Both the position numbers and the translations under genes were made by a program. 64,000 nucleotides of DNA from assembly GCF_013416775.1 (NCBI RefSeq), contig NZ_SZVI01000003.1:62001-126000 (forward strand), given 5' to 3'. Below are positions 1-64,000 of the stretch, in pieces; the first letter of the stretch is position 1; the number at the start of each line of letters is the position of its first letter. Origin of the DNA: Rhodoferax sp. BLA1. GTDB taxonomy: Bacteria; Pseudomonadota; Gammaproteobacteria; Burkholderiales; Burkholderiaceae_C. Under the pieces are notes generated by a model. That model was not told where the DNA came from, did no database searches, and was given only the letters and a program-made list of their open reading frames with translations.

Positions 1-9
1 TTAAACAGG

Positions 10-507
10 TCAGGCGGCAGACGCGCCGCGCACTTTGGCCAGCAGCCGCTGGTTGACACCCGGCGACACAAAAGCGTCCACCTCACCACCCAGGGTGGCG
101 ATCTCGCGCACCAGGGTGCTCGATATGAACTGGTATTTGTCGCTGGGTGCCAGAAAAATCGTTTCAACCTTGGGCATCAGGGTGCGGTTCATGCCCGCCA
201 GCTGGAATTCGTAATCAAAGTCGGTCACCGCGCGCAGGCCACGCACCATCACCTTGGCGCCCCGGCTGATGACAAAGTCACGCAGCAGGCCGTGAAACTC
301 CGCCACCTCGACACCCGGCACATCGGACAAAGCGGTGTGCGCCATGTCCAGCCGTTCCTGCACCGAAAACATGGTTTTTTTATGGTGCCCGGCCGCCACC
401 GCGACGATCACCTGGTCAAACAGCTGGGCAGCACGGCGCACGATGTCTTCATGCCCCAGGGTGATCGGGTCAAAGGTGCCGGGGTAAATCGCTATCAGGT
501 GGGGCAT
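10..507 (-). CDS. coaD: Phosphopantetheine adenylyltransferase (CoaD)
   Basis: Transfers AMP from ATP to 4'-phosphopantetheine to give dephospho-CoA, the penultimate step of coenzyme A synthesis, in the cytoplasm. The 165-residue length is normal for the family. The N-terminus shows the nucleotidyltransferase signature GTFDPITLGH (residues 10-19), and ISSTLVRE lies near residue 130, where the family has its second nucleotide-binding motif. It is the last gene of a leftward run after rsmD (65 bp gap), a pairing common in betaproteobacteria. coaE, the next enzyme of the pathway, is also in this window at 14638. Identification is secure. Confidence 0.97.
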   Translation of the reverse strand: MPHLIAIYPGTFDPITLGHEDIVRRAAQLFDQVIVAVAAGHHKKTMFSVQERLDMAHTALSDVPGVEVAEFHGLLRDFVISRGAKVMVRGLRAVTDFDYEFQLAGMNRTLMPKVETIFLAPSDKYQFISSTLVREIATLGGEVDAFVSPGVNQRLLAKVRGASAA

Positions 508-572
508 GGTTCAGGTTTCTTGCCAAGGGATGAGGCCGATTATCGTGCCGCACTGCCCCGGGCTGGCCGCCT

Positions 573-1193
573 TCAAAATGCAATCACCCCACTGCGTCGC
601 AGCAAATGGGCGTGTACCGCACCCGCCTTGAGATAACGGTAGACCTGCAGCTGGGCCGTTTGCAGCTGTTCATCGGTCCAGCGTTTGGGCGCTTCCAGAT
701 ACACAAAACCTTGCTCGGTCACGGCTTGGCCTGCGGCCAGCACCGCTGCCTCAAACACATCCGAGTCAAACGGCGGGTCCAGAAAAATGGCGTCCAGGCT
801 ATTGGGGCTGGCACGTTTGAGCGCAGACACACCGTCTGCACGTTCGATGTGCACCGTGTCGATCTTCAAATGGCTGGCCGTGCGTTTGAGCTGATCCACC
901 AAGGCCGCGTCGTTTTCCACCAGCCGCACCTCTTTGGCACCACGCGAGACCGACTCGAAACCCAGCGCGCCAGTCCCCGCAAACGCGTCCAGGCAACGCC
1001 AGCCGCTCAGGTCCTGGCCGAGCCAGTTGAACAAGGTCTCGCGCACCCGGTCTGGTGTCGGGCGCAGTCCAGGTTTATCTGCGACCGGCAGTTTGCTGCG
1101 TTTGAACAAGCCCCCAATGATGCGAACCTCATGGCTTTGGACGGCGCGGGGACGCACAGGTTTGCGGTAGGGGGCGGGTGGGTCTTTTTTCAT
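573..1193 (-). CDS. rsmD: 16S rRNA (guanine(966)-N(2))-methyltransferase RsmD
   Basis: An S-adenosylmethionine-dependent enzyme that methylates N2 of G966 in 16S rRNA during 30S assembly. The 206-residue protein has the fold's glycine motif DAFAGTGALGFE (about residues 69-80) and the catalytic DPPF motif at 139-142, followed by a strand ending in YLEAPK. The N-terminal RIIGG and LRPTPDRVRETLFNWL segments are typical of RsmD. The gene sits between the M16 peptidase pair and coaD on the same strand and may be co-transcribed with them. Confidence 0.95.
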   Translation of the reverse strand: MKKDPPAPYRKPVRPRAVQSHEVRIIGGLFKRSKLPVADKPGLRPTPDRVRETLFNWLGQDLSGWRCLDAFAGTGALGFESVSRGAKEVRLVENDAALVDQLKRTASHLKIDTVHIERADGVSALKRASPNSLDAIFLDPPFDSDVFEAAVLAAGQAVTEQGFVYLEAPKRWTDEQLQTAQLQVYRYLKAGAVHAHLLRRSGVIAF

Positions 1194-1259
1194 GGGTCAG
1201 GGTGGGGGGAATCAAAACAGTGCGGGCATGTTATCCGGTGTGGCCGGGCGTTTGACCTG

Positions 1260-2615
1260 TCAGCGGCCACCGAGTACCACGGTGACCATGCGATCAGGTT
1301 GTAGCTTGCGGGCAATCGCGGCTTGGATGTCGGCCACCGTCACTTTGTTGACCTGCTGCGTCCAGGTATCGAGGTAATTCAAGGGCAAATTGTTCCAGGC
1401 GATGTTGGCCACATTGCCCAGCAGCTTGCGGTTGCTGTCGATCAACAGTGCAAAACCACCCACCAGGTTGTCCTTGGCGGCCTGCAACTCGGCCTGGGTC
1501 GGCCCGTTGGTGACAAAATTGGACAACACCTCGCGCACCACCTTGACCGCCTCATCCGCCTGGTCAGGCCGGGTTTGCAGCCCAATGGTGAAGGCCCCGG
1601 CGTGTTGGCCCGGCGCAAAACCGCTGGACACGCTGTAGCTCAGGCCACGCTTTTCACGCACCTCGTGGGTCAGGCGCGAGACAAAACCACCGCCACCGAG
1701 GATGTAGTTGCCCACGGTGAGCGCGAAGTAATCCGGGTCGTCACGTTTGAAACCGGGCTGGCCGATCAGCACATGGGCCTGGGCCGAATCAAAGGCGATG
1801 CGCTGCTCGGACGGCCCCGTCAACGGCTGCACTTCGGCCACGGCGGGCAAGGGTGCGCAAGCTGCCTGCGTATCAACTGGCAACTTGCTCAGCAATTGCA
1901 TCACCAAGGCGTCAGCCTGCACCTGGTTGACCGCGCCCACCACCGTGACTTTGGCGCGGCAGGGGCGAATCATCTGGCGGTACAGCGCCTGCATGTCGGC
2001 CACCTCGATCTTGGCCAGCGTGGCCTCGGTCATCTCGTACCCGTAAGGGTGGCTGCCATAGATGGCCTGGGCAAAAGCACGTCCTGCCAGGGTACCCGGT
2101 CGGGTGTTGGCCTCTTTGAGGGCCGATTGCAGGCTGCTGCGTTCACGTTGCCAGATGTCGACCGGGAACGCGGGCTGTGCCAGCTGCCGCGCAGCGAGCT
2201 GCACCGCCCGGCCCAACAGATCCGGGTAGGTGAGCGAGCGCAAGGAAAAGCTCATGCGGTCGTTGCCAGCGCCTGCCGAGAAACTCGCGCCGAGGTCGGC
2301 CCAGGCCTCACCCAGGGCGTTTTCATCCAGGGCGGGCTCGTCCGGGCCAGACCCAGCCAACACGCCATGGCTAACCATGCTGGCGGCCACACTGGCCAGC
2401 CCCGCTTGGGTGGCCGGATCACGGCGCTCACCGGCGTCAAAGTCGATCTGCACATCCACCATCGGGATGGCCGGGCTTTGCACCAGGTAGACCTGGGCGC
2501 CGCTGGTTTGGGTCCAGTGTTCGATGGGAAGGGCGGCCCACGCGGAGTTGATAAGAAATAGGCTTGTAGCCCCCGTCCATAAAGCGCAAGTAGCTATTTT
2601 TTTTAGAGTGTTCAT
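1260..2615 (-). CDS. M16 family peptidase-like protein, HxxEH-lacking partner subunit
   Basis: A periplasmic protein of the pitrilysin/insulinase (M16) family. It starts with a signal peptide (MNTLKK followed by a hydrophobic stretch ending SAWA) and has the usual tandem M16 domains. The zinc motif HxxEH expected in the first domain is absent: the region around SVAASMVSHG has no HVLEH. It therefore looks like the non-catalytic half of a two-subunit M16 enzyme, with the upstream gene (2636-4096) as the catalytic half. An in-frame ATG at 2630 is an alternative start. The signal-peptide coding region overlaps a dispersed-repeat-like sequence (2557-2610). Function of the pair in this organism is not known. 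Confidence 0.88.
   Translation of the reverse strand: MNTLKKIATCALWTGATSLFLINSAWAALPIEHWTQTSGAQVYLVQSPAIPMVDVQIDFDAGERRDPATQAGLASVAASMVSHGVLAGSGPDEPALDENALGEAWADLGASFSAGAGNDRMSFSLRSLTYPDLLGRAVQLAARQLAQPAFPVDIWQRERSSLQSALKEANTRPGTLAGRAFAQAIYGSHPYGYEMTEATLAKIEVADMQALYRQMIRPCRAKVTVVGAVNQVQADALVMQLLSKLPVDTQAACAPLPAVAEVQPLTGPSEQRIAFDSAQAHVLIGQPGFKRDDPDYFALTVGNYILGGGGFVSRLTHEVREKRGLSYSVSSGFAPGQHAGAFTIGLQTRPDQADEAVKVVREVLSNFVTNGPTQAELQAAKDNLVGGFALLIDSNRKLLGNVANIAWNNLPLNYLDTWTQQVNKVTVADIQAAIARKLQPDRMVTVVLGGR
2557..2610. repeat. Dispersed palindromic repeat-like segment inside a coding region
   Basis: The stretch resembles the dispersed repeat seen intergenically elsewhere in the window: an AAATAGCTAC end, a central region and a GGCTACAAGCC-like arm when read on the minus strand. 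It lies inside the signal-peptide coding part of the M16 partner gene and would encode much of its hydrophobic core. Similarity is partial, so this copy is tentative. Confidence 0.4.
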
Positions 2616-2635
2616 AAGGTGATAAGCCATCTGTC

Positions 2636-4096
2636 TCAGTGTCTGGCGCCGGTCGGCGGCGTGCGAGTTTTGCGGGTTTTGTCAGGCGTCTGGGGCAGCA
2701 GCTGCGCCACGGTGAGCTGATCATCCCCAAAATACCGCGCCGCCACGGCCTTGACCTGCTCTGCGGTGACGGCACGCAGGCGCTGCACCAGCACCTCACC
2801 TGCGTCCACCGGCAGGCCTTGCGCCCACTGGCTGCCCAGTTCACGGGCCTGGTTGAACAAGGAGTCGAGTTTGTAGACCTCACTAGCGACCCACTGGGTT
2901 TTGACACGCGCCAGCTCGGCCTCGGTGATACCTTCGGTGGCCACCCGCTGCACCTGGGCGCGTAGGGCCTGTTCCACCTGCTCGGTGGTTTTGCCTTGGG
3001 TGGGCACACCCATCAACACAAACAGCTGCGGCCCGCGCCCCCACAGGCCGTTGTAAGCACCCACGCTGTCGGCCACCTTGTCCGGCCCCTGGGTCAGCGC
3101 ACGCTCCAGCCGGGCGCCCTGGTAGCCGTCCAGCACGGCAGCCAAAACGGTCAAGCCCAGGGCATCGTCCTGCGCCTGCACATCGGCTGACCATTGCAGG
3201 CTGGGCACCTTGAAGGCCAACGTCACCTGGGCCTGCTCGGCCGGGGCCTTGAAGCTCAGGCGTTTGATGCCACTTTGCAACGGCTCGGTGCGTGGTTTGC
3301 GCTCGGGCACAGCGCGGGTCGGCAAGCGGCCGTAATACTTGTCGGCCAAGGCGCGCACCTGCGCCACGTCCACATCACCGGCCACCACCACGGCAGCGTT
3401 GGCGGGCACATACCAGCGCTGGTAAAAGGAGCGGGCGTCAGCGGGGGTCAAGGCATCGAGATCACTCATCCAGCCCACAATCGGGCGGCGGTACGGAGAC
3501 GCTACAAATACGGCAGCAGTGAGCGCTTCATTTATCAGGGCCAGAGGGTTATCTTCTGTGCGAAGGCGGCGTTCTTCCTTGACCACCTCAAGTTCTTTTT
3601 TGAAGGCCTCGTCTGACCACTGCATGTGGGCGAAACGGTCCGACTCCAGCCGCATCACGTCTTCCAGGCGTTGTGCCGGGATCATCTGGTAATACCCGGT
3701 GTAGTCACGACTGGTGAACGCGTTGTCGCGCCCGCCCAGAGCCGCGACCCGGCGAGAGAACTCGCCCTCGGGCACGCTGGGGGTGCCTTTGAACATCATG
3801 TGCTCCAGCACATGGGCGACACCGGAGCTGCCGTCCACCTCGTCCATCGAGCCCACACGTACCCACAACATGTGGACAGCGGTAGGTGCACGTCGGTCGG
3901 GTTTGACGATCAAGGTCAGCCCGTTGGCCAGGGTGAACTGCCGGGCGCGGCTGGCCTCGGCGGTGGCTGGTGGGGCGCCGGGTGGTGGAGCGACTTGCGC
4001 TGTGGCGGCGTGGCTGAAGACCATCGCCATCCACAGGGGCACCAGGCAATGGGTGGCAACATAAAAAAGCGTAGCAAGAGAGGTTGGACGTTTCAT
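2636..4096 (-). CDS. Zinc peptidase of the M16 family (catalytic subunit)
   Basis: A predicted periplasmic zinc metallopeptidase. An N-terminal signal peptide (MKRPTSLATLF through HAATAQ) is followed by the inverted zinc motif HVLEH at about residues 95-99, continuing MMFKGTP, as in active M16 peptidases. A downstream glutamate-rich segment (EVVKEERR) supplies the usual third ligand region. The ATG at 4096 gives a clean signal peptide and leaves 29 bp to the divergent ftsY start; a longer start at 4114 would run toward ftsY. Its stop is only a few bases from the partner gene, so the two are probably translated together. Substrate unknown. Confidence 0.92.
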   Translation of the reverse strand: MKRPTSLATLFYVATHCLVPLWMAMVFSHAATAQVAPPPGAPPATAEASRARQFTLANGLTLIVKPDRRAPTAVHMLWVRVGSMDEVDGSSGVAHVLEHMMFKGTPSVPEGEFSRRVAALGGRDNAFTSRDYTGYYQMIPAQRLEDVMRLESDRFAHMQWSDEAFKKELEVVKEERRLRTEDNPLALINEALTAAVFVASPYRRPIVGWMSDLDALTPADARSFYQRWYVPANAAVVVAGDVDVAQVRALADKYYGRLPTRAVPERKPRTEPLQSGIKRLSFKAPAEQAQVTLAFKVPSLQWSADVQAQDDALGLTVLAAVLDGYQGARLERALTQGPDKVADSVGAYNGLWGRGPQLFVLMGVPTQGKTTEQVEQALRAQVQRVATEGITEAELARVKTQWVASEVYKLDSLFNQARELGSQWAQGLPVDAGEVLVQRLRAVTAEQVKAVAARYFGDDQLTVAQLLPQTPDKTRKTRTPPTGARH

Positions 4097-4125
4097 AGAA
4101 TGCTGTGATACCACGAAACCCCAAA

Positions 4126-5241
4126 ATGTTCAGCTTCTTCAAAAAAAAGTCCGTAGCGCCTCCCCCTGCATCACCTGCCCCTGAGGCGGGTCTGCCAGCC
4201 GCCGAAGTCGCAGCCCCATTGGTGCAGACTCCGGTATCCCCATCGCCAGACCCGCTGCCACCGGTATCTGCACCCGTCACAGCAAGCACCGCCGCCGAAA
4301 CACCGGCGCGCAGCTCCTGGCTGGCCAAACTCACGAATGGCCTGCGCAAAACCGGGGCCAGCATCGCCACGGTGTTCACCGGCACCCAGATTGACGACGC
4401 GCTCTACGAAGACCTGGAGTCAGCGCTGCTGATGGCTGACACCGGCGTCAAAGCCACTGAGCATCTGCTGGAAGACCTCAAGCGCCGGGTCAAAGACAGT
4501 AAAACCACCGACCCGGCAGCGGTCAAGGGGCTGCTGGTGCAGTCCCTCACCGACCTGTTGCTGCCGCTGCAAAAGCCGCTGTTGATTGGCCAGTTCAAAC
4601 CCACGGTGATCATGGTGGCTGGTGTCAATGGCGCGGGCAAAACCACCTCGATTGGCAAACTCACCCGGCATCTGGCCAGCGACGGTGCCAGTGTGCTGCT
4701 GGCAGCGGCCGACACCTTTCGGGCGGCGGCGCGCGAACAGTTGGGTGTCTGGGCCGACCGCAACACGGTCGACATCATCAGCCAGGACGGCGGTGACCCG
4801 GCGGCGGTGTCCTTTGACGCGGTCAGCGCCGGCAAAGCACGCGGGCGCGATGTGGTGCTGGTCGACACCGCTGGGCGCCTGCCGACCCAGCTGCACCTGA
4901 TGGAAGAGTTGAAAAAGATCAAACGGGTGATCCAGAAAACCGGCCCGCTGGTGAATCTGGCCAGCGATGACAGCGCCAGCAGCATCCCGCCGCACGAGGT
5001 GTTGCTGGTCATTGATGGCAACACCGGCCAGAACGCACTCAACCAGGTCAAGGCCTTTGACGACACCCTGGGGCTGACCGGCCTGATCGTGACCAAGCTG
5101 GATGGCACGGCCAAGGGCGGCGTGCTGGCGGCGATTGCCCGCGAGCGGCCGATTCCGGTCTACTTCATCGGTGTCGGTGAAAAGCTTGAAGACCTGGAAA
5201 CCTTCAACGCCCAGGAGTTTGCCCAGGCCTTGCTGTCTTAA
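4126..5241 (+). CDS. ftsY: Signal recognition particle receptor FtsY
   Basis: The SRP receptor GTPase that docks ribosome-SRP complexes at the inner membrane. The 371-residue protein has a basic N-terminus (MFSFFKKK), an acidic/proline-rich A region to about residue 60, the NG-domain helical bundle, and the GTPase P-loop GVNGAGKT (166-173). Further SRP-GTPase motifs are DTAGRLP and TKLDGTAKGG. The ATG at 4126 was chosen over one at 4105 because it yields the typical FtsY start and does not overlap the divergent peptidase. ftsY next to M16 peptidase and rsmD genes is a recurring gamma/betaproteobacterial neighbourhood. Confidence 0.97.
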   Translation: MFSFFKKKSVAPPPASPAPEAGLPAAEVAAPLVQTPVSPSPDPLPPVSAPVTASTAAETPARSSWLAKLTNGLRKTGASIATVFTGTQIDDALYEDLESALLMADTGVKATEHLLEDLKRRVKDSKTTDPAAVKGLLVQSLTDLLLPLQKPLLIGQFKPTVIMVAGVNGAGKTTSIGKLTRHLASDGASVLLAAADTFRAAAREQLGVWADRNTVDIISQDGGDPAAVSFDAVSAGKARGRDVVLVDTAGRLPTQLHLMEELKKIKRVIQKTGPLVNLASDDSASSIPPHEVLLVIDGNTGQNALNQVKAFDDTLGLTGLIVTKLDGTAKGGVLAAIARERPIPVYFIGVGEKLEDLETFNAQEFAQALLS

Positions 5242-5362
5242 GCGCTCATACCGTGAACGATGCCACCGACAACTTCAATAAGTCGCGTATTTGCCAACTC
5301 AGACACGAGCAAGTCACCCTGATAAGTTAAAACCCGCCATCCAGGTAGTACATTCTCACCTT

Positions 5363-7096
5363 ATGTCCATCACCGAACTTATGCCGCTCAGCATGCCCGC
5401 CAGCAACCTGCCTGGCCTGGGGCGCACGTTGGTGATGGCCGGCAAGCTCGATCAGAAGTCCGCCGAAGACATTTTCCGCAAAGCCCTGGCCAAACGGTCC
5501 AGCTTCATTGCGGAGATCACCGGATCGGGCGCGGTGTCGGCCACAGACCTGGCGCACACCTTGTCACTGGCGTTTGCGGTGCCCATGATTGACCTGGACG
5601 CGGTCAACCCGCTGCTGCTGCCGCGTGGCCTGCTTGATAGCAAAATCTGCCAAGACTACCGTCTGGTGGTGCTCGGAAAACGGCAAAACCGCCTGATCGT
5701 CGCCACGGCCGACCCGTCTGACCAGCAGTCGGCCGAGAAGATCAAGTTCTCAACCCAGCTCAGTGTCGACTGGGTGGTGGCCGAGTACGACAAGCTGCTC
5801 AAACTGGTGTCCACCAATTCACTGTCGGCCACGGAGTCGATCGACAACATCATTGGTGACAATTTCGAGTTCGACGAGCTGATGTCCGAGCAGGTGAGCG
5901 ACAGCGCGGCGGCGGCCTCCTCCGAGGTAGATGACGCACCGGTTGTCAAGTTTTTGCACAAGATGATGCTCGACGCGTTTTCCATGCGCGCCTCGGACTT
6001 GCACTTTGAACCTTACGAGCACAACTACCGCGTGCGTTTTCGCATCGACGGTGAGTTGCGCGAAATTGCCTCACCACCGATTGCCATCAAGGAGAAACTG
6101 GCATCGCGCATCAAGGTGATCTCCAAAATGGACATCTCCGAGAAGCGGGTGCCGCAAGACGGCAAGATGAAGCTCAAGGTCGGGCCGGATCGCGTGATCG
6201 ACTTCCGTATCAGCACCTTGCCCACCCTGTTTGGCGAGAAGATCGTGATCCGGATTCTTGACCCCAGCACCGCCAAGATGGGCATTGACGCGCTGGGTTA
6301 CGAGCCAACAGAAAAAGAGCGGCTCATGCAGGCCATCGGTCGGCCCTACGGCATGATCCTGGCCACCGGCCCGACTGGCTCGGGCAAAACCGTGTCGCTC
6401 TACACCTGCCTGAACCTGCTCAACAAACCGGGCGTGAACATCGCCACGGTGGAAGACCCGTCCGAAATCAATCTGCCTGGCGTCAACCAGGTCAATGTCA
6501 ACGAGAAAGCCGGGCTGACCTTTCCGGTGGCGCTCAAGTCCTTTCTGCGGCAAGACCCCGACATCATCATGGTGGGGGAAATCCGCGACTTGGAAACGGC
6601 CGATATTGCCATCAAGGCCGCACAGACAGGGCACTTAGTGCTATCAACTTTGCACACAAATGACGCCCCATCGACCCTCACGCGGATGCGCAATATGGGT
6701 GTGGCGCCGTTCAATATTGCGTCGAGTGTGTTGCTGATCACGGCACAACGTCTGGCTCGCCGTTTGTGCCCCAGCTGCAAAAAAGCGATAGAGATACCCG
6801 ACAAAGCCCTGCTCGAAGCGGGTTTCCATCCCGAAGACCTCGATGGCAGCTGGAAACCCTACCACCCGGTGGGTTGCAGCGCCTGCAACAACGGTTACAA
6901 AGGCCGCATCGGCCTGTACCAGGTGATGCCCATCAGTGAAGAGATCCAGCGCATCATCCTGCGTGACGGCAGCACGCTGGACATCGCCGAGCAGGCCCGG
7001 CGCGAAGGTGTGAAAACCATGCGCGAGTCTGGCCTGCACAAAGTGAAGATGGGGCTGACTTCTCTTGAAGAAGTTTTGGCTGTTACCAACGAGTAA
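5363..7096 (+). CDS. pilB: Type IV pilus assembly ATPase PilB
   Basis: The cytoplasmic hexameric ATPase that powers pilus extension. The 577-residue protein has an N-terminal T2SSE_N/MshEN-like domain and then the GspE-type ATPase core with Walker A GPTGSGKT (336-343). It has Asp/His boxes and a Walker B region (ATVEDPSEI, IMVGEIRDLETA). A tetracysteine zinc site is formed by C469/C472 and C505/C508. Start at 5363 (MSITELM) is preferred over an in-frame ATG at 5291, which lacks family similarity. pilC follows after 19 bp. The usual third gene pilD is displaced to 13777. Confidence 0.96.
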   Translation: MSITELMPLSMPASNLPGLGRTLVMAGKLDQKSAEDIFRKALAKRSSFIAEITGSGAVSATDLAHTLSLAFAVPMIDLDAVNPLLLPRGLLDSKICQDYRLVVLGKRQNRLIVATADPSDQQSAEKIKFSTQLSVDWVVAEYDKLLKLVSTNSLSATESIDNIIGDNFEFDELMSEQVSDSAAAASSEVDDAPVVKFLHKMMLDAFSMRASDLHFEPYEHNYRVRFRIDGELREIASPPIAIKEKLASRIKVISKMDISEKRVPQDGKMKLKVGPDRVIDFRISTLPTLFGEKIVIRILDPSTAKMGIDALGYEPTEKERLMQAIGRPYGMILATGPTGSGKTVSLYTCLNLLNKPGVNIATVEDPSEINLPGVNQVNVNEKAGLTFPVALKSFLRQDPDIIMVGEIRDLETADIAIKAAQTGHLVLSTLHTNDAPSTLTRMRNMGVAPFNIASSVLLITAQRLARRLCPSCKKAIEIPDKALLEAGFHPEDLDGSWKPYHPVGCSACNNGYKGRIGLYQVMPISEEIQRIILRDGSTLDIAEQARREGVKTMRESGLHKVKMGLTSLEEVLAVTNE

Positions 7097-7115
7097 ACCA
7101 CCACAATCGGCGCAC

Positions 7116-8339
7116 ATGGCAACCGACAAAACGAAACCCAAAACAGTCAAGGAATTTGTCTTCGAGTGGGAAGGCAAGGACCGCAATGGCAAACAAGTGC
7201 GAGGAGAGACACGCGCCGCTGGTGAAAACCAAGTCACCGCTGCGCTGCGCCGCCAGGGGGTGATGCCCACCAAGATCAAAAAGCGCCGCATGAGCGCTGG
7301 CAAACGCATCAAGCCCAAGGACATTGCCATCTTCACACGCCAACTCGCCACCATGATGAAAGCCGGTGTGCCGCTGCTGCAGGCGTTTGACATTGTGGGC
7401 CGGGGCAACCCCAACCCGAATGTGACGCGCCTGCTCAATGACATCCGCAACGATGTGGAAACTGGCACATCGCTGTCGGTCGCGTTTCGCAAATACCCGC
7501 TGCACTTTGACGCGCTCTACTGCAATTTGGTCGAAGCGGGTGAAGCCGCCGGTATCCTGGACCAGCTGCTGGACCGCCTGGCGGTCTACATGGAAAAGAC
7601 CGAGGCGATGAAGTCCAAGATCAAGTCCGCCTTGATGTACCCGATTGCGGTCTTGATCGTGGCCTTTGTGGTCACGGCGGTCATCATGATTTTTGTGGTG
7701 CCGTCGTTCAAGGAGGTGTTCACCAGTTTTGGTGCCGACCTGCCTGCGCCCACACTGGTGGTTATTGCCATGAGCGAGTTTTTTGTTGCCTACTGGTGGC
7801 TGATTTTTGGTGGCCTGTTTGGTGGTTTCTACTTTTTCATGCAGGCCTGGCGACGCAACATCAAGGTGCAGATCTTCATGGACCGGCTGATGCTCAAGCT
7901 GCCGATTTTTGGCGTGCTGGTGGAGAAGTCCAGCATTGCACGCTGGACACGCACACTTTCCACCATGTTCGCCGCTGGTGTGCCACTGGTGGAGGCGCTC
8001 GATTCGGTGGGCGGCGCCGCAGGTAACTATGTGTTCGAGTCGGCCACGGTCAAGATCCAGCAGGAGGTGTCCACAGGCACCGCCCTGACGGCAGCGATGA
8101 CCAACGCCAACCTGTTCCCGTCGATGGTGCTACAGATGTGTGCCATTGGTGAAGAGTCGGGCTCGATTGACCACATGTTGGGCAAAGCCGCCGACTTTTA
8201 CGAGTCCGAGGTGGATGACATGGTGGCCGGCATTTCCAGCCTGATGGAGCCCATCATCATCGTGGTCCTGGGTACCGTCATTGGCGGCATTGTGGTGGCG
8301 ATGTACCTGCCGATCTTCAAGCTTGGACAGGTGGTTTAA
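7116..8339 (+). CDS. pilC: Type IV pilus inner-membrane platform protein PilC
   Basis: The polytopic inner-membrane protein that couples PilB to pilin insertion. It has 407 residues and two GspF/T2SSF domains. Each carries the conserved FTRQLATMMKAGVPLLQA-like motif (first near residue 70; second as WTRTLSTMFAAGVPLVEA), and there are three hydrophobic segments, the last near the C-terminus (PIIIVVLGTVIGGIVVAMYLPIF). Start MATDKTKPK at 7116 follows pilB closely; an in-frame ATG at 7065 would overlap pilB. Co-transcription with pilB is likely. Confidence 0.96.
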   Translation: MATDKTKPKTVKEFVFEWEGKDRNGKQVRGETRAAGENQVTAALRRQGVMPTKIKKRRMSAGKRIKPKDIAIFTRQLATMMKAGVPLLQAFDIVGRGNPNPNVTRLLNDIRNDVETGTSLSVAFRKYPLHFDALYCNLVEAGEAAGILDQLLDRLAVYMEKTEAMKSKIKSALMYPIAVLIVAFVVTAVIMIFVVPSFKEVFTSFGADLPAPTLVVIAMSEFFVAYWWLIFGGLFGGFYFFMQAWRRNIKVQIFMDRLMLKLPIFGVLVEKSSIARWTRTLSTMFAAGVPLVEALDSVGGAAGNYVFESATVKIQQEVSTGTALTAAMTNANLFPSMVLQMCAIGEESGSIDHMLGKAADFYESEVDDMVAGISSLMEPIIIVVLGTVIGGIVVAMYLPIFKLGQVV

Positions 8340-8374
8340 AGGCCTGTTGCCCGTCTGGCAGCGCCAATCTCCTG

Positions 8375-9343
8375 TCATGTGCCCACCACATCGGGCACAG
8401 CCGCTCGCATGATGTCCACAAAACGGCGCAGCCGCGCCGGATAAAAAGACGCGTAGGGGTAGACCAGGTACACCGGCAAAGGAGCGGCTTGCCATTGGGG
8501 CGCCAGATGAAGCAGCCGCCCGCTGGTCAAGTCCTCGGCCAACACCCAGGCCGAACCAATCGCCACACCCAGACCATTTAGTGCGGCACTGCGCAAGGCG
8601 TACAAACTGTCTGTACTCATTCGTGGCGAGATCGTCAGACGCTGGGCCTCGCCTGTTGCCCGATGCTGCAGCACAACCTCGTTCTGATAAAAAGTTCTGA
8701 GTGCCAGCCAGGGCAACGCGGCCAGATCACTGGCCTGTTCTAGCAAGGTCGCGCCAGCCAGCACCGAAGGAGCGGCCACCACAATGCGCGGCACCTCGGC
8801 CAGCTTGATCGCCACCAAGGCCGGGTCACTGACCGCACCCACCTGAACCGCACAGTCCACGCCCCCGGCGATGAAGTCTTGCAACACACTGTCGTCGTGC
8901 AGCAACCATTCCACACGCATCTGGGGATAACGGCCCAGGTAGTCTGCCAGTGGTTGGATCAATCGATCTTGCCCAAAAGCATGCGGCACCACCACCCGCA
9001 ACATACCTTGTGGCGCGTCACCGGCACCACGCAAGTCCGACTCGAAGGCGGCCCAACTGGCCAGCAAATCTTTGGCGCGCTCATAACAGCGTTGCCCATC
9101 CTCGGTCAAGCGCATGGCGTGGGTAGAGCGCTGCAGCAGGCGCACACCCAGGGAGCGCTCCAGGGTTTGCAAACGGCGGCTGACGGTGGGTTGTGTGGTG
9201 CGCAGCTGGGTCGCCGCTGCCGACAGGTTGCCAGCCTCAACGATCCGCACAAAGGTCTGCATCAGTTCGATGCGGTCACCTGCACCCGACAACACAGCGG
9301 GGCTTGTGGCTACAGCAAGAAAGGGCGCAACAGGCTTATTCAT
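8375..9343 (-). CDS. LysR-family transcriptional regulator (divergent from MFS transporter)
   Basis: A 322-residue LysR-type regulator. A winged helix-turn-helix lies near residues 30-80 (FVRIVEAGNLSAAATQL, then QPTVSRRLQTLE). A periplasmic-binding-like effector domain follows. Start MNKPVAP at 9343 is preferred; an upstream ATG at 9385 adds residues without family similarity. It is transcribed away from an MFS transporter whose start is 97 bp off, so the shared intergenic region probably holds the operator controlling both. The inducer cannot be read from sequence. Confidence 0.9.
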   Translation of the reverse strand: MNKPVAPFLAVATSPAVLSGAGDRIELMQTFVRIVEAGNLSAAATQLRTTQPTVSRRLQTLERSLGVRLLQRSTHAMRLTEDGQRCYERAKDLLASWAAFESDLRGAGDAPQGMLRVVVPHAFGQDRLIQPLADYLGRYPQMRVEWLLHDDSVLQDFIAGGVDCAVQVGAVSDPALVAIKLAEVPRIVVAAPSVLAGATLLEQASDLAALPWLALRTFYQNEVVLQHRATGEAQRLTISPRMSTDSLYALRSAALNGLGVAIGSAWVLAEDLTSGRLLHLAPQWQAAPLPVYLVYPYASFYPARLRRFVDIMRAAVPDVVGT

Positions 9344-9440
9344 GCACGCAATGTATAACAAGTCTGCGGTATGTGGGACTACCACTGCACCCGCACCCCG
9401 AGAAGAATCGATCCCAACACCAACCGTTCAGGATCACACC

Positions 9441-10676
9441 ATGTCTTCTATCCAAAATATGCATGACAAAAGCGCCCCCACCACACCCGGGAGTGACCCA
9501 GCCCCCGCCGCCCTGGTGCTGTTGCTGGCCAGCGGCGCCGGTTTGGCCGTGGCGTCGCTCTACTACAGCCAGCCCATGCTCGGCATCCTGGCAACCGACA
9601 TGGGTGCCAGCACCGTGGATGTCGGCTTTGTCCCGACGCTGACGCAACTTGGCTACGCCTTGGGCATCCTGCTGCTGGCGCCGCTGGGTGACCGCCATGA
9701 CCGCCGCCAGATCATCCTTATCAAAGCCTTGCTGCTCGTGGCCGCCTTGCTGGCGGCGGCTTGGGCACCCTCCTTTACCTGGCTGCTGGCCGCCAGCCTG
9801 GCCATTGGCCTGACCGCCACCTTGGCGCAGGACATCGTGCCAGCAGCGGCCACCCTCGCCCCGGCGGCACGGCGCGGCAAAGTGGTAGGCACCGTGATGA
9901 CCGGGCTGTTGCTGGGCATTCTGCTGTCACGTGTTGTCAGCGGCTTTGTTGCGGAGCACTTCGGCTGGCGCTGCATGTTTGTGGCCGCCGCAACGGGCGT
10001 GGCGATCATTGGTATAGCGGTGTGGCGTGGCCTGCCCCGCTTCGCCCCCACTACCACGCTGCCGTACCGGGCTTTGCTTGGCTCACTGTGGGCGTTGCTG
10101 CAACGCCATGCCAGCCTGCGCCAAGCGGCCCTGGCTCAGGGGCTGTTGTCGGTGGGTTTCAGCGCCTTCTGGTCCACCCTCGCGGTGATGTTGCATGGCC
10201 AACCTTTTGGGATGGGCAGCGCCGTGGCTGGTGCCTTTGGTTTGGCAGGTGCGGTAGGTGCTTTGGCCGCACCCCTGGCTGGCCATTTGGCTGACCGACG
10301 TGGTCCCGAGCTGGTGACACGTCTAGGCGCAGGATTGACCACGCTTTCTTTTGCCGCGTTATGTTTGAGCCCATTCTTGTCCACCACGGGTCAACTGTGC
10401 TTGCTGGTGATCGGCACCGTCGGTTTCGACCTGGGTGTTCAAACCGCCCTGATTGCGCACCAGACCATCGTCTACAGCATCGACCCCGGGGCCCGCAGCC
10501 GACTCAACGCGGTGTTGTTCGTGGGCATGTTCATGGGCATGGCCCTTGGCGCAACTTTGGGCAGCACAGTGCTGGCCCATGGGGGGTGGCTGGCCGTCAC
10601 CACCATGGCCACCGCGTTTTCACTGGCCGCCTGGGTGGTACGCTGCTGGCCAAGTGCGTCAAAATGCACAGCCTGA
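9441..10676 (+). CDS. MFS transporter, DHA1-like
   Basis: A 411-residue major facilitator with about 12 hydrophobic segments. After a short hydrophilic N-terminus the first helix reads LLLASGAGLAVASLYYSQP, and the family loop motif between helices 2 and 3 is present as PLGDRHDRRQ. A second-half counterpart is LAGHLADRRGPE. The start at 9441 (MSSIQNM) follows a GGATC-type spacing and leaves room for the LysR operator. Together with the divergent LysR gene it forms a typical regulated efflux unit; the substrate is unknown. The pair lies inside what is usually a continuous pilB-pilC-pilD locus. Confidence 0.9.
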   Translation: MSSIQNMHDKSAPTTPGSDPAPAALVLLLASGAGLAVASLYYSQPMLGILATDMGASTVDVGFVPTLTQLGYALGILLLAPLGDRHDRRQIILIKALLLVAALLAAAWAPSFTWLLAASLAIGLTATLAQDIVPAAATLAPAARRGKVVGTVMTGLLLGILLSRVVSGFVAEHFGWRCMFVAAATGVAIIGIAVWRGLPRFAPTTTLPYRALLGSLWALLQRHASLRQAALAQGLLSVGFSAFWSTLAVMLHGQPFGMGSAVAGAFGLAGAVGALAAPLAGHLADRRGPELVTRLGAGLTTLSFAALCLSPFLSTTGQLCLLVIGTVGFDLGVQTALIAHQTIVYSIDPGARSRLNAVLFVGMFMGMALGATLGSTVLAHGGWLAVTTMATAFSLAAWVVRCWPSASKCTA

Positions 10677-10755
10677 GGCACCAGCTGCCAGCGGCTGGCG
10701 CGAAGACGGGGTGTTTGGTGATACAACACCCTACCCCTCTCCTTCAGGATCTGTG

Positions 10756-12309
10756 ATGTTTGTTGAACACTGGCGGATGACCCATGTGCCCCTGCTGGGT
10801 GCAGCAACTCTGTCGCTGTTGCTGGCCAGTTGTGCGGCACCCCAGACCGGGCCAAGCCAGCAGCTCAGTGCGGCAGACACGGCTTACCAGCAGGTCAACC
10901 ACCTGACCTGGGGCGCGAGCACTAGCTCAGTGGAGCACTTCAGGCAACAAGGTGCCCACAACTACCTTCAAGAGCAGTTGCACCCAACCCTCTGCGCGCT
11001 GGCGCCCGAACTGCAGCAGCAGATTGACGGCATGCGTATCACCACCACACCACTGCTCGAACTGGTCCAGCAGATGGAACAGCAACGCAAGGAAGCCGAC
11101 GCGCTGGGCAATGACGAAGCCAAAAAGGCCGCCCAACAAGCCTACCAGCAGGAGCTCAACCGCCTGCGGCGCGAATCCGCCACGCGGCACATCCTGCGGG
11201 CTCTGTACTCACCGTGTCAGGTGCAGGAACAAATGACCTGGTTCTGGCTCAACCACTTCAGTGTGCACCAGGGCAAGGGCAACCTGCGCGCGATGCTGGG
11301 TGACTACGAGGAGAACGCCATTCGCCCCCATGCCCTGGGCAAGTTCCGGGAGCTTCTGGGCGCGGTGACCACCCACCCGGCCATGCTGCGTTATCTGGAC
11401 AACGAACAGAACGCCGCAGGAAAAATCAACGAGAACTTTGCTCGTGAACTGATGGAGTTGCACACCCTGGGTGTGGATGGTGGTTATTCCCAACACGATG
11501 TGCAGGAACTCGCCCGGGTGCTCACCGGCGCAGGTATCAATTCAAACGCCAGCAATTCGCTACAAAAGAAAGAGCTGCAAGCCCTTTATGTACGACGGGG
11601 AGCGTTTGAATTTAGCCCAAACCGGCATGATTTTGGCAACAAGTCCCTGCTCGGCCAGCCGATGCAAGGCAAGGGCCTGGCCGAGTTGAATGAAGCCTTG
11701 GACCGCCTGGCAGCCCACCCCGCCACGGCGCGCTTCATCAGCCACAAGCTGGCGGTGTACTGGCTGGCCGACGAACCTCCGGCGGCTGTCGTCAAGCGCA
11801 TGGCCGAGGCCTTTCAGAAGAACCAGGGTGACATCGCAGCCACCCTGGCGGTGCTGCTGAACGCGCCGGAATTTGCACAGGCCAGTGGCCGCAAGTTCAA
11901 GGACCCGATGCGTTATGTGGTGTCTGCCGTGCGGCTGGCCTACGACCAGAAGCCCATCCTTAATACCGGCCCGATTCTGAATTGGCTCGACCGCATGGGC
12001 GAGCCGCTTTACGGGCGGGTGACTCCGGACGGTTACCCCTTGTCCGCCACCGCCTGGGACAGCCCGGGCCAGATGAGCACCCGCTTTGAAATTGCCAAAG
12101 CCATTGGCTCCGGCAGTGCCGGCCTGTTCAAGAGCGATGGCCCTCAGCCACAGGAACGTGCGGCCTTTCCGCAACTGGCCAATGCCTTGTATTTCCAGTC
12201 CATGGCGGCCACGCTGTCTCCTGCCACCCTGCGGGCGCTGGAGCAGGCGAGTTCTGCCCAGGAGTGGAACACCTTCCTGCTGTCATCCCCCGAGATGATG
12301 GTCCGCTGA
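10756..12309 (+). CDS. DUF1800 family lipoprotein
   Basis: A 517-residue protein of the DUF1800 family. The N-terminus has a lipoprotein signal with lipobox LLASC (start MFVEHW at 10756 or MTHVPLLG at 10777), so it is probably anchored at the cell envelope. Family features include WFWLNHFSVHQGKGN, NENFARELMELHTLGV and an RVLTGAGI segment. It is followed after 28 bp by a DUF1501 gene; DUF1800-DUF1501 pairs are common and of unknown function. The segment at roughly 11540-11620, which interrupts the normal ALTGW-type region, has a composition resembling the local dispersed repeat. Confidence 0.9.
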   Translation: MFVEHWRMTHVPLLGAATLSLLLASCAAPQTGPSQQLSAADTAYQQVNHLTWGASTSSVEHFRQQGAHNYLQEQLHPTLCALAPELQQQIDGMRITTTPLLELVQQMEQQRKEADALGNDEAKKAAQQAYQQELNRLRRESATRHILRALYSPCQVQEQMTWFWLNHFSVHQGKGNLRAMLGDYEENAIRPHALGKFRELLGAVTTHPAMLRYLDNEQNAAGKINENFARELMELHTLGVDGGYSQHDVQELARVLTGAGINSNASNSLQKKELQALYVRRGAFEFSPNRHDFGNKSLLGQPMQGKGLAELNEALDRLAAHPATARFISHKLAVYWLADEPPAAVVKRMAEAFQKNQGDIAATLAVLLNAPEFAQASGRKFKDPMRYVVSAVRLAYDQKPILNTGPILNWLDRMGEPLYGRVTPDGYPLSATAWDSPGQMSTRFEIAKAIGSGSAGLFKSDGPQPQERAAFPQLANALYFQSMAATLSPATLRALEQASSAQEWNTFLLSSPEMMVR

Positions 12310-12337
12310 ACCACGGCCCCGCCTCTGAAAGACCACC

Positions 12338-13522
12338 ATGCACCGTCGCCACTTCCTCAGCTCTGCCTTGGCCTGGCCCCTCGTGTTGGGATCAACCCGT
12401 TTGTCTGCGGCAGCCAACAGCCCCGCACGTTTGCTCTTTGTTTTTTTGCGGGGGGCGTATGACGCGGCCAGCCTGCTGGTGCCGATCTCGAGCAATTTCT
12501 ACTACGAGTCGCGACCCGACATCGCGCTGGCACGCCCCTCGGACGACCTCGCGTCCAGTCTGCCGATCACGACCGACTGGGGTTTGCACCCGGCCCTGCG
12601 CGACAGCCTCTACCCGCTGTACCAGCGCGGTGAGCTGGCTTTTGTGCCGTTTTTCGGCACCGACGACATCAGCCGCAGCCACTTTGAGACCCAGGAAAGC
12701 ATCGAGCTGGGCCAGCCGCTGGTGGGCCACAAGGACTACAGCTCCGGTTTTCTGAACCGGCTCAGCACTGTGCTGACGGGCTCGGCACCGATGGCGTTCA
12801 CCAACCAGCTGCCCACCATCTTCAAAGGCCCGGCCCAGGTGCCCAACACCGCCCTGAGCACACTGGCCAGACCCGCCATTGATGTGCGCCAAAGCGACAT
12901 CATTGCCAGCATGTACAGCGGCACCCGGCTGGCCTCGGCGGTGCAGGAAGGGTTTGTGATGCGCCAGGAGCTGATGAGGGAGCTGGCAGCCGAGATGGAT
13001 GCGGCCAGCCGCCAGTCAGTCAGTGCCAAAGGCTTCGAGCTGGAGGCCCGGCGCATCGGCAAACTCATGAAAGACAGCTACCGGCTGGGTTTTGTGGATG
13101 TGGGGGGCTGGGACACCCACGTGGGTCAGGGTGGCGCCACCGGCTACCTGGCCAACCGTCTGAACGAGTTGGGCCAGGGCCTGGCGGCGCTGCCCCAGGA
13201 GCTGGGCCGTGCCTGGAAAGACACCGTGGTGGTGGTGGTGAGCGAGTTTGGCCGCACCCTGCGCCAGAACGGCAACCGCGGCACCGACCACGGGCACGGC
13301 AGTGTGTTGTGGGTCATGGGTGGCAGCGTGCGTGGCGGCCAGGTGGCAGGCGAACAAGTGGCGGTGGAGCGCGCCACCCTGTTCCAGGACCGTGATCTGC
13401 CGGTGCTCAATAACTACCGGGACACCCTGGGTGGCTTGTTTCAACGTCAGTTCGGGCTGAACCATACCCAGCTGGCCCAGGTGTTTCCGGGTGCCACAGC
13501 GCGCGACCTGGGCTTGTTGTGA
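12338..13522 (+). CDS. DUF1501 family exported protein
   Basis: A 394-residue protein of the DUF1501 family (sulfatase/alkaline-phosphatase-like fold by family assignment). The N-terminus MHRRHFLSS has a twin-arginine RRxFL motif and a hydrophobic region ending SAAA, so export by Tat is likely. Characteristic segments are FLRGAYDAAS, VGGWDTHVGQGG, VVVVSEFGRT and GTDHGHGSVLWVMGG. It sits directly downstream of its usual DUF1800 partner and the two are probably co-expressed. Biological role unknown. Confidence 0.9.
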   Translation: MHRRHFLSSALAWPLVLGSTRLSAAANSPARLLFVFLRGAYDAASLLVPISSNFYYESRPDIALARPSDDLASSLPITTDWGLHPALRDSLYPLYQRGELAFVPFFGTDDISRSHFETQESIELGQPLVGHKDYSSGFLNRLSTVLTGSAPMAFTNQLPTIFKGPAQVPNTALSTLARPAIDVRQSDIIASMYSGTRLASAVQEGFVMRQELMRELAAEMDAASRQSVSAKGFELEARRIGKLMKDSYRLGFVDVGGWDTHVGQGGATGYLANRLNELGQGLAALPQELGRAWKDTVVVVVSEFGRTLRQNGNRGTDHGHGSVLWVMGGSVRGGQVAGEQVAVERATLFQDRDLPVLNNYRDTLGGLFQRQFGLNHTQLAQVFPGATARDLGLL

Positions 13523-13776
13523 AGCAAAGGGCAGCACAGAAACACCAACAAGTTGGCATTCACCCGGTTTTTCAGCGCCTGCGGCTCACCCATGCCTGTC
13601 TTTTCCGAAACGGCTGTGAGCGCAGTGGCTTGTCAGCATCGTAAGATCGCGGTCAAGCGTTGACCGGGGGCCGCTTGGCAAAGTCCTTGGTGACAAGACA
13701 GACACATGTGGCGGGTTCAACCGCCGTCTTTTGATCAAAAAAAACAGGGCTTTATGAATTTATCGGGTGTAACGCA

Positions 13777-14634
13777 ATGATGGGCGATTTCCTCCATGTG
13801 TCTCAAGGACTGGACGCCAGCCTGATGGGCCTGATGGGGCTGCTGCTGGGCAGTTTTCTCAATGTGGTGATCTACCGCCTGCCGCTGATGCTGGAGGCGC
13901 AATGGAAGGCCGAGTGTGCCGACCTGAGCGGCCAGGCACAACCCGCCACCGAGCCCTTTAACCTGATGCTGCCGCGCTCGCGCTGCCAGAAGTGCAGCCA
14001 CACCCTGTCCTGGTTTGAGAACATCCCGGTGCTGAGTTACCTGGTGCTACGTGGCAAGTGCCGGCATTGCGGCACCGCCATCAGTGTGCGTTACCCGCTG
14101 GTGGAGCTGGTGACCGGTGCGCTGTTTTTCTATTGCGCCTGGCGCTGGGGCCTGACCGCCACCGCGCTGGCCTGGAGCGGCTTTGCGGCGGCCCTGGTCT
14201 GCCTAGGCATGATCGACTGGGACACCACCTTGCTGCCTGACAACATCACCCTGCCCCTGGTCTGGGCCGGGCTGATCGCCACCACGCTGGGCTGGACAGC
14301 CATCCCCCTGACTGAGTCGCTGTGGGGTGCGGTGGCGGGTTATTTGTCGTTGTGGCTCGTCTACCAGGCTTTTAAACTGGCCACCGGCAAGGAGGGCATG
14401 GGTTATGGCGACTTCAAGTTATTTGCCGCGCTGGGCGCCTGGTTTGGCTGGCAGGCGTTGATTCCGATCATCCTGATGGCCTCGGTCATTGGCGCGGTCA
14501 TCGGCATCGCCATGAAGTTCACCAGCGGGCTGCGCGAGGGTGGCTACATCCCATTTGGCCCGTTTCTGGCGGGCGCTGGTCTGACCGCCCTGGTGTTTGG
14601 CCCGCAGGCGATATTGAACGCAGTGGGTTTCTGA
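13777..14634 (+). CDS. pilD: Prepilin leader peptidase/N-methyltransferase PilD
   Basis: The inner-membrane aspartyl protease that cleaves and N-methylates type IV prepilins. The 285-residue protein has a cytoplasmic zinc domain with two CxxC pairs (C70/C73 and C95/C98) bracketing WFENIPVLSYL. Its catalytic aspartates lie in GMIDWD and in the GYGDFK motif. It has about eight hydrophobic segments. It overlaps no gene but is followed by coaE after 3 bp. Its usual partners pilB and pilC lie 5.4 kb upstream, separated by four unrelated genes. Confidence 0.96.
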   Translation: MMGDFLHVSQGLDASLMGLMGLLLGSFLNVVIYRLPLMLEAQWKAECADLSGQAQPATEPFNLMLPRSRCQKCSHTLSWFENIPVLSYLVLRGKCRHCGTAISVRYPLVELVTGALFFYCAWRWGLTATALAWSGFAAALVCLGMIDWDTTLLPDNITLPLVWAGLIATTLGWTAIPLTESLWGAVAGYLSLWLVYQAFKLATGKEGMGYGDFKLFAALGAWFGWQALIPIILMASVIGAVIGIAMKFTSGLREGGYIPFGPFLAGAGLTALVFGPQAILNAVGF

Positions 14635-14637
14635 CCC

Positions 14638-15276
14638 ATGGCGCGTGTGGTCCGTTTGGGTCTCACCGGTGGCATTGGCAGCGGCAAAAGCACGGTGGCC
14701 AGTTGTCTGGCGGACTTGGGGGCGGCGGTCATCGACGCGGATGCCATTGCGCGCTCGGTCACCGCAGCGGGCGGCCCGGCCATTGCGCCCATTCGTGCAA
14801 CTTTTGGTAACAAGATGATCACGCCAGAGGGCGCGCTGAACCGCCAAGAGATGCGCAGCCTGGTCTTTGCCGATGCCAGCGCACGGCAGCGGCTGGAGGC
14901 CATCGTGCACCCGCTGGTGGGTTTGGAGACCCAGCGCCAGGCCGACGACGCCGTGGCCGCAGGCCACCGCTGCCTGGTGTTTGATGTGCCCTTGCTGGTG
15001 GAGTCGCTCCACTGGCGCAGCCGGGTCGACCAGGTGCTGGTGGTGGACTGCAGCGAGCCGACCCAGATCAGCCGTGTGGTAGCACGCAACCAGCTTGACC
15101 CGGAGGCAGTGCGAGCCATCATGCAAGCCCAGTCACCCCGGCTGCGGCGGCTGCAGGCGGCCGACGCGGTGATCTGGAATGACGGCATCAGCCTGACGGA
15201 TTTGCGCACCCAAGTGGCGGCATTGGCGGCTACCTTCGGGCTATCATTGGCAAACACCACTGTAGGCCCCCATTAG
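14638..15276 (+). CDS. coaE: Dephospho-CoA kinase CoaE
   Basis: Phosphorylates the 3'-hydroxyl of dephospho-CoA to complete coenzyme A synthesis. The 212-residue protein has a P-loop GGIGSGKST at about residues 11-19, the DADAIAR motif typical of CoaE, and the lid-region FDVPLLVES. It is embedded in the pilD-coaE-zapD-yacG cluster that is conserved in beta- and gammaproteobacteria, with 3 bp to pilD and 1 bp to zapD, indicating one operon. Confidence 0.96.
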   Translation: MARVVRLGLTGGIGSGKSTVASCLADLGAAVIDADAIARSVTAAGGPAIAPIRATFGNKMITPEGALNRQEMRSLVFADASARQRLEAIVHPLVGLETQRQADDAVAAGHRCLVFDVPLLVESLHWRSRVDQVLVVDCSEPTQISRVVARNQLDPEAVRAIMQAQSPRLRRLQAADAVIWNDGISLTDLRTQVAALAATFGLSLANTTVGPH

Positions 15277-15277
15277 C

Positions 15278-16033
15278 GTGATCCTTTACGAATACCCCCT
15301 GCACGAACGCATCCGCACCTATCTGCGGCTGGAACACCTCTTCTTGCGCCTGCAACAGCTGGTGACACGGGTGGACGCGCTGGACCACCACTTTGCGCTG
15401 GTCACCCTGTTCGAGATCATGGACGTGGCGGCCCGCGCCGACCTCAAGACCGATTTGCTCAAGGACCTGGACAAACAAAAACACCTGCTCGAGGCCTACC
15501 GGGGCAACCCGGCCATTGCCGAGTCGGTGCTGGACAAGGTCATTGCCGACATCGAGTTGTGTTACGCCGCGCTGAACAACCAGCAAGGCAAGTCCGGCCA
15601 GCCACTCACCGAAAACGACTGGCTGATGAGCATCCGCAGCCGCATCAGCATTCCCGGTGGCACCTGTGAGTTTGATTTGCCCTCGTATTACGCCTGGCAG
15701 CACAAGAGTGGTGCCATCCGCCAGGCCGACCTGCTGCAGTGGATTGGCACACTCACCGCTTTGTCCAACGCGGTGCAGCTGCTGCTCAAGCTGCTGCGCG
15801 ACTCGGGTACCCCGCAAAAAGTCATGGCCAACGGTGGCCAGTTCCAGCAAAACCTGCCGCAGGGCCGCACCTTCCTGCTGCTGCGCTTGGCGCTGGATGC
15901 AACACAAGACCTGACACCAGAGATCAGCGGCAACCGCCTGATGGTGTCGGTGCGGCTGATGCAGCTCGGTGACGACCAGCGCCCGCATCTGGTCAACGAG
16001 GAAGTGTCGTTTGAACTGGCGCTGTGTTCATGA
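15278..16033 (+). CDS. zapD: Cell division protein ZapD
   Basis: A cytoplasmic FtsZ-binding protein that cross-links FtsZ filaments at the division ring (formerly DUF1342/YacF). The 251-residue product begins at a GTG codon directly after the coaE stop. It contains the family's N-terminal [18 protein letters not shown] motif and a C-terminal beta region. The stop overlaps the yacG start (ATGA), which implies translational coupling. Position and length match the family. Confidence 0.94.
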
Positions 16034-16239
16034 GCGCCGCCAGCACCCCCCCTGAGATCCCGGAAAAATGGGTCGACTGCCCGCAATGTGGTGGCCCCAG
16101 CCTGTATGCCGCAAGCAACCGGTTCCGGCCGTTTTGCAGTGAACGCTGCAAACAGATTGACCTGGGCGCCTGGGCCAGCGAGCAGTTTGCGGTGCCTGCC
16201 CAGCCAGGCTCAGACGATTTGCTGGCCGAAGGCCACTGA
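16030..16239 (+). CDS. yacG: DNA gyrase inhibitor YacG (zinc-binding)
   Basis: A small zinc protein (69 residues) that binds GyrB and inhibits gyrase in E. coli. It shows the four-cysteine site: CPQC near the N-terminus and C-x3-C ([12 protein letters not shown]) downstream. Start ATG at 16030 overlaps the zapD stop by 4 bp; it was preferred over 16024 for this coupling. It ends the pilD operon, and a dispersed palindromic repeat lies just downstream (16255-16300). Confidence 0.94.
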
Positions 16240-16254
16240 GCGGTCTTATACAAG

Positions 16255-16300
16255 AAATTGGCCTCTAGCCCTTATTTATAAAGGGCTGATAGCTATCTTT
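16255..16300. repeat. Dispersed palindromic repeat, clear intergenic copy
   Basis: An imperfect inverted repeat whose core reads TAGCCCTTATTTATAAAGGGCT, flanked by AAATTGGCC on one side and GATAGCTATCTTT on the other. It lies between the ends of yacG and the convergent TSUP gene, where it could also act as a bidirectional terminator. The same pattern recurs at 35397, 36883, 40753, 49069, 51263, 57974, 61191 and 63397. Confidence 0.8.
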
Positions 16301-16343
16301 TAAGCAGCATATATGGCTGCTGCAAAACGCTTTCCCAAACACC

Positions 16344-17111
16344 TCAAGCAAACGCATCCCACAGCAACTTAAGCCCGGTCAGCAGCATGCCCGCGTACAG
16401 ACAGCCGTAAAACAGGCGCTGGCTGATGCGCCGCGCCAGCCAGACACCCACCCAGACCCCAATCGGCGCAATCGGCAACAGCACCAGCGAGGTCGCCATG
16501 TTGCGCCAGTCCAGCAGGCCCAGCCAGGCGTACGGAATCCATTTGGACAAGTTGATCACAAAAAAGAAAAACGCCATGGTCGCGGTAAAACGCACGGGCG
16601 AGAGCCGCATCGGAATCACATAGGCGTTGATCGGTGGCCCGCCCGCATGCGCGATGAAACTGGTGAACCCCGAGGCGGTCGTCAATATCGCACCCAGCCA
16701 TTTGGGCGGCGGCGGGCTGTTGGGCTTGGGGGGAAACAGCAGGCGTTGCGCCAGAAACAGCAGCGTGAAAGCGCCCACCAGGCCTGCCACCACATGGGCG
16801 TTGAGTAACTTGAACAGCAGCGTGCCCACCACAATGCCGACCAGCCCCCAGGGCAGCAGAAAACGCAGCAGCTTCAGGTCAAAGTCTTTGCGAAAAGCCG
16901 CCATGCCCAGGATGTCCATCACCAGCAGCACTGGCATCAAAATGGCTGCGGCCTGTGGCACCGTGACTGCCAGTGCCATCATCGGCACCGCCAGCGAACC
17001 AAAACCGGCGCCAAAACCGCTTTTGCTCAGGCCCATCAGCAACACCGCCGGGACGGCCACCAGGTAGAAATAGGGTTCAGTGATCAGGGGAAAAACATCT
17101 AACAAAGGCAT
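16344..17111 (-). CDS. TSUP (TauE/SafE, DUF81) family membrane transporter
   Basis: A 255-residue polytopic membrane protein with about eight hydrophobic helices. It has the TauE/SafE family signature, including LMGLSKSGFGAGFGSLAVP near the N-terminus and a second-half HAGGPPINAYVIP. Members export or import sulfur oxyanions, organosulfonates or related small anions; the substrate here is not determinable. Start at 17111 (MPLLDVFPLI) puts it back-to-back with the divergent TRIC-type gene (17 bp apart); the longer frame to 17291 would overlap that gene. Confidence 0.9.
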   Translation of the reverse strand: MPLLDVFPLITEPYFYLVAVPAVLLMGLSKSGFGAGFGSLAVPMMALAVTVPQAAAILMPVLLVMDILGMAAFRKDFDLKLLRFLLPWGLVGIVVGTLLFKLLNAHVVAGLVGAFTLLFLAQRLLFPPKPNSPPPPKWLGAILTTASGFTSFIAHAGGPPINAYVIPMRLSPVRFTATMAFFFFVINLSKWIPYAWLGLLDWRNMATSLVLLPIAPIGVWVGVWLARRISQRLFYGCLYAGMLLTGLKLLWDAFA

Positions 17112-17128
17112 AACGCGACAATTCAGGC

Positions 17129-17767
17129 ATGCAACACATTCAACAATGGGGCGAAACACTCCGACTGCTGGTCGAACTGGCGGGAACCGCCGCGTTCGCA
17201 TTGTCCGGGGTTTTGGAAGGCGCCCGCAAAAAACTCGACGCTGTGGGCATCTTTGTGGTCGGTTTTCTGGCCGCGTTTGGTGGCGGCACACTGCGCGATC
17301 TGTTGCTCGACCAGCGCCCGTTTTTCTGGGTACGGCACGTCGAAATGCTGTGGGGGGTGATGCTGATCTGTTTGTTGTCTATGCTTTTTATGCGCAGCCA
17401 ACACCTGGAAGTCACCCAGAAAACCATCGCCATCCCCGATGCGCTGGGCCTGGGCCTGTTCGCCGCCACCGGTGTGGACCAGGCGCTGGGTGCCCATATG
17501 CCCGCCCTGGTGGTGGTGCTGATGGGGGTGATCACCGGCGTGTTTGGTGGGGTGCTGCGCGACATTGTGTGCAACGAAATCCCGACGACCTTTCGCGACC
17601 ACCAGCCTTATGCGGTGTGTGCTTTTGTCGGTGGCTGGGCCTACCTGGGCGTGTGGGAACTGGGGGCGCCAGGCTGGCTGGCCTTGCTCACCTGCCTGCT
17701 GGTCACCGCTGGCCTGCGCGGCCTGTCCCTGTGGCGCCAGTGGCGCCTTCCGGTCTGGCTGGGTTGA
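17129..17767 (+). CDS. Trimeric intracellular cation (TRIC/UPF0126) channel family protein
   Basis: A 212-residue inner-membrane protein of the UPF0126/TRIC family (YadS/YicG relatives). It is built from two repeats of three helices. Each repeat carries a glycine-rich motif: ALSGVLEGARKKLD with FGGGTLRDLLL, and ATGVDQALGAH with FGGVLRDIVCNEIP. Prokaryotic TRIC homologues form cation channels; glycine transport has been suggested for YadS. It is divergent from the TSUP gene and followed by the DUF1841 gene after 34 bp. Confidence 0.9.
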   Translation: MQHIQQWGETLRLLVELAGTAAFALSGVLEGARKKLDAVGIFVVGFLAAFGGGTLRDLLLDQRPFFWVRHVEMLWGVMLICLLSMLFMRSQHLEVTQKTIAIPDALGLGLFAATGVDQALGAHMPALVVVLMGVITGVFGGVLRDIVCNEIPTTFRDHQPYAVCAFVGGWAYLGVWELGAPGWLALLTCLLVTAGLRGLSLWRQWRLPVWLG

Positions 17768-17801
17768 CCTGGACGTTTTTTCCTATTTTTCCAAGCTGTT
17801 T

Positions 17802-18236
17802 ATGTTTAATCCCTCACAAGCCGATGTCCGCCGTTTTTTTTGCTCTGTTTACGCCAAAGCCCATACAGGGCAAGCGCTGGAAGCTATTGAGACCATAGCA
17901 TCGTTATGGATCAACGAACACCCCGAATACCACGCCGAGCTGGCCGACGAGGCCGCCGCATTGGCCAGCATGGCGCAGCCAGAGGACGGCAAAAGCAACC
18001 CGTTTTTGCACCTGTCCATGCACTTGTCAATCACCGAGCAGTGCAGCATCGACCAGCCACGGGGCATCCGCCAGGCGGTGGAGTTGCTCACCCACAAGCG
18101 CGACTCCTTACACGACGCCCACCACGAGGTGATGGAGTGCCTGGGCCAGATGTTGTGGGAGAGCCAGCGCGCCGGGCGCCCGCCCGACGGCAATGCCTAC
18201 ATTGCCAATGTGCAGCGGCGCGCCACGCAAGACTAA
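17802..18236 (+). CDS. DUF1841 family protein
   Basis: A 144-residue cytoplasmic protein of the DUF1841 family, common in beta- and gammaproteobacteria and without known function. Recognisable segments are MFNPSQADVRRFF at the start, NPFLHLSMHLSITEQ in the middle and ECLGQMLWESQRAGRPPD near the end. Start at 17802 was chosen because family similarity begins there; the longer frame overlaps the preceding channel gene. Confidence 0.85.
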   Translation: MFNPSQADVRRFFCSVYAKAHTGQALEAIETIASLWINEHPEYHAELADEAAALASMAQPEDGKSNPFLHLSMHLSITEQCSIDQPRGIRQAVELLTHKRDSLHDAHHEVMECLGQMLWESQRAGRPPDGNAYIANVQRRATQD

Positions 18237-18281
18237 AACCCACGCTAAGCTTCAACACCTCTGTTCACAGACCACACCACC

Positions 18282-19136
18282 ATGAAATTTCAAGGCACCC
18301 CCAATTACGTCGCCACGGCCGACCTGATGCTGTCGGTGAATGCCGCCATCACCCTGCAGCGCCCGCTGCTGGTCAAGGGTGAACCCGGCACCGGTAAAAC
18401 CATGCTGGCCGAGGAGGTGGCGAGCGCGCTGAACCTGCCGCTGCTGCAGTGGCACATCAAAAGCACCACCAAGGCGCAACAAGGCTTGTACGAGTACGAT
18501 GCGGTGAGCCGTCTGCGTGACAGCCAGCTCGCCGATGTGGAAGGCGGCGAACGCGTCAAAAACATCCACAACTACATCGTCAAAGGGGTGTTGTGGCAGG
18601 CCTTCACCGCAGACCAGCCAGTGGCGCTGCTGATCGACGAGATCGACAAGGCCGACATCGAATTCCCGAACGATTTGTTACGCGAGATCGACCGCATGGA
18701 GTTCTACTGCTACGAGACCCGCGAGTTGATCCGCGCCAAACACCGGCCGCTGGTGTTCATCACCTCCAACAACGAAAAAGAGTTGCCCGATGCGTTCCTG
18801 CGCCGCTGTTTCTTCCACTACATCAAGTTCCCTGATGCGGCCACGATGCAACAGATTGTGGACGTGCACTTTCCCGGCCTCAAAACCGAGTTGTTGCAGG
18901 CCGCGATGAAGACCTTTTTTGACATCCGCAACCTGCCTGGCCTGAAGAAGAAACCCTCCACCAGCGAACTGCTGGACTGGCTCAAACTGCTGATGGCGCA
19001 GGACATTCCGGCGTCTGTGCTGCACACCGAAGGCGACAAGGTCGCGGTGCCGCCGCTGGTGGGTGCATTGTTGAAGAATGAGCAGGATGTGACGCTGTTT
19101 GAGAAGCTGGTGTTTATGCAGCAGCGCAATCGGTGA
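18282..19136 (+). CDS. MoxR-family AAA+ ATPase
   Basis: A 284-residue MoxR AAA+ ATPase with Walker A GEPGTGKT (33-40), Walker B LLIDEIDKAD near 120, sensor-1 FITSNNEKELPDAF and an arginine-finger region (LRRCFFHYI). Such ATPases act as chaperones that, with a VWA-domain partner, assemble or activate metalloenzymes and other complexes. The likely partner is the CoxE-like VWA gene at 19969, with a GNAT gene in between. It is distinct from cbbQ at 54868. Target unknown. Confidence 0.92.
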   Translation: MKFQGTPNYVATADLMLSVNAAITLQRPLLVKGEPGTGKTMLAEEVASALNLPLLQWHIKSTTKAQQGLYEYDAVSRLRDSQLADVEGGERVKNIHNYIVKGVLWQAFTADQPVALLIDEIDKADIEFPNDLLREIDRMEFYCYETRELIRAKHRPLVFITSNNEKELPDAFLRRCFFHYIKFPDAATMQQIVDVHFPGLKTELLQAAMKTFFDIRNLPGLKKKPSTSELLDWLKLLMAQDIPASVLHTEGDKVAVPPLVGALLKNEQDVTLFEKLVFMQQRNR

Positions 19137-19207
19137 GGTGATTTGAAACATGCCTGTGTTGACGAAGAGTCAGGTTTGACATCCTGGACTCAGGCATGAG
19201 AGGTTTT

Positions 19208-19291
19208 CGCTGCGCGAGAGCCAGTGGGGGCATCCCCCTCATACTGGGGTACCAGAAATCGGGGGCTACCCCCACTGACTCCCGCGCGGAG
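19208..19291. repeat. Long imperfect palindrome in moxR-GNAT intergenic gap
   Basis: Two arms of about 27-28 bases, left containing CCAGTGGGGGCATCCCC and right GGGGCTACCCCCACTG, are complementary with few mismatches. They surround a loop that itself contains a CTGG-GGTA-CCAG mini-hairpin. The element fills most of the gap between moxR and the acetyltransferase gene. It could be a REP-like repeat or a transcription attenuator; no A- or T-run follows that would mark a standard terminator. Confidence 0.65.
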
Positions 19292-19346
19292 ATTCTGGTC
19301 AGGCGGACTTTGTTTTTGTGAATACCTGTCTTATTTGGAGAGTTGA

Positions 19347-19943
19347 ATGGCATTTGTTGAACCCGTTTCCCTGAGTGCGCGCGGCATCACCCTGCTGCCC
19401 CTGAGTCTGGAGCACGAAGACGGCCTGCGTGCCGCCGCCGCCGATGGTGAACTCTGGAACATCCGCGTCACCTCGGTGCCCGAACCCGAGAACACCCGCA
19501 AATACATCGAAGACGCGTTGGCCATGCGTGAAACTGGCAACCGCTTTGCCTTCTGCGTCACCGACACCGCCACCGGCAAAGTGCTGGGTACAAGCAGCTA
19601 CCACGACATCCTGCCCGCCGTGAAACGCGTAGAAATTGGTTGGACCTGGTACGCCAAAAGTGTGCAGCGCACCCACGTCAACACCACCGCCAAACTGCTG
19701 CTGTTGACCCACGCCTTCGAGGTGCTGGGCTGCCATGTGGTGGGCTGGCGCACCGACAACTTCAACTTTGCCAGCCAAGCTGCGATCGAGCGCCTGGGCG
19801 CCAAAAAAGATGGTGTGATCCGTGGCCACGCCCTGCGCCGCGACGGCAGCATCCGCGACACCGTGATGTACAGCCTGCGCAGCGGCGAGTGGCCAGAGGT
19901 CAAGACGCACTTGCTGTATTTGCTGGGAAAACCCAGGGCCTGA
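19347..19943 (+). CDS. GNAT family N-acetyltransferase (RimJ/RimL-like)
   Basis: A 198-residue acetyl-CoA-dependent acetyltransferase of the RimJ/RimL-type GNAT group. It begins with VSLSARGITLLPLSLEHED and includes a beta-4 strand GWTWYAKSVQRTHVNTTAKLL (split around the pantetheine-binding loop) and WRTDNFNFASQAAIERLGA, the usual end of the fold. The substrate is unknown. It lies between a MoxR ATPase and its probable VWA partner, which is an unusual interruption of that pair. Confidence 0.88.
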   Translation: MAFVEPVSLSARGITLLPLSLEHEDGLRAAAADGELWNIRVTSVPEPENTRKYIEDALAMRETGNRFAFCVTDTATGKVLGTSSYHDILPAVKRVEIGWTWYAKSVQRTHVNTTAKLLLLTHAFEVLGCHVVGWRTDNFNFASQAAIERLGAKKDGVIRGHALRRDGSIRDTVMYSLRSGEWPEVKTHLLYLLGKPRA

Positions 19944-19968
19944 CAGCCCCCAGATATCTCTCACCACC

Positions 19969-21189
19969 ATGCTGATCGACTTCTTCTACACCCTGCGCGC
20001 CGCCAAGTTGCCGGTCTCGGTCAAGGAATTCCTGACCCTGCTGGAGGCGCTCAAACTCGGGGTGGTCGGGCCCAAGACGCCGCAGACTGAGGATGGAGAG
20101 ACTGGTGACGCACCGCAAGGCTACAAGATCGAGGATTTCTATTTCTTGAGCCGCGCCACCCTGGTCAAGGACGAAAAACACTACGACAAGTTCGACAAGG
20201 CGTTTGCGGCCTACTTCCACGGCGTCGAGCTGATCACCGACATCACCCAAGACATCCCGCTGGACTGGCTCAAAAAAACGCTGGAGCTCAACCTGACGCC
20301 CGAGCAAAAAGCTGCCATCGAGGCCATGGGCTGGGACGAGCTGATGGAGACGCTCAAAAAGCGCCTCGAAGAACAAAAAGAGCGTCACGAAGGGGGCAGC
20401 AAGTGGATTGGCACCGGTGGCACCAGCCCGTTTGGACACGGTGGTTACAACCCCAAGGGCATTCGTATTGGCGGGCCGGGTCAGAACAAAAGTGCGGTCA
20501 AGGTGTGGGAGCAGCGCGCCTACCGTGACTACGACGATACCCAGGAGCTCGGCACCCGCAACATCAAGGTCGCGTTACGCCGCCTGCGCAAGTTTGCGCG
20601 TGAGGGCCATGCGGAAGAGCTGGATCTGGACGACACCATCCGCAGCACCGCCGCCAACGCGGGTTACCTCGACATCAAGATGCGCCCGGAGCGCCACAAC
20701 AACGTCAAGGTGCTGCTGCTGATGGACGTGGGCGGCACCATGGACGAGCACATCGCGCGGGTCGAGGAGCTTTTCAGCGCCGCCAAGACCGAATTCAAAC
20801 ACCTGGAGTTTTATTACTTCCACAACTGCGTCTACGACTTTGTCTGGAAAAACAACCGCCGCCGTTTTGCCGAGAAGTTCCCGACCTGGGACATCGTGCG
20901 CAAGTACAACAAGGACTACAAATTGATCTTCATCGGTGACGCCACCATGAGCCCGTATGAGATTTTGCAGCCCGGCGGCAGCGTCGAATACGGCAACGAA
21001 GAGGCTGGCGCCGAGTGGTTGGGTCGGCTGACCCACGCCTACCCGCAGTTCGCCTGGATCAACCCCGAGCCGCAAGGTGTCTGGCAGTACCGTCAAAGCA
21101 TCAGCATCGTGCAGCAACTGATGGGTGGTCGCATGTTCCCGATGACCCTCAAAGGTCTGGAAGAGGCCATGCGATTGCTCAGCCAATGA
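19969..21189 (+). CDS. VWA domain-containing CoxE-like protein
   Basis: A 406-residue cytoplasmic protein with a C-terminal von Willebrand A domain of the CoxE type, the usual partner of MoxR ATPases. The metal-ion site reads D253-V-G-G-T257, so the canonical DxSxS is changed to DxGxT. A second-half IFIGDATMSPYEI supplies the later metal-site region. The N-terminal half is charged (KKRLEEQKERHEGG). The last base group ATGA is shared with the next gene tamA. Probable function is complex assembly or protein activation with the MoxR ATPase at 18282. Confidence 0.88.
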   Translation: MLIDFFYTLRAAKLPVSVKEFLTLLEALKLGVVGPKTPQTEDGETGDAPQGYKIEDFYFLSRATLVKDEKHYDKFDKAFAAYFHGVELITDITQDIPLDWLKKTLELNLTPEQKAAIEAMGWDELMETLKKRLEEQKERHEGGSKWIGTGGTSPFGHGGYNPKGIRIGGPGQNKSAVKVWEQRAYRDYDDTQELGTRNIKVALRRLRKFAREGHAEELDLDDTIRSTAANAGYLDIKMRPERHNNVKVLLLMDVGGTMDEHIARVEELFSAAKTEFKHLEFYYFHNCVYDFVWKNNRRRFAEKFPTWDIVRKYNKDYKLIFIGDATMSPYEILQPGGSVEYGNEEAGAEWLGRLTHAYPQFAWINPEPQGVWQYRQSISIVQQLMGGRMFPMTLKGLEEAMRLLSQ

Positions 21190-23090
21190 GAGCCCTCTGG
21201 TATGTGACAGCGCTGTGGCTGGCCCCGCTGCTGGTGGCCGCACAAACCCTGCCCGAGCCTGATGGGATGGACGCAGCCACACCGGCCCTGGCCGTGGTCA
21301 CCCCACCTGACAGCGCGGCCAGCAGCCCGGCTGCCATGGACGACAGCAGTGCAACACCCGCCTTCACACTGGTCATCAGCGCCCCGGATGACATCAAAAC
21401 CCTGCTGGAGCGGCATCTGGAGTTACAACGCTACCGCAGCCTGAGCGACCTCAGCAACGACGAGCTGGACCGCCTGCTCGACATGGCCCGGATCGACGCA
21501 CAAAAGCTGCTGGCCACCCAGGGTTACTTCTCGCCGCTGATCACCGTCAGCCGAAGCGCTGAGGCACAAACCAGCGCCACCCGTGAAGTGCAGATGGTGG
21601 TGGTGCCCGGTGAGCCGGTGCAGGTCAGCCAGGTTCGGGTGCAGTTTGCCGGGCCCATCACCACCGACCCGCAAGACGCCGCGCAGCGGGCGCTGATCAC
21701 CGGCACTTGGCTGCTGCCCGCAGGCAACCGATTCACACAGGCCGCCTGGAGTGCGGCCAAACAGCAGGCGCTGAGCCAGCTCACCAGCCAGCGTTACCCG
21801 ACCGGCACCGTCAGTGTGTCTGAGGCCGATGTGGACCCCGAAACACACAGCGCCACATTGACACTCACACTCGACTCCGGCCCCGCTTTTCGCCTGGGCG
21901 CGATGGTGAGCACCGGGCTGGAGCGTTATGAGGCCGATCTGGTGCGCCGCCTGGCGCGTCTGCCCGAGGGCAGCGATTACGACCTCAAAGAGCTCGTGGC
22001 AGCCCAGCAGCGCCTGACCCGCAGTGGTTACTTCAACACCGCTTTTATTCGGCTGGACACCAGCGGAGCCGACCCACAAGCCGCCCCCGTGCTGGTGACG
22101 TTGCGCGAAGCGCGGATGCAAAAAATCACGGTCGGTGTCGGTGCCAGCAGCGACAGCGGCGCACGCATCAGCGCCGAACACCTGCACCAGATGGTGCCCG
22201 GCCTGGGCTGGCGCGCACTCAGCAAACTCTCGCTTGATCAGGACACCCAGTCCATCAGCACCGAGCTGACCGCCCCGCCCGACGAAGCGGGTTGGCGCTG
22301 GAACACCTCGGTGCTGCTGCAGAACGAGCTCAGCGGCAGCACCGAGGTAAGCAGCCAGCGCTGGCGCGGCGGTTCCAGCAAAGAGCAGGAGCGCATCGAC
22401 CGCAGCTACTACCTCGAATACAACCGCGCCGACAGCATCAGCACGGACAACACCCCATCGAGTCAGGCCGAGTCGATCAGTGCCAACTACGCCTTCACCC
22501 TGCGTGAATTCGATGCCCTGCCGTTCCCGACCAGCGGCTGGGCGCTGGGGCTGGAGGTGGGTGGTGGCACCACCCTGGGCAACGAACACATTCCTTTTGG
22601 CAGGGTGTTGGCGCGCTGGCAGGCCTATCTGCCGCTGGCACGCGCCGACGACAGCGGCCTCACCGACCTGCGTGCCGGGCGGCTTGCGCTGCGCGCCCAG
22701 CTCGGTGCGGTGGTGGTCAAGGACGGCACCAGCCTGCCCTCGACCCTGTTGTTCCTGGCTGGAGGCGCCAGCAGTGTGCGCGGTTACGCGCTGCGCAGCA
22801 TTGGCATCACCGAGGCCGATGGCACGGTGAATGCCGGGCGCTACCTGGCCACCGGCACGGTGGAGTGGCAGCGGCCCATCACCCACAACGGGCGTTTGAC
22901 CGACTGGGAGGGCGCGTTGTTTGTCGACGCCGGTTCGGTGGCCAACAAAGCGGCCCGCCTGGATGCCCAGGTCGGTGTGGGGGGTGGTGTGCGCTGGAAA
23001 ACACCGGTGGGCCCGCTGCAGATTGATCTGGCTTACGGTGTGGCGCTGCAAAAATGGCGGCTGCACCTCAACGTGGGGTTTGTGTTTTGA
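21186..23090 (+). CDS. tamA: Outer-membrane assembly factor TamA (BamA/Omp85 family)
   Basis: A 634-residue Omp85-family outer-membrane protein. It has a signal peptide (MRALWYVTALWLAPLLVAA), POTRA-like domains to about residue 320, and a 16-stranded barrel with the conserved C-terminal motif. The FLAGGASSVRGYALRSIG segment contains the VRGY motif of the lid loop. With TamB it forms the translocation and assembly module. Start ATG at 21186 overlaps the stop of the VWA gene, and its own stop overlaps the tamB start. Confidence 0.92.
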   Translation: MRALWYVTALWLAPLLVAAQTLPEPDGMDAATPALAVVTPPDSAASSPAAMDDSSATPAFTLVISAPDDIKTLLERHLELQRYRSLSDLSNDELDRLLDMARIDAQKLLATQGYFSPLITVSRSAEAQTSATREVQMVVVPGEPVQVSQVRVQFAGPITTDPQDAAQRALITGTWLLPAGNRFTQAAWSAAKQQALSQLTSQRYPTGTVSVSEADVDPETHSATLTLTLDSGPAFRLGAMVSTGLERYEADLVRRLARLPEGSDYDLKELVAAQQRLTRSGYFNTAFIRLDTSGADPQAAPVLVTLREARMQKITVGVGASSDSGARISAEHLHQMVPGLGWRALSKLSLDQDTQSISTELTAPPDEAGWRWNTSVLLQNELSGSTEVSSQRWRGGSSKEQERIDRSYYLEYNRADSISTDNTPSSQAESISANYAFTLREFDALPFPTSGWALGLEVGGGTTLGNEHIPFGRVLARWQAYLPLARADDSGLTDLRAGRLALRAQLGAVVVKDGTSLPSTLLFLAGGASSVRGYALRSIGITEADGTVNAGRYLATGTVEWQRPITHNGRLTDWEGALFVDAGSVANKAARLDAQVGVGGGVRWKTPVGPLQIDLAYGVALQKWRLHLNVGFVF

Positions 23091-26000
23091 AGCGCGCGTT
23101 GCGCCGCAGTGTGTGGACACTGGCTGGCCTGTTGTTGGCCACGCTGGGTCTGCTGGCCGGGTTATGGTTCTGGTCGGGGTCAGATGCCTCACTGGCAGCG
23201 ACGCTGCAGCAGGTGCAGCGGCTGTTGCCCGCCGGGCAAACGCTGGAGACCCGGGACGTGCGTGGGTCGGTGCGTTTTGGCGGGCACATAGGCTGGTTGC
23301 GCTGGCAACAGGGTGATCTGAGTGTGGTGGCGCAGGATGTGGACCTGGCCTGGGAGCCGATTGCACTGCTGCAGCGTGAGTTGCGCCTGAGCCAGTTGCG
23401 CATCGGGCACCTGAGCATTCAGGACCAGCGCGCACCCACACCCGCCGCGCCCAGCACCCCACCGACCGATCTGGGCCTGCCGTTCCAGGTGGATGCCCAG
23501 CTGCGGGTGGATGTGCTGGAGTGGGTGGGTGTCAGCACCCAGCGGGTGGACAAACTCGCAGCACACTATGTTTTTGATAACAAACTACACAGACTGGACA
23601 AGGGCCAGGGGCAATTTTTATCGAACAATGTCCAGTTTTCAGGCCAGTTACAAGCCAGCGGCCCGATGGCACTGGACGTGCAGGCCGGGGCCACGGTGGC
23701 AGCGACCGTGCCGGGCCGGGCCGAGCCGCTGCCACTGCGGGCCCAGGCCACCTTGGCAGGCAACTTGGCCGGGGCGCAGGCCGAGCTGACATTACAAGCC
23801 GACCTAAAACCCGCCAGCAGTTCCCCGCTCCCCGGCAAAACGACCAAAACACCCGAGATGCAAGCCAGCCTGTCGGCACAGATTGCACCCTGGCAGGCGC
23901 AAGCCATCGTCCGGGCACAAGGCCAGTGGCAGGCTTTGAACCTGGCCAGCCTGTGGCCACAAGCCCCCCAAACCGGCCTCAGCGGTCAGGCCCAGGTGCA
24001 GCCCCAGGGTTCTGGCTGGCTGGCCGGTGTGACACTGAAAAACAGCCTCAGCGGCCCATGGGACCAGCAACGCCTGCCGCTGCAAGCGCTCCAGGCCGAG
24101 CTGGCCTACAGCGGTGGCCATTGGCTGCTGCAGTCCTTGCTGGCGCAGGGCGCAGGTGGTCACATCCAGGGCCAGGGTGACATTGATGCCAAGGTGGGTG
24201 ACAGCACCGGCCTGTGGCGTGGCCAGGTCCAGGTGCAAGGCATCAACCCGGCGGCCATCGACACCCGCCTGGCGCCGGATTTGATCAGCGGCACGGTGAG
24301 CGTCCACCAGACCGCCGCCAACCCATCACCTGTGCCGCTACCCTCCACCGCAGCCAGTGGTGCAGCATCGGGCAGCGCGGGTAGCCCAACCCCAGACACA
24401 CCGTTTGTGTTTGAGCTGGCCTTGCAATCCAGCGCCCGGCGCACCGCCACCGCTGCCAAAACCAACACCGACCTGCTGAGCAGCTTGCAGTTGCGCCAGC
24501 TCACGGCCCAGGGCAGCTGGGCGGCGCCGCTGCTGAACCTGAGCAGCCTGCAGCTCGACGCCCAGGCGGCCAAGTTGCAGGGCCAGCTCAAGCTCAACAC
24601 CAGCACCCTGGCCAGCCAGGGCCAGCTGAGCCTGCAGCTGCCGGGCTTAAAAGCAGAGGTAAATGGCCATGTGTCCTCATCAGACGGGCTTGGAACACTA
24701 TCAATTCAGGTGCAGGACGCTGCCCAGGCCAGCCAGTGGCTGGCGCATGTCCCGCAAATCAGGACACTGCTGAACGGCAACCAGCTGCGTGGCACCGGAG
24801 CGCTGTCCACCCGCTGGCAAGGCGGCTGGCAGCAAGGTGCCCAAGCGATGGTGATCACTACCAGCCTGCGTGCGCCCGAACTCGACTGGATCCCCCCTGC
24901 GGCCACCGCCGGGCTGCCATTGCAGCTGCGCGACGGCCAGCTGGACCTGTCCGGCCCGGTCAGCAATTTACAACTCAGCAGCCAGGGCCAGCTCACACGA
25001 GGCACCCAACAGGCCCACTGGCAGCTACAAGCCAGCGGCGGACGCGCCAAAGACGCCAGCTGGCAGGCCAGCCTGCAACAGCTGGCGCTGAGCCTGCAGC
25101 AGTCCGGGCAATCCCAACCCTGGCGCTTGCAGCTGGGGACTGGCAACGGCGCGGCCAGCAGCCGCAGTCCCGCACAAGCGGTCACGCTACGCTGGGTACC
25201 CGGCGCCAACACCAACACCCTCACGGTGTCAGCGGGCACAGTGCGCCTGCTCGGGCCCGTGCCCGGCACAGGTGGCATCAGCTGGCAGCCGCTCCAATGG
25301 TCCCAACCTGTGAACCCGGGCAAAGGCGGTAAACGCCTGGCGCAGTGGCGCAGCCAGGGTCGCATCGACGGCCTGCCACTGGCCTGGCTGGACGCCTTCA
25401 CGGCCCAGCCGATGGCCGAGCTGGGCATCAGCAGCGACCTGCTGCTCTCAGGCAGCTGGGACGCCGCACAAACAGATAGCCTGCACCTGCGTGCCACGCT
25501 GGAGCGCAGCGCGGGGGATGTGCGCCTGCAGGCCGATGCCGGGCGCTCGACGCCGTTGCCTGCGGGCATGCAGGAAGCCTGGCTTCAGGTCAATCTGGAT
25601 GGTGAAGCACTGTCAGGCTCCTTGCGCTGGGACAGCCAGCGTGCGGGCAAGGCCCTGGCCGCCTTCAGCACCCGGCTCAAAACGGACAGCAGCGGCCTGA
25701 GTTGGCCACTGGACGCGCCGCTGGGTGGCAGTGTGCAGCTGCAGCTGCCACCGGTGGACGCCTGGTCGGCCCTGGCGCCGCCGGGCTGGCGCTTGCGTGG
25801 CACGGTGGACAGCAACATCAATCTGAACGGCACCCGAGCCAAACCGCAGTGGGAAGGCAGCCTGCGTGCGCGTGACCTGGCCGTGCGCTCGGCGGTGGAC
25901 GGCATCGACTTCAGCCAGGGCACCCTCGACGCACGTCTACACGGCCAGCAGCTGGATATCCAGAACTTCACCCTGCGGGGTGCGGGCACACCGCAGAACG

Positions 26001-27070
26001 CGGCAGCGGGTGGGCAATTGAGCGTCACCGGCTCGGTGATCTGGTTGCCTGAGGCGGGCCAGGCCAATATTCGCCAGCGCGTCCAGATGGCGCTGCAGGG
26101 CCAGCTCAACGCGCTGCGCCTGAGCAGCCGCCCGGACCGGCGGCTGGTGGCCTCGGGCCAGCTGCAGGCCGAACTCAAAGACGCCAAGCTCTCCCTGCGT
26201 GGCAGTCTGAGCGCCGACAGCGCGCTGATCACCCTGCCCGACGACAGTACCCCCACGCTGGACGAGGATGTGAAGGTGCGCCGCCCGCCCACACCCGGCA
26301 GCACCCCGACGGCCCCCGCCAGCAGCAGCCCAGCCGGGCTGCAGATCACACCCGATGTGTTGGTCAACCTCGACCTGGGGCCGGACTTCCAGCTGCGCGG
26401 GCGTGGGCTGCAGGCACGCCTGGCGGGCAAACTGGTGCTCACCGCGGTTGGTTCGGCCACCCCAGGGCTCACCGGGCAGATCCGCACGGTGAACGGCACC
26501 TACCAGGCCTATGGCCAGCGCCTGCAGATCGAGCGCGGCCTGATCCACTTTTATGGCCCGATCGACAACCCGGCGCTCGCCATCCTGGCGATCCGCCCCA
26601 AACTCAGCCAGCGTGTGGGCGTGCAGATCAGTGGCACCGCACTGTCGCCGGTGGTGTCGCTGTATTCCGACCCCAGCCTGTCCGATGTGGAAACCCTGAC
26701 CTGGCTGGTGCTGGGCCGCTCCGGCAGCGCCGGTGGCGCCGAGGCCGCGTTGATGCAACAGGCCGCGATGGCGCTGCTGGGTGGCAACGGCAAAGGCATT
26801 TCTGACCAACTGACCCAGGCGCTGGGCCTGGATGAGCTGAGTTTTCGCGGCGCCAGCGAAGGCAGCGACAGCAGCAACACGGCCAGTGCCGCGTCAATCA
26901 CCCTGGGCAAACGCCTGTCGCAGGACTTTTATGTGGCCTACGAGAGCAGTCTGGGTGGCGCCATGGGGGTGTTCTACATCTTCTACGACCTGAGCCGCTA
27001 CCTGACGCTGCGTGCCCAGACCGGGGAGCAAAGTGCGGTTGACCTGATCTGGACGCGCAGTTACGACTGA
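23087..27070 (+). CDS. tamB: Translocation and assembly module subunit TamB (DUF490)
   Basis: A 1327-residue inner-membrane-anchored AsmA-like bridge protein that partners TamA and moves lipids or assists outer-membrane protein insertion. One N-terminal anchor (VWTLAGLLLATLGLLAG) is followed by a long beta-rich periplasmic region. The C-terminal DUF490 domain includes LVLGRSGSAGGAEAAL and ends in a beta-strand with terminal Y-D. No ATG suits: the best start is TTG at 23087, overlapping the tamA stop as TTGA. Many low-complexity Gln/Ala/Ser stretches are present, as is normal for the family. Confidence 0.9.
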   Translation: MKRALRRSVWTLAGLLLATLGLLAGLWFWSGSDASLAATLQQVQRLLPAGQTLETRDVRGSVRFGGHIGWLRWQQGDLSVVAQDVDLAWEPIALLQRELRLSQLRIGHLSIQDQRAPTPAAPSTPPTDLGLPFQVDAQLRVDVLEWVGVSTQRVDKLAAHYVFDNKLHRLDKGQGQFLSNNVQFSGQLQASGPMALDVQAGATVAATVPGRAEPLPLRAQATLAGNLAGAQAELTLQADLKPASSSPLPGKTTKTPEMQASLSAQIAPWQAQAIVRAQGQWQALNLASLWPQAPQTGLSGQAQVQPQGSGWLAGVTLKNSLSGPWDQQRLPLQALQAELAYSGGHWLLQSLLAQGAGGHIQGQGDIDAKVGDSTGLWRGQVQVQGINPAAIDTRLAPDLISGTVSVHQTAANPSPVPLPSTAASGAASGSAGSPTPDTPFVFELALQSSARRTATAAKTNTDLLSSLQLRQLTAQGSWAAPLLNLSSLQLDAQAAKLQGQLKLNTSTLASQGQLSLQLPGLKAEVNGHVSSSDGLGTLSIQVQDAAQASQWLAHVPQIRTLLNGNQLRGTGALSTRWQGGWQQGAQAMVITTSLRAPELDWIPPAATAGLPLQLRDGQLDLSGPVSNLQLSSQGQLTRGTQQAHWQLQASGGRAKDASWQASLQQLALSLQQSGQSQPWRLQLGTGNGAASSRSPAQAVTLRWVPGANTNTLTVSAGTVRLLGPVPGTGGISWQPLQWSQPVNPGKGGKRLAQWRSQGRIDGLPLAWLDAFTAQPMAELGISSDLLLSGSWDAAQTDSLHLRATLERSAGDVRLQADAGRSTPLPAGMQEAWLQVNLDGEALSGSLRWDSQRAGKALAAFSTRLKTDSSGLSWPLDAPLGGSVQLQLPPVDAWSALAPPGWRLRGTVDSNINLNGTRAKPQWEGSLRARDLAVRSAVDGIDFSQGTLDARLHGQQLDIQNFTLRGAGTPQNAAAGGQLSVTGSVIWLPEAGQANIRQRVQMALQGQLNALRLSSRPDRRLVASGQLQAELKDAKLSLRGSLSADSALITLPDDSTPTLDEDVKVRRPPTPGSTPTAPASSSPAGLQITPDVLVNLDLGPDFQLRGRGLQARLAGKLVLTAVGSATPGLTGQIRTVNGTYQAYGQRLQIERGLIHFYGPIDNPALAILAIRPKLSQRVGVQISGTALSPVVSLYSDPSLSDVETLTWLVLGRSGSAGGAEAALMQQAAMALLGGNGKGISDQLTQALGLDELSFRGASEGSDSSNTASAASITLGKRLSQDFYVAYESSLGGAMGVFYIFYDLSRYLTLRAQTGEQSAVDLIWTRSYD

Positions 27071-27119
27071 GCCAGCGCCCGCCAATTGCCCCACCAGCGG
27101 CCTTTACAATCCCCCGTCC

Positions 27120-27194
27120 CTCGCCATAGTTCAATGGATAGAACGAGTGCCTCCTAAGTGCTAGATGCAGGTTCGATTCCTGCTGGCGGGACCA
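27120..27194 (+). tRNA. tRNA-Arg (anticodon CCT)
   Basis: The sequence folds as a cloverleaf of 75 bases including CCA. The acceptor stem pairs CTCGCCA with TGGCGGG (one G-T wobble), the D-arm is GTTC/GAAC, and the anticodon loop CTCCTAA has anticodon CCT. The T-arm is GCAGG-TTCGATT-CCTGC. It reads AGG codons, which are rare in this GC-rich coding style. A short hairpin terminator follows. Confidence 0.95.
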
Positions 27195-27202
27195 TCTAAT
27201 AA

Positions 27203-27223
27203 AAAAGGCCTCTGGCCCTTTTA
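27203..27223 (+). terminator. Probable intrinsic terminator after tRNA-Arg
   Basis: AAAAGG and CCTTTT arms bracket an 8-9 base loop immediately after the tRNA CCA end, with a T-run on the 3' side. Confidence 0.65.
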
Positions 27224-27587
27224 TCTATTGGGGTTTTCACTCTCATTTGCAGAGCAAAACACACCCATCGGCAGCGCCCAACTTCGGCTCAGCCCCAGCA
27301 CCACAAACGCAGCTTCCTCCAAGGAGCACGAGCCAGCAGATCCTCCCGCAGTGAAAGACCCTGTCGGGTGCGTCTCCCAAAGCACAAGATACGATGCCGG
27401 GCGGTACCGCCAACATGGCATCCCATCAATGCAGTGGTCACTTGAGAGGGTATTGAAATGACCTTTTTGCAACAAAACTTCAAAAATAAAGATCAAGAAA
27501 ATTCATTAATTAAATACCAAATTTGATTAAATTAGATTGAAAATCTCAGCAATCAGCTAGCAAATACCACCACAGCAGGAATTTCGC
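27224..27587. other. Intergenic region between tRNA-Arg and a chemoreceptor gene
   Basis: No convincing gene is present. The left part has mixed composition and includes a 12-base perfect palindrome GGCGGTACCGCC at 27400-27411 inside GATGCC/GGCATC arms. The last 110 bases are AT-rich and presumably hold the promoter of the downstream chemoreceptor. tRNA 3' ends are frequent integration sites, but no integrase gene or direct repeat of the tRNA end was found here. Confidence 0.5.
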
Positions 27588-29357
27588 ATGAACTTACTTC
27601 GCAGCTTCAGCATCAGCGGCCGCCTTTACCTGGTGTCGCTCGCACTCATCACTGCACTGACGGCGCTGGCCGTCAGCACCTGGGTTCAACTGGCCAATGT
27701 GCACGACATGGCCAAAAATGCTGGCGGCGTGAAGGTGTTGCAGCTGGAACTGATTGCCAGCACAGAGCTGAGGGTGACGCAGGTGATGTCCTCCATGCGC
27801 CACGCGCTGTTGATGAAAACCCCCCAAGACACCGACCTGGCGATCCAGGACATCCAGGCCAAGCGGGCCCAAATCTCCAAGAACGATGCCGACTATCTGA
27901 AAGAAATCACCACCCAAGAGGGCAAGGACGCCTTCCAACGCGACTGGCTGCAATTGCAGGCGGTGACCTGGCCGGTGGCTGAGGCCAACATGCAGTTGCT
28001 CAAAGACGGCAAGGCCGAAGAAGCACAAGCCATGTTGCTCGACAAAACCATTCCAGCCTACGCCAAGATGCAGGACTGGCTGGGTGAATCACGCCGCGCA
28101 CAGGGCAAGGAGTTGGCCAAGGAAGTGGACACCATTGGCACAGCCACCAGCAACATCCGTATCTACATGGCGGTTCTGGTGGCCGCCATTGCCGTGGGTC
28201 TGCTGGTTTTTTCCTGGTACATCGCCCGCACTTTGCGCAGTCGGGTGAGTTTGTCCCAACTTGTGGCCGACCGAGTGAGCCAGGGTGACTTCACCGTGAC
28301 GGTGGACGACCCGGCGCGTGATGAATTCAGCCCCTTGTTGCAGTCCTTGTCGCAGATGCAAACCTCCCTGACACGGGTGGTGTCCTCGGTGCGCCAGGGT
28401 GCGGAACGGGTGTCCACCGCCTCGGCCGAAATTTCATCGGGTAACCATGACCTGTCGGCACGCACCGAGTCTCAAGCCAGCGCTCTGGAAGAAACCGCCG
28501 CCTCCATGGAAGAGTTGAGCTCCACCGTCAAACAAAACGCCGACAGCGCACGCCAGGCCAACCAGTTGGCAATGAGCGCCAGCACCGTGGCGGTGCAAGG
28601 TGGCGAGGTGGTGGCCCAGGTGGTGGAAACCATGAAGGGCATCAATGAATCGAGCCGCAAGATCAGCGACATCATCAGCGTGATTGACGGCATTGCCTTC
28701 CAGACCAACATCCTGGCGCTCAACGCCGCCGTGGAAGCGGCCCGTGCCGGTGAACAAGGTCGAGGTTTTGCGGTGGTGGCCAGTGAAGTGCGCAGCCTGG
28801 CCGGGCGCAGCGCCGAAGCCGCCAAAGAAATCAAGAGCTTGATCAGCGCCAGCGTTGAGCGGGTGGAACAAGGCTCAGCCCTGGTCGACCAGGCGGGCAC
28901 CACCATGACCGAAGTGGTGAACTCGATCAAGCGGGTGACCGACCTGATGGGTGAAATCAGTGCCGCCAGCACCGAACAGAGCCAGGGTGTGAGCCAGGTG
29001 GGTGAAGCCGTCACACAAATGGACCAAGCCACCCAGCAAAACGCCGCCTTGGTGGAAGAAATGGCAGCTGCCGCCAGCAGCCTGCAGTCTCAGGCGCAGG
29101 AGCTGGTCGAAACCGTGGCGGTGTTCAAACTCACCCCCCAAGATGGACTGCGCCTGGGCGCCCCCGCCCCTGCGGCCGTGCGCGCCCATCCCCCCAAAAC
29201 CAGCTCCTTCAAAGGCCCGGAAAAACGCGCCGGAGGTGTTCCCCAAGGTGCCGCGGCACGCACACAGGGCAAACCGGCTCCCTTGCCTGCACCAACACCC
29301 AAACCCGCAGCAAAACCATCCAGCGGCAGCGGGGAGGGAGATTGGGAGTCGTTCTGA
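27588..29357 (+). CDS. Methyl-accepting chemotaxis protein
   Basis: A 589-residue inner-membrane chemoreceptor. Transmembrane helix 1 spans about residues 11-31. A periplasmic helical domain of the four-helix-bundle type (about 32-188) is followed by helix 2 (about 189-209), a HAMP linker and a long cytoplasmic signalling coiled coil. The hairpin tip contains [20 protein letters not shown] and [14 protein letters not shown], where CheA and CheW bind. The C-terminus is a proline/alanine/lysine-rich tail ending GDWESF, a likely tether for adaptation enzymes. The ligand is unknown. No che genes adjoin it. Confidence 0.93.
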
Positions 29358-29584
29358 GCCTCGAACGGGGCTGGTCTCGCACAGCTGCGCCAACGTCAGA
29401 CCAACGCCAACCTGCCAGGCAACACGGCCTGCGATCTCGTGGTGTGTCAGTGTGACTGGGTACGGCCAGCATCAGGCTTGCTCAAGGGCCTTGATGCCTT
29501 GTGTCGGGTGTGTGAACAGGTCTACTGGCTGCGCCCAACGGGGCGGGCTAAGTTAGAGTGACATCTCGCCATTCACCCAAAGTG

Positions 29585-29600
29585 CCGACCAATAGGTCGG
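29585..29600. promoter_or_regulatory. Small perfect hairpin upstream of raiA-like gene
   Basis: CCGACC-AATA-GGTCGG is a perfect 6-bp inverted repeat 21 bases before the ribosome-associated protein start. It may be an operator or a leader hairpin; no direct evidence distinguishes these. Confidence 0.35.
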
Positions 29601-29621
29601 ACACAACCCAGGAAACAAACC

Positions 29622-29969
29622 ATGCAAGTACAAGTCAACACGGACGACCACATCCAAGGTGGTGAGTCTTTGGCCCAATGGATTCAGGACGAGGCTGGCG
29701 CACGCTTGGCCCGCTTCAGAGAAAACATCACCCGTCTGGAAGTTTTTTTGACCGATCTCGACGGTGCCAAGTCCGGTGCAGATGACAAACGCTGCCGACT
29801 GGAGGCCCGCGTGGTCAGTCGACAGCCAGTCACCGTCACGGCTGACGCGGACAAGATGGCCAGCGCGTTCATTTCTGCGGTTGAAAAACTGGCGCGCGCC
29901 CTGGACACCGACCTGGGTCGTGTCAAGGACCGCAACGGGCGCGACACCATTCGTACCGTGCAAGATTAA
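29622..29969 (+). CDS. HPF/RaiA family ribosome-associated protein
   Basis: A 115-residue protein with the beta-alpha-beta fold of the HPF/RaiA (sigma-54 modulation) family. Characteristic residues include MQVQVNTDDHI, ITRLEVFLTDLDG and CRLEARVVSRQPVTVTADADKM. Family members bind the 30S decoding region and promote ribosome hibernation or dimerisation in stationary phase. It lacks the C-terminal extension of long HPF. It stands alone and is followed by a strong hairpin terminator. Confidence 0.82.
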   Translation: MQVQVNTDDHIQGGESLAQWIQDEAGARLARFRENITRLEVFLTDLDGAKSGADDKRCRLEARVVSRQPVTVTADADKMASAFISAVEKLARALDTDLGRVKDRNGRDTIRTVQD

Positions 29970-29994
29970 TTCCGCTTCCAAACCAGTCCGCCAA

Positions 29995-30024
29995 AAAGCC
30001 TGAGTCGACAAAGACTCAGGCTTT
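29995..30024. terminator. Strong intrinsic terminator hairpin (raiA-like/marC convergent)
   Basis: A perfect 12-bp stem, AAAGCCTGAGTC with GACTCAGGCTTT, closes a 6-base loop. It lies between the 3' ends of the raiA-like gene and marC. The A-run on its left and T-run on its right suit termination in both directions. Confidence 0.85.
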
Positions 30025-30082
30025 GTAGAAGCAAGCCCCATCGCATTGCCCCCTGGATTGCGGAGTTGACCGGATTCGGTGC

Positions 30083-30760
30083 TTACAACAGCAGGCTGCG
30101 CAGCAACTCGCTCAACCCGTCCCACACAATCTGCACGCCCAGGCACAGCAGGATGAAAGCAGACAGGCGCAAGAAAATCACGCTGCCAGCCTCGCCCAAC
30201 GGCTTGAGCAACTGCTGGGCATAACGGAACGCCAGGTAAAGCAGCAGACCAATCGTCAGCAACGCCAGCACACCGCCGCCCATGCGCACCAAGGACAACG
30301 ACAGGCGTGTGTCGTTGAGCGCCACGCCCACGGTGATGGCTGCGGCGATTGAGCCCGGCCCGCAGCTGATAGGAAAGGTGAGCGGGTAAAACGCCTGGCG
30401 CCGTGCCTGCTCAGGCGTGTACGACTCAGCCAAAGCCGAGCGGCTGTCGTCGCTGACATGGTTGGCATTGAGCAGGCGCCATGCCGAAGCAGCCACGATC
30501 AGCCCGCCACCCACGCGCACGATGGGCAGCGAGATGCCGAAGAACTCCAGTACATAAGAGCCCACCAACATCGAACCCACCATCAGCGCAAACATGTTGC
30601 GCGCGATGCGCCGCGCCAGCAACGCCCGTGTGCTGGGCGAGGCACCTTCGGTCAGACCCAGAAAAATTGGCGCCGTGGCGGCCGGATTCAGGATGGGTAG
30701 GATGGCGGCAAACACAAACAAGAAACTCTTGCCAAAAGCCAGTGCGAGTTCATAGCTCAT
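30083..30760 (-). CDS. MarC family integral membrane protein
   Basis: A roughly 225-residue membrane protein with six hydrophobic helices of the MarC/UPF0056 family. The family marker regions ILPILNPAATAPIFLGLT (first repeat) and FPISCGPGSIAAAITVG (second repeat) each carry the N/G-P signature. Start MSYELAL at 30760 is preferred, with ATG at 30769 as alternative. Once annotated as antibiotic-resistance proteins, MarC members have no settled function; some bind amino acids. Confidence 0.88.
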   Translation of the reverse strand: MSYELALAFGKSFLFVFAAILPILNPAATAPIFLGLTEGASPSTRALLARRIARNMFALMVGSMLVGSYVLEFFGISLPIVRVGGGLIVAASAWRLLNANHVSDDSRSALAESYTPEQARRQAFYPLTFPISCGPGSIAAAITVGVALNDTRLSLSLVRMGGGVLALLTIGLLLYLAFRYAQQLLKPLGEAGSVIFLRLSAFILLCLGVQIVWDGLSELLRSLLL

Positions 30761-30812
30761 GGGCACCACTCAAAAATCACCCCAGCAGGAGTGCGCAAGA
30801 TGCAGCGAGGGG

Positions 30813-32327
30813 TCATTTCAATACCTCCCGTATACGCCGGCGAAGTGCCTTATCGCGCTTTTGCTCAGCATCCCAATCTTCACGCACACCGCGCCACAGC
30901 GCCACTGCCATGAGCACGATCACCAGCGTGAACGGCAACGCAAACACAATGGTGGCGGTCTGCACCGCCTTCACCCCGCCAGCCAGCAGCAGACTGATGG
31001 CAATGCCCGAGACCAGCAGGCCCCAGATGACTTTCACGCGTGCGCTCGGGTTGGCATGGCCACCCGTGCTCATCATGCCCAACACCAGGGTGGCGGAGTC
31101 GCCTGAGGTCACGAAGAACAACAAGACCAGCACGGTGGCCAACCCTGAGAGCAGCCCGCTCATGGGCAAGGCATCGAACAAAACGAACATGGCCGTGGAC
31201 ACGTCAGCACCCACCGCCTCGGCCATGGGCAGGCCCTGAATGATCTCCATGTTGAGGGCTGTGCCGCCAAACACAGAAAACCAAATGAAGGCCGCCAGCG
31301 TTGGTGCAAGCACCGTGCCCAAGATGAATTCACGGATGGTGCGACCACGCGAGACGCGCGCGATGAACAGGCCAACGAAAGGTGACCAGCTCACCCACCA
31401 GGCCCAGTAAAAAACCGTCCAGCCACTGATCCAGCCGCTATCGCGGAACGGTGTCATGCGCAAGCTCATGCGCACAAACTCGCTCACGTAACTGCCCAGC
31501 GTGCTGGTGAAGGTGTCGATGATGGCCACCGTCGGCCCCATCAGAAACACGCCCAGTGTGAGCAGCGTGGCCAGCGTGAGGTTGATATTGGAGAGCCACT
31601 TGATGCCCTTGGTCACACCTGTGATGGCCGACGCGAGAAACAACACGGTGGTGATCAGGATGATGGCCACCTGCGAGGTGTTGCTCACCGGCAGGCCCAT
31701 CAGCGTATTGAGACCGCTGTTGATCTGCAGCGCACCCATGCCAAGGGATGCCGCCACGCCGAAGGCCGTGGCGATCACGGCCAGCACGTTGACCACTGGC
31801 CCGAGCTTTCTCATGGGTGCCCAGGGCAGAGATTCAATCGCCGTGCTCACCAGGGCAGAGCCACCCTTTCGAAACTGAAAGAAGGCGATGGCCAGCGCCA
31901 CGATACTGTAGACCGCCCAGGGATGCAGACCCCAATGAAAGAAGCTGTAGCGCATGGCAGCGTTGGCTGCCTCAGGTGTGTTGGCCACGATGCCAGGCGG
32001 CGGTGCGCCGTAGTGAGAGATCGGCTCTGCCACGCCCCAGAACACGAGGCCGATACCCATGCCGGCGGCAAACAGCATGGCAAACCAGGACCCGATGGAA
32101 AACTCAGGTTCGTCATCTTCGGCACCGAGCTTCAGGTCACCATAACGACTGAAGGCCAGCACCATGGCCAGCACCACCAAGCCCAGCACCACCCAGAGGT
32201 AGAGCCAGCCGAAGTCACGTGTGATCACCGCCAGCAGCGTGTCAAACACACCGCCAAGCGAGTTGGGAGCAACAATGCCCCATAAGACAATGGCCAGAAT
32301 CAGTCCGGCCGAGAAGTAAAGTTGCAT
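30813..32327 (-). CDS. BCCT family transporter (betaine/choline/carnitine type)
   Basis: A 504-residue inner-membrane secondary transporter with about 12 helices. BCCT markers are present: GMGIGLVFWGVAEP in helix 3, FHWGLHPWAVYS, and the aromatic box TVFYWAWWVSWSPFVGLF in helix 8. Substrates are quaternary ammonium compounds such as glycine betaine or choline; the precise one cannot be told. No long cytosolic osmosensing C-terminal tail is present. The upstream region holds a CAGACC/GGTCTG hairpin at 32415-32438. Confidence 0.92.
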   Translation of the reverse strand: MQLYFSAGLILAIVLWGIVAPNSLGGVFDTLLAVITRDFGWLYLWVVLGLVVLAMVLAFSRYGDLKLGAEDDEPEFSIGSWFAMLFAAGMGIGLVFWGVAEPISHYGAPPPGIVANTPEAANAAMRYSFFHWGLHPWAVYSIVALAIAFFQFRKGGSALVSTAIESLPWAPMRKLGPVVNVLAVIATAFGVAASLGMGALQINSGLNTLMGLPVSNTSQVAIILITTVLFLASAITGVTKGIKWLSNINLTLATLLTLGVFLMGPTVAIIDTFTSTLGSYVSEFVRMSLRMTPFRDSGWISGWTVFYWAWWVSWSPFVGLFIARVSRGRTIREFILGTVLAPTLAAFIWFSVFGGTALNMEIIQGLPMAEAVGADVSTAMFVLFDALPMSGLLSGLATVLVLLFFVTSGDSATLVLGMMSTGGHANPSARVKVIWGLLVSGIAISLLLAGGVKAVQTATIVFALPFTLVIVLMAVALWRGVREDWDAEQKRDKALRRRIREVLK

Positions 32328-32691
32328 GAAGGAATTTCCAGTAAGGGTTAAAACGCTGAGAAATTCAACCGCATCAGGTCAAATCCCAAACATTGACGAT
32401 GGGCTACGCTGAGCCAGACCCGCTCTGCAGCAGGTCTGATTCACACCTTGGCTCAGTCAATAGTTGACTCGGCGGCCAAGCTTTTGTCCTGGCACAAGTT
32501 GCGCCACCCGGTCACCGTCTGCCTCGAATTTAACATCCTCACCCATCTGGGCATCACAGTCGTCCAGCTAAGAAGGTCAGGACGCGGGGAATATGACAGC
32601 ACCAGTGGTAGGTTTGGACCGAACCGCCGGTGGGTCGAAACAGATACCTTGAGCAGGGTCGCCAGATCGTCAAGAACGCTTCAATTTCAAC
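32328..32691. other. Intergenic region upstream of BCCT gene
   Basis: About 360 bases without a convincing gene. A CAGACC-N12-GGTCTG hairpin lies at 32415-32438. The right edge abuts the broken end of the integron-integrase fragment, so one recombination or deletion junction must fall near 32692. Confidence 0.45.
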
Positions 32692-32844
32692 TTACCCCAT
32701 ATCGCGAGGGTGCTTAAGACCGTGAAACCGGTTGAAGTTTTTGACCCAATACACGTAAGCCTCTTCGGTTCGGACGCTATAGTTCAAGTATCGAATCTGC
32801 TCACGTAACTGATCCAGCAGCCGGGTGGACTTGAAAACCGGCAT
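32692..32844 (-). pseudogene. 5' fragment of an integron-type tyrosine recombinase (intI)
   Basis: About 50 residues from [12 protein letters not shown] onward match the N-terminal SAM-like domain of IntI integrases. The pattern is [20 protein letters not shown], then [14 protein letters not shown] and HPRDMG. The frame ends right after that motif, and the rest of the recombinase, including the catalytic Arg-His-Arg-Tyr residues, is absent. It is therefore a truncated remnant. It faces away from the ORF at 32944, as intI faces away from its first cassette in an integron. Confidence 0.8.
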
Positions 32845-32943
32845 GCTGGTTTTTCTGGGGTTGTTATTACTATCCACTCATACTGCATATCGGCAGCAAG
32901 CCTTATTGCAAGCGGGTTTGCGCGTATGTCGCTTGGAGATATT

Positions 32944-33291
32944 ATGACGACAGCTACCGTTTTCGGGAGAAAGATTCTGCCCCCCATATTGAGGCCATAC
33001 ATGTCAAAAACATATCACCTGATATATCTATTAGATGAAGTCGAGGATCCTCAGTGGTCTCACCTTCATCGTTTTATTCATCCAGGATCTCGTAATGAGC
33101 AGGGATGGAAATCTATTTTTTGTAGAGATTTAGACATGAGCGGCCAGTTTCTCTCATGCCTAGCTAAGGACTACTCTGGTGGAAAAGCAAAGAACATCTT
33201 TCTTCGACATGGGCTTATTGCATCAATTATTGAAATTGCCTCGCACGATAATCCACTAGGATTTAAAAATCTTGAAGCAGATTTGGAATAA
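32944..33291 (+). CDS. Unknown small protein, probable integron cassette gene
   Basis: A 115-residue ORF of unknown function. Start MTTATVFGRKI at 32944 has a GGAG ribosome-binding site 5 bases upstream; an earlier ATG at 32926 also exists. Composition is markedly more AT-rich than the flanking genes (codons such as ATA, TTA, AGA are frequent), pointing to transfer. No signal peptide or transmembrane helix is apparent; residues FLSCLAKDYSGGKAKNIF and a C-terminal acidic tail are notable only as landmarks. It sits next to an intI fragment and is followed by an attC-like hairpin, so a cassette gene is the best reading. Confidence 0.6.
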   Translation: MTTATVFGRKILPPILRPYMSKTYHLIYLLDEVEDPQWSHLHRFIHPGSRNEQGWKSIFCRDLDMSGQFLSCLAKDYSGGKAKNIFLRHGLIASIIEIASHDNPLGFKNLEADLE

Positions 33292-33370
33292 GCATAAGTT
33301 CCGTTTTATGCCTACCATACGGTCAAGCCGACCCGCCTACTGCGGGCAGCTTACCTTGTCCGTTAAAACT
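33292..33370 (+). repeat. Possible degenerate attC site
   Basis: Directly after the cassette ORF stop, the sequence folds with a CCCGC/GCGGG inner stem. A GGTCAAGC/GCTTACC pair follows, in which the left arm has one extra base, as in attC L''/L' boxes. GTTTTA lies opposite TAAAAC near the ends, like R boxes. A six-base spacer separates L' from the right-hand GTTAAAA. The left R box and its spacer fit the consensus poorly, so this is tentative. Confidence 0.4.
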
Positions 33371-33529
33371 GCATTTTGAGCGGCTGCTGTGGAGCGCCAT
33401 GAATGACCGCAGACAACCACGCAAGCAGCTTAACAGGCCACTCACCCTCCCGATAAGCCAAACTACTTGCCCCCAAGCGCGCGCCACGCCACCCATGCAA
33501 CCGCGCTGAGCGGTCAAAACACGCAACCC

Positions 33530-35137
33530 TCAAACCGGCACCAGCACCTGTGCCCGCCCCGCTGCGTCGGTGAACAACAGTCCCTCTGCCGGGTCGATCA
33601 GGAACGCGCCGTCTGGGAATTCCTTGCGCAGGCGCGCCAGTTTGCTGCCAATCGACAGATCCACCGCGCCGTCAACACCCTGCACAACCTCCACTCGGGC
33701 CTTGAGCATCACCGCCGTCTGCTCCTCCAACTCTCGGCGCTCGTTGAGCGACTTGGACCAGGCCTGCACCGCCTGGCGCCAGGTGGCCTTGACGCGTTCG
33801 AGCATGCCTTTGGGGTCGCCGATGGTGGCCAGATGTTTGCCGAGTTTTTGCAGGTTTTCTTCGGTGGCTTTTTCCTTGAGCAGGCGCTCGTCCAGCGCCT
33901 GCAGCTGCGCTTGTAATTTGGCATTGGCGCCGAGTTTGACCACGGTGATGCCGGCCTTGTTGGAGCCCAGCAAGGGCACCCGCAGCAGCATCATGGCGGT
34001 GGCGCTGCCGCCCATCAGGCAGCCGCGCTGGGGCAGTTTGTCCCCAATGACGATCTGGTTGAGCGACTCCAGCTCACAGCCCAGTGCCATGTCGTCGATC
34101 GAAATCACGGTGCCAGCGTGGATGCTGCTGGCCTCGGCAAACCGTGCCGATACCGCCCCCTGCGCCCGCACCTGTGACTTGGCAATGATGCCGCCCGCCA
34201 CATGGATGTCGCCCCCGGCCTCTAGCTGGGCGCCGTCCACCGCACCATTGACCACAATGTCGCCGCTGGCTTGCACCGTCATGCCGTGGGTGACATCACC
34301 TTCCACCTGCACCGTGCCTTCAAAATGGATGTTGCCGCTGGCCATGTTGACCTCAGCGACACGCAGCACGGGTTCAACCATGACACCGTGCTCCACCAGC
34401 ACCGGCTGCCCTGCCACAGCAGCTTCCAGCAGGTTGGGGTCGCCACTGGCGGGTTGGGCACCCGCCAGCTGCGAAGAGAACGACAGATCCAGACCCGGAC
34501 GCGGGGACAACTCCCGGCCCTTGACGGTGTGGCCGGGCACACCGTCGGTGGCGGGTGTGCGCCGCATCAGCGCCTCACCGGGGCGCACCACCACAATGCC
34601 GCTGTGTTCGCGGTAGTCGATCAGCCCGCTGTCGTTGAGCTTGGGGGCGCGGTCTGCCGTCAGGTCAAGCAGCGCATCAAACGCGGCATCCTGGCCGTCT
34701 TGGGCGGGCTCGCCACTGGCCACCGGCCAGTGCGCAATCTGCCCCACCCGACAGGCGTGGATCAGCGCCGCCTCGTTGATGCCAAACACCACACCGGCCG
34801 CTTTCAGCGCCTCTTGAATGTCTTCCAGGGTGATGGGTTTGCCACCCTGGGCTGGGCTCAGGCTGACCTGCACCACCATCTCGTCGGGCGCAATCTCCAA
34901 TTCCAGACAGGCATCACGCCGCTCGGCCACCTGCACCACAAACGGTGTTTTCAGGGTGTTGCAATCGGCGGCGCTGGATGCAATAACTTCTTTGTAGAGC
35001 TGGCATTGGCTAAACCCGCCATCTTGCAACAAGCTGTGGAGCATGGCCGCATCCACGGGTGGGCGGTCGGCTGCAGGCTCGTGGTGCAGAAACACCCGCC
35101 CATCGGACTCGCTCAGAGTAATGCCATTCAGGTTCAT
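33530..35137 (-). CDS. DUF342/FapA family polymer-forming protein
   Basis: A 535-residue protein of the FapA (DUF342) family. The middle (about residues 255-380) is a glycine/valine-rich beta-helix-like region with repeated motifs such as GDVTHGMTVQASGDIVVNG and GDIHVAGGIIAKSQVRAQG. It is followed by a long coiled coil (LQAQLQALDERLLKEKATEE). Vibrio FapA takes part in polar flagellar assembly; other members have no assigned role. No flagellar genes adjoin it here. It ends leftward near the integron remnant. Confidence 0.82.
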   Translation of the reverse strand: MNLNGITLSESDGRVFLHHEPAADRPPVDAAMLHSLLQDGGFSQCQLYKEVIASSAADCNTLKTPFVVQVAERRDACLELEIAPDEMVVQVSLSPAQGGKPITLEDIQEALKAAGVVFGINEAALIHACRVGQIAHWPVASGEPAQDGQDAAFDALLDLTADRAPKLNDSGLIDYREHSGIVVVRPGEALMRRTPATDGVPGHTVKGRELSPRPGLDLSFSSQLAGAQPASGDPNLLEAAVAGQPVLVEHGVMVEPVLRVAEVNMASGNIHFEGTVQVEGDVTHGMTVQASGDIVVNGAVDGAQLEAGGDIHVAGGIIAKSQVRAQGAVSARFAEASSIHAGTVISIDDMALGCELESLNQIVIGDKLPQRGCLMGGSATAMMLLRVPLLGSNKAGITVVKLGANAKLQAQLQALDERLLKEKATEENLQKLGKHLATIGDPKGMLERVKATWRQAVQAWSKSLNERRELEEQTAVMLKARVEVVQGVDGAVDLSIGSKLARLRKEFPDGAFLIDPAEGLLFTDAAGRAQVLVPV

Positions 35138-35396
35138 GATCCGCTATCCGCCTTTTGGTGTGGGTACTGGGGCCAGAGTCCCCAACGACAGGGCCTCAAA
35201 CGCGTTGAAGTGTAGGGGTGCAACGACTGAGCGAGATTGACAAATGACAGACGCCATAGAGACAGCCGAGCCCACAGCCACGTCTCAGAGCAGGCCCCAG
35301 CTTGTGGTTGAGGCCACCCACCTGGTTTTGGTCCGATACATTTGGCATGCCCGCTTTTGGGGCCGACACTTGCCAACGGCATGGGCCTGCCACAGG

Positions 35397-35450
35397 TATC
35401 AAAAAGAGAGCTACCTGCCCTTATGACATAAGGGCTAGAGCCAACTTTCA
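35397..35450. repeat. Dispersed palindromic repeat copy
   Basis: GCCCTTATGACATAAGGGC is the near-perfect core, with TATC-AAAAAGAGAGCTACC on the left and TAGAGCCAACTTT on the right, matching the family seen at 16255. It lies downstream of the pgk terminator. Confidence 0.78.
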
Positions 35451-35462
35451 TGCTTAAAACTA

Positions 35463-35486
35463 AAAAAGGGCCTCCCGGCCCTTTTT
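35463..35486 (-). terminator. Intrinsic terminator of the cbb operon (after pgk)
   Basis: AAAAAGGGCC and GGCCCTTTTT form a perfect 10-bp stem around a TCCC loop, about 36 bases past the pgk stop. On the minus strand the stem is followed by a T-run, so it should end the leftward cbb transcript. Confidence 0.9.
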
Positions 35487-35521
35487 GGTTGACGCCACCC
35501 AGCCAGGCTGGGTGTGGGGTC

Positions 35522-36715
35522 TTAACCCTCAGCGCGTTTTTGCAGGATCTCGAACGCGGGCAGGGTTTTGCCTTCCAGCACTTCGAGGAAAGCGCCGCCG
35601 CCGGTAGAGATGTAGCCCATGTCTTTTTCAATGCCGTATTTGGCAATGGCCGCCAGGGTGTCGCCACCACCAGCCAGCGAGAAAGCCGACGATTCCGCAA
35701 TCGCCATGGCGATGGTTTTGGTGCCGTTTTCAAACGCGGGAAACTCGAACACACCCACCGGGCCGTTCCAGACGATGGTGCCAGCGGCCTTGAGTTGCGC
35801 AGCCAGCTTGGCAGCGGTGACCGGGCCGATGTCCAGGATCATGTCGTCGTCGGCCACATCGGTAGCGGCCTTGACGGTGGCCACGGCGTCGGCGGCAAAA
35901 CTCTTGGCGCAGACCACGTCGGTCGGGATCGGCACGTCAGCACCGCGCGCCTTCATGGCGGCGATCACGGCGGTGGCTTCACCCACCAGGCTGGGTTCGG
36001 CCAGGCTCTTGCCGATCTTCATGCCAGCGGCCAGCATGAAGGTGTTGGCAATGCCACCGCCGACGATCAGGTTGTCCACATTCTTGGCCAGCGCTTGCAA
36101 GATGCTGAGTTTGGTCGACACCTTGGAGCCCGCCACAATCGCCACCAGTGGGCGTTTCGGGTTGGCCAAGGCCAGGTTGATGGCGTCGATTTCAGCCGAC
36201 AACAAGGGGCCGGCGCAGGCGATCGGGGCAAACTGGGCGATACCGTAGGTGGTGCCTTCGGCGCGGTGCGCGGTGCCAAACGCGTCATGCACAAACACGT
36301 CGCACAGGGCGGCCATTTTTTTGGCCAGCTCTTCGTTGTTTTTCTTCTCACCCTTGTTGACGCGGCAGTTTTCCAGCATCACCAGTTGACCGGGTTTGAC
36401 GTCCACGCCATCAACCCAGTTGGCAACCACGGGAATCTCGCGGCCCATCAATTCACCGAGGCGCTTGGCCACAGGTGCGAGGGAGTCTTCGGGCTTGAAT
36501 TCACCTTCGGTCGGGCGGCCCAGGTGGCTGGTGACCATCACGGCAGCACCGGCGTCAAGCGCCATCTGGATACACGGCACGCTGGCGCGGATGCGGGTGT
36601 CTTCGGTGATGTTGCCGGCATCGTCTTGCGGCACGTTCAAATCGGCACGGATAAACACACGTTTACCCTTGGCTGCGCCACTGGAAATCACATCGGCAAA
36701 ACGTACAACTTTCAT
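35522..36715 (-). CDS. pgk: Phosphoglycerate kinase
   Basis: Converts 3-phosphoglycerate and ATP to 1,3-bisphosphoglycerate, the first reductive step after CO2 fixation and also a glycolytic step. The 397-residue length is typical. Motifs include RADLNVPQD near the N-terminus, [10 protein letters not shown], the hinge and nucleotide-binding region [10 protein letters not shown], and C-terminal [14 protein letters not shown]. It is the last gene of the leftward cbb cluster, with a strong terminator downstream. A 206-bp gap containing a dispersed repeat separates it from gph. Confidence 0.97.
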
Positions 36716-36882
36716 ACTCTAGGCTCCTTGAAAAAATGGGATGACATACGCCCTGTCTACGGCGTGATGTGCTCGCGTCATCTTGCTGATTGTCGCGCGA
36801 CTCGCCCAACAAAATAACAAGGCCATAACATGCACCCCCCTACCATCCAGGGGGGCGTGGCAACACCCTCTGGATGCAGGGT

Positions 36883-36931
36883 CAAATTAGCCTACAACCC
36901 TTTATCCAAAAGGACTAGCAGCTATGCATCC
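36883..36931. repeat. Dispersed palindromic repeat copy overlapping the gph stop codon
   Basis: CAAATTAGCCTACAACCC on the left and AGGACTAGCAGCTATG on the right enclose a weaker core (ACCCTTTATCCAAAAGGA) of the same family as 16255. The gph stop codon (TAG on the minus strand, 36922-36924) lies inside the ATAGCTGCTAG end of the element. Confidence 0.65.
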
Positions 36932-37593
36932 AATAGCACAGAAATATCGGCAATCACACGGTCTGGCGCACAACTTTGCACGTTTTGCCCCATGTTGTAA
37001 CCATAGGGCAACAGCCACACCGGCACACCAGCGGCCCGTGCGGTGGCGGCGTCGATGCTGGAGTCGCCCACAAACAGGGCGCGCCCGGGTGCCACGCCAA
37101 ACTGGGCCAAGGCATGGGCCACCCCGGCCGGGTCGGGCTTTTTGGTGGAGAAGGTGTCACCGCTGATGACCAGGTCAAACAGGCTGGTCAGGCCATGCAC
37201 GTCCAGCACCACCTGGGTGTAGCGCCCCTCCTTGTTTGTGACCACGGCCAGCTTGACACCCCGCTCACGCAGGGCCACCAGGGTCTCCAGCACCTTCGGG
37301 TACAGGTGGCTGCGGGTGCCGCAGCGCGCGTTGTAGGCCAGGTTGTAGACCGGCAGGATCTGAGCCAGCAGCGCACTGCTGCGCACCACGGCGGCCTCAA
37401 CACCTGTGACCTGCGCCAGCGCTTTCACCAGCAGCGCCAGCGTGCCGTGGCCGATCCAGTCGTCCACCTGCTGCTGGCTGACCTCGGGCAAACCAAAACG
37501 CCGCAAGGCGTCGTTGACCGCGTCCAGGATCTCGGGCGCGGTCTCCACCAAGGTGCCATCCAGGTCAAACATGACCAGATCAAAACCAGCCAT
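36922..37593 (-). CDS. gph: Phosphoglycolate phosphatase (Gph/CbbZ)
   Basis: A HAD-superfamily phosphatase that dephosphorylates 2-phosphoglycolate, the toxic product of RuBisCO oxygenation. The 223-residue protein has HAD motif I MFDLDGTLVET, cap segment DDWIGHGTLALLVKAL, motif II region VVTNKEGR and motif III/IV KPDPAG with FVGDSSIDAATARAAG. The start is 10 bp from the tkt stop, within the cbb run, which fits a photorespiratory role. The stop codon comes from a dispersed repeat. Confidence 0.94.
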   Translation of the reverse strand: MAGFDLVMFDLDGTLVETAPEILDAVNDALRRFGLPEVSQQQVDDWIGHGTLALLVKALAQVTGVEAAVVRSSALLAQILPVYNLAYNARCGTRSHLYPKVLETLVALRERGVKLAVVTNKEGRYTQVVLDVHGLTSLFDLVISGDTFSTKKPDPAGVAHALAQFGVAPGRALFVGDSSIDAATARAAGVPVWLLPYGYNMGQNVQSCAPDRVIADISVLLDA

Positions 37594-37603
37594 GGCCCAG
37601 CCT

Positions 37604-39673
37604 TCAGTTGTAGGACGGAACCACCGTGTCGGGCAAAGCCTCGGCGTGTTTGTTGGCGGCCCGGTGCACGATGGTGCGCACGGTGGTCACGACACGCTCC
37701 ACGGTGATGCCAAAGTGCTGGTACAGCTGCGGCGCCGGGGCCGACTCACCAAAGGTGGGCATGCCAATCACCACACCGTGGCGGCCGACGTATTTGCGCC
37801 AGAAGTCCGGGTGCGCCGCTTCAATCGCCAGCGACGGGGTGTTGAACGGGATCACCATCTCTTGGTAAGCATCGGTTTGGCGGTCAAACACGTTGGTGCA
37901 AGGCATGGACACCACACGGGTGGCAATACCCAGGGCGGCCAGCTCGGCCTGCGCCTTCATGGCGATCTCCAGCTCAGAGCCGGTGGAGACGATCACCGCC
38001 TGCGCACCTTCCATGTCTGACAGGATGTAGCCACCCTTGCGGATGTTGTCCACCATGCTGACATCGGTCAGGCGCGGCAGATTCTGGCGCGACAGGCACA
38101 GGGCGCTGGGGCCGTCCTTGCGCTCCACCGCACAAGCCCAGGCCACGGCGGTTTCCAGGCCATCGGCCGGGCGCCACACGTCCAGACCGGGGATGATGCG
38201 CATGCTGGGGATGTGCTCAACACTCTGGTGCGTCGGGCCGTCTTCACCCAGGCCAATGCTGTCGTGGGTGAACACATGGATGACGCGGATCTTCATCAAC
38301 GCGGCCATACGGATGGCGTTGCGGCTGTAGTCGCTGAAGGTCAGGAAAGTGCCACCGTAGGGGATGTAGCCGCCGTGCAGGCAGATGCCATTCATGATCC
38401 CGGCCATGCCGAACTCACGCACGCCGTAGCTCATGTGGTTGCCCCACTTGTCGCGCCCGGCCTTGACACAACCCTTGAAGTTGGTCAGGTTGGAGCCGGT
38501 CAGGTCGGCACTGCCGCCAAAAAATTCGGGCAACAGCGGTGCAATCGCGTCGAGCGCGTTTTGGCTGGATTTGCGGGTGGCAATCGAAGCCGGGTTGGCG
38601 GCAATGGCCTCCAACAGACCGGGCAACTTGTCGGCGTAGTCCGTCGACAAATCACCGGCCATGCGGCGTTTGAACTCGGCGGCCTCTGCCGGGAAAGCGG
38701 CGCTGTAGGCGGCAAACTTGGCGTCCCAGGCATGTTCAGCGGCAACACCACGCGCCACGGCGTTCCAGGCGGTCGCAATGTCGGCGGGGATTTCAAACGG
38801 TGCATAAGGCCAGCCCAGTGCTTCGCGAGTGGCGGCCACTTCGGCGGCGCCCAGAGCGGCACCGTGCACATCGTGGGTGCCAGCCTTGTTGGGGGAACCC
38901 AGGCCAATCACGGTCTTGCAGCAGATCAGGGTCGGTTTGCCATCGGCCAACACGGCCTGGGCCTTGGCGGCTTTGACGGCGGCGTCCACCGCAGCCGGGT
39001 TGTGGCCGTCCACACCGGCAATCACGTTCCAGCCGTAGGCATCGAAGCGTTTGGGGGTGTCGTCGGTGAACCAGCCTTCCACATGGCCGTCGATCGAGAT
39101 GCCGTTGTCGTCATAAAACCCAATCAGCTTGGACAGACGCAGCGTGCCTGCCAGCGAACAGACTTCGTGGCTGATGCCTTCCATCAGGCAACCGTCACCC
39201 ATGAACACATAGGTGAAATGGTCCACGATGGCATGGCTGTCTTTGTTGAACTCGGCAGCCAGCAGCTTTTCAGTCAACGCCATGCCCACCGCGTTGGACA
39301 GGCCCTGGCCGAGCGGGCCGGTGGTGGTTTCGACACCGGGGGTCACACCGACTTCGGGGTGACCCGCAGTTTTGCTGTGCAGTTGGCGGAAGTTTTTGAG
39401 CTCACTCATCGGCAGGTCGTAGCCGGTGAGGTGCAACAAGGCATAAATCAGCATCGACCCATGGCCGTTGGACAACACAAACCGGTCGCGATCAGGCCAA
39501 TGGGGGTTGGCCGGGCTGTGTTTGAGGTGGCGATTCCACAACACTTCAGCAATGTCAGCCATGCCCATGGGGGCACCGGGGTGGCCGGATTTGGCTTTTT
39601 CGACGGCGTCAACTGCCAACATACGGATGGCGTTGGCCATCTGCTTCGCGAATTCGGGAGTGGGTGTAGTCAT
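37604..39673 (-). CDS. tkt: Transketolase
   Basis: Thiamine-diphosphate enzyme that interconverts sugar phosphates in the reductive pentose phosphate cycle. The 689-residue product has the ThDP/Mg site [12 protein letters not shown] with GFYDDNGIS, the PGHPE-like motif KTAGHPEVG, and the histidine-containing [16 protein letters not shown] in the pyrimidine domain. Start MTTPTPEF at 39673 was preferred to an upstream ATG at 39709 because family similarity begins there. It lies between prk (169 bp) and gph (10 bp) in the leftward cbb cluster. Confidence 0.97.
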
Positions 39674-39842
39674 GGTGTTTCCAAAAAACTGAGGAGTAGA
39701 TTTTGACATTGTTGTGGACGGCCACTCAAATGTTCAAAAAGTCTGGCAACGCGGGTGGCCACGGCCCGGCGCGCCAACGCGGCCCCTTTCAGGCGGGCTG
39801 TTGGCGGCAGGTCAGCGTCGGCACGCGGCCAGGTTTCGGGGT

Positions 39843-40718
39843 TTACGCGGCTTTCTTTTTGCGCTCGAGCATGCGCCAGACAAAGGGTGTGAAGATCATC
39901 TGCATGGCCAGCTCCATCTTGCCGCCGGGCACCACGATGGTGTTGGCGCGGCTCATGAAACTGCCGTCGATCATGCTGCGCAGGTAGGGAAAGTCGATGC
40001 CCTTGGGGTTGGCAAAACGGATCACCACCATGCTCTCGTCGGGGCTGGGGATGTCGCGCGCGATGAACGGGTTGCTGGTATCGACCATCGGCACCCGCTG
40101 GAAGTTGACATGGGTGTGTTCAAACTGCGGGCAGATGTAGTGCACGTAGTCGGGCATGCGGCGCAGGATGGTGTCGGTGACGGCCTCGGTGCTGTAGCCG
40201 CGCATCTTCTTGTCACGGTAGAGCTTCTGGATCCATTCCAGGTTGATGACGGGCACCACACCCACCAGCAGGTCGGGGTGTTTGGCGATGTCCACTGTGT
40301 CGGTGACCACGGCGCCGTGCAGGCCTTCGTAGAACAGCAGGTCGGTGTCGGGTGGCACGTCTTCCCAGGGTGTGAAGGTGCCTGGCTCTTGCTGGTAAGG
40401 CGCGGCTTCTTCGGCGTCGTGCAGGTACTTGCGGCGCTTGCCGGTGCCGCTGGCGGCGTAGTTGGCAAACAGCGATTCGAGTTCGGCGAACAGGTTGTTT
40501 TCAGGGCCGAAATGGCTGAAGTGTTTGTTGCCAGCGGCCTCGGCCTCGGCGGCTTTTTGCTTCATCTCCTTGCGGTCGTAACGGTGAAAGCTGTCGCCTT
40601 CAATCACGGCGGCCTTGACCTTTTCGCGGCGGAAGATGTTGTCGAAGGTGCGGGTCACCGAGGTGGTGCCCGCACCGCTGGAGCCGGTGATGGCAATGAT
40701 GGGGTGACAAATGGACAT
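39843..40718 (-). CDS. prkB: Phosphoribulokinase
   Basis: Phosphorylates ribulose 5-phosphate to ribulose 1,5-bisphosphate, the committed step that makes the RuBisCO substrate. The 291-residue length fits the bacterial (class I) octameric type. It has P-loop GSSGAGTTS near the N-terminus, EGDSFHRYDR and the catalytic-region FYEGLHGAVV. Start MSICHPII at 40718 has an AGGAG ribosome-binding site about 10 bases upstream; a longer frame to 40775 runs into a dispersed repeat. Confidence 0.97.
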   Translation of the reverse strand: MSICHPIIAITGSSGAGTTSVTRTFDNIFRREKVKAAVIEGDSFHRYDRKEMKQKAAEAEAAGNKHFSHFGPENNLFAELESLFANYAASGTGKRRKYLHDAEEAAPYQQEPGTFTPWEDVPPDTDLLFYEGLHGAVVTDTVDIAKHPDLLVGVVPVINLEWIQKLYRDKKMRGYSTEAVTDTILRRMPDYVHYICPQFEHTHVNFQRVPMVDTSNPFIARDIPSPDESMVVIRFANPKGIDFPYLRSMIDGSFMSRANTIVVPGGKMELAMQMIFTPFVWRMLERKKKAA

Positions 40719-40752
40719 GGCAAACGTCTCCTGAGGATAATAAATTCGGTGA

Positions 40753-40800
40753 TTTAGCCCTCTAGCCCTCATCAATGCTGGGCCAGCAGCTATTTAATTT
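40753..40800. repeat. Dispersed palindromic repeat copy between fbp and prk
   Basis: TCTAGCCCTCATCAATGCTGGGC forms an imperfect core followed by CAGCAGCTATTTAATTT, resembling the 16255 family. The copy is degenerate, and it sits inside the presumed cbb transcript. Confidence 0.6.
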
Positions 40801-40817
40801 GCAGTAAACCGACCCAA

Positions 40818-41924
40818 TCAGTCACGGAACAGGCTACGTTCGGCAAACAGGGGGTTGGTCAGCTCGGCCTTAGCCGTGGGTTCGTGGTGGTAACGCTCGA
40901 TGCGCTCGACCTCGTTCTTGGAGCCAAACACAAATCCGATGCGCTGGTGCAGGCTGGTGGGCTTCACCTGCAACATTGGCATCTCGCCGGTGGAGGCGCG
41001 GCCACCGGCCTGCTCCATGATCATGCCCATCGGGTTGGCCTCGTACAGCAGGCGCAGGCGCCCGGGTTTGCTGAGGTCCTTGGTGTCACGCGGGTACATG
41101 AACACCCCCCCACGCATCAGGATGCGATGCGCCTCGGCCACCATCGAGGCGATCCAGCGCATGTTGAAGTCCTTGCCACGCACACCCGTCTTACCTGCCA
41201 GACACTCGTCCACATAACGTTTGACAGGCACCTCCCAGAAGCGGGCGTTGGAGGCGTTGATGGCAAATTCCTGGGTGTCCTCAGGGATACGCAGCTTGGG
41301 GTGGGTCAGCATGAACTCACCAATGTTGGGATCCAGCGTGAAGCCGTTGACACCGTCACCCACGGTCAGCACCAGCATGGTGGTGGGCCCATACAGCGCG
41401 TAACCTGCGGCCACCTGTTTGCAACCAGGCTGCAGGAAATCGGCCTCCAGCACGTCGCGGCCCGAGTCGATGACCTCTTGCGGCGCGCGCAGGATGCTGA
41501 AAATGCTGCCCACGGACACGTTCACGTCGATGTTGCTGGAGCCGTCCAGCGGGTCAAACACAATCAGGTAATTGCCACGCGGGTACTGCTTGGGGATCTG
41601 GTAGGGTGCGTCCATCTCCTCTGAGGCCATGCCCGCCAGGCTGCCCGACCATTCGGTGCGCTGCATGAAGACCTCGTTGGACAAGACATCGAGCTTTTTC
41701 TGGGTTTCACCCTGCACATTGACAGAACCACCCTCGTCGGCGGCATGGTTGCCCATGACACCGGCCAGTTCGCCAAAAGCGACAGCCTTGGCGATGCCTT
41801 TGCAGGCCAGAGACACATCCAGAATCAGCGAATTGAAGTCCCCGCTGGCACTGGGAAAACGACGGCGCTCCTCGATCAGGAATTGCGTCAAGGTCGAACG
41901 GTTGGAACGAAGGGTCATAGGCAT
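40818..41924 (-). CDS. fbp: Fructose-1,6-bisphosphatase class I
   Basis: Hydrolyses fructose 1,6-bisphosphate (and possibly sedoheptulose 1,7-bisphosphate) for RuBP regeneration. The 368-residue protein has the metal-site motif [17 protein letters not shown] and the substrate-binding region [17 protein letters not shown]. An upstream GGGAG ribosome-binding site fits the ATG at 41924; ATG 41918 is an alternative. It lies between rpe (41 bp) and prk in the cbb run. Confidence 0.96.
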
Positions 41925-41965
41925 GGCGAAACTCCCGATTGTTTAAATTTTGTAGTGCCAGAGGC

Positions 41966-42664
41966 TTATGCGGCAAGGGCTGCAGTGCGCAAGGCCTGCA
42001 TGACCGTTTTGTAGCCGCCGTCGGCATCGGGGGCGCCAAACACAGCGCTGCCCGCGACAAAGGTGTCGGCCCCGGCTTGTGCAATCTCGCGGATGTTGTC
42101 GGTCTTGACGCCGCCATCCACCTCGAGCCAGATCGGCTGGCCACCGGCGGCCACATGGGCATCGATGCGCGCGCGCACCAGGCGCAGTTTGTCCAGCGTA
42201 CTGGGAATGAATTTCTGGCCGCCAAAACCTGGGTTGACACTCATGAGCAGCACCATGTCGAGCTTGTCCATGACGTGGTCGAGCACACTCAGCGGTGTGG
42301 CCGGGTTGAGCACCAGACCGGCCTTGCAGCCCAGCTCGCGGATCATTGACAGACTGCGGTCCACATGTTTGGACGCTTCGGGATGGAAGGTGATGATGTT
42401 GGCACCGGCCTTGGCAAACAGCGGGATGATCGCGTCGACCGGCTCAACCATCAGGTGCACGTCGATCGGGATGCTCACATGCGGGCGGATCGCTTCACAC
42501 ACCAGCGGGCCAATCGTCAGGTTGGGCACATAGTGGTTGTCCATCACGTCAAAGTGCACCAGGTCACAGCCTGCGGCCTCGATGGCACGAACCTCTTCCC
42601 CCAAGCGGGAAAAATCGGCGGACAGGATGGACGGTGCCAAACGCAGGATGGGGCTGGAGCTCAT
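41966..42664 (-). CDS. rpe: Ribulose-phosphate 3-epimerase
   Basis: Interconverts xylulose 5-phosphate and ribulose 5-phosphate, feeding prk. The 232-residue TIM barrel has [17 protein letters not shown] at the start, the metal ligand region [34 protein letters not shown] and EVDGGVK. It lies between cbbY and fbp in the leftward cbb run. Confidence 0.96.
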
Positions 42665-42707
42665 GAACAGGCTTTCGGGAAGTTAAAAAAGAGGATGCGG
42701 GCTGTTG

Positions 42708-43436
42708 TCAGACCGGCTGGTCATTCTGCCAGCCGACCAACTGCGCCAGCGTGACCTGGCTCAAGTCCGGCACCACCCGCAGCGCCCCCTCAAAATTGTG
42801 GTGCGCGGTGAACGGGTTGGGGGTGATCACGGTGGCCAGACCGGCAGCCGTGGCGGCACGCAGGCCGTTGGCAGAGTCCTCAAACGCCAGGCACTGGCTG
42901 GCGGGCAGCTGCAGGGCGTCGAGCATCTGCAGATACACCTGCGGGTGCGGCTTTTTGAGGGGTGCGGTGGAGGCGTCGCCAATGGCGCTGAAATGTTTGC
43001 GCCAGTTGTCACCCACGGCACGGCGCAACAGGGCTGCGATGTTGACCGGCGAGGTGGTGGTGGCAATCGCGAGCTGCAGACCGGCAGCCAGCGCCTGGTC
43101 CATCAGCTCCAGCACGCCGGGGCGCAACTTCACCACCCCCGTGTTGATGGCATGTTCGTAGGCGGCGGTCTTGATATCGTGGATGTGGCTGATGCGGTCT
43201 TGCAGCGCGTGGGCATCCATCTCTTTGATGTCGGGGTTGACCTGGCGCCAGTAGTGCAGGATGCGCTCCTTGCCACCCGAAATCTCCAGCAGCTCGATGT
43301 ACATGGCTTCGGTCCAGACCCAGTCCATGCCCATCTCGGCAAAAGCATGGTTGAACGCGGCCATGTGCACACTCTCGGTGTCAGCCAGCGTGCCGTCCAC
43401 ATCAAAAATCAGTGCCTTGAGTGAGCCAGTGACCAT
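42708..43436 (-). CDS. cbbY: HAD phosphatase CbbY
   Basis: A HAD-type phosphatase of the CbbY family; known members remove xylulose 1,5-bisphosphate, a RuBisCO misfire inhibitor. The 242-residue protein has motif I LIFDVDGTLADTE, an FNHAFAEMGM cap start, motif II region IATTTSPVN, KKPHPQVY and FEDSANGLRAATAAG. An AAGGA ribosome-binding site precedes the ATG at 43436. It is the first gene of the leftward cbb operon, facing cbbR across a 139-bp regulatory gap. Confidence 0.93.
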   Translation of the reverse strand: MVTGSLKALIFDVDGTLADTESVHMAAFNHAFAEMGMDWVWTEAMYIELLEISGGKERILHYWRQVNPDIKEMDAHALQDRISHIHDIKTAAYEHAINTGVVKLRPGVLELMDQALAAGLQLAIATTTSPVNIAALLRRAVGDNWRKHFSAIGDASTAPLKKPHPQVYLQMLDALQLPASQCLAFEDSANGLRAATAAGLATVITPNPFTAHHNFEGALRVVPDLSQVTLAQLVGWQNDQPV

Positions 43437-43538
43437 GGGAATGTCCTTTTTCCAAGGGTGTTACAGCCGAATACCGCGCCGTGAGCATTTACTTTAATCG
43501 CCTTGACTCATAAACTCTAATCACGTTTTATTGAAAAA

Positions 43539-43558
43539 TCATCAGTAACAACTGATGA
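43539..43558. promoter_or_regulatory. Inverted repeat in the cbbY-cbbR gap (candidate CbbR operator)
   Basis: A perfect inverted repeat with arms TCATCAGT and ACTGATGA and a 4-base spacer. Its core ATCAG-N6-CTGAT recurs exactly upstream of cbbM (52923-52938). CbbR-type LysR regulators bind short TNA-containing inverted repeats in such divergent gaps, so this is a candidate site; the match to the published consensus is approximate. Confidence 0.6.
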
Positions 43559-43575
43559 GAACGCCGAAGCAAGTC

Positions 43576-44487
43576 ATGCGCCCCTACACCTTCAAACAAA
43601 TCCAGACGTTCATGGAGGTGGCGCGCCAGCGTTCGGTATCCAAGGCGGCCGAACGCCTGTTTGTGACCCAGCCTGCGGTGTCGATGCAAATCCGCCAACT
43701 CGAAGACGCGTTTGGCCTGGCGCTGGTCGAGCCTCAGGGCCGCAACATCCAGCTCACCGCAGCAGGCGAAGCGTTTCTGACCTATGCCACCAACGCCATG
43801 AGCCAGTTCAAGGACCTGGAGGCGCTGATGGCCGAGCATGTGGGCCTGAAAAAAGGCCGACTCGACCTGGCGGTGGTGACCACCTCCAAATATTTCATCC
43901 CGATGCTGCTGGTACGTTTTAACCGCTTGCACCCTGGCATTGACGTGCAGCTCAACATCGACAACCGCGAAAACATCCTGGGCATGTTGTCGCGCAGCGA
44001 GGCCGACCTGGTGGTGATGGGCCGTGCACCCAGCCACATCGACTGCGAGGCGATCCCGTTTGCCACCAACCCACTGGGGGTGGTGGCGGCGCCGGACCAC
44101 CCGCTGTCACGCCGCAAAAACCTGAGCTTCGGCGACCTGGCCGAGTACAGCTTTGTGGTGCGCGAAGACGGTTCAGGCACGCGTGCCGCGATGGAGCGGC
44201 TGTTTGAAGAGCACAACACACCACTCAACATCTTCATGGGCCTGCCCAGTAACGAAACCATCAAACAGGCGGTGATGGCCGGCATGGGCCTGAGCTTTTT
44301 GTCGATGCGCACGATTCGCCACGAACTGGCCAGCGGCCACATCGCCCTGCTTGATGTGCAGGGCCTGCCGCAGATCAACCACTGGTATGTGACGCATCTG
44401 CGCCACAAAAAACTGTCCCCGGCAGCCCGCTCCTTCAAGGAGTTTCTGATCGAACAAGGCGGCGCCTTGATGGACGCCTGGAGTTAG
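43576..44487 (+). CDS. cbbR: LysR-type regulator of CO2 fixation genes, CbbR
   Basis: A 303-residue LysR regulator, divergent from the cbbY-rpe-fbp-prk-tkt-gph-pgk run. The winged HTH covers about residues 5-65 (FMEVARQRSVSKAAERLF, then PAVSMQIRQLEDAFGLALVE). The effector domain contains PLGVVAAPDHPLS and FLSMRTIRHELASG. The ATG at 43576 (MRPYTF) is preferred to 43555 because CbbR similarity starts there and because the alternative would begin within the inverted repeat. It probably activates the cbb operon and, by the shared motif, cbbM. Confidence 0.93.
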   Translation: MRPYTFKQIQTFMEVARQRSVSKAAERLFVTQPAVSMQIRQLEDAFGLALVEPQGRNIQLTAAGEAFLTYATNAMSQFKDLEALMAEHVGLKKGRLDLAVVTTSKYFIPMLLVRFNRLHPGIDVQLNIDNRENILGMLSRSEADLVVMGRAPSHIDCEAIPFATNPLGVVAAPDHPLSRRKNLSFGDLAEYSFVVREDGSGTRAAMERLFEEHNTPLNIFMGLPSNETIKQAVMAGMGLSFLSMRTIRHELASGHIALLDVQGLPQINHWYVTHLRHKKLSPAARSFKEFLIEQGGALMDAWS

Positions 44488-44500
44488 TACCAGTACCGTG

Positions 44501-45253
44501 TCAAGCGGTAGCGGAGGCGGCGGTTGGCTCAGCGGCACGCGCCACTTGGTTGCGCCCACCGCGCTTGGCCTGGTACAACGCTTCGTCGGCCAGGTTATAG
44601 GCATCGTCAAACTGGCCGCCCGCAGGGGCCCAGCTCACACCAAAACTGGCGGTGATGCGACTGCCATCGGGCAGGCCAAAGGCATGCACCTCAATCGCCT
44701 GGCGCACGGCTTGCGCCACTTGTTCAGCCGCCTCAGCGCTGAGCCCGGGCAGCAACACGGTGAACTCCTCTCCCCCCACCCGGCCAATCGAGGCGGTGGC
44801 TGGCACCACACGTTGCAGGCAGTCGACCACCCCCACAATCACCCGATCCCCCACCGGATGGCCAAAGCTGTCGTTGACACGTTTGAAATGGTCGATGTCC
44901 AACACAATGAGCGCCAGGTCCTGCCTCACAAAGTGCCGGTTGACCAGGTCGATGATGGCCGAGCGGTTGAAGATGCCGGTGAGTGAGTCGTGGGTAGCGC
45001 GGTATTCAAGCTGGTTGGTCAACTCCTGCAACTGGTGGTTGAGCTGCGTCATCTCCAGCTCGGCCCGGTCACTGCGGCGCACCAGGCGGCGGGTTTCGCG
45101 CAGCAACCGCTCATAGGCCGTGAGCAGTTGTCCGAATGCCTGGTGGCAGGACTCCGGCGCCGCCGCAGAGCAGCTGTCGTAGACGGCTTGGGCGGCCAGC
45201 AGCGCGCGGTGCTCGGCTTCAAACAGATCAGGCGGCGCGGTACAGGTGTCCAT
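44501..45253 (-). CDS. siaD: Diguanylate cyclase, SiaD-like
   Basis: A 250-residue soluble diguanylate cyclase. An N-terminal helical/coiled-coil region (to about residue 85) precedes a GGDEF domain with active motif GGEEF and FGHPVGD. The inhibitory I-site RxxD is absent: the equivalent positions read PATA. Its start abuts the siaC stop. In Pseudomonas the SiaC phosphoprotein binds and activates SiaD, so activity here probably depends on SiaC through the N-terminal helices. Confidence 0.88.
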   Translation of the reverse strand: MDTCTAPPDLFEAEHRALLAAQAVYDSCSAAAPESCHQAFGQLLTAYERLLRETRRLVRRSDRAELEMTQLNHQLQELTNQLEYRATHDSLTGIFNRSAIIDLVNRHFVRQDLALIVLDIDHFKRVNDSFGHPVGDRVIVGVVDCLQRVVPATASIGRVGGEEFTVLLPGLSAEAAEQVAQAVRQAIEVHAFGLPDGSRITASFGVSWAPAGGQFDDAYNLADEALYQAKRGGRNQVARAAEPTAASATA

Positions 45254-45643
45254 TCAGGCCGACCTCACCGCATGACTCGAGAACGCAATGGCAGGAAAGT
45301 CTTCGCTGAGCTCCTGCCCGAACTCCAGGATGGTGTCATCCTCTTCGTCGTGGAACCAATGCAGGCTGACCTGGTTGCCGGCCTCTACCGCCGCATGTAA
45401 CGCCTCGATCAGGTTGAACAACATTTTGGTGCTGGAGCTGTTGAAGTAGGCCAGGGCAATGTTGACTTCAATTTTTCCGCCATGGAGCCGGGCCAGGTAG
45501 GCCTTGAGCTGCCCGATGATCCCGCCATAAAAAGCGGCGGCGTTTTCGGGGTAAGACTCACCACGCAAGCTCAGCACGTGGGTGTCGAATTGGAAGTCCA
45601 CTTCCGGCGTACTGGGTGTGGGTGCAATGTAGAGGTTGTCCAT
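45254..45643 (-). CDS. siaC: SiaC-like phosphorylated regulator (DUF1987)
   Basis: A 129-residue protein of the DUF1987 family. In Pseudomonas aeruginosa SiaC is phosphorylated by SiaB, dephosphorylated by SiaA, and only the unphosphorylated form activates SiaD. The family pattern is clear: YIAPTPSTPEVDF, RGESYPENAAAFY and the serine/threonine-rich YFNSSSTKML, which includes the phosphorylatable position. It lies immediately upstream of siaD with adjacent stop and start. Confidence 0.88.
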   Translation of the reverse strand: MDNLYIAPTPSTPEVDFQFDTHVLSLRGESYPENAAAFYGGIIGQLKAYLARLHGGKIEVNIALAYFNSSSTKMLFNLIEALHAAVEAGNQVSLHWFHDEEDDTILEFGQELSEDFPAIAFSSHAVRSA

Positions 45644-45677
45644 CCTGGGTCTCGGTTCCTTGACTGGGTTGGGCGGC

Positions 45678-46250
45678 TCAGATCGCCGCCTTCAAATAAA
45701 AGACAGGGGTTTGTCCGGCGCTGTCCGTCACGTCAAAATCAAACTCCAGCGGCTCACGTGCGTCCCGGGCCACGGTGAGCAGGCCAATGCCCGCACCTTT
45801 GCTGCCCAAAGGGGTCTCCTCACGCAGGGTCTGACGGTAAGCCAGCTTGATCTCGTCGAGTGTCATCTCGCGCAAGGCCTCCAGTTTGCCGCGCAAATCG
45901 TCGGCCACCGCCTGCTCCACCGGGTTGGCGCACAACAGCAGAAAACTGCCGTCGCACTCCCGGCGGATACAGACCGAACCGTGGCGCAGTTCGCCGTCGT
46001 CCTGCTTTGGCGGGGTCAGAGAGACGGCCGAGTAGTGGATGATGTTTTGCGCCATTTCCACAAAGGACGAAAACAGCTTGCGGCGTGTGGGGCCGGCCAC
46101 ACCACTGACCTCCAGCTGCAACTTGACCGCCTCGGCCATGGCGGCCACGATGTTCTGGGAGAAATAACCCACGTAGTAAAAAATCACCTGGTGCTGGCGC
46201 GCCAGGTTGAAAAAGCTGCCGTATTTTTCGGCGATCAAAGGCATGGGCAT
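45678..46250 (-). CDS. siaB: SiaB-like protein kinase (DUF6272)
   Basis: A 190-residue kinase of the SiaB family with a histidine-kinase-like ATPase fold. The N-box region reads KLFSSFVEMAQNIIHYSAVS, and a later GSKGAGIGLLTVAR segment forms the glycine-rich ATP lid. In the Pseudomonas system it phosphorylates SiaC. Neighbours on both sides (SiaA-type phosphatase and SiaC) support the assignment. Start codon context is weak. Confidence 0.85.
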   Translation of the reverse strand: MPMPLIAEKYGSFFNLARQHQVIFYYVGYFSQNIVAAMAEAVKLQLEVSGVAGPTRRKLFSSFVEMAQNIIHYSAVSLTPPKQDDGELRHGSVCIRRECDGSFLLLCANPVEQAVADDLRGKLEALREMTLDEIKLAYRQTLREETPLGSKGAGIGLLTVARDAREPLEFDFDVTDSAGQTPVFYLKAAI

Positions 46251-46263
46251 GTCGGGTGATGGT

Positions 46264-47496
46264 CTAGGTTCTGAAACAAAATAAAGTCAGGTCATCGCGG
46301 CGGTGGTGTTCACCCTGCCAGAGGCGCAAGGCGTCCAGCACCGCACCGTTCACCTGCGCCGAGCTGGACCCACGCTGAGCCAGCAGCAACTCGCGCACAC
46401 GGCGTTTGCCAAAAGCAATGGCGCGTGGGCTACCCACCTGGTCGATGAGGCCATCGGTGGTGACAAACACCAGGCTGCCCGGTGGCAGCACCAATTCCTG
46501 GTTGTGCCAAATGAAGTCAATTTCGGTGTCAACATAACCCACACCTTTGCGCTGGCCCTCGATCAGCTCAACCTCATCGGCACCGGGGCGCAACACAAAC
46601 AAGGCCAGGCGGGCACCGGCAAACAACAGACGACCACGCTCGGGCTCAAACCAGAAGCAGGCGGCGTCCATGCCGTCATCCGAGCTGAGGCTGTCGCCCT
46701 GCTTGTCGATCTGCCCCAGCATCTGTTTGATGCTGCGATTGACACTGCCCAACAACAGGGCCGGGTCGTGGGCACCGTGGCGTTCTATCGCCTGGTTCAG
46801 GCTGGTCGACGCAATCAAGGTCATGAACGCACCGGGAACGCCATGGCCGGTGCAGTCGGCCACGGTGGCAAACCAACCCTGGCTGCCGGTGCTGAATTGG
46901 TAAAAATCGCCGCCCACCACATCGCGGGGCTCCCACACCAGATCGGCATCCGGGCAGGCGCGGGCCAAGGCCTCACGCGAGCTGCGCAGCGTGGCTTGCT
47001 GGATCACACTGGCGTATTCAATGCTGTGCATGATCTGGCGGTTGCGCGCCTCTTGCATGTCGGCCACCGCACGCATCAACTGCAAGCCCCCCCCCACACC
47101 GGCGAACTTCTCACCCCGGGTGATGATGAAGCCGTCGGACAAGGCTTTTTCGCCGTACGAAATCGCTTTCAGCGTGAGGGTTTCGATGTCCATGGCGGCA
47201 TCCACCACCAGGGGTTCCTTGTCCATGAAGGCAATACAGCTCTTACGGCCATAAATCTCCATGCGGTAAGGTTTGCTCATCTGCGACAAGAAGATGTCGC
47301 GGTTAATCAGCCCAATCGGCCGACTGCCCTCCAACACCGGCAGACTGGTCAGGTCGCGATGCCGACTGAAGACGTCCAGCACCTTTTCGTTGGTCTCGTC
47401 CGTGGTCATGGACGGCACTTGGGTACACAGGTCCCCTGCGGCGGGCTGGCGAAATCGCGGGCGACAGTCGCGCAGGTACTCGTTGTTGTCTGACAT
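46264..47496 (-). CDS. siaA: PP2C/SpoIIE-type phosphatase with N-terminal CBS pair (SiaA-like)
   Basis: A soluble serine/threonine phosphatase. The C-terminal PP2C/SpoIIE domain has the metal motifs DVVGGDFY, ADCTGHGVPGAFMT and TTDGLIDQ. The N-terminal half (about residues 15-150) reads as a pair of CBS domains: FSRHRDLTSLPVLEGSRPIG, then DKEPLVVDA and ALSDGFIITRGEKFAGV. Pseudomonas SiaA instead has a membrane HAMP sensor, so the input here is probably a cytoplasmic nucleotide. Several in-frame starts exist between 47496 and 47559, none with a good ribosome-binding site. First gene of siaABCD. Confidence 0.87.
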   Translation of the reverse strand: MSDNNEYLRDCRPRFRQPAAGDLCTQVPSMTTDETNEKVLDVFSRHRDLTSLPVLEGSRPIGLINRDIFLSQMSKPYRMEIYGRKSCIAFMDKEPLVVDAAMDIETLTLKAISYGEKALSDGFIITRGEKFAGVGGGLQLMRAVADMQEARNRQIMHSIEYASVIQQATLRSSREALARACPDADLVWEPRDVVGGDFYQFSTGSQGWFATVADCTGHGVPGAFMTLIASTSLNQAIERHGAHDPALLLGSVNRSIKQMLGQIDKQGDSLSSDDGMDAACFWFEPERGRLLFAGARLALFVLRPGADEVELIEGQRKGVGYVDTEIDFIWHNQELVLPPGSLVFVTTDGLIDQVGSPRAIAFGKRRVRELLLAQRGSSSAQVNGAVLDALRLWQGEHHRRDDLTLFCFRT

Positions 47497-47586
47497 GGGG
47501 GAAGCGTGAGGTGAGGTGTGCATGGATGCTATGACAGTCATATTTAGGTTTTGTGACAAGCCGGTTCAGGCCAGTTGCCTGCACCA

Positions 47587-48177
47587 TCAGGGCTGGGCAC
47601 CACCGGCCTCGATCTCACGCGCCAGGGTCTGGAACACCGCCACATGCAGCTCAGGCACAGTGTCAAGCAGTGTGTTGACCACCCGCAGGCCGTAAGACGG
47701 GCCACACTTGGCCACAATCAGGCGCACGGCCAGCACCACGTTCTCGATGAACTCGGCTTCGCCCTGGCTGCTGTGGACACAGACGGCCATTGACGACGCA
47801 TCCATGTCGCGCAACAGCTGCAACATGTCAACGATGTACATCTTGGTACCAGCCAAGGAACGGCGGGTACGTGGTGGCTGAGACTGATCCTCGGTCTTGG
47901 GCAAAGCTGACGAGCGCTCAACACCCACAGCGGCGGTGGCAGGCGCCGGGGCCGACAGGTAGGGTTGGCTGGGCGGGGTCGGCCCCCGCTCTTCCAGATA
48001 ACCGGACGCCAGCAGGCGATGTAACTGCGGCCCGATGTCACGCGCCAACAGCTGCTGCAGCGACACGCGTGAATGGGTGCCATTGGCCAGGATCACGATC
48101 TGGCGCTCGCGCGGCGCCAAATGGGGATCGCGGCTGCGCAGCGCCTCCCTGCCCTTGTCGGTCTTGATCAGTGTCAT
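47587..48177 (-). CDS. Conserved hypothetical protein, possibly DNA-binding or regulatory
   Basis: A 196-residue protein of unknown function. It starts MTLIKTDKGREALRSRD at 48177; ATG codons further upstream lie in the regulatory gap. The N-terminal third (HLAPRERQIVILANGTHSRVSLQQLLA, about residues 15-42, then a helix GPQLHRLLASGYLEE) looks like a winged-helix or regulator half-domain. A proline-rich linker leads to a C-terminal helical part (MYIVDMLQLLRDMD). It lies next to siaA, away from the small genes at 48420, with two inverted repeats between. Confidence 0.65.
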   Translation of the reverse strand: MTLIKTDKGREALRSRDPHLAPRERQIVILANGTHSRVSLQQLLARDIGPQLHRLLASGYLEERGPTPPSQPYLSAPAPATAAVGVERSSALPKTEDQSQPPRTRRSLAGTKMYIVDMLQLLRDMDASSMAVCVHSSQGEAEFIENVVLAVRLIVAKCGPSYGLRVVNTLLDTVPELHVAVFQTLAREIEAGGAQP

Positions 48178-48325
48178 GCCCCTAGCTTTCGCAACAAAAA
48201 AACAAGGGCCAACCCTAACGCCGCCAGATGAATCGCCTGTGACACCCGGCACAGCACCTCTGTGCCAATCGGTCAAACCAGCACAACCAAGCCTACAAAT
48301 GGCCTTGGCGGAATGGGTTTTGAAC

Positions 48326-48346
48326 GGTACGTAACCAGTACGTACC
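48326..48346. promoter_or_regulatory. Inverted repeat GGTACGT-N7-ACGTACC
   Basis: A perfect 7-bp inverted repeat with a 7-base spacer, in the divergent gap between genes at 48177 and 48420. Size and symmetry fit a dimeric repressor operator. Confidence 0.55.
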
Positions 48347-48366
48347 CAAGCCAGCCCCATGGGTAT

Positions 48367-48380
48367 TAGGGTAAACCCTA
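48367..48380. promoter_or_regulatory. Inverted repeat TAGGGT-AA-ACCCTA
   Basis: A perfect 6-bp inverted repeat with a 2-base spacer, 39 bases upstream of the 48420 start, close to where a promoter would lie. It is likely an operator or part of one; the cognate regulator is not identified. Confidence 0.55.
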
Positions 48381-48419
48381 TACTGCACCGCAACAAAGCT
48401 TTTTTAGGAGGAAATCATC

Positions 48420-48713
48420 ATGACCGACACCGTTCTGTACCCGTCCCGCTTGGCCCACGACGCCAACACCGTGAGTGATGCCCTGCGCGAGCTCGGCACC
48501 GCTGCCCGCCGGTTGCTGGCTGCCGTGTTCACATCCGTCCTGAGGGCTCGCCCGGCCAGCCAAATGACCACCGCGCAACAAGAAGCCGACAAGCTGCGCG
48601 CCTACGCTGACAGCCTGTACCGCACCGACCCGCGTTATGCAGACGACCTGTACGCTGCCGCCAACCGCCACGAAATGGCCGTGGTGTCTGCCATGGCGCC
48701 GCTGGCCCAATAA
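48420..48713 (+). CDS. Hypothetical small protein
   Basis: A 97-residue protein with no recognised domain. It has a strong AGGAGG ribosome-binding site and a probable operator immediately upstream, so expression is credible. The sequence is helical (VSDALRELGTAARRLLAAVF, a mildly hydrophobic stretch about residues 18-42) with a Y-R-rich C-terminal half (YADSLYRTDPRYADDLYAAAN). A second small gene follows at 48815. Confidence 0.6.
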   Translation: MTDTVLYPSRLAHDANTVSDALRELGTAARRLLAAVFTSVLRARPASQMTTAQQEADKLRAYADSLYRTDPRYADDLYAAANRHEMAVVSAMAPLAQ

Positions 48714-48814
48714 CCGAGCCAAGGCCCTGTGGTTGCTTCCTGCCACAGGGCTTGACCCTGACAACAGCCGACAACATAGCCATGTTGCCGACCTACTTTT
48801 CTGGAGGACACACC

Positions 48815-49009
48815 ATGTCCCCTTTTGACACTTTTGCCAAAACCACCAGCCAACTGCTGGGCTTGCCTTTTGACCTGGCCCGTGCCAACTATGCCGCCGC
48901 CGTGCGTCTGGGTCTGATCAAGAACTCTTTGCTCAATTCCGCCCGCTTTGAGCAACAGCTCGGCGCAGCCGAACGCCTGACCCTCGGCCCTTGGGCACGC
49001 CGGGTCTAA
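48815..49009 (+). CDS. Hypothetical small protein
   Basis: A 64-residue protein, start MSPFDTFAKTTSQL at 48815 with a GGAGG ribosome-binding site 9 bases upstream. It is helical with no transmembrane segment. It lies 101 bases after another small unknown gene and may share its promoter. A dispersed repeat follows at 49069. Function unknown. Confidence 0.55.
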   Translation: MSPFDTFAKTTSQLLGLPFDLARANYAAAVRLGLIKNSLLNSARFEQQLGAAERLTLGPWARRV

Positions 49010-49068
49010 ACACCCGCTGATGTGGTCCAGACAGACTGGGCCGTGCATCACCCCCCTTTTTCATCGCC

Positions 49069-49115
49069 AAATATGGCTCTAGCCCTTATCAATAAAGGGC
49101 AGACCGCTATATTTT
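49069..49115. repeat. Dispersed palindromic repeat copy
   Basis: AAATATGGCTCTAGCCC, then TTATCAATAAAGGGC and CAGACCGCTATATTTT, matching the 16255 family. It lies between the small-gene pair and the DUF3883 gene. Confidence 0.75.
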
Positions 49116-49251
49116 CCGAGGAAGCCTTGACCAACGATCCCAAGTCGCACAACGGCAGAACTTGACTGAGGCGAAGCCGTTGCACAAGTGCATCAAACCC
49201 TAGGTTTGAGCTATCCTCAACGCCCATCATCAGTTGTTGTTTGGGGCATGC

Positions 49252-50091
49252 ATGGATTGGTCACGCGAAGAAGTTGAAGCCATCGTTGCAGACTACCTGC
49301 AAATGCTTACTTTAGAGCTGGCGGGCCAGAGTTACAACAAAACCCAACACCGAAAAATGTTGCAGGCCAAGCTCAATAGCCGGTCTGATGCATCCATCGA
49401 GTTCAAACATTGCAACATCAGTGCAGCGATGATTGCGCTTGGGTTTCCGTATATCCGGGGTTACCAACCCCGATCCAACTACCAGACACTGCTGGGCATC
49501 GTGGCCGAGGAACAAGTCCGTGGCGCCAGATCTTTGGATGATGCCGCACTCGCGGCGGTGCAACAGCCGGCCATCACACCGGTTCAAGCCGACTTCCAAA
49601 AGGTCAAAACCACAGCGCCATCCCGCGATGACACGCGGGCTTTGCGTGAGCCACAGCACCCCATGTCATTCAAAGCGGTCAAGCGGGACTACCTTGAGCG
49701 CGAAGCGCAAAACCGCTCGCTCGGGCTGGCGGGTGAAGAATTTGTCGTCTTGTTTGAACATTGGCGGCTCAACGCGCTGGGCCAACCACGGTTAGCCGAC
49801 AAGGTGGAACACGTTTCCCAATCCAAAGGTGACGGTCTGGGCTACGACGTGTTGTCGTTTGAGTCGGATGGCAAAGAGCGTCTGATTGAAGTGAAAACAA
49901 CCACTTTTGGGCGTGACACACCGTTTTTTGTGTCACGCGGAGAGCTGGCGCTGTCTCAGGACGCCAAGGACCAATTTCACCTCTACCGCCTGTTTGAGTT
50001 CAGAAAAGCACCCCGACTTTTTGACCTGCCGGGTGCGCTGGATCAGCACTGTCTGCTGGACCCGGTCACCTATCGGGCCAGTTTCGGCTGA
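49252..50091 (+). CDS. DUF3883 domain protein with nuclease-like core
   Basis: A 279-residue protein whose C-terminal half matches DUF3883 (NOV C-terminal-like). Segments are RSLGLAGEEFVVLFEHWRL, DGLGYDVLSFESDGKERLIEVKTT, and VSRGELALSQDAKDQFHLYRLFEF. The D-x-(about 12)-E-V-K spacing resembles a PD-(D/E)XK nuclease active site, but no activity is shown. The N-terminal half is unassigned helical sequence. Start MDWSREEVE at 49252 is preferred over 49234. A 48-bp fragment resembling its 3' end lies at 51208-51255. Function unknown; a defence role is possible but not supported by neighbours. Confidence 0.75.
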   Translation: MDWSREEVEAIVADYLQMLTLELAGQSYNKTQHRKMLQAKLNSRSDASIEFKHCNISAAMIALGFPYIRGYQPRSNYQTLLGIVAEEQVRGARSLDDAALAAVQQPAITPVQADFQKVKTTAPSRDDTRALREPQHPMSFKAVKRDYLEREAQNRSLGLAGEEFVVLFEHWRLNALGQPRLADKVEHVSQSKGDGLGYDVLSFESDGKERLIEVKTTTFGRDTPFFVSRGELALSQDAKDQFHLYRLFEFRKAPRLFDLPGALDQHCLLDPVTYRASFG

Positions 50092-50146
50092 CGCCCTGGT
50101 GCTGGGAAGGGTTTGAATCGGCCCAACCCCAGCCAGCTGTGCCGAA

Positions 50147-50995
50147 CTACGACTTGGGGTTGTCACTCGCAAATGCGTAGCCGGACTTGTTTTGTTTGGC
50201 CCGGTACATCGCGGTGTCGGCACTCGTGATCAGGGCCTCGACGGTGGTGCCGTCTTTTGGAAAGATGGAGATGCCAATGCTGGTGTCGACTTTCAGTATT
50301 TGGCCGTTGATCTCACACGGCAGTTGAACGGCTTGGATGATTTTTTTGGCGACGATGGCGGCATCACGCTCTTCGCTGATCTCCATCAACAGGTACAAAA
50401 ACTCGTCACCCCCATGGCGGCTGATGGTGTCGTCGGTGCGGGTGGTCTCGGTCAGCCGATTGGCAATGGTCAGCAAAACGGTGTCACCTGCGGCGTGGCC
50501 ATACATGTCATTGATGATTTTGAATTTGTCCAGGTCCAGAAACATCACGGCCAGCGTCCAGCCGTGGCGTACGGCCTGCTCCATGCCATGTTCCAGCCGG
50601 TCATTAAAAAGCACACGGTTGGGCAAACCGGTCAAAGCGTCGTGCAAAGAGGCATGCAGGCTCTGCTTTTGCTGGTCCGTGACCTTGGCCAGTTCCTGCT
50701 CCATGAGCTGTCGTTGCCGAACCTCTTTTTCCAGGCTTTGGTTCACCCGAGACAATTTGACTGAGGCCTCTTGCACTTTGCTCTCGACCGCTTCACTTTT
50801 TTCAAGGGCCTTGTTCACACCAGGCGCACGGCTGCGGCTCGACAACTTCTCTTTTAAAACCGCGTTGACCGCGGCCAGTTCATCGGCAGACTGCTTGACC
50901 AGGCCCTTGACCAGTTTGTTGTCCTTCAACACCTGCGTCAGAGGTTTGACACGCTGGGTGTTGTTGGGGGATTTAGCCGGTTGTTTTTTTGTCAT
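50147..50995 (-). CDS. GGDEF diguanylate cyclase
   Basis: A 282-residue soluble diguanylate cyclase. Residues about 20-125 form a lysine/glutamate-rich coiled coil, and the GGDEF domain follows with HDALTGLPNR, FLDLDKFKIIND and active motif HGGDEF. The product-inhibition I-site RTDD sits nine residues before GGDEF. It has no sensor domain beyond the coiled coil. It ends convergent with the DUF3883 gene, with 55 bp between stops. Unlike the siaD gene nearby it has the I-site, so feedback control by c-di-GMP is likely. Confidence 0.9.
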   Translation of the reverse strand: MTKKQPAKSPNNTQRVKPLTQVLKDNKLVKGLVKQSADELAAVNAVLKEKLSSRSRAPGVNKALEKSEAVESKVQEASVKLSRVNQSLEKEVRQRQLMEQELAKVTDQQKQSLHASLHDALTGLPNRVLFNDRLEHGMEQAVRHGWTLAVMFLDLDKFKIINDMYGHAAGDTVLLTIANRLTETTRTDDTISRHGGDEFLYLLMEISEERDAAIVAKKIIQAVQLPCEINGQILKVDTSIGISIFPKDGTTVEALITSADTAMYRAKQNKSGYAFASDNPKS

Positions 50996-51207
50996 GGAGA
51001 CGCGCTTTTTGAAAGCAGTTCACGAGCTCACGTGCTGCGACCTCTTTGTCCATTCTGACCGGACCACCAAACATGCTCTGTGCGCCAGCAGACAGGGGAT
51101 CTTCCAGAATTTCACACCGTTCCCATCACCAAACTATTAAAACCTGTCAACTTGATTCCGGGCAAAACCAGATTCTGGCGGTACTCTTCAAAGTCGAGAT
51201 TGAACAT

Positions 51208-51255
51208 CCGCACTGTCCTCTGGGCCCAGTGAACTACCGGGCCAGTTTGGGTTAA
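51208..51255 (+). pseudogene. 3' remnant similar to the DUF3883 gene
   Basis: The last 48 bases match the end of the DUF3883 gene (50044-50091) in phase at about 37 of 48 positions. The translated ends are HCPLGPVNYRASLG and HCLLDPVTYRASFG. The upstream part of the paralogue is not recognisable. Confidence 0.45.
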
Positions 51256-51262
51256 TCACGGT

Positions 51263-51310
51263 CAAATTGGCTTCTAGCCCAATGAATACAAGGGATAGCA
51301 GCTATCTTTA
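51263..51310. repeat. Dispersed palindromic repeat copy
   Basis: CAAATTGGCTTCTAGCCC at the left and GGGATAGCAGCTATCTTTA at the right follow the family pattern, though the central arm (AATGAATACAAGGG) is degenerate. It lies about 40 bases beyond the stop of the leftward flavin reductase gene. Confidence 0.7.
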
Positions 51311-51350
51311 TTGATAATTCTTAACTATCCAGGCGCCCGAGACCAAAACG

Positions 51351-51893
51351 CTAGACACCGTCCGGCAGCTTGGAGGCCATCATCTTGCGGCGGTCGATCC
51401 TGCGTCCGTCCACAATGAAGCTGCCGTCGCCCACCGCGTGAACCATGCGCTTTTCCTGGCGTTCAACATCGAGGTAGGCGGCCACACCCTCCAACACAAG
51501 GATGTTGTGCTTCTCGATGATGTCGATGACCTTGCACTCGATGTTGGCGAGGCACTCCTTGATCAACGGTGCCTTGACCAGCTTGCCCGGCTCAGGCGTG
51601 AGTTTGAACTTGGCAAATTTGTCGGTGTCTGCCCCGGAACAGGTGCCGATGCCAACCACGGTGTCGAGCATGTCTACCGTGGGAAAAGCAATCACGCACT
51701 CCCGGCTTTTTTTCAGTGCAACAAAAGAGTGGTTCCAAGCCCCCGTGGTGATGGCAAAGACCGGCGTGAAATCCATCACCATCGTCCAGGAAATCGTCAT
51801 GATGTTGTCGCTCTGCCCGTCAAGGGTGGTGACCAGGACAACCGGCCCGGACTCCAGCAGGGTAAAGGCCTTGTTCAGTTCCAACGCCTGCAT
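51351..51893 (-). CDS. Flavin reductase-like (FMN-binding split-barrel) protein
   Basis: A 180-residue protein of the flavin reductase/DIM6-NTAB (FMN-binding) family. It shows VVLVTTLDGQSDNIMTISW near the start and SFVALKKSRECVIAFP, as in NAD(P)H-dependent flavin reductases. A partner oxygenase is not adjacent. Start MQALELNKAF at 51893 gives the normal family length; a longer frame extends to 51962. Its exact role is unknown. Confidence 0.85.
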   Translation of the reverse strand: MQALELNKAFTLLESGPVVLVTTLDGQSDNIMTISWTMVMDFTPVFAITTGAWNHSFVALKKSRECVIAFPTVDMLDTVVGIGTCSGADTDKFAKFKLTPEPGKLVKAPLIKECLANIECKVIDIIEKHNILVLEGVAAYLDVERQEKRMVHAVGDGSFIVDGRRIDRRKMMASKLPDGV

Positions 51894-52025
51894 GCGAGCA
51901 CCTCTTGATTTTCCATTGACCGAAGGTCGGCTCAAGCGCACTCGCTTCAAGCCATGAGGCACCCATCATGCGCTTTCAGAGCGCTCAACCATGATGTGTT
52001 TCTGGCCAACTGAAAAAATCAACCG

Positions 52026-52793
52026 TTACGCCCGCAAACCGTCATGCAGCTCGATCAGCGCGAGTGTGATTTTGTGGCTGGGGTCCAGGTAGATCATGGG
52101 TTTGGACAACTCGTGTGACTCTCGGATGCGCACCGACGAGGGCAGGTAAGGCTGCAGCACCGGCAGGCCTTCGGCAATGAGCTCGGCCACCATGCGCTGT
52201 GGCAGGTTGGCGCGTGGCTGGAACTGGTTGACCACAATGCCCTCCACCTGCAGCTCCGGGTTGTGGTCGGCGCGGATCTCGGCCACGTTGTCGAGCAAGG
52301 TGTAGAGCGCCTGGCGCGAGAAACTGTCGCAATCAAACGGGATCAAGCAGCCGCTGGCGCCAATCAGCGCGGCGCGGGTGTAGAAGTTGAGTGCGGGCGC
52401 GGTGTCGATGTAGATGCGGTCGTAGCTGTCGGCCAGCTTTTGCAGGGCTTCACGCAGCTTGTAGATTTTCTGGCGCGATTCGAGTTTGACCTGCAACTCG
52501 CTCAAAGCCGGACTGGAGGGCATCAGGTCCAGGTTCTCAAATGGCGTCTCCACCACAAAATCCGTCGGCGGTTTGCTCTTGAAACTGTAGCTCAGCGTGT
52601 GTTCAAAAAAATCCGCCACAGTGGGCTGCCCCTCAGCCGCCGGGGCACCGAGCAAGTAACTGGTGGAGTTGCCCTGCGGGTCCAGGTCAATCACCAGGGT
52701 GCTCAAGCCCTGGCTGGCGCTGATGGCCGCCAGGTTGCAGGTGATGGTGGATTTGCCAACGCCGCCTTTTTGGTTGAACACAACAATGGGCAT
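52026..52793 (-). CDS. ParA-family ATPase (orphan)
   Basis: A 255-residue Walker-type ParA/MinD-like ATPase. The deviant Walker A is KGGVGKST with signature lysine K9 and catalytic K14; LVIDLDPQGNST and IYIDTAPALNFYTRAAL complete the fold. No ParB gene or centromere-like repeat adjoins it, so it is an orphan, as are many ParA proteins that position cell structures rather than DNA. Start MPIVVFNQK at 52793 leaves a 240-bp divergent gap to cbbM containing a palindrome. Any link to RuBisCO is inference. Confidence 0.88.
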   Translation of the reverse strand: MPIVVFNQKGGVGKSTITCNLAAISASQGLSTLVIDLDPQGNSTSYLLGAPAAEGQPTVADFFEHTLSYSFKSKPPTDFVVETPFENLDLMPSSPALSELQVKLESRQKIYKLREALQKLADSYDRIYIDTAPALNFYTRAALIGASGCLIPFDCDSFSRQALYTLLDNVAEIRADHNPELQVEGIVVNQFQPRANLPQRMVAELIAEGLPVLQPYLPSSVRIRESHELSKPMIYLDPSHKITLALIELHDGLRA

Positions 52794-52922
52794 GAACGGC
52801 TCCTTGGGTCTGCAGTCTGGGGAAGAAAAGGCAATGATTGCCGGTGAATCTGTCCAGGGTCTGACAAGGTCACAACGGCAGGGTCGACCAGGCGGCAAGA
52901 TCCACCCCGCAGCCCCTTACTC

Positions 52923-52938
52923 ATCAGAAATTTCTGAT
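52923..52938. promoter_or_regulatory. Perfect palindrome upstream of cbbM (candidate CbbR site)
   Basis: ATCAGAAATTTCTGAT is a 16-bp perfect palindrome, 96 bases before the cbbM start. Its outer halves (ATCAG-N6-CTGAT) are identical to those of the inverted repeat in the cbbR-cbbY gap. The region between it and cbbM is AT-rich and contains possible promoter hexamers. CbbR binding is inferred. Confidence 0.6.
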
Positions 52939-53033
52939 CAGACCGGCAATTTATTTGAATTTTCATGATGAATAAGCCTGTCTATAGTCCACCCATTCAC
53001 AACGCAACATCATCACCCCGAAGGAGAGACTGC

Positions 53034-54413
53034 ATGGATCAATCGAACCGTTATGCCGACCTGAGCCTCAAGGAAGAGGACCTCATCGCCGGGGGCAAAC
53101 ACATCCTGGTGGCGTACAAGATGGCGCCCAAAACGGGCTACGGTTACCTGGAAGCAGCTGCCCACTTTGCCGCCGAGTCCTCCACTGGTACCAATGTGGA
53201 GGTGAGCACCACCGACGATTTCACGCGCAGTGTGGACGCATTGGTGTATTACATCGACGAGGCCACCGAGGACATGCGCATTGCGTACCCGATTGACCTG
53301 TTTGACCGCAATGTGACCGATGGCCGCTTCATGCTGGTATCTTTCCTGACGCTGGCCATTGGCAACAACCAGGGCATGGGTGACATCAAACACGCCAAGA
53401 TGATCGACTTTTACATGCCCGAGCGGGTCATCCAGATGTTTGACGGCCCGGCCAAGGACATCTCGGACCTGTGGCGCATTCTGGGACGTCCGATCAAGGA
53501 CGGCGGCTACATCGCCGGCACCATCATCAAACCCAAGCTGGGCCTGCGCCCGCAGCAGTTTGCCGATGCCGCCTACCAGTTCTGGCTGGGCGGTGACTTC
53601 ATCAAGAACGACGAGCCGCAAGGCAACCAGGTGTTTGCGCCGATCAAGAAAACCTTGCCGCTGGTCTACGACTCACTCAAACGCGCCCAGGACGAAACCG
53701 GCCAGGCCAAGCTGTTCTCGATGAACATCACCGCTGACGACCACTACGAGATGCTGGCCCGCGCCGACTTTGCCCTGGAGACCTTTGGCCCGGATGCCGA
53801 CAAGCTGGCCTTCCTGGTAGACGGTTACGTGGGTGGCCCCGGCATGGTGACCACCGCCCGGCGTCAGTACCCCAGCCAATACCTGCACTACCACCGCGCG
53901 GGCCACGGCGCGGTCACCAGCCCGAGCGCCAAGCGCGGTTACACCGCCTTTGTGCTGGCCAAGATGAGCCGTCTGCAAGGAGCGTCTGGCATCCACGTTG
54001 GCACCATGGGCTACGGCAAGATGGAGGGTGAAGGCGACGACCGTGGCATTGCCTACATGATCGAGCGCGACGAATGCCAGGGCCCGGTTTACTTCCAGAA
54101 GTGGTACGGCATAAAACCCACCACCCCGATCATCTCGGGTGGCATGAACGCGCTGCGCCTGCCTGGCTTCTTCAAGAACCTGGGCCACGGCAACGTGATC
54201 AACACCGCTGGCGGCGGCTCCTACGGTCACATTGACTCACCCGCCGCTGGAGCGGTGTCGCTGCGCCAGTCGTATGAATGCTGGAAGGCGGGTGCCGACC
54301 CGATCGAGTTCGCCAAGGAACACAAGGAGTTTGCCCGCGCGTTTGAGTCCTTCCCGGGGGATGCCGACAAGCTGTTCCCGGGCTGGCGCGAGAAGCTCGG
54401 TGTGCATAAGTAA
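53034..54413 (+). CDS. cbbM: Ribulose-1,5-bisphosphate carboxylase/oxygenase, form II
   Basis: The CO2-fixing enzyme of the Calvin cycle, form II (homo-oligomeric large subunits, no small subunit). The 459-residue sequence keeps all catalytic residues at the Rhodospirillum rubrum numbering: K166 in [10 protein letters not shown]191 (carbamylated), D193, E194 in [11 protein letters not shown]287, H321 and K329. [13 protein letters not shown] and GGGSYGHI are also present. Start [10 protein letters not shown] has an AAGGAG site upstream; an earlier in-frame ATG was rejected as it lies in the promoter region. It is followed by the activase genes cbbQ and cbbO. Form II suits high CO2 and low O2. 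Confidence 0.98.
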
Positions 54414-54487
54414 GCACGGGTTCAAGCTATCGGAGGCCTTGGTGGACTGGCCCGTTGCACAGGCTGCCTTATTCGACGTTTGTGGAA

Positions 54488-54595
54488 GGCATGTTGCGAC
54501 AGGGTGCCCTGCGCCGCGAATGTCCCCCGAAAGTGGCCTACAGCCACTTTCTCCTCCTTTATTTCGCTTTGCAGGACTCCCCATCACAACATGCC
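54488..54595 (-). repeat. Structured stem-internal loop-hairpin element, copy 2 (minus orientation)
   Basis: An imperfect 32-bp outer stem (arms 54488-54519 and 54564-54595) encloses a 9-bp perfect inner hairpin (GAAAGTGGC/GCCACTTTC, 54529-54551). Read on the minus strand, the internal loop carries AATAAAGGAGGAG on one side and GGGGGACATTCGCGG on the other, as in copy 1. Mismatches in the outer stem include several G-T wobbles when read on the minus strand. It lies in the cbbM-cbbQ gap and could also end the cbbM transcript. Confidence 0.75.
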
Positions 54596-54644
54596 CGAAA
54601 TGACTTCAGCGTTCAAGCATGGCAGGCAAACCAACACAGTCAAG

Positions 54645-54744
54645 CAGCGTGCGTTGGGTGTCTGACGCAGCGGAATAAAGGAGGAGGTTCGGGCATAGCC
54701 CGAACCGGGGGACATCCGCGGAGTCGGACACCCAATGCGCGTTG
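54645..54744 (+). repeat. Structured stem-internal loop-hairpin element, copy 1 (plus orientation)
   Basis: A 30-bp imperfect outer stem (54645-54674 with 54715-54744) encloses an inner hairpin GGTTCGGGC-ATA-GCCCGAACC (54686-54706). The internal loop carries AATAAAGGAGGAG and GGGGGACATCCGCGG, nearly identical to copy 2, while both stems differ in sequence but remain paired. Five of the seven outer-stem deviations are G-T wobbles on the plus strand, as expected for a folded RNA. It lies 124 bases before cbbQ. Confidence 0.75.
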
Positions 54745-54867
54745 CGGGTCCGTCCCAGAACCCAGAATAACGCTGTCCCCCAAAGACGCGAGCAAAAGGA
54801 CTTCAAGGTCTACCATCCCTTCTTCGATGTCACTTGCCCCAACCGTGACCCCATAGGAAAGCGCACC

Positions 54868-55674
54868 ATGACCAACTTGGCAGAGCAATACCGCATCACC
54901 CAAGAGCCTTTCTACCAGCCACAAAGCAACGAGGTGGCACTGTACGAAGCGGCGTACAACGCCAGATTGCCGGTCATGGTCAAAGGCCCCACCGGTTGTG
55001 GCAAGTCACGTTTTATCGAATACATGGCCTTCAAACTCGGCAAACCGCTGATCACCGTGGCCTGCAACGAGGACATGACCGCTTCCGACCTGGTGGGTCG
55101 TTATTTGCTGGAGGCCAACGGCACCCGCTGGCTTGATGGCCCGCTGGCCACCGCGGCGCGCATCGGCGCGATCTGCTATTTGGATGAGATCGTCGAGGCA
55201 CGGCAAGACACCACCGTGGTGATCCACCCGCTGACCGACCACCGCCGCCAGTTGCCGCTCGACAAAAAAGGCGAGCTGATCCAGGCGCACCCGGATTTTC
55301 AGTTGGTGATCTCCTACAACCCCGGTTACCAGAGCCTGATGAAAGACCTCAAACAAAGCACCAAACAACGTTTTGTCGGCTTTGACTTTGATTATCCTGC
55401 TGCAGATCTGGAAGCCAGCATCATCAGCACCGAGACCGGCATCCACAAAGCCGATGCGGTGCGGCTGGTCAAGGTGGGTGCGGCCGCGCGCGCACTCAAG
55501 GGGCACGGCCTGGACGAAGGCATTTCCACCCGGCTGCTGGTGTATGCCGCCACGCTGATCAAAGCTGAGGTGAACCCGCTGGACGCCTGTCGTATGGCGC
55601 TGGTGCGCCCGATCACCGACGACGCCGACATCCGCGCCACACTGGACCACGCCATCGACGCGATTTTTGCTTGA
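54868..55674 (+). CDS. cbbQ: RuBisCO activase AAA+ subunit CbbQ
   Basis: MoxR-type AAA+ ATPase that remodels inhibited RuBisCO together with CbbO. The 268-residue protein has Walker A GPTGCGKS (40-47), Walker B AICYLDEIVEA, sensor-1 VISYNPGYQ and the CbbQ-specific RQLPLDKKGE region. Start at 54868 (MTNLAEQYR) has AGGAAAG upstream and follows the cbbM gap with its structured elements. The stop is only 4 bases before the cbbO start, so the two are coupled. Confidence 0.95.
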   Translation: MTNLAEQYRITQEPFYQPQSNEVALYEAAYNARLPVMVKGPTGCGKSRFIEYMAFKLGKPLITVACNEDMTASDLVGRYLLEANGTRWLDGPLATAARIGAICYLDEIVEARQDTTVVIHPLTDHRRQLPLDKKGELIQAHPDFQLVISYNPGYQSLMKDLKQSTKQRFVGFDFDYPAADLEASIISTETGIHKADAVRLVKVGAAARALKGHGLDEGISTRLLVYAATLIKAEVNPLDACRMALVRPITDDADIRATLDHAIDAIFA

Positions 55675-55678
55675 ACCC

Positions 55679-57961
55679 ATGAGTGCGCTGGCTGACACCC
55701 CCAGCCCCACCGGCCTGCAAACCGAGCAGCTGGCGGCCTGGCGCAAGCAGTTGGATTGCGGTTTTGCCCAGATCAACGACGTATTTGAAGCCTGTATGGC
55801 CGAGGCGTCTGCCAAGCTCAGCCCGCCAGGGCTGGATGAGTACCTGGCGCAGGCACGTTTTCTGGGCAAAATGGGCCGGGGTGTCGAGCCGGTGCTGACC
55901 TTTTTACAGGAATGGCCACCGGTGGCCCAGACCGTGGGGGAAGAGTCACTTGATGCGGTGATGGCCACGGTGCGCTTGATCAACAAATCGCCCAATGGCA
56001 AGGCGATTGTCCCGTTTTTGCAAACCCTGTCCGCCGTGGCACGGCGCCTGCCGACCCAGGCGCAGCTCAAACACTACATGGACCTGAGCTTGCTGCTGCT
56101 GGAGCGCACCAGTGGCTCAATCCACGGCATCCACAAAACCTACCCGAGCCCAAGCCTGATCGTGTTCTTCGAGAAAGCGCCGCAGTTGCTGGAGGTGCTG
56201 AGCCTGCAGGGTCTGGGCAACTGGATCAACTACGGCATCCGCAACTACAGCCAACACCCTGAGCAGCAGCGCGATTTCTTCAGCCTGAACTCCGCCGACA
56301 GCCGCGCAGTGTTGCAGCGCGAGCGCCACGGCACTCTGCTGATGGATCACATCCGCGTGCTCGACCTGTACCTGCGCGCACTGTGGCAGGACGGCGATGT
56401 GCTGGTGCCCTACTCCACCACCTTCGATGTGCAGCGCCAGCCGATGCCTTACTTCGATGCTTACGGCATACGCCTGCCAGACGTGTACGACGAGCGCACG
56501 GGTGTCACAGGCATCGACCGCTACCGTGTCGCACTGGCGCACATGGCGGCGCACCGGCGCTGGAGCACACCGATTTTTGCCGACAACTTCAGCCCGGCGC
56601 AGCGCCTGGCGATCGAGTGTCTGGAAGACGCACGCATCGACTTGCTGACGCTGCGTATGTACCCTGGCCTGCGGCGGATTCTGTCGACCCTGCAACCGAC
56701 ACCCCAAGAGGGCGCCTGCAACCCGGCCACCCACTCCTGCCTGCGCCATCGGTTGGCCACGCTTTCACGAGCGCTCTTAGACCCGCCCAAACGTTTTGAG
56801 ACACCCCAGCTGGCCGAGTGGGTGCAACGTTTTCACGCGCTGCTGGCCAACGGGGATTCCAACACCACCGAGATCGCGGGTCTGGCCCTGAGTTACTTGG
56901 CCAAAACCCGCCAGCAGAGTGACCAACTGCCCGACACCTGGTTTGAAGACACTGAGGTGGATTACCGCGACGACAACCGCCACCTGTGGCGTTTCCACGA
57001 ACTCAGTGACGACGAAGAGAACTTTGCCCCCCCAGACCAGACTCCGCCCAAACAGGAGTTGCAAAGCCTGCCGCCGCGCAACTACCCCGAGTGGGACTAC
57101 AGCAGCCAGACCGTGCGGCCAGACTGGGTCAGCCTCTACGAGCGCCTGCACCCCAGCGGCAACCCAGCTGACATCGACGCCCTGCTGACCAAACACAGCG
57201 CCTTGGCCAAACGCCTCAAACGCCTGCTGGACCTGCTCAAACCGCAGGACAAGGTTCGCGTGCGTTTTCAGGAAGACGGCAGCGAGCTGGACCTGGATGT
57301 GGCGATCCGCTCGCTGATCGATTTAAAAAGCGGCAGCCAGCCCGACACCCGCATCAACATGAGCCACACCACCAATGGCCGCAGCATCGCGGTGACACTT
57401 TTGCTGGACTTGTCGGAGTCGCTCAACGAGACAGCGCGTGGATCAGAGCAAACGGTGTTGCAGCTCAGTCAGGAGGCGGTCTCGCTGCTGGCCTGGGCGA
57501 TCGAGCAGCTCGGTGACCCGCTGGCGATCACCGGCTTTCACTCCAACACCCGCCACGATGTGCGTTACTTTCACCTCAAGGGTTTTGGTGAACACTGGGG
57601 CGACGCGGTCAAGGCGCGCCTGGCGGCGATGCAGGCGGGCTACAGCACACGCATGGGTGCGGCGCTGCGCCACGCGGCCCACACCTTGAGCGCCCAAACG
57701 GCTGACAAAAAACTGCTGCTGGTGCTGACCGACGGCCAGCCCTCAGACATTGACGTGAAAGATGAACGCCTGCTGATTGAAGACGCCAAGCTGGCGGTGC
57801 GTGAGCTGGGCAACCAAGGGATCTTCAGCTACTGCATCAGCCTGGACGCGAGTGCCGATGCCTATGTGCGCGACATCTTTGGCCAGCACTACACCGTGGT
57901 CGACAACATCAGCCGCTTGCCCGAACAGCTGCCCAAGCTGTTTTTGGCGCTGACCCGTTAA
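55679..57961 (+). CDS. cbbO: RuBisCO activase adaptor CbbO (VWA domain)
   Basis: A 760-residue adaptor that tethers CbbQ to RuBisCO in QO-type activases. The long N-terminal helical region precedes a C-terminal VWA domain whose metal site is intact: D577-L-S579-E-S581, with a later VLTDGQPSDIDV. Start MSALADTPSP at 55679 follows cbbQ with a 4-bp gap. An intact DxSxS contrasts with the DxGxT of the other VWA protein in the window (19969). It ends convergent with pyrC', the repeat at 57974 lying between. Confidence 0.93.
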   Translation: MSALADTPSPTGLQTEQLAAWRKQLDCGFAQINDVFEACMAEASAKLSPPGLDEYLAQARFLGKMGRGVEPVLTFLQEWPPVAQTVGEESLDAVMATVRLINKSPNGKAIVPFLQTLSAVARRLPTQAQLKHYMDLSLLLLERTSGSIHGIHKTYPSPSLIVFFEKAPQLLEVLSLQGLGNWINYGIRNYSQHPEQQRDFFSLNSADSRAVLQRERHGTLLMDHIRVLDLYLRALWQDGDVLVPYSTTFDVQRQPMPYFDAYGIRLPDVYDERTGVTGIDRYRVALAHMAAHRRWSTPIFADNFSPAQRLAIECLEDARIDLLTLRMYPGLRRILSTLQPTPQEGACNPATHSCLRHRLATLSRALLDPPKRFETPQLAEWVQRFHALLANGDSNTTEIAGLALSYLAKTRQQSDQLPDTWFEDTEVDYRDDNRHLWRFHELSDDEENFAPPDQTPPKQELQSLPPRNYPEWDYSSQTVRPDWVSLYERLHPSGNPADIDALLTKHSALAKRLKRLLDLLKPQDKVRVRFQEDGSELDLDVAIRSLIDLKSGSQPDTRINMSHTTNGRSIAVTLLLDLSESLNETARGSEQTVLQLSQEAVSLLAWAIEQLGDPLAITGFHSNTRHDVRYFHLKGFGEHWGDAVKARLAAMQAGYSTRMGAALRHAAHTLSAQTADKKLLLVLTDGQPSDIDVKDERLLIEDAKLAVRELGNQGIFSYCISLDASADAYVRDIFGQHYTVVDNISRLPEQLPKLFLALTR

Positions 57962-57973
57962 CGCTATTTCTTA

Positions 57974-58020
57974 GATAGCTACCAGCCCTTATTTAATTAG
58001 GGCTACAGGCCATTTTGATA
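57974..58020. repeat. Dispersed palindromic repeat copy supplying the pyrC' stop
   Basis: GATAGCTACCAGCCCTTAT then TTAATTAGGGCTACAGGCC and ATTTTGATA form a clear family member. The last codons and the TAG stop of the leftward dihydroorotase-like gene (58003-58020) fall inside it. Confidence 0.8.
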
Positions 58021-59313
58021 CACAACGTGCCCACCCACCAGGGTGCAACGCACACGCCCAGGCAACTCGTAACCCGAGAACGGCGTGTGTTTGCCCTGGC
58101 TCACCAGCGCATCGGCCTGCACCGTCCAGGCAGCTTGTGGATCAAACACACATACATCACCCAGCCCACCCAGAGCCAGATGGCCGGTGCGGCCCTGGCG
58201 TGAGCCGAGCGCCTTGCCCAGCAGCGCGGCAGGCCCATCGGTCACCACCGAGAGTGCACGTTGCAAAGGTGCGCCGCTGTCCAGATGCCATTTGTAGGCC
58301 AGGCTCAACAGCAGCTCCAGCCCGGTGGCGCCCGGTTCACTCTCGGCAAACGGCAACATCTTGGCGTCGTCGTCGACCGGGGTATGGTCGGACACCAGTG
58401 CGTCAATCGTGCCGTCTGCCAGACCGGCACGCAGCGCGTCGCGGTCACGCTGCTGACGCAGCGGTGGGTTCAGGCGGGCGCGGCTGTCAAAGTAGCCCAT
58501 GTCGGTGTCGGTCAGGTGCAGGGAGTTGATGCTGACATCACAGGTCAACAACAAGCCCTGCGCCTTGGCCTGGCGCACCAGCTCAACCCCGGCGGCGCTG
58601 CTGATGCGGCACAGGTGCACGCGTGCGCCGGTGGCGCGCATCAGCTCAAAAATGGTGTGCATCGCAATGGTTTCGGCCATCACCGGCACACCGCTCAGGC
58701 CCATGCGCGTGGCGAGCGGGCCGCTGGCGGCCACGCCCTGACCCAGGAAACCGTCCTGCGGGCGCAGCCAGACGGCGTAACCAAAGGTGCTGGCGTACTG
58801 GAAAGCCCGCTGCAGCACCTGGGTGTTGGAGAGCGCCACCTCGGCCTGGCTGAACGCGACACAACCGGCGTCGGTGAGTTCGACCATCTCGGTCAGCGTG
58901 GTGCCTTGCAGGTTACGCGTCAAGGCGCCCAGCGGGTAGACGCGCGCCTGCTGCAGTTTTTCGGCGCGAAAACGCAGCATCTCGACCAGGCCCGACTCGT
59001 CGAGCACCGGGTCGGTGTCGGGCTGGCAGACCAGGCTGGTGATGCCACCGGCCACCGCCGCCGACATCTCCGACTCCAGCATGCGGGCGTGTTCGTAACC
59101 GGGTTCACGCAGGCGCACCGCCAGGTCCACCAGGCCGGGCAACACCAAGCAGCCGCTGGCGTCGATCGTCAGTTCAGGTGAAAAATCAGGCGCTACATCG
59201 CCAATAGCAAGCACGGCATTGCCAGCAAGGGCCACATCGGCTTTTTGGTCATATCCAGTGGCAGGATCAATGACCCGCCCGCCTCGGATCAGCACAGTCT
59301 TGGGTGTGTTCAT
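58003..59313 (-). CDS. Dihydroorotase-like protein lacking zinc ligands (PyrC'/PyrX)
   Basis: A 436-residue dihydroorotase homologue. The zinc-binding HxH motif at 65-67 is replaced: the conserved LHVHLREPG reads LAVRLREPG (A65, R67). SDHTP and VCQPDTDP are the other family marks. Such inactive PyrC' proteins form a structural complex with aspartate carbamoyltransferase, as in Pseudomonas, and are needed for its activity. It follows pyrB with a 28-bp gap. The real dihydroorotase is expected elsewhere. The C-terminus lies within a dispersed repeat. Confidence 0.92.
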   Translation of the reverse strand: MNTPKTVLIRGGRVIDPATGYDQKADVALAGNAVLAIGDVAPDFSPELTIDASGCLVLPGLVDLAVRLREPGYEHARMLESEMSAAVAGGITSLVCQPDTDPVLDESGLVEMLRFRAEKLQQARVYPLGALTRNLQGTTLTEMVELTDAGCVAFSQAEVALSNTQVLQRAFQYASTFGYAVWLRPQDGFLGQGVAASGPLATRMGLSGVPVMAETIAMHTIFELMRATGARVHLCRISSAAGVELVRQAKAQGLLLTCDVSINSLHLTDTDMGYFDSRARLNPPLRQQRDRDALRAGLADGTIDALVSDHTPVDDDAKMLPFAESEPGATGLELLLSLAYKWHLDSGAPLQRALSVVTDGPAALLGKALGSRQGRTGHLALGGLGDVCVFDPQAAWTVQADALVSQGKHTPFSGYELPGRVRCTLVGGHVVYQNGL

Positions 59314-59341
59314 AACAGTCGTCTCGGTGAATGGGGGAGGC

Positions 59342-60304
59342 TCAGGGCTCGTTGCCGGCCACGATGCTCATGACCGCCATACGCACCGCAATGCCAAAGG
59401 TGACCTGCGGCAGGATGACGCTGTGTGCGCCGTCGACCACTGCCGAGTCGATCTCGACGCCACGGTTGATCGGGCCGGGGTGCATCACGATGGCATCCGA
59501 CTTGGCCAGTTGTAACTTCTCGGGGGTGAGGCCAAAACTCTTGAAAAACTCCTGGCTGGAGGGCAGCAGCGCGCCACTCATACGTTCGTTTTGCAGGCGC
59601 AGCATGATGATCACGTCGCAGCCTTTGATGCCTTCTTCGAGCGTGTGGCAGACCCGCACACCCATCTGCGCCATGTCGCTGGGCACCAAGGTTTTGGGGC
59701 CGACCACCCGCACCTCGGCGCAGCCCAGGGTGGTGAGTGCATGGATGTCAGAGCGCGCCACGCGTGAATGCAACACGTCACCGACGATGGCCACGGTCAG
59801 GTTGGAAAAATCTTTTTTGTAGTGCCGGATGGTGTACATGTCCAGCAGACCCTGGGTCGGGTGCGCGTGGCGGCCGTCACCAGCGTTGACCACATGCACA
59901 TGCGGCGCCACATGCTGGGCGATCAGGTAGGGCGCACCCGACTCGCTGTGGCGCACCACAAAAATGTCGGCGGCCATCGCGGAAAGATTCGCGATGGTGT
60001 CGAGCAGCGACTCACCCTTGGACGCCGAGGACTTGGCGATGTCGAGGTTGATCACGTCAGCGCTCAGGCGTTTGGCGGCGATCTCGAAGGTGGTGCGGGT
60101 GCGCGTGGAGTTCTCGAAGAACAGGTTGAAGACACTTTTGCCACGTAACAGCGGCACCTTCTTGACCTCGCGGTCACCAACCGAGACAAAGTTGGTGGCG
60201 GTGTCGAGCACATGGGTCAGCACACTTTTGGGCAGACCCTCGGTGGACAGCAGGTGGATCAGCTCGCCGTGTTTGTTGAGTTGCGGGTTGTTTTTGTAAA
60301 GCAT
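59342..60304 (-). CDS. pyrB: Aspartate carbamoyltransferase catalytic subunit
   Basis: First committed step of pyrimidine synthesis: joins carbamoyl phosphate and aspartate. The 320-residue protein has STRTRT (66-71) for carbamoyl-phosphate binding, HPTQGLLDM and the aspartate-domain MHPGPINRG. Neighbours pyrR upstream and the pseudo-dihydroorotase downstream indicate a pyrR-pyrB-pyrC' operon. No pyrI regulatory subunit is present. Confidence 0.96.
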
Positions 60305-60306
60305 GG

Positions 60307-60804
60307 TCAGCGCACTTTCACATTGAAGCTGAACTGGCCGACCTCATCACGCGCCAGCGACAGGGATTGATTGGCCGGAAGGTGGATACGTGCGGCGTAG
60401 ATGTCGGGCGCAATCGGCAATTCGCGCCCACCCCGGTCCACCAGCACCGCCAGTTTGATGCTGGCCGGGCGGCCAAAGTCGAACAACTCGTTGACCACGG
60501 CGCGGATGGTGCGCCCGGTGAACAATACATCGTCGAGCAGCAGGATGTGGGCACCATTCACATCAAACGGGATCTTGGTCTGCGCGGCGGTGGTCATGCC
60601 GCGACTGGCGTAGTCGTCGCGGTGCATGGCGGACGAGATCACACCAATCGGCTCACTCAAGCCCAGGTCTTGCTGCAGGCGCTGCGCCAGCCAGGCACCG
60701 CCCGAGGTGATGCCCATCAGGTGCATACCGGGTTTAAAAACGGTTTTGACACTGGCCAGCAAGTCGCCGTAGAGGGCTTCGGCATCGAGTTCGAGCATGC
60801 TCAT
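60307..60804 (-). CDS. pyrR: PyrR family regulator/uracil phosphoribosyltransferase
   Basis: A 165-residue PRTase-fold protein of the PyrR family, with the PRPP motif [15 protein letters not shown] and the loop [12 protein letters not shown]. In many bacteria PyrR controls pyr genes by binding a leader RNA; in proteobacteria that role is less clear, and no attenuator was identified upstream of pyrB here. It lies 2 bases from pyrB and overlaps the end of ruvX by 4 bases. Confidence 0.9.
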
Positions 60805-61181
60805 GGGGGGAGATTCCTTAAAAACTGTTCCAGGATGATGCAGGCGGCCGCGGCGTCGGCATCACGGGCGCCATCAGAACGCGCCTCGGTGGTGGTGTAA
60901 CGCTCATCCACTTCAAACACCGGCAGCTTGAAGCGGCCATGTAATTGCCGGGCAAAACGTCTTGCTTTCGCTGTGTTTTCATGCGCGGCGCCGTCCGGGT
61001 GAAACGGCACACCAACCACCAGCGCGTCGGGCTGCCAGGTCTTGAGTTGGGCGGCAATCTTGACAAAGCGGGCGTCGCCTTCGGCGGTGATCGTGCCTTG
61101 TGGCTGGGCGGTGCGCATCAAGCGGTTGCCCACGGCAAAACCTGTTCGTTTGACACCAAAGTCCAGCGCCAGAAAGGTCAT
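60801..61181 (-). CDS. ruvX: Putative pre-16S rRNA nuclease / RuvX (YqgF)
   Basis: A 126-residue RNase H-fold nuclease of the YqgF family. It carries ALDFGVKRTGFAVG near the start (catalytic Asp), VVGVPFHPDG and FEVDERYTTTEA, which supply the remaining acidic residues. The ATG at 61181 (MTFLALDFG) is the right start; the longer frame runs into a dispersed repeat. It is followed, with overlap, by pyrR. E. coli YqgF processes 16S rRNA ends. Confidence 0.92.
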   Translation of the reverse strand: MTFLALDFGVKRTGFAVGNRLMRTAQPQGTITAEGDARFVKIAAQLKTWQPDALVVGVPFHPDGAAHENTAKARRFARQLHGRFKLPVFEVDERYTTTEARSDGARDADAAAACIILEQFLRNLPP

Positions 61182-61190
61182 CAAGCCAGG

Positions 61191-61240
61191 CGCTACAAAG
61201 ACGGTAGCTACAGGGGCTTGATCTGTCTGGGCTAGAGCCA
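61191..61240. repeat. Dispersed palindromic repeat copy between yqgE and ruvX
   Basis: CGCTACAAAGACGGTAGCTA, then CTGGGCTAGAGCCATATTTTA are consistent with the family, though the central arm is poor. It fills most of the yqgE-ruvX gap. Confidence 0.6.
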
Positions 61241-61265
61241 TATTTTATTGATCACTGTGTGGACG

Positions 61266-61865
61266 TCAGGCATGACCGGCATCGGGCGTCAGCATCCAGG
61301 CCTGCAGGCCGAGCAGCTGCAGGGCTTGTTCGTAACGCTGGTCAATCGGGGTGTCAAAAATCACCCGCACATCGGCCTCGACGGTGAGCCAGCTGTTGTC
61401 GATCAGCTCAGATTCGAGTTGGCCTTCGCCCCAGGCCGAATAGCCCAGCGACACCATCACCTTGCGCGGCCCCGAGCCTGAGGAAATGGCCTCCAACACA
61501 TCGCGCGAGGTGGTCATCTCCAGCCCGCCGGGAATGATCATGGTGGAGGAATAGACCGGGTCGACGGGTTTGTCCGCGTCATTGAAAATCGCCTCGTGCA
61601 GCACAAAACCGCGTTCGGTCTGCACCGGGCCGCCCAAAAACACCGGGTCGTCACTGAGGTCGGGGCGCATCAGCGGCAGCTCGACCTTGTCAAACAGGCC
61701 CTTGAGCGAGATGTCGCAGGGTTTGTTGATCACCAGGCCCAAAGCACCGCGTTCGCTGTGTTCGCACAAATAAACGACACTGCGCGCAAACAGCGGGTCC
61801 TCCAGCCCAGGCATGGCGATCAGAAAGTGATTCGTCAGGTTGGTGGAGGCAGAATCAGAGGACAT
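61266..61865 (-). CDS. yqgE: YqgE/AlgH family protein (UPF0301, DUF179)
   Basis: A 199-residue protein of the YqgE/AlgH family. It starts MSSDSASTNLTNHFLIAMPG, with the marker VVYLCEHSERGALGLVINKP and GYSAWGEGQLESEL. Molecular function is not established; it commonly precedes ruvX. The gene is divergent from the photolyase gene across 15 bases. Confidence 0.9.
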   Translation of the reverse strand: MSSDSASTNLTNHFLIAMPGLEDPLFARSVVYLCEHSERGALGLVINKPCDISLKGLFDKVELPLMRPDLSDDPVFLGGPVQTERGFVLHEAIFNDADKPVDPVYSSTMIIPGGLEMTTSRDVLEAISSGSGPRKVMVSLGYSAWGEGQLESELIDNSWLTVEADVRVIFDTPIDQRYEQALQLLGLQAWMLTPDAGHA

Positions 61866-61880
61866 CAAACGATTTTAGCG

Positions 61881-63362
61881 ATGAACACAAGCCACGAATA
61901 CGAGACCGGATTGATGTGGTTCCGGCGCGATTTGCGCAGCAGCGACAACGCCACACTGCATGCAGCCTTGACCCGCTGCCGCCAGTTGCACTGCGTGTTT
62001 GTTTTTGACCGGGCCATTCTGGAGACCCTGCCACGGGTTGACCGCAGGGTGGAATTTATCCGCGAATCCTTGGTGGAACTGGATGAGGCGCTACGACTTT
62101 TGAGCAAACGTCCAGATGCTGGCCTGATCGTGTGCCACGCGGTGGCCAGTGATGAGATTCCCCGCCTGGCGCACCAGCTCAAGGTGCAAGCGGTGTTTGC
62201 CGGAAACGACTATGAGCCGCAAGCCATCAGCCGCGACACCGTGGTTGCCAGCGCACTGCAGATGGCAGGCATCCCGCTGATCACCTGCAAAGACCATGTG
62301 ATATTTGAGCGCCGCGAGATCCTGACGCAAAGCGGCGGCGTCTACGGCGTGTTCACCCCGTACAAGAACAACTGGCTCTCGCGTCTGGCCCCTGAACACC
62401 TGGTGGACCACGATGTCAGCACGCTGGGAAACCGCTTGGCGCCACGACCACCCGAGTTTCAGACACTGGTTCCGACTCTGGCCGACATCGGTTTTGAGCC
62501 TAGCAACCTGGGGCAGCTCAAAATCCCAACCGGCATGTCCGGCGGCGCGAGACTGTTTGAGGACTTTTTCGAACGCATGGACCGATATGACCACACCCGC
62601 GATTTCCCGGCCATCAAGGGGCCGAGTTACCTGGGGGTGCACCTGCGTTTTGGTACGGTGTCACTGCGCCGACTGGTGGCCATCGCCTGGCAGCGCCAGC
62701 TGGCAGGTAGCGCAGGCGCTGCGGTGTGGCTTAGCGAGCTGGTCTGGCGCGACTTTTATGTGGCCATTCTGGCCAACTTCCCCCATGTGGCCACCCAGGC
62801 CTTCAAACCCGAATATGACGCGATTTCTTGGGAGACTGGCCCCGAGGCCGAGGCCCTGTTCGCCGCCTGGTGTGCCGGGCGCACCGGTTACCCGCTGGTG
62901 GACGCAGCCATGGCGCAGCTCAACCAGACCGGCTACATGCACAACCGCCTGCGCATGGTGGTCGGCAGCTTCCTGGTGAAAGACCTGGGACTGGACTGGC
63001 GCTGGGGTGAAGCCTACTTTGCCAAACACCTCAATGACTTTGACTTGAGCGCCAACAACGGCGGCTGGCAATGGGTGGCCTCCAGCGGCTGTGATGCACA
63101 ACCCTACTTTCGTATCTTCAATCCCTTCAGCCAGAGTGAAAAATTTGACCCCGAGGGCAAGTTCATCCGGCGCTACCTGCCGCAACTGGCGCCACTGTCC
63201 AACAAAAGCATCCACGCGCCCTGGCTGGCCAAACCGCTGGAGTTACAAGCCGCAGGCCTCAGCCTGGGTGGCAACTACCCGCAACCACTGGTGCAACACG
63301 ACGCGGCGCGGGCCAAAACCCTGGCGCGGTATGCGGTGGTGAAAAAAGCCCCGAGCGCTTGA
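61881..63362 (+). CDS. phrB: Deoxyribodipyrimidine photo-lyase (class I CPD photolyase)
   Basis: A light-driven flavoenzyme that splits cyclobutane pyrimidine dimers. The 493-residue protein starts MNTSHEYETGL at 61881. It has an N-terminal antenna domain (LMWFRRDLRSSDNATL) and a C-terminal FAD domain with RTGYPLVDAAMAQL, YMHNRLRMVVGSFLVKDL and NNGGWQWVASSGCDAQPYF. The latter contain FAD-contact and electron-transfer tryptophans. It is divergent from yqgE by 15 bases. Confidence 0.94.
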   Translation: MNTSHEYETGLMWFRRDLRSSDNATLHAALTRCRQLHCVFVFDRAILETLPRVDRRVEFIRESLVELDEALRLLSKRPDAGLIVCHAVASDEIPRLAHQLKVQAVFAGNDYEPQAISRDTVVASALQMAGIPLITCKDHVIFERREILTQSGGVYGVFTPYKNNWLSRLAPEHLVDHDVSTLGNRLAPRPPEFQTLVPTLADIGFEPSNLGQLKIPTGMSGGARLFEDFFERMDRYDHTRDFPAIKGPSYLGVHLRFGTVSLRRLVAIAWQRQLAGSAGAAVWLSELVWRDFYVAILANFPHVATQAFKPEYDAISWETGPEAEALFAAWCAGRTGYPLVDAAMAQLNQTGYMHNRLRMVVGSFLVKDLGLDWRWGEAYFAKHLNDFDLSANNGGWQWVASSGCDAQPYFRIFNPFSQSEKFDPEGKFIRRYLPQLAPLSNKSIHAPWLAKPLELQAAGLSLGGNYPQPLVQHDAARAKTLARYAVVKKAPSA

Positions 63363-63396
63363 GTCACCCGCCTGGGGTGAAGCAACGCAGGGCTGT

Positions 63397-63452
63397 CAAT
63401 AATTTTGATAGCTGCTAACCCTTATTGCATAAGGGCTAGAGGTCTATTTGGC
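63397..63452. repeat. Dispersed palindromic repeat copy overlapping a stop codon
   Basis: AATTTTGATAGCTGCTAACC, CTTATTGCATAAGGGCTAG and GGTCTATTTGGC make a clear family member. The TAG stop of the leftward hybrid-CheA gene (63444-63446) lies within its right end. Confidence 0.8.
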
Positions 63453-64000
63453 TTGCAAACTGGCGTCACAATACCCGCGCACCAGGGCCAACAGTTCGTC
63501 CTCCGGATAGGGCTTGCCGAGGTAGTGGTCGACCCCGAGCGCACGCGCGTAGTCGCGGTGTTTTTCGGCGATGCGTGAGGTGATCATGATCACCGGCAGG
63601 TCTTTTAGCCGGTCATCACTGCGGATGTTGCGCACCAGGTCAAAGCCGTCCATACGCGGCATCTCGATGTCAGCCAGCACCACCACCGGTTTTTCCAGCT
63701 GCAGCTGCTCCAAGGCCTGCAGACCATCGGCGGCCAGGGCCACCCGGTAACCTTCACGCTTCAAGAGCCGCTGCGTGACACGCCGCACGGTGATCGAGTC
63801 GTCTACCACCAGCACCAGCGGCACCTGGCTGGCCGGGGTAACTTGGCCAGCCGGTGTGGCACCCTGTGTCTCGCCATCTGTTGGTGCAGCCCCCGCATGG
63901 CCTGTCGTGTAGGCCTGGGCCTGTTCACCATAAGCCGCTGCCAGCGCCACCGGGTTGTAGATCAGCACCACCGCACCAGAGGCCAGTGCCGACATGCCCA
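63444..64000 (-). CDS. Hybrid CheA-type sensor kinase, C-terminal part (partial)
   Basis: The 3' end of a gene cut by the window edge. The visible 185 residues contain the end of a CheW-like domain (ALASGAVVLIYNPVALAA), a Q/T/G/A-rich linker, and a receiver domain with VLVVDDSITVRRV, phosphoacceptor aspartate in LADIEMPRMDGFD, VIMITSR and LGKPYPEDELL. This arrangement is typical of ChpA/PilL, which controls type IV pilus twitching. The frame is still open at 64000. Its N-terminal Hpt domains are not in the window. Confidence 0.85.
   Translation of the reverse strand, partial: GMSALASGAVVLIYNPVALAAAYGEQAQAYTTGHAGAAPTDGETQGATPAGQVTPASQVPLVLVVDDSITVRRVTQRLLKREGYRVALAADGLQALEQLQLEKPVVVLADIEMPRMDGFDLVRNIRSDDRLKDLPVIMITSRIAEKHRDYARALGVDHYLGKPYPEDELLALVRGYCDASLQAK

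Follow-up and report, generated by a model that had tools for sequence, protein, structure and literature searches.

The gap between cbbM and cbbQ in Rhodoferax sp. BLA1 carries two hairpins of ~105 nt each, w1 and w2, lying head to head. With a probability of roughly 0.6 in our estimate, they would make up a single head-to-head dimer, one half each, of a palindromic repeat that is mobile but non-autonomous and has spread through Comamonadaceae.

Anatomy of the cbbM-cbbQ hairpins

The inverted repeats found in the window, that is, the whole stretch of 64,000 nucleotides analyzed here, pair 54488-54520 with 54563-54595 (w1) and 54644-54674 with 54715-54745 (w2; Table 1). A preliminary description of this DNA had placed two elements in opposite orientation at this site, which holds with the end of w2 corrected to 54745 and the spacer to 48 bp. 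The long outer stem and inner hairpin that it proposed are reproduced by RNA folding of the sense strands, with energies of -64.2 kcal/mol for w1 (z -9.0) and -70.3 kcal/mol for w2 (z -9.6), the opposite strands giving weaker folds (-51.0 and -53.6 kcal/mol, respectively). The outer stem comprises 25 positions in w1, including one A/A mismatch, and 23 positions in w2. Outermost in the element is a stem of 23-25 bp whose sequence is free. It is followed inward by a 3x3 loop, commonly GCA/GGA, and by a 5-bp stem, GCGAA/TTCGC or a variant of it. Next comes the conserved asymmetric loop, rich in purines, whose two strands are AUNAAGGAGGAG and GGGGGACA, and innermost is a hairpin of any sequence, 6-27 nt long among 165 copies. 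The near identity of the segments between the stems, also noticed previously, is reflected in the pattern AATAAAGGAGGAG-N-GGGGGACAT, which occurs twice in the window versus a mean of 0.00 expected. The listed open reading frame of cbbQ opens at a TTG at 54742.

Table 1. Features of the cbbM-cbbQ region (positions in the window)
Feature	Positions	Strand	Basis
Upstream gene, RuBisCO large chain (cbbM)	52965..54413	+	Pfam; form II/cbbM name from the preliminary description
Element w1 (left half), long imperfect hairpin	54488..54595	- (sense)	Inverted-repeat search, fold, core
w1 outer stem, 3' arm (sense)	54488..54512	-	Fold
w1 conserved loop strand GGGGGACAT	54520..54528	-	Core pattern
w1 inner hairpin, free sequence	54529..54551	-	Fold and core pattern
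w1 conserved loop strand AATAAAGGAGGAG	54551..54563	-	Core pattern
w1 outer stem, 5' arm (sense)	54571..54595	-	Fold
48-bp spacer separating the 5' ends of w1 and w2	54596..54643	none	
Element w2 (right half), long hairpin	54644..54745	+ (sense)	Inverted-repeat search, fold, core
w2 outer stem, 5' arm	54644..54666	+	Fold
w2 conserved loop strand AATAAAGGAGGAG	54674..54686	+	Core pattern
w2 inner hairpin, free sequence	54686..54706	+	Fold and core pattern
w2 conserved loop strand GGGGGACAT	54707..54715	+	Core pattern
w2 outer stem, 3' arm	54723..54745	+	Fold
Downstream gene cbbQ (AAA_5 and CbbQ_C)	54869..55674	+	Pfam; ATG start inferred

A dispersed family in Comamonadaceae

A covariance model built from six copies was searched in the genome of Rhodoferax sp. 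BLA1 and in a set of 60 genomes. The genome itself holds 13 clear copies, besides weaker antisense or marginal matches, and the model matches 33 of the 60 genomes, with about 95-135 nt per unit. Within the genus, 32 of 36 genomes show matches, that of BLA1 included, and only one of 24 does among the other families of the order. The exact core pattern is found in at least 118 stretches of the genome collection and nowhere in the viral collection. Among the matches listed, most belong to Variovorax, accompanied by Ramlibacter, Hydrogenophaga, Polaromonas, Rhodoferax, Pseudorhodoferax, and Xylophilus, and by a few records from outside Comamonadaceae (Luteimonas and MAGs of Thermomonas and Stagnimonas). 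Copies on chromids, from the plasmid collection, bear no annotation within the stretches examined.

With one Variovorax pair and its flanks as the query, 5-41 matches per genome are obtained among those listed in all 26 genomes, 23 of them with at least 27. Most listed relatives of this pair are 86-94% identical over ~250-290 bp and lie at other genomic places. By eye, many Variovorax pairs display an inverted terminal sequence, TTCAGGGCG...CGCCCTGAA, which is not evident in Rhodoferax; element ends in Variovorax are described here as GGCGCTGTTGTTCAGGGCG-type. Some Variovorax copies (for example, L128 5880-5930) also have ragged right ends, owing to tandem repetition of a 3' end unit, GCGCCCTGAACAACA, next to them.

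No Rfam covariance model matches the element as a family; at a loose threshold, a miRNA model alone appeared, below its cutoff, and was rejected as an identity. In the whole window, Rfam models reach their gathering threshold only once, with a tRNA at 27120-27191.

Presence and absence at orthologous sites

Copies are present in some relatives and missing from others at orthologous sites, which favors mobile DNA. At a Variovorax junction where two genes meet at ATGA, the insert is seen whole or in part in nine of 26 genomes, as a remnant in one, and not at all in 16. Fifteen of the 16 empty junctions read ATGA at the gene meeting point; gene frames were checked in six loci, and in the four empty ones ATGA holds both the end of the upstream frame and the beginning of the downstream one. 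In the carriers G089 and G109, the start of the second gene now lies 294 and 340 bp beyond the stop, respectively. The insert is flanked by ATGA on either side in eight of the nine carriers, the right edge of the ninth being illegible, and in G089 the repeated sequence extends to CATGAC; ~15-60 bp of sequence lies between the flanking ATGA and the element ends. Insertion would have split an ATGA stop/start overlap, and the flanking ATGA is a candidate target duplication at one readable site. As the stop and start codons partly force this duplication when both genes are kept, it supports a target duplication but is not proof of it.

At a second Variovorax junction, the element is whole or partial in nine and absent in 12 of the 21 genomes shown (G088, split over contigs, was left out), with no readable duplication. 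Moreover, BLA1 has a single copy at C5:171588 that G004 and G079 lack, with flank identities of 95% and 91%, respectively; here the exact insertion edges are unreadable and other sequence is present in both relatives. Neither this site nor the second Variovorax site is a clean insertion. The other sequence in G004 and G079 (L210 and L211) is hairpin-like, AACATC...GATGTT, and perhaps represents another repeat family.

Dimer organization

At the loci examined, neighboring copies less than 200 bp apart are head to head in 73 of 75 cases, tail to tail in two, and never in tandem; same-strand neighbors in the hit lists (G031:C51 1441-1708 and G080:C100 19189-19412) are exceptions to this order. 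The usual gap is about 46 bp, and the spacer measures 43-47 bp in 37 of 58 head-to-head pairs when the stems are counted as 25. Each strand of a head-to-head dimer shows a sense fold, so the dimer would function whichever way it is replicated or transcribed.

Within one dimer, the outer stems are unlike each other, with a mean identity of 0.40 and a highest value of 0.68 in 55 pairs. For the 27 Variovorax pairs, an identity this low is reached in none of 2000 permutations, although descent from one two-type founder could be an alternative cause, whereas the 28 pairs of other genera do not differ from random pairing (427/2000). At least part of the single copies are remnants of pairs, since one hairpin has been lost and the other kept in G092, L338/L070, and L135/L084. 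In L097, two halves ~650 bp apart were considered as the bounds of a large autonomous version; this was rejected, since ordinary-looking open reading frames lie between them, one of them apparently a membrane protein by eye.

Strand polarity and covariation of the stems

Each half is constrained to fold on one strand. This was measured in copies located through the core alone, 165 distinct ones out of 199, over their first 23 stem positions: the 3795 stem cells comprise 3217 Watson-Crick pairs, 390 G.T, 31 A.C, and 157 others, and pairing drops beyond position 25. Such an excess of G.T over A.C mismatches indicates that one strand has to fold, and it counts against both a cruciform and a strand-blind copying of DNA, as these would give similar numbers of the two. 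The previous observation of stems that differ while pairing is kept, with G-T wobbles in the direction of the internal loop, is therefore extended to the family.

Compensatory change was examined at a single orthologous locus, the cbbM-cbbQ gap, with 14 left hairpins aligned by sequence only (one of 15 was left out for an extra insert; three of 17 right hairpins were left out before counting). Their cells are paired in 93.4% of cases, and double changes are found in 18 of 40 pairs, a number that none of 500 shuffles reaches. Covariation amounts to 0.400, versus 0.174 in the shuffled set (0/500 as high) and at most 0.099 in the slide control; the weakest covariation measure, that of further pair types, is equalled in two of 500 shuffles. 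The relatedness of the hairpins is preserved by the slide control and not by the shuffle control. Covarying stems around a conserved loop were the test that the preliminary description had set for a covariance-model search, and both are observed here.

The arms form a scaffold whose length is fixed (23-25 bp) and whose sequence is free, and the conserved part is the asymmetric purine loop beside the inner hairpin. Within this loop, A faces G in 173 of 201 copies and G faces A in 26, with no G/G and two other combinations. These copies were not selected by those letters; their G.T/A.C ratio is biased, because copy finding for this count and for neighbor orientation scored G.T as paired, and that of the 165-copy set is unbiased. 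Also, the 5-bp stem has two of its pairs, G-C and A-U, jointly replaced by G/A and A/G in nine of the 14 left hairpins, which corresponds to the tandem G.A motif. Some copies of L179, L180, L185, and L187 carry an extra, near-identical piece of ~19 nt, GGACTTGGGGTTTTGCCAA, in the 5' core strand; at the cbbM-cbbQ loci with this piece, left and right halves are both affected, and a third branch would form.

Gene context

Forty-one of the 60 genomes matched in a survey of the cbbM-cbbQ gap, and from 30 loci, 10 without both anchors were left out, which leaves 20 Rhodoferax loci. The pair is found in 15 of them, one intact hairpin in two, and no element in three, whose gaps measure 11, 33, and 66 bp. 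The cbbM-cbbQ pair is old, and its retention in 15 of 20 loci is what a functional site would show, a point against the mobile-dimer explanation.

Elsewhere, placement is mostly intergenic. The genes flanking 43 Variovorax pairs (32 distinct sites; nine of 52 loci, without two central copies or flanking genes, were left out) are co-directional in 34 cases, convergent in nine, and divergent in none, against a background of 70 divergent gaps among 348 of at least 60 bp at other loci. In mixed genera, the deficit of divergent gaps is weak: eight of 51 intergenic pairs and 12 of 99 units (p = 0.08), with genes called by a simple open reading frame method and 13 of 112 units inside a called frame left out. 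This count supersedes an earlier, looser gene call (10/49 pairs and 4/61 singles divergent). Single copies show no preference for the direction of the genes (17 same, 14 opposite, p = 0.72). A replication-strand bias of the singles, judged by local GC skew as a proxy, was rejected, with 27 on the C-rich strand versus 15 on the G-rich one (binomial p = 0.09).

Resident Y1 transposases

A Y1 transposase match of the RAYT/TIRYT type is present in 32 of 35 genomes searched, that of BLA1 included, and 25 have exactly one; G109, G121, and G127 hold element copies and give no Y1 match. Around 44 Y1 loci from the 32 genomes, covering up to 1.5 kb per side and in several cases ending at a contig end, no true copy of the element is found. 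Three matches beside Y1 loci were discarded, the one significant match being a GTAG REP palindrome (L303) and the two weak ones being folds without the core (L291 and L307). The L303 locus, from a Stagnimonas MAG, is an ordinary REP-RAYT unit, with the Y1 transposase gene flanked by GTAG-type palindromes. Likewise, in a transposase search confined to Y1, neither a transposase gene in or beside a copy nor an autonomous version was detected. Near the 5' foot, GTAG occurs in four of 164 copies and CGTC in 13.

The Y1 gene adjoins an apparent gltB, a name that we assume from the start of the protein, in loci of Rhodoferax and Variovorax (L009, L273, L275, L277, L279, L283, and L284). In L279, an AT-rich end repeat, TTAATTGGGGTCAG / GGGGTCAG, lies on both sides of the Y1 gene, in a TIRtron-like manner. 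Among the element copies, GGGGACAG is present in 29 of 165 and GGGGACAT in 136, at a place where the search pattern allowed only G or T. TIRtron repeats carry the motif GGGGWSAS (PMC3733652); GGGGACAG fits it, and GGGGACAT fails at the last base.

Comparison with known repeats

REPINs are inverted doublets with compensatory changes (PMC3116915), and recognition by TnpA-REP proteins involves a single DNA strand in folded form, with GTAG and a bulge (PMC8266576). The element resembles REPINs and BIMEs in its dispersed inverted doublets with a short spacer, compensatory changes, stem irregularities, and strand-specific fold, and in that most genomes have a RAYT-like gene (PMC3116915 and PMC8266576). 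However, its unit of ~105 nt is about three times the size of REPs (20-40 nt), its conserved part is the middle and not the foot, and GTAG is rare. Unlike REPINs, its two halves have unlike stems, no RAYT gene lies beside a copy, and there is a possible target duplication. Since it departs from REPs in tag, size, and adjacency and yet works like REPINs, we describe it as REPIN-like and not as a REP family. Consequently, of the REP-like mobile family proposed in the preliminary description, the REPIN/BIME-like inverted doublets stand, whereas the link to REPs and RAYTs is not supported.

With TIRtron/TIRYT repeats, the element shares a GGGGWSAS-like sequence in part of its copies and self-complementary repeats arranged as dimers and heterodimers; the main text of that article (Di Nocera 2013) does not name Variovorax, Rhodoferax, or Polaromonas (PMC3733652). 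Unlike in TIRtrons, no element copy was found to flank a transposase at the Y1 loci examined, and the AT-rich ends of the resident TIRYT-like gene differ in sequence, where legible. Bacterial MITEs (ERIC, Correia, RUP, and the like) are non-coding and of 100-300 bp. The element is similar in these respects, in its mostly intergenic placement and possible target duplication, and, by eye, in the terminal inverted repeats TTCAGGGCG / CGCCCTGAA of many Variovorax pairs, but it is built of two hairpins, each separate and strand-polar, in which the inner loop is conserved and the stems are free, and we know of no parent transposon. Finally, integron attC sites are recognized by their fold, with free stem sequence and one active strand. 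Free stem sequence, fold, and single-strand polarity are found in the element as well, although attC sites have their boxes at the foot and the conserved part of the element is the centre.

Alternative explanations

The wobble polarity (390 G.T versus 31 A.C) is RNA-like, and a structured cis- or trans-acting RNA would have its halves transcribed in the sense direction and its purine loop, with AAGGAGG and GGA motifs that we take to be Shine-Dalgarno-like, bound by the ribosome or by a protein; the effect at cbbM-cbbQ would be to stabilize the cbbM mRNA over cbbQO. Compensatory change at one orthologous locus (18 pairs, 0/500 shuffles as many), the A.G to G.A exchange in the loop (173 versus 26 of 201, without G.G), and the pair kept in 15 of 20 cbbM-cbbQ gaps are all consistent with this. 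Nonetheless, G.T and G.A pairs form in single-stranded DNA too, singles are oriented independently of gene direction (17 versus 14), three of 20 Rhodoferax loci have no element between cbbM and cbbQ, Rfam gives no match, and no promoter-like or terminator-like site is seen in 54400-54900 when scored by the sigma-70 consensus; we consider this explanation unlikely. The same polarity argues against a host-maintained DNA site for chromosome organization or gyrase-type binding, spread by duplication and with the hairpins as cruciforms. The inverted layout and mostly intergenic placement would suit such a site, and the unlike stems of a dimer (identity up to 0.68, 55 pairs) would limit one long palindrome, but a cruciform uses both strands and would leave G.T and A.C about equal, which makes it very improbable.

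A true REP/TIR-type family, moved by a resident Y1 transposase (RAYT/TIRYT) that reads the GGGGACA part, would agree with the Y1 match in 32 of 35 genomes (exactly one in 25), its position beside the apparent gltB in the Rhodoferax and Variovorax loci read, and the inverted doublets as in REPINs. The TTAATTGGGGTCAG ends on both sides in L279 and the GGGGACAG copies also fit the TIRtron GGGGWSAS motif (PMC3733652). It is nevertheless doubtful, and quite improbable in our judgment, given the absence of a true copy within up to 1.5 kb per side of 44 Y1 loci (less where a contig ended, as in several cases), the rarity of GTAG near the 5' foot (four of 164 copies), and three genomes with copies and no Y1 match. 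Moreover, a target duplication is not expected for IS200/IS605-type enzymes.

Under the preferred explanation, a mobile head-to-head dimer, a putative trans-acting enzyme would read the purine loop in a folded single strand, each strand of the dimer offering one active fold. The dimer would have moved as a unit and inserted with a short target duplication, and at least some singles would be dimers minus one hairpin. After insertion between co-transcribed genes, the hairpins would become part of the mRNA, which may be why they are kept, for example at cbbM-cbbQ; a cis-RNA role is possible at some sites. The preliminary description had left the choice between a conserved RNA and a structured mobile element, and a dispersed, structured, and covarying family is in line with that proposal. 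More speculatively, and with low confidence on our part, the element could represent a new class of mobile element, a dimer whose two strand-polar folds are read solely at the purine-rich internal loop (exchangeable A.G/G.A), by a putative enzyme acting on folded single-stranded DNA or RNA and leaving a target duplication, and which has repeatedly been adopted in operons as an intercistronic RNA structure.

Implications

The data describe a wide family of structured repeats without an Rfam match, and in the literature searched (titles and abstract starts, with subscription papers and preprints outside its scope), no such repeat of Comamonadaceae is described. The family could be used to find a transposase or an RNA-binding protein that recognizes shape rather than sequence, and the cbbM-cbbQ pair is a natural test of the role of a hairpin between these genes.
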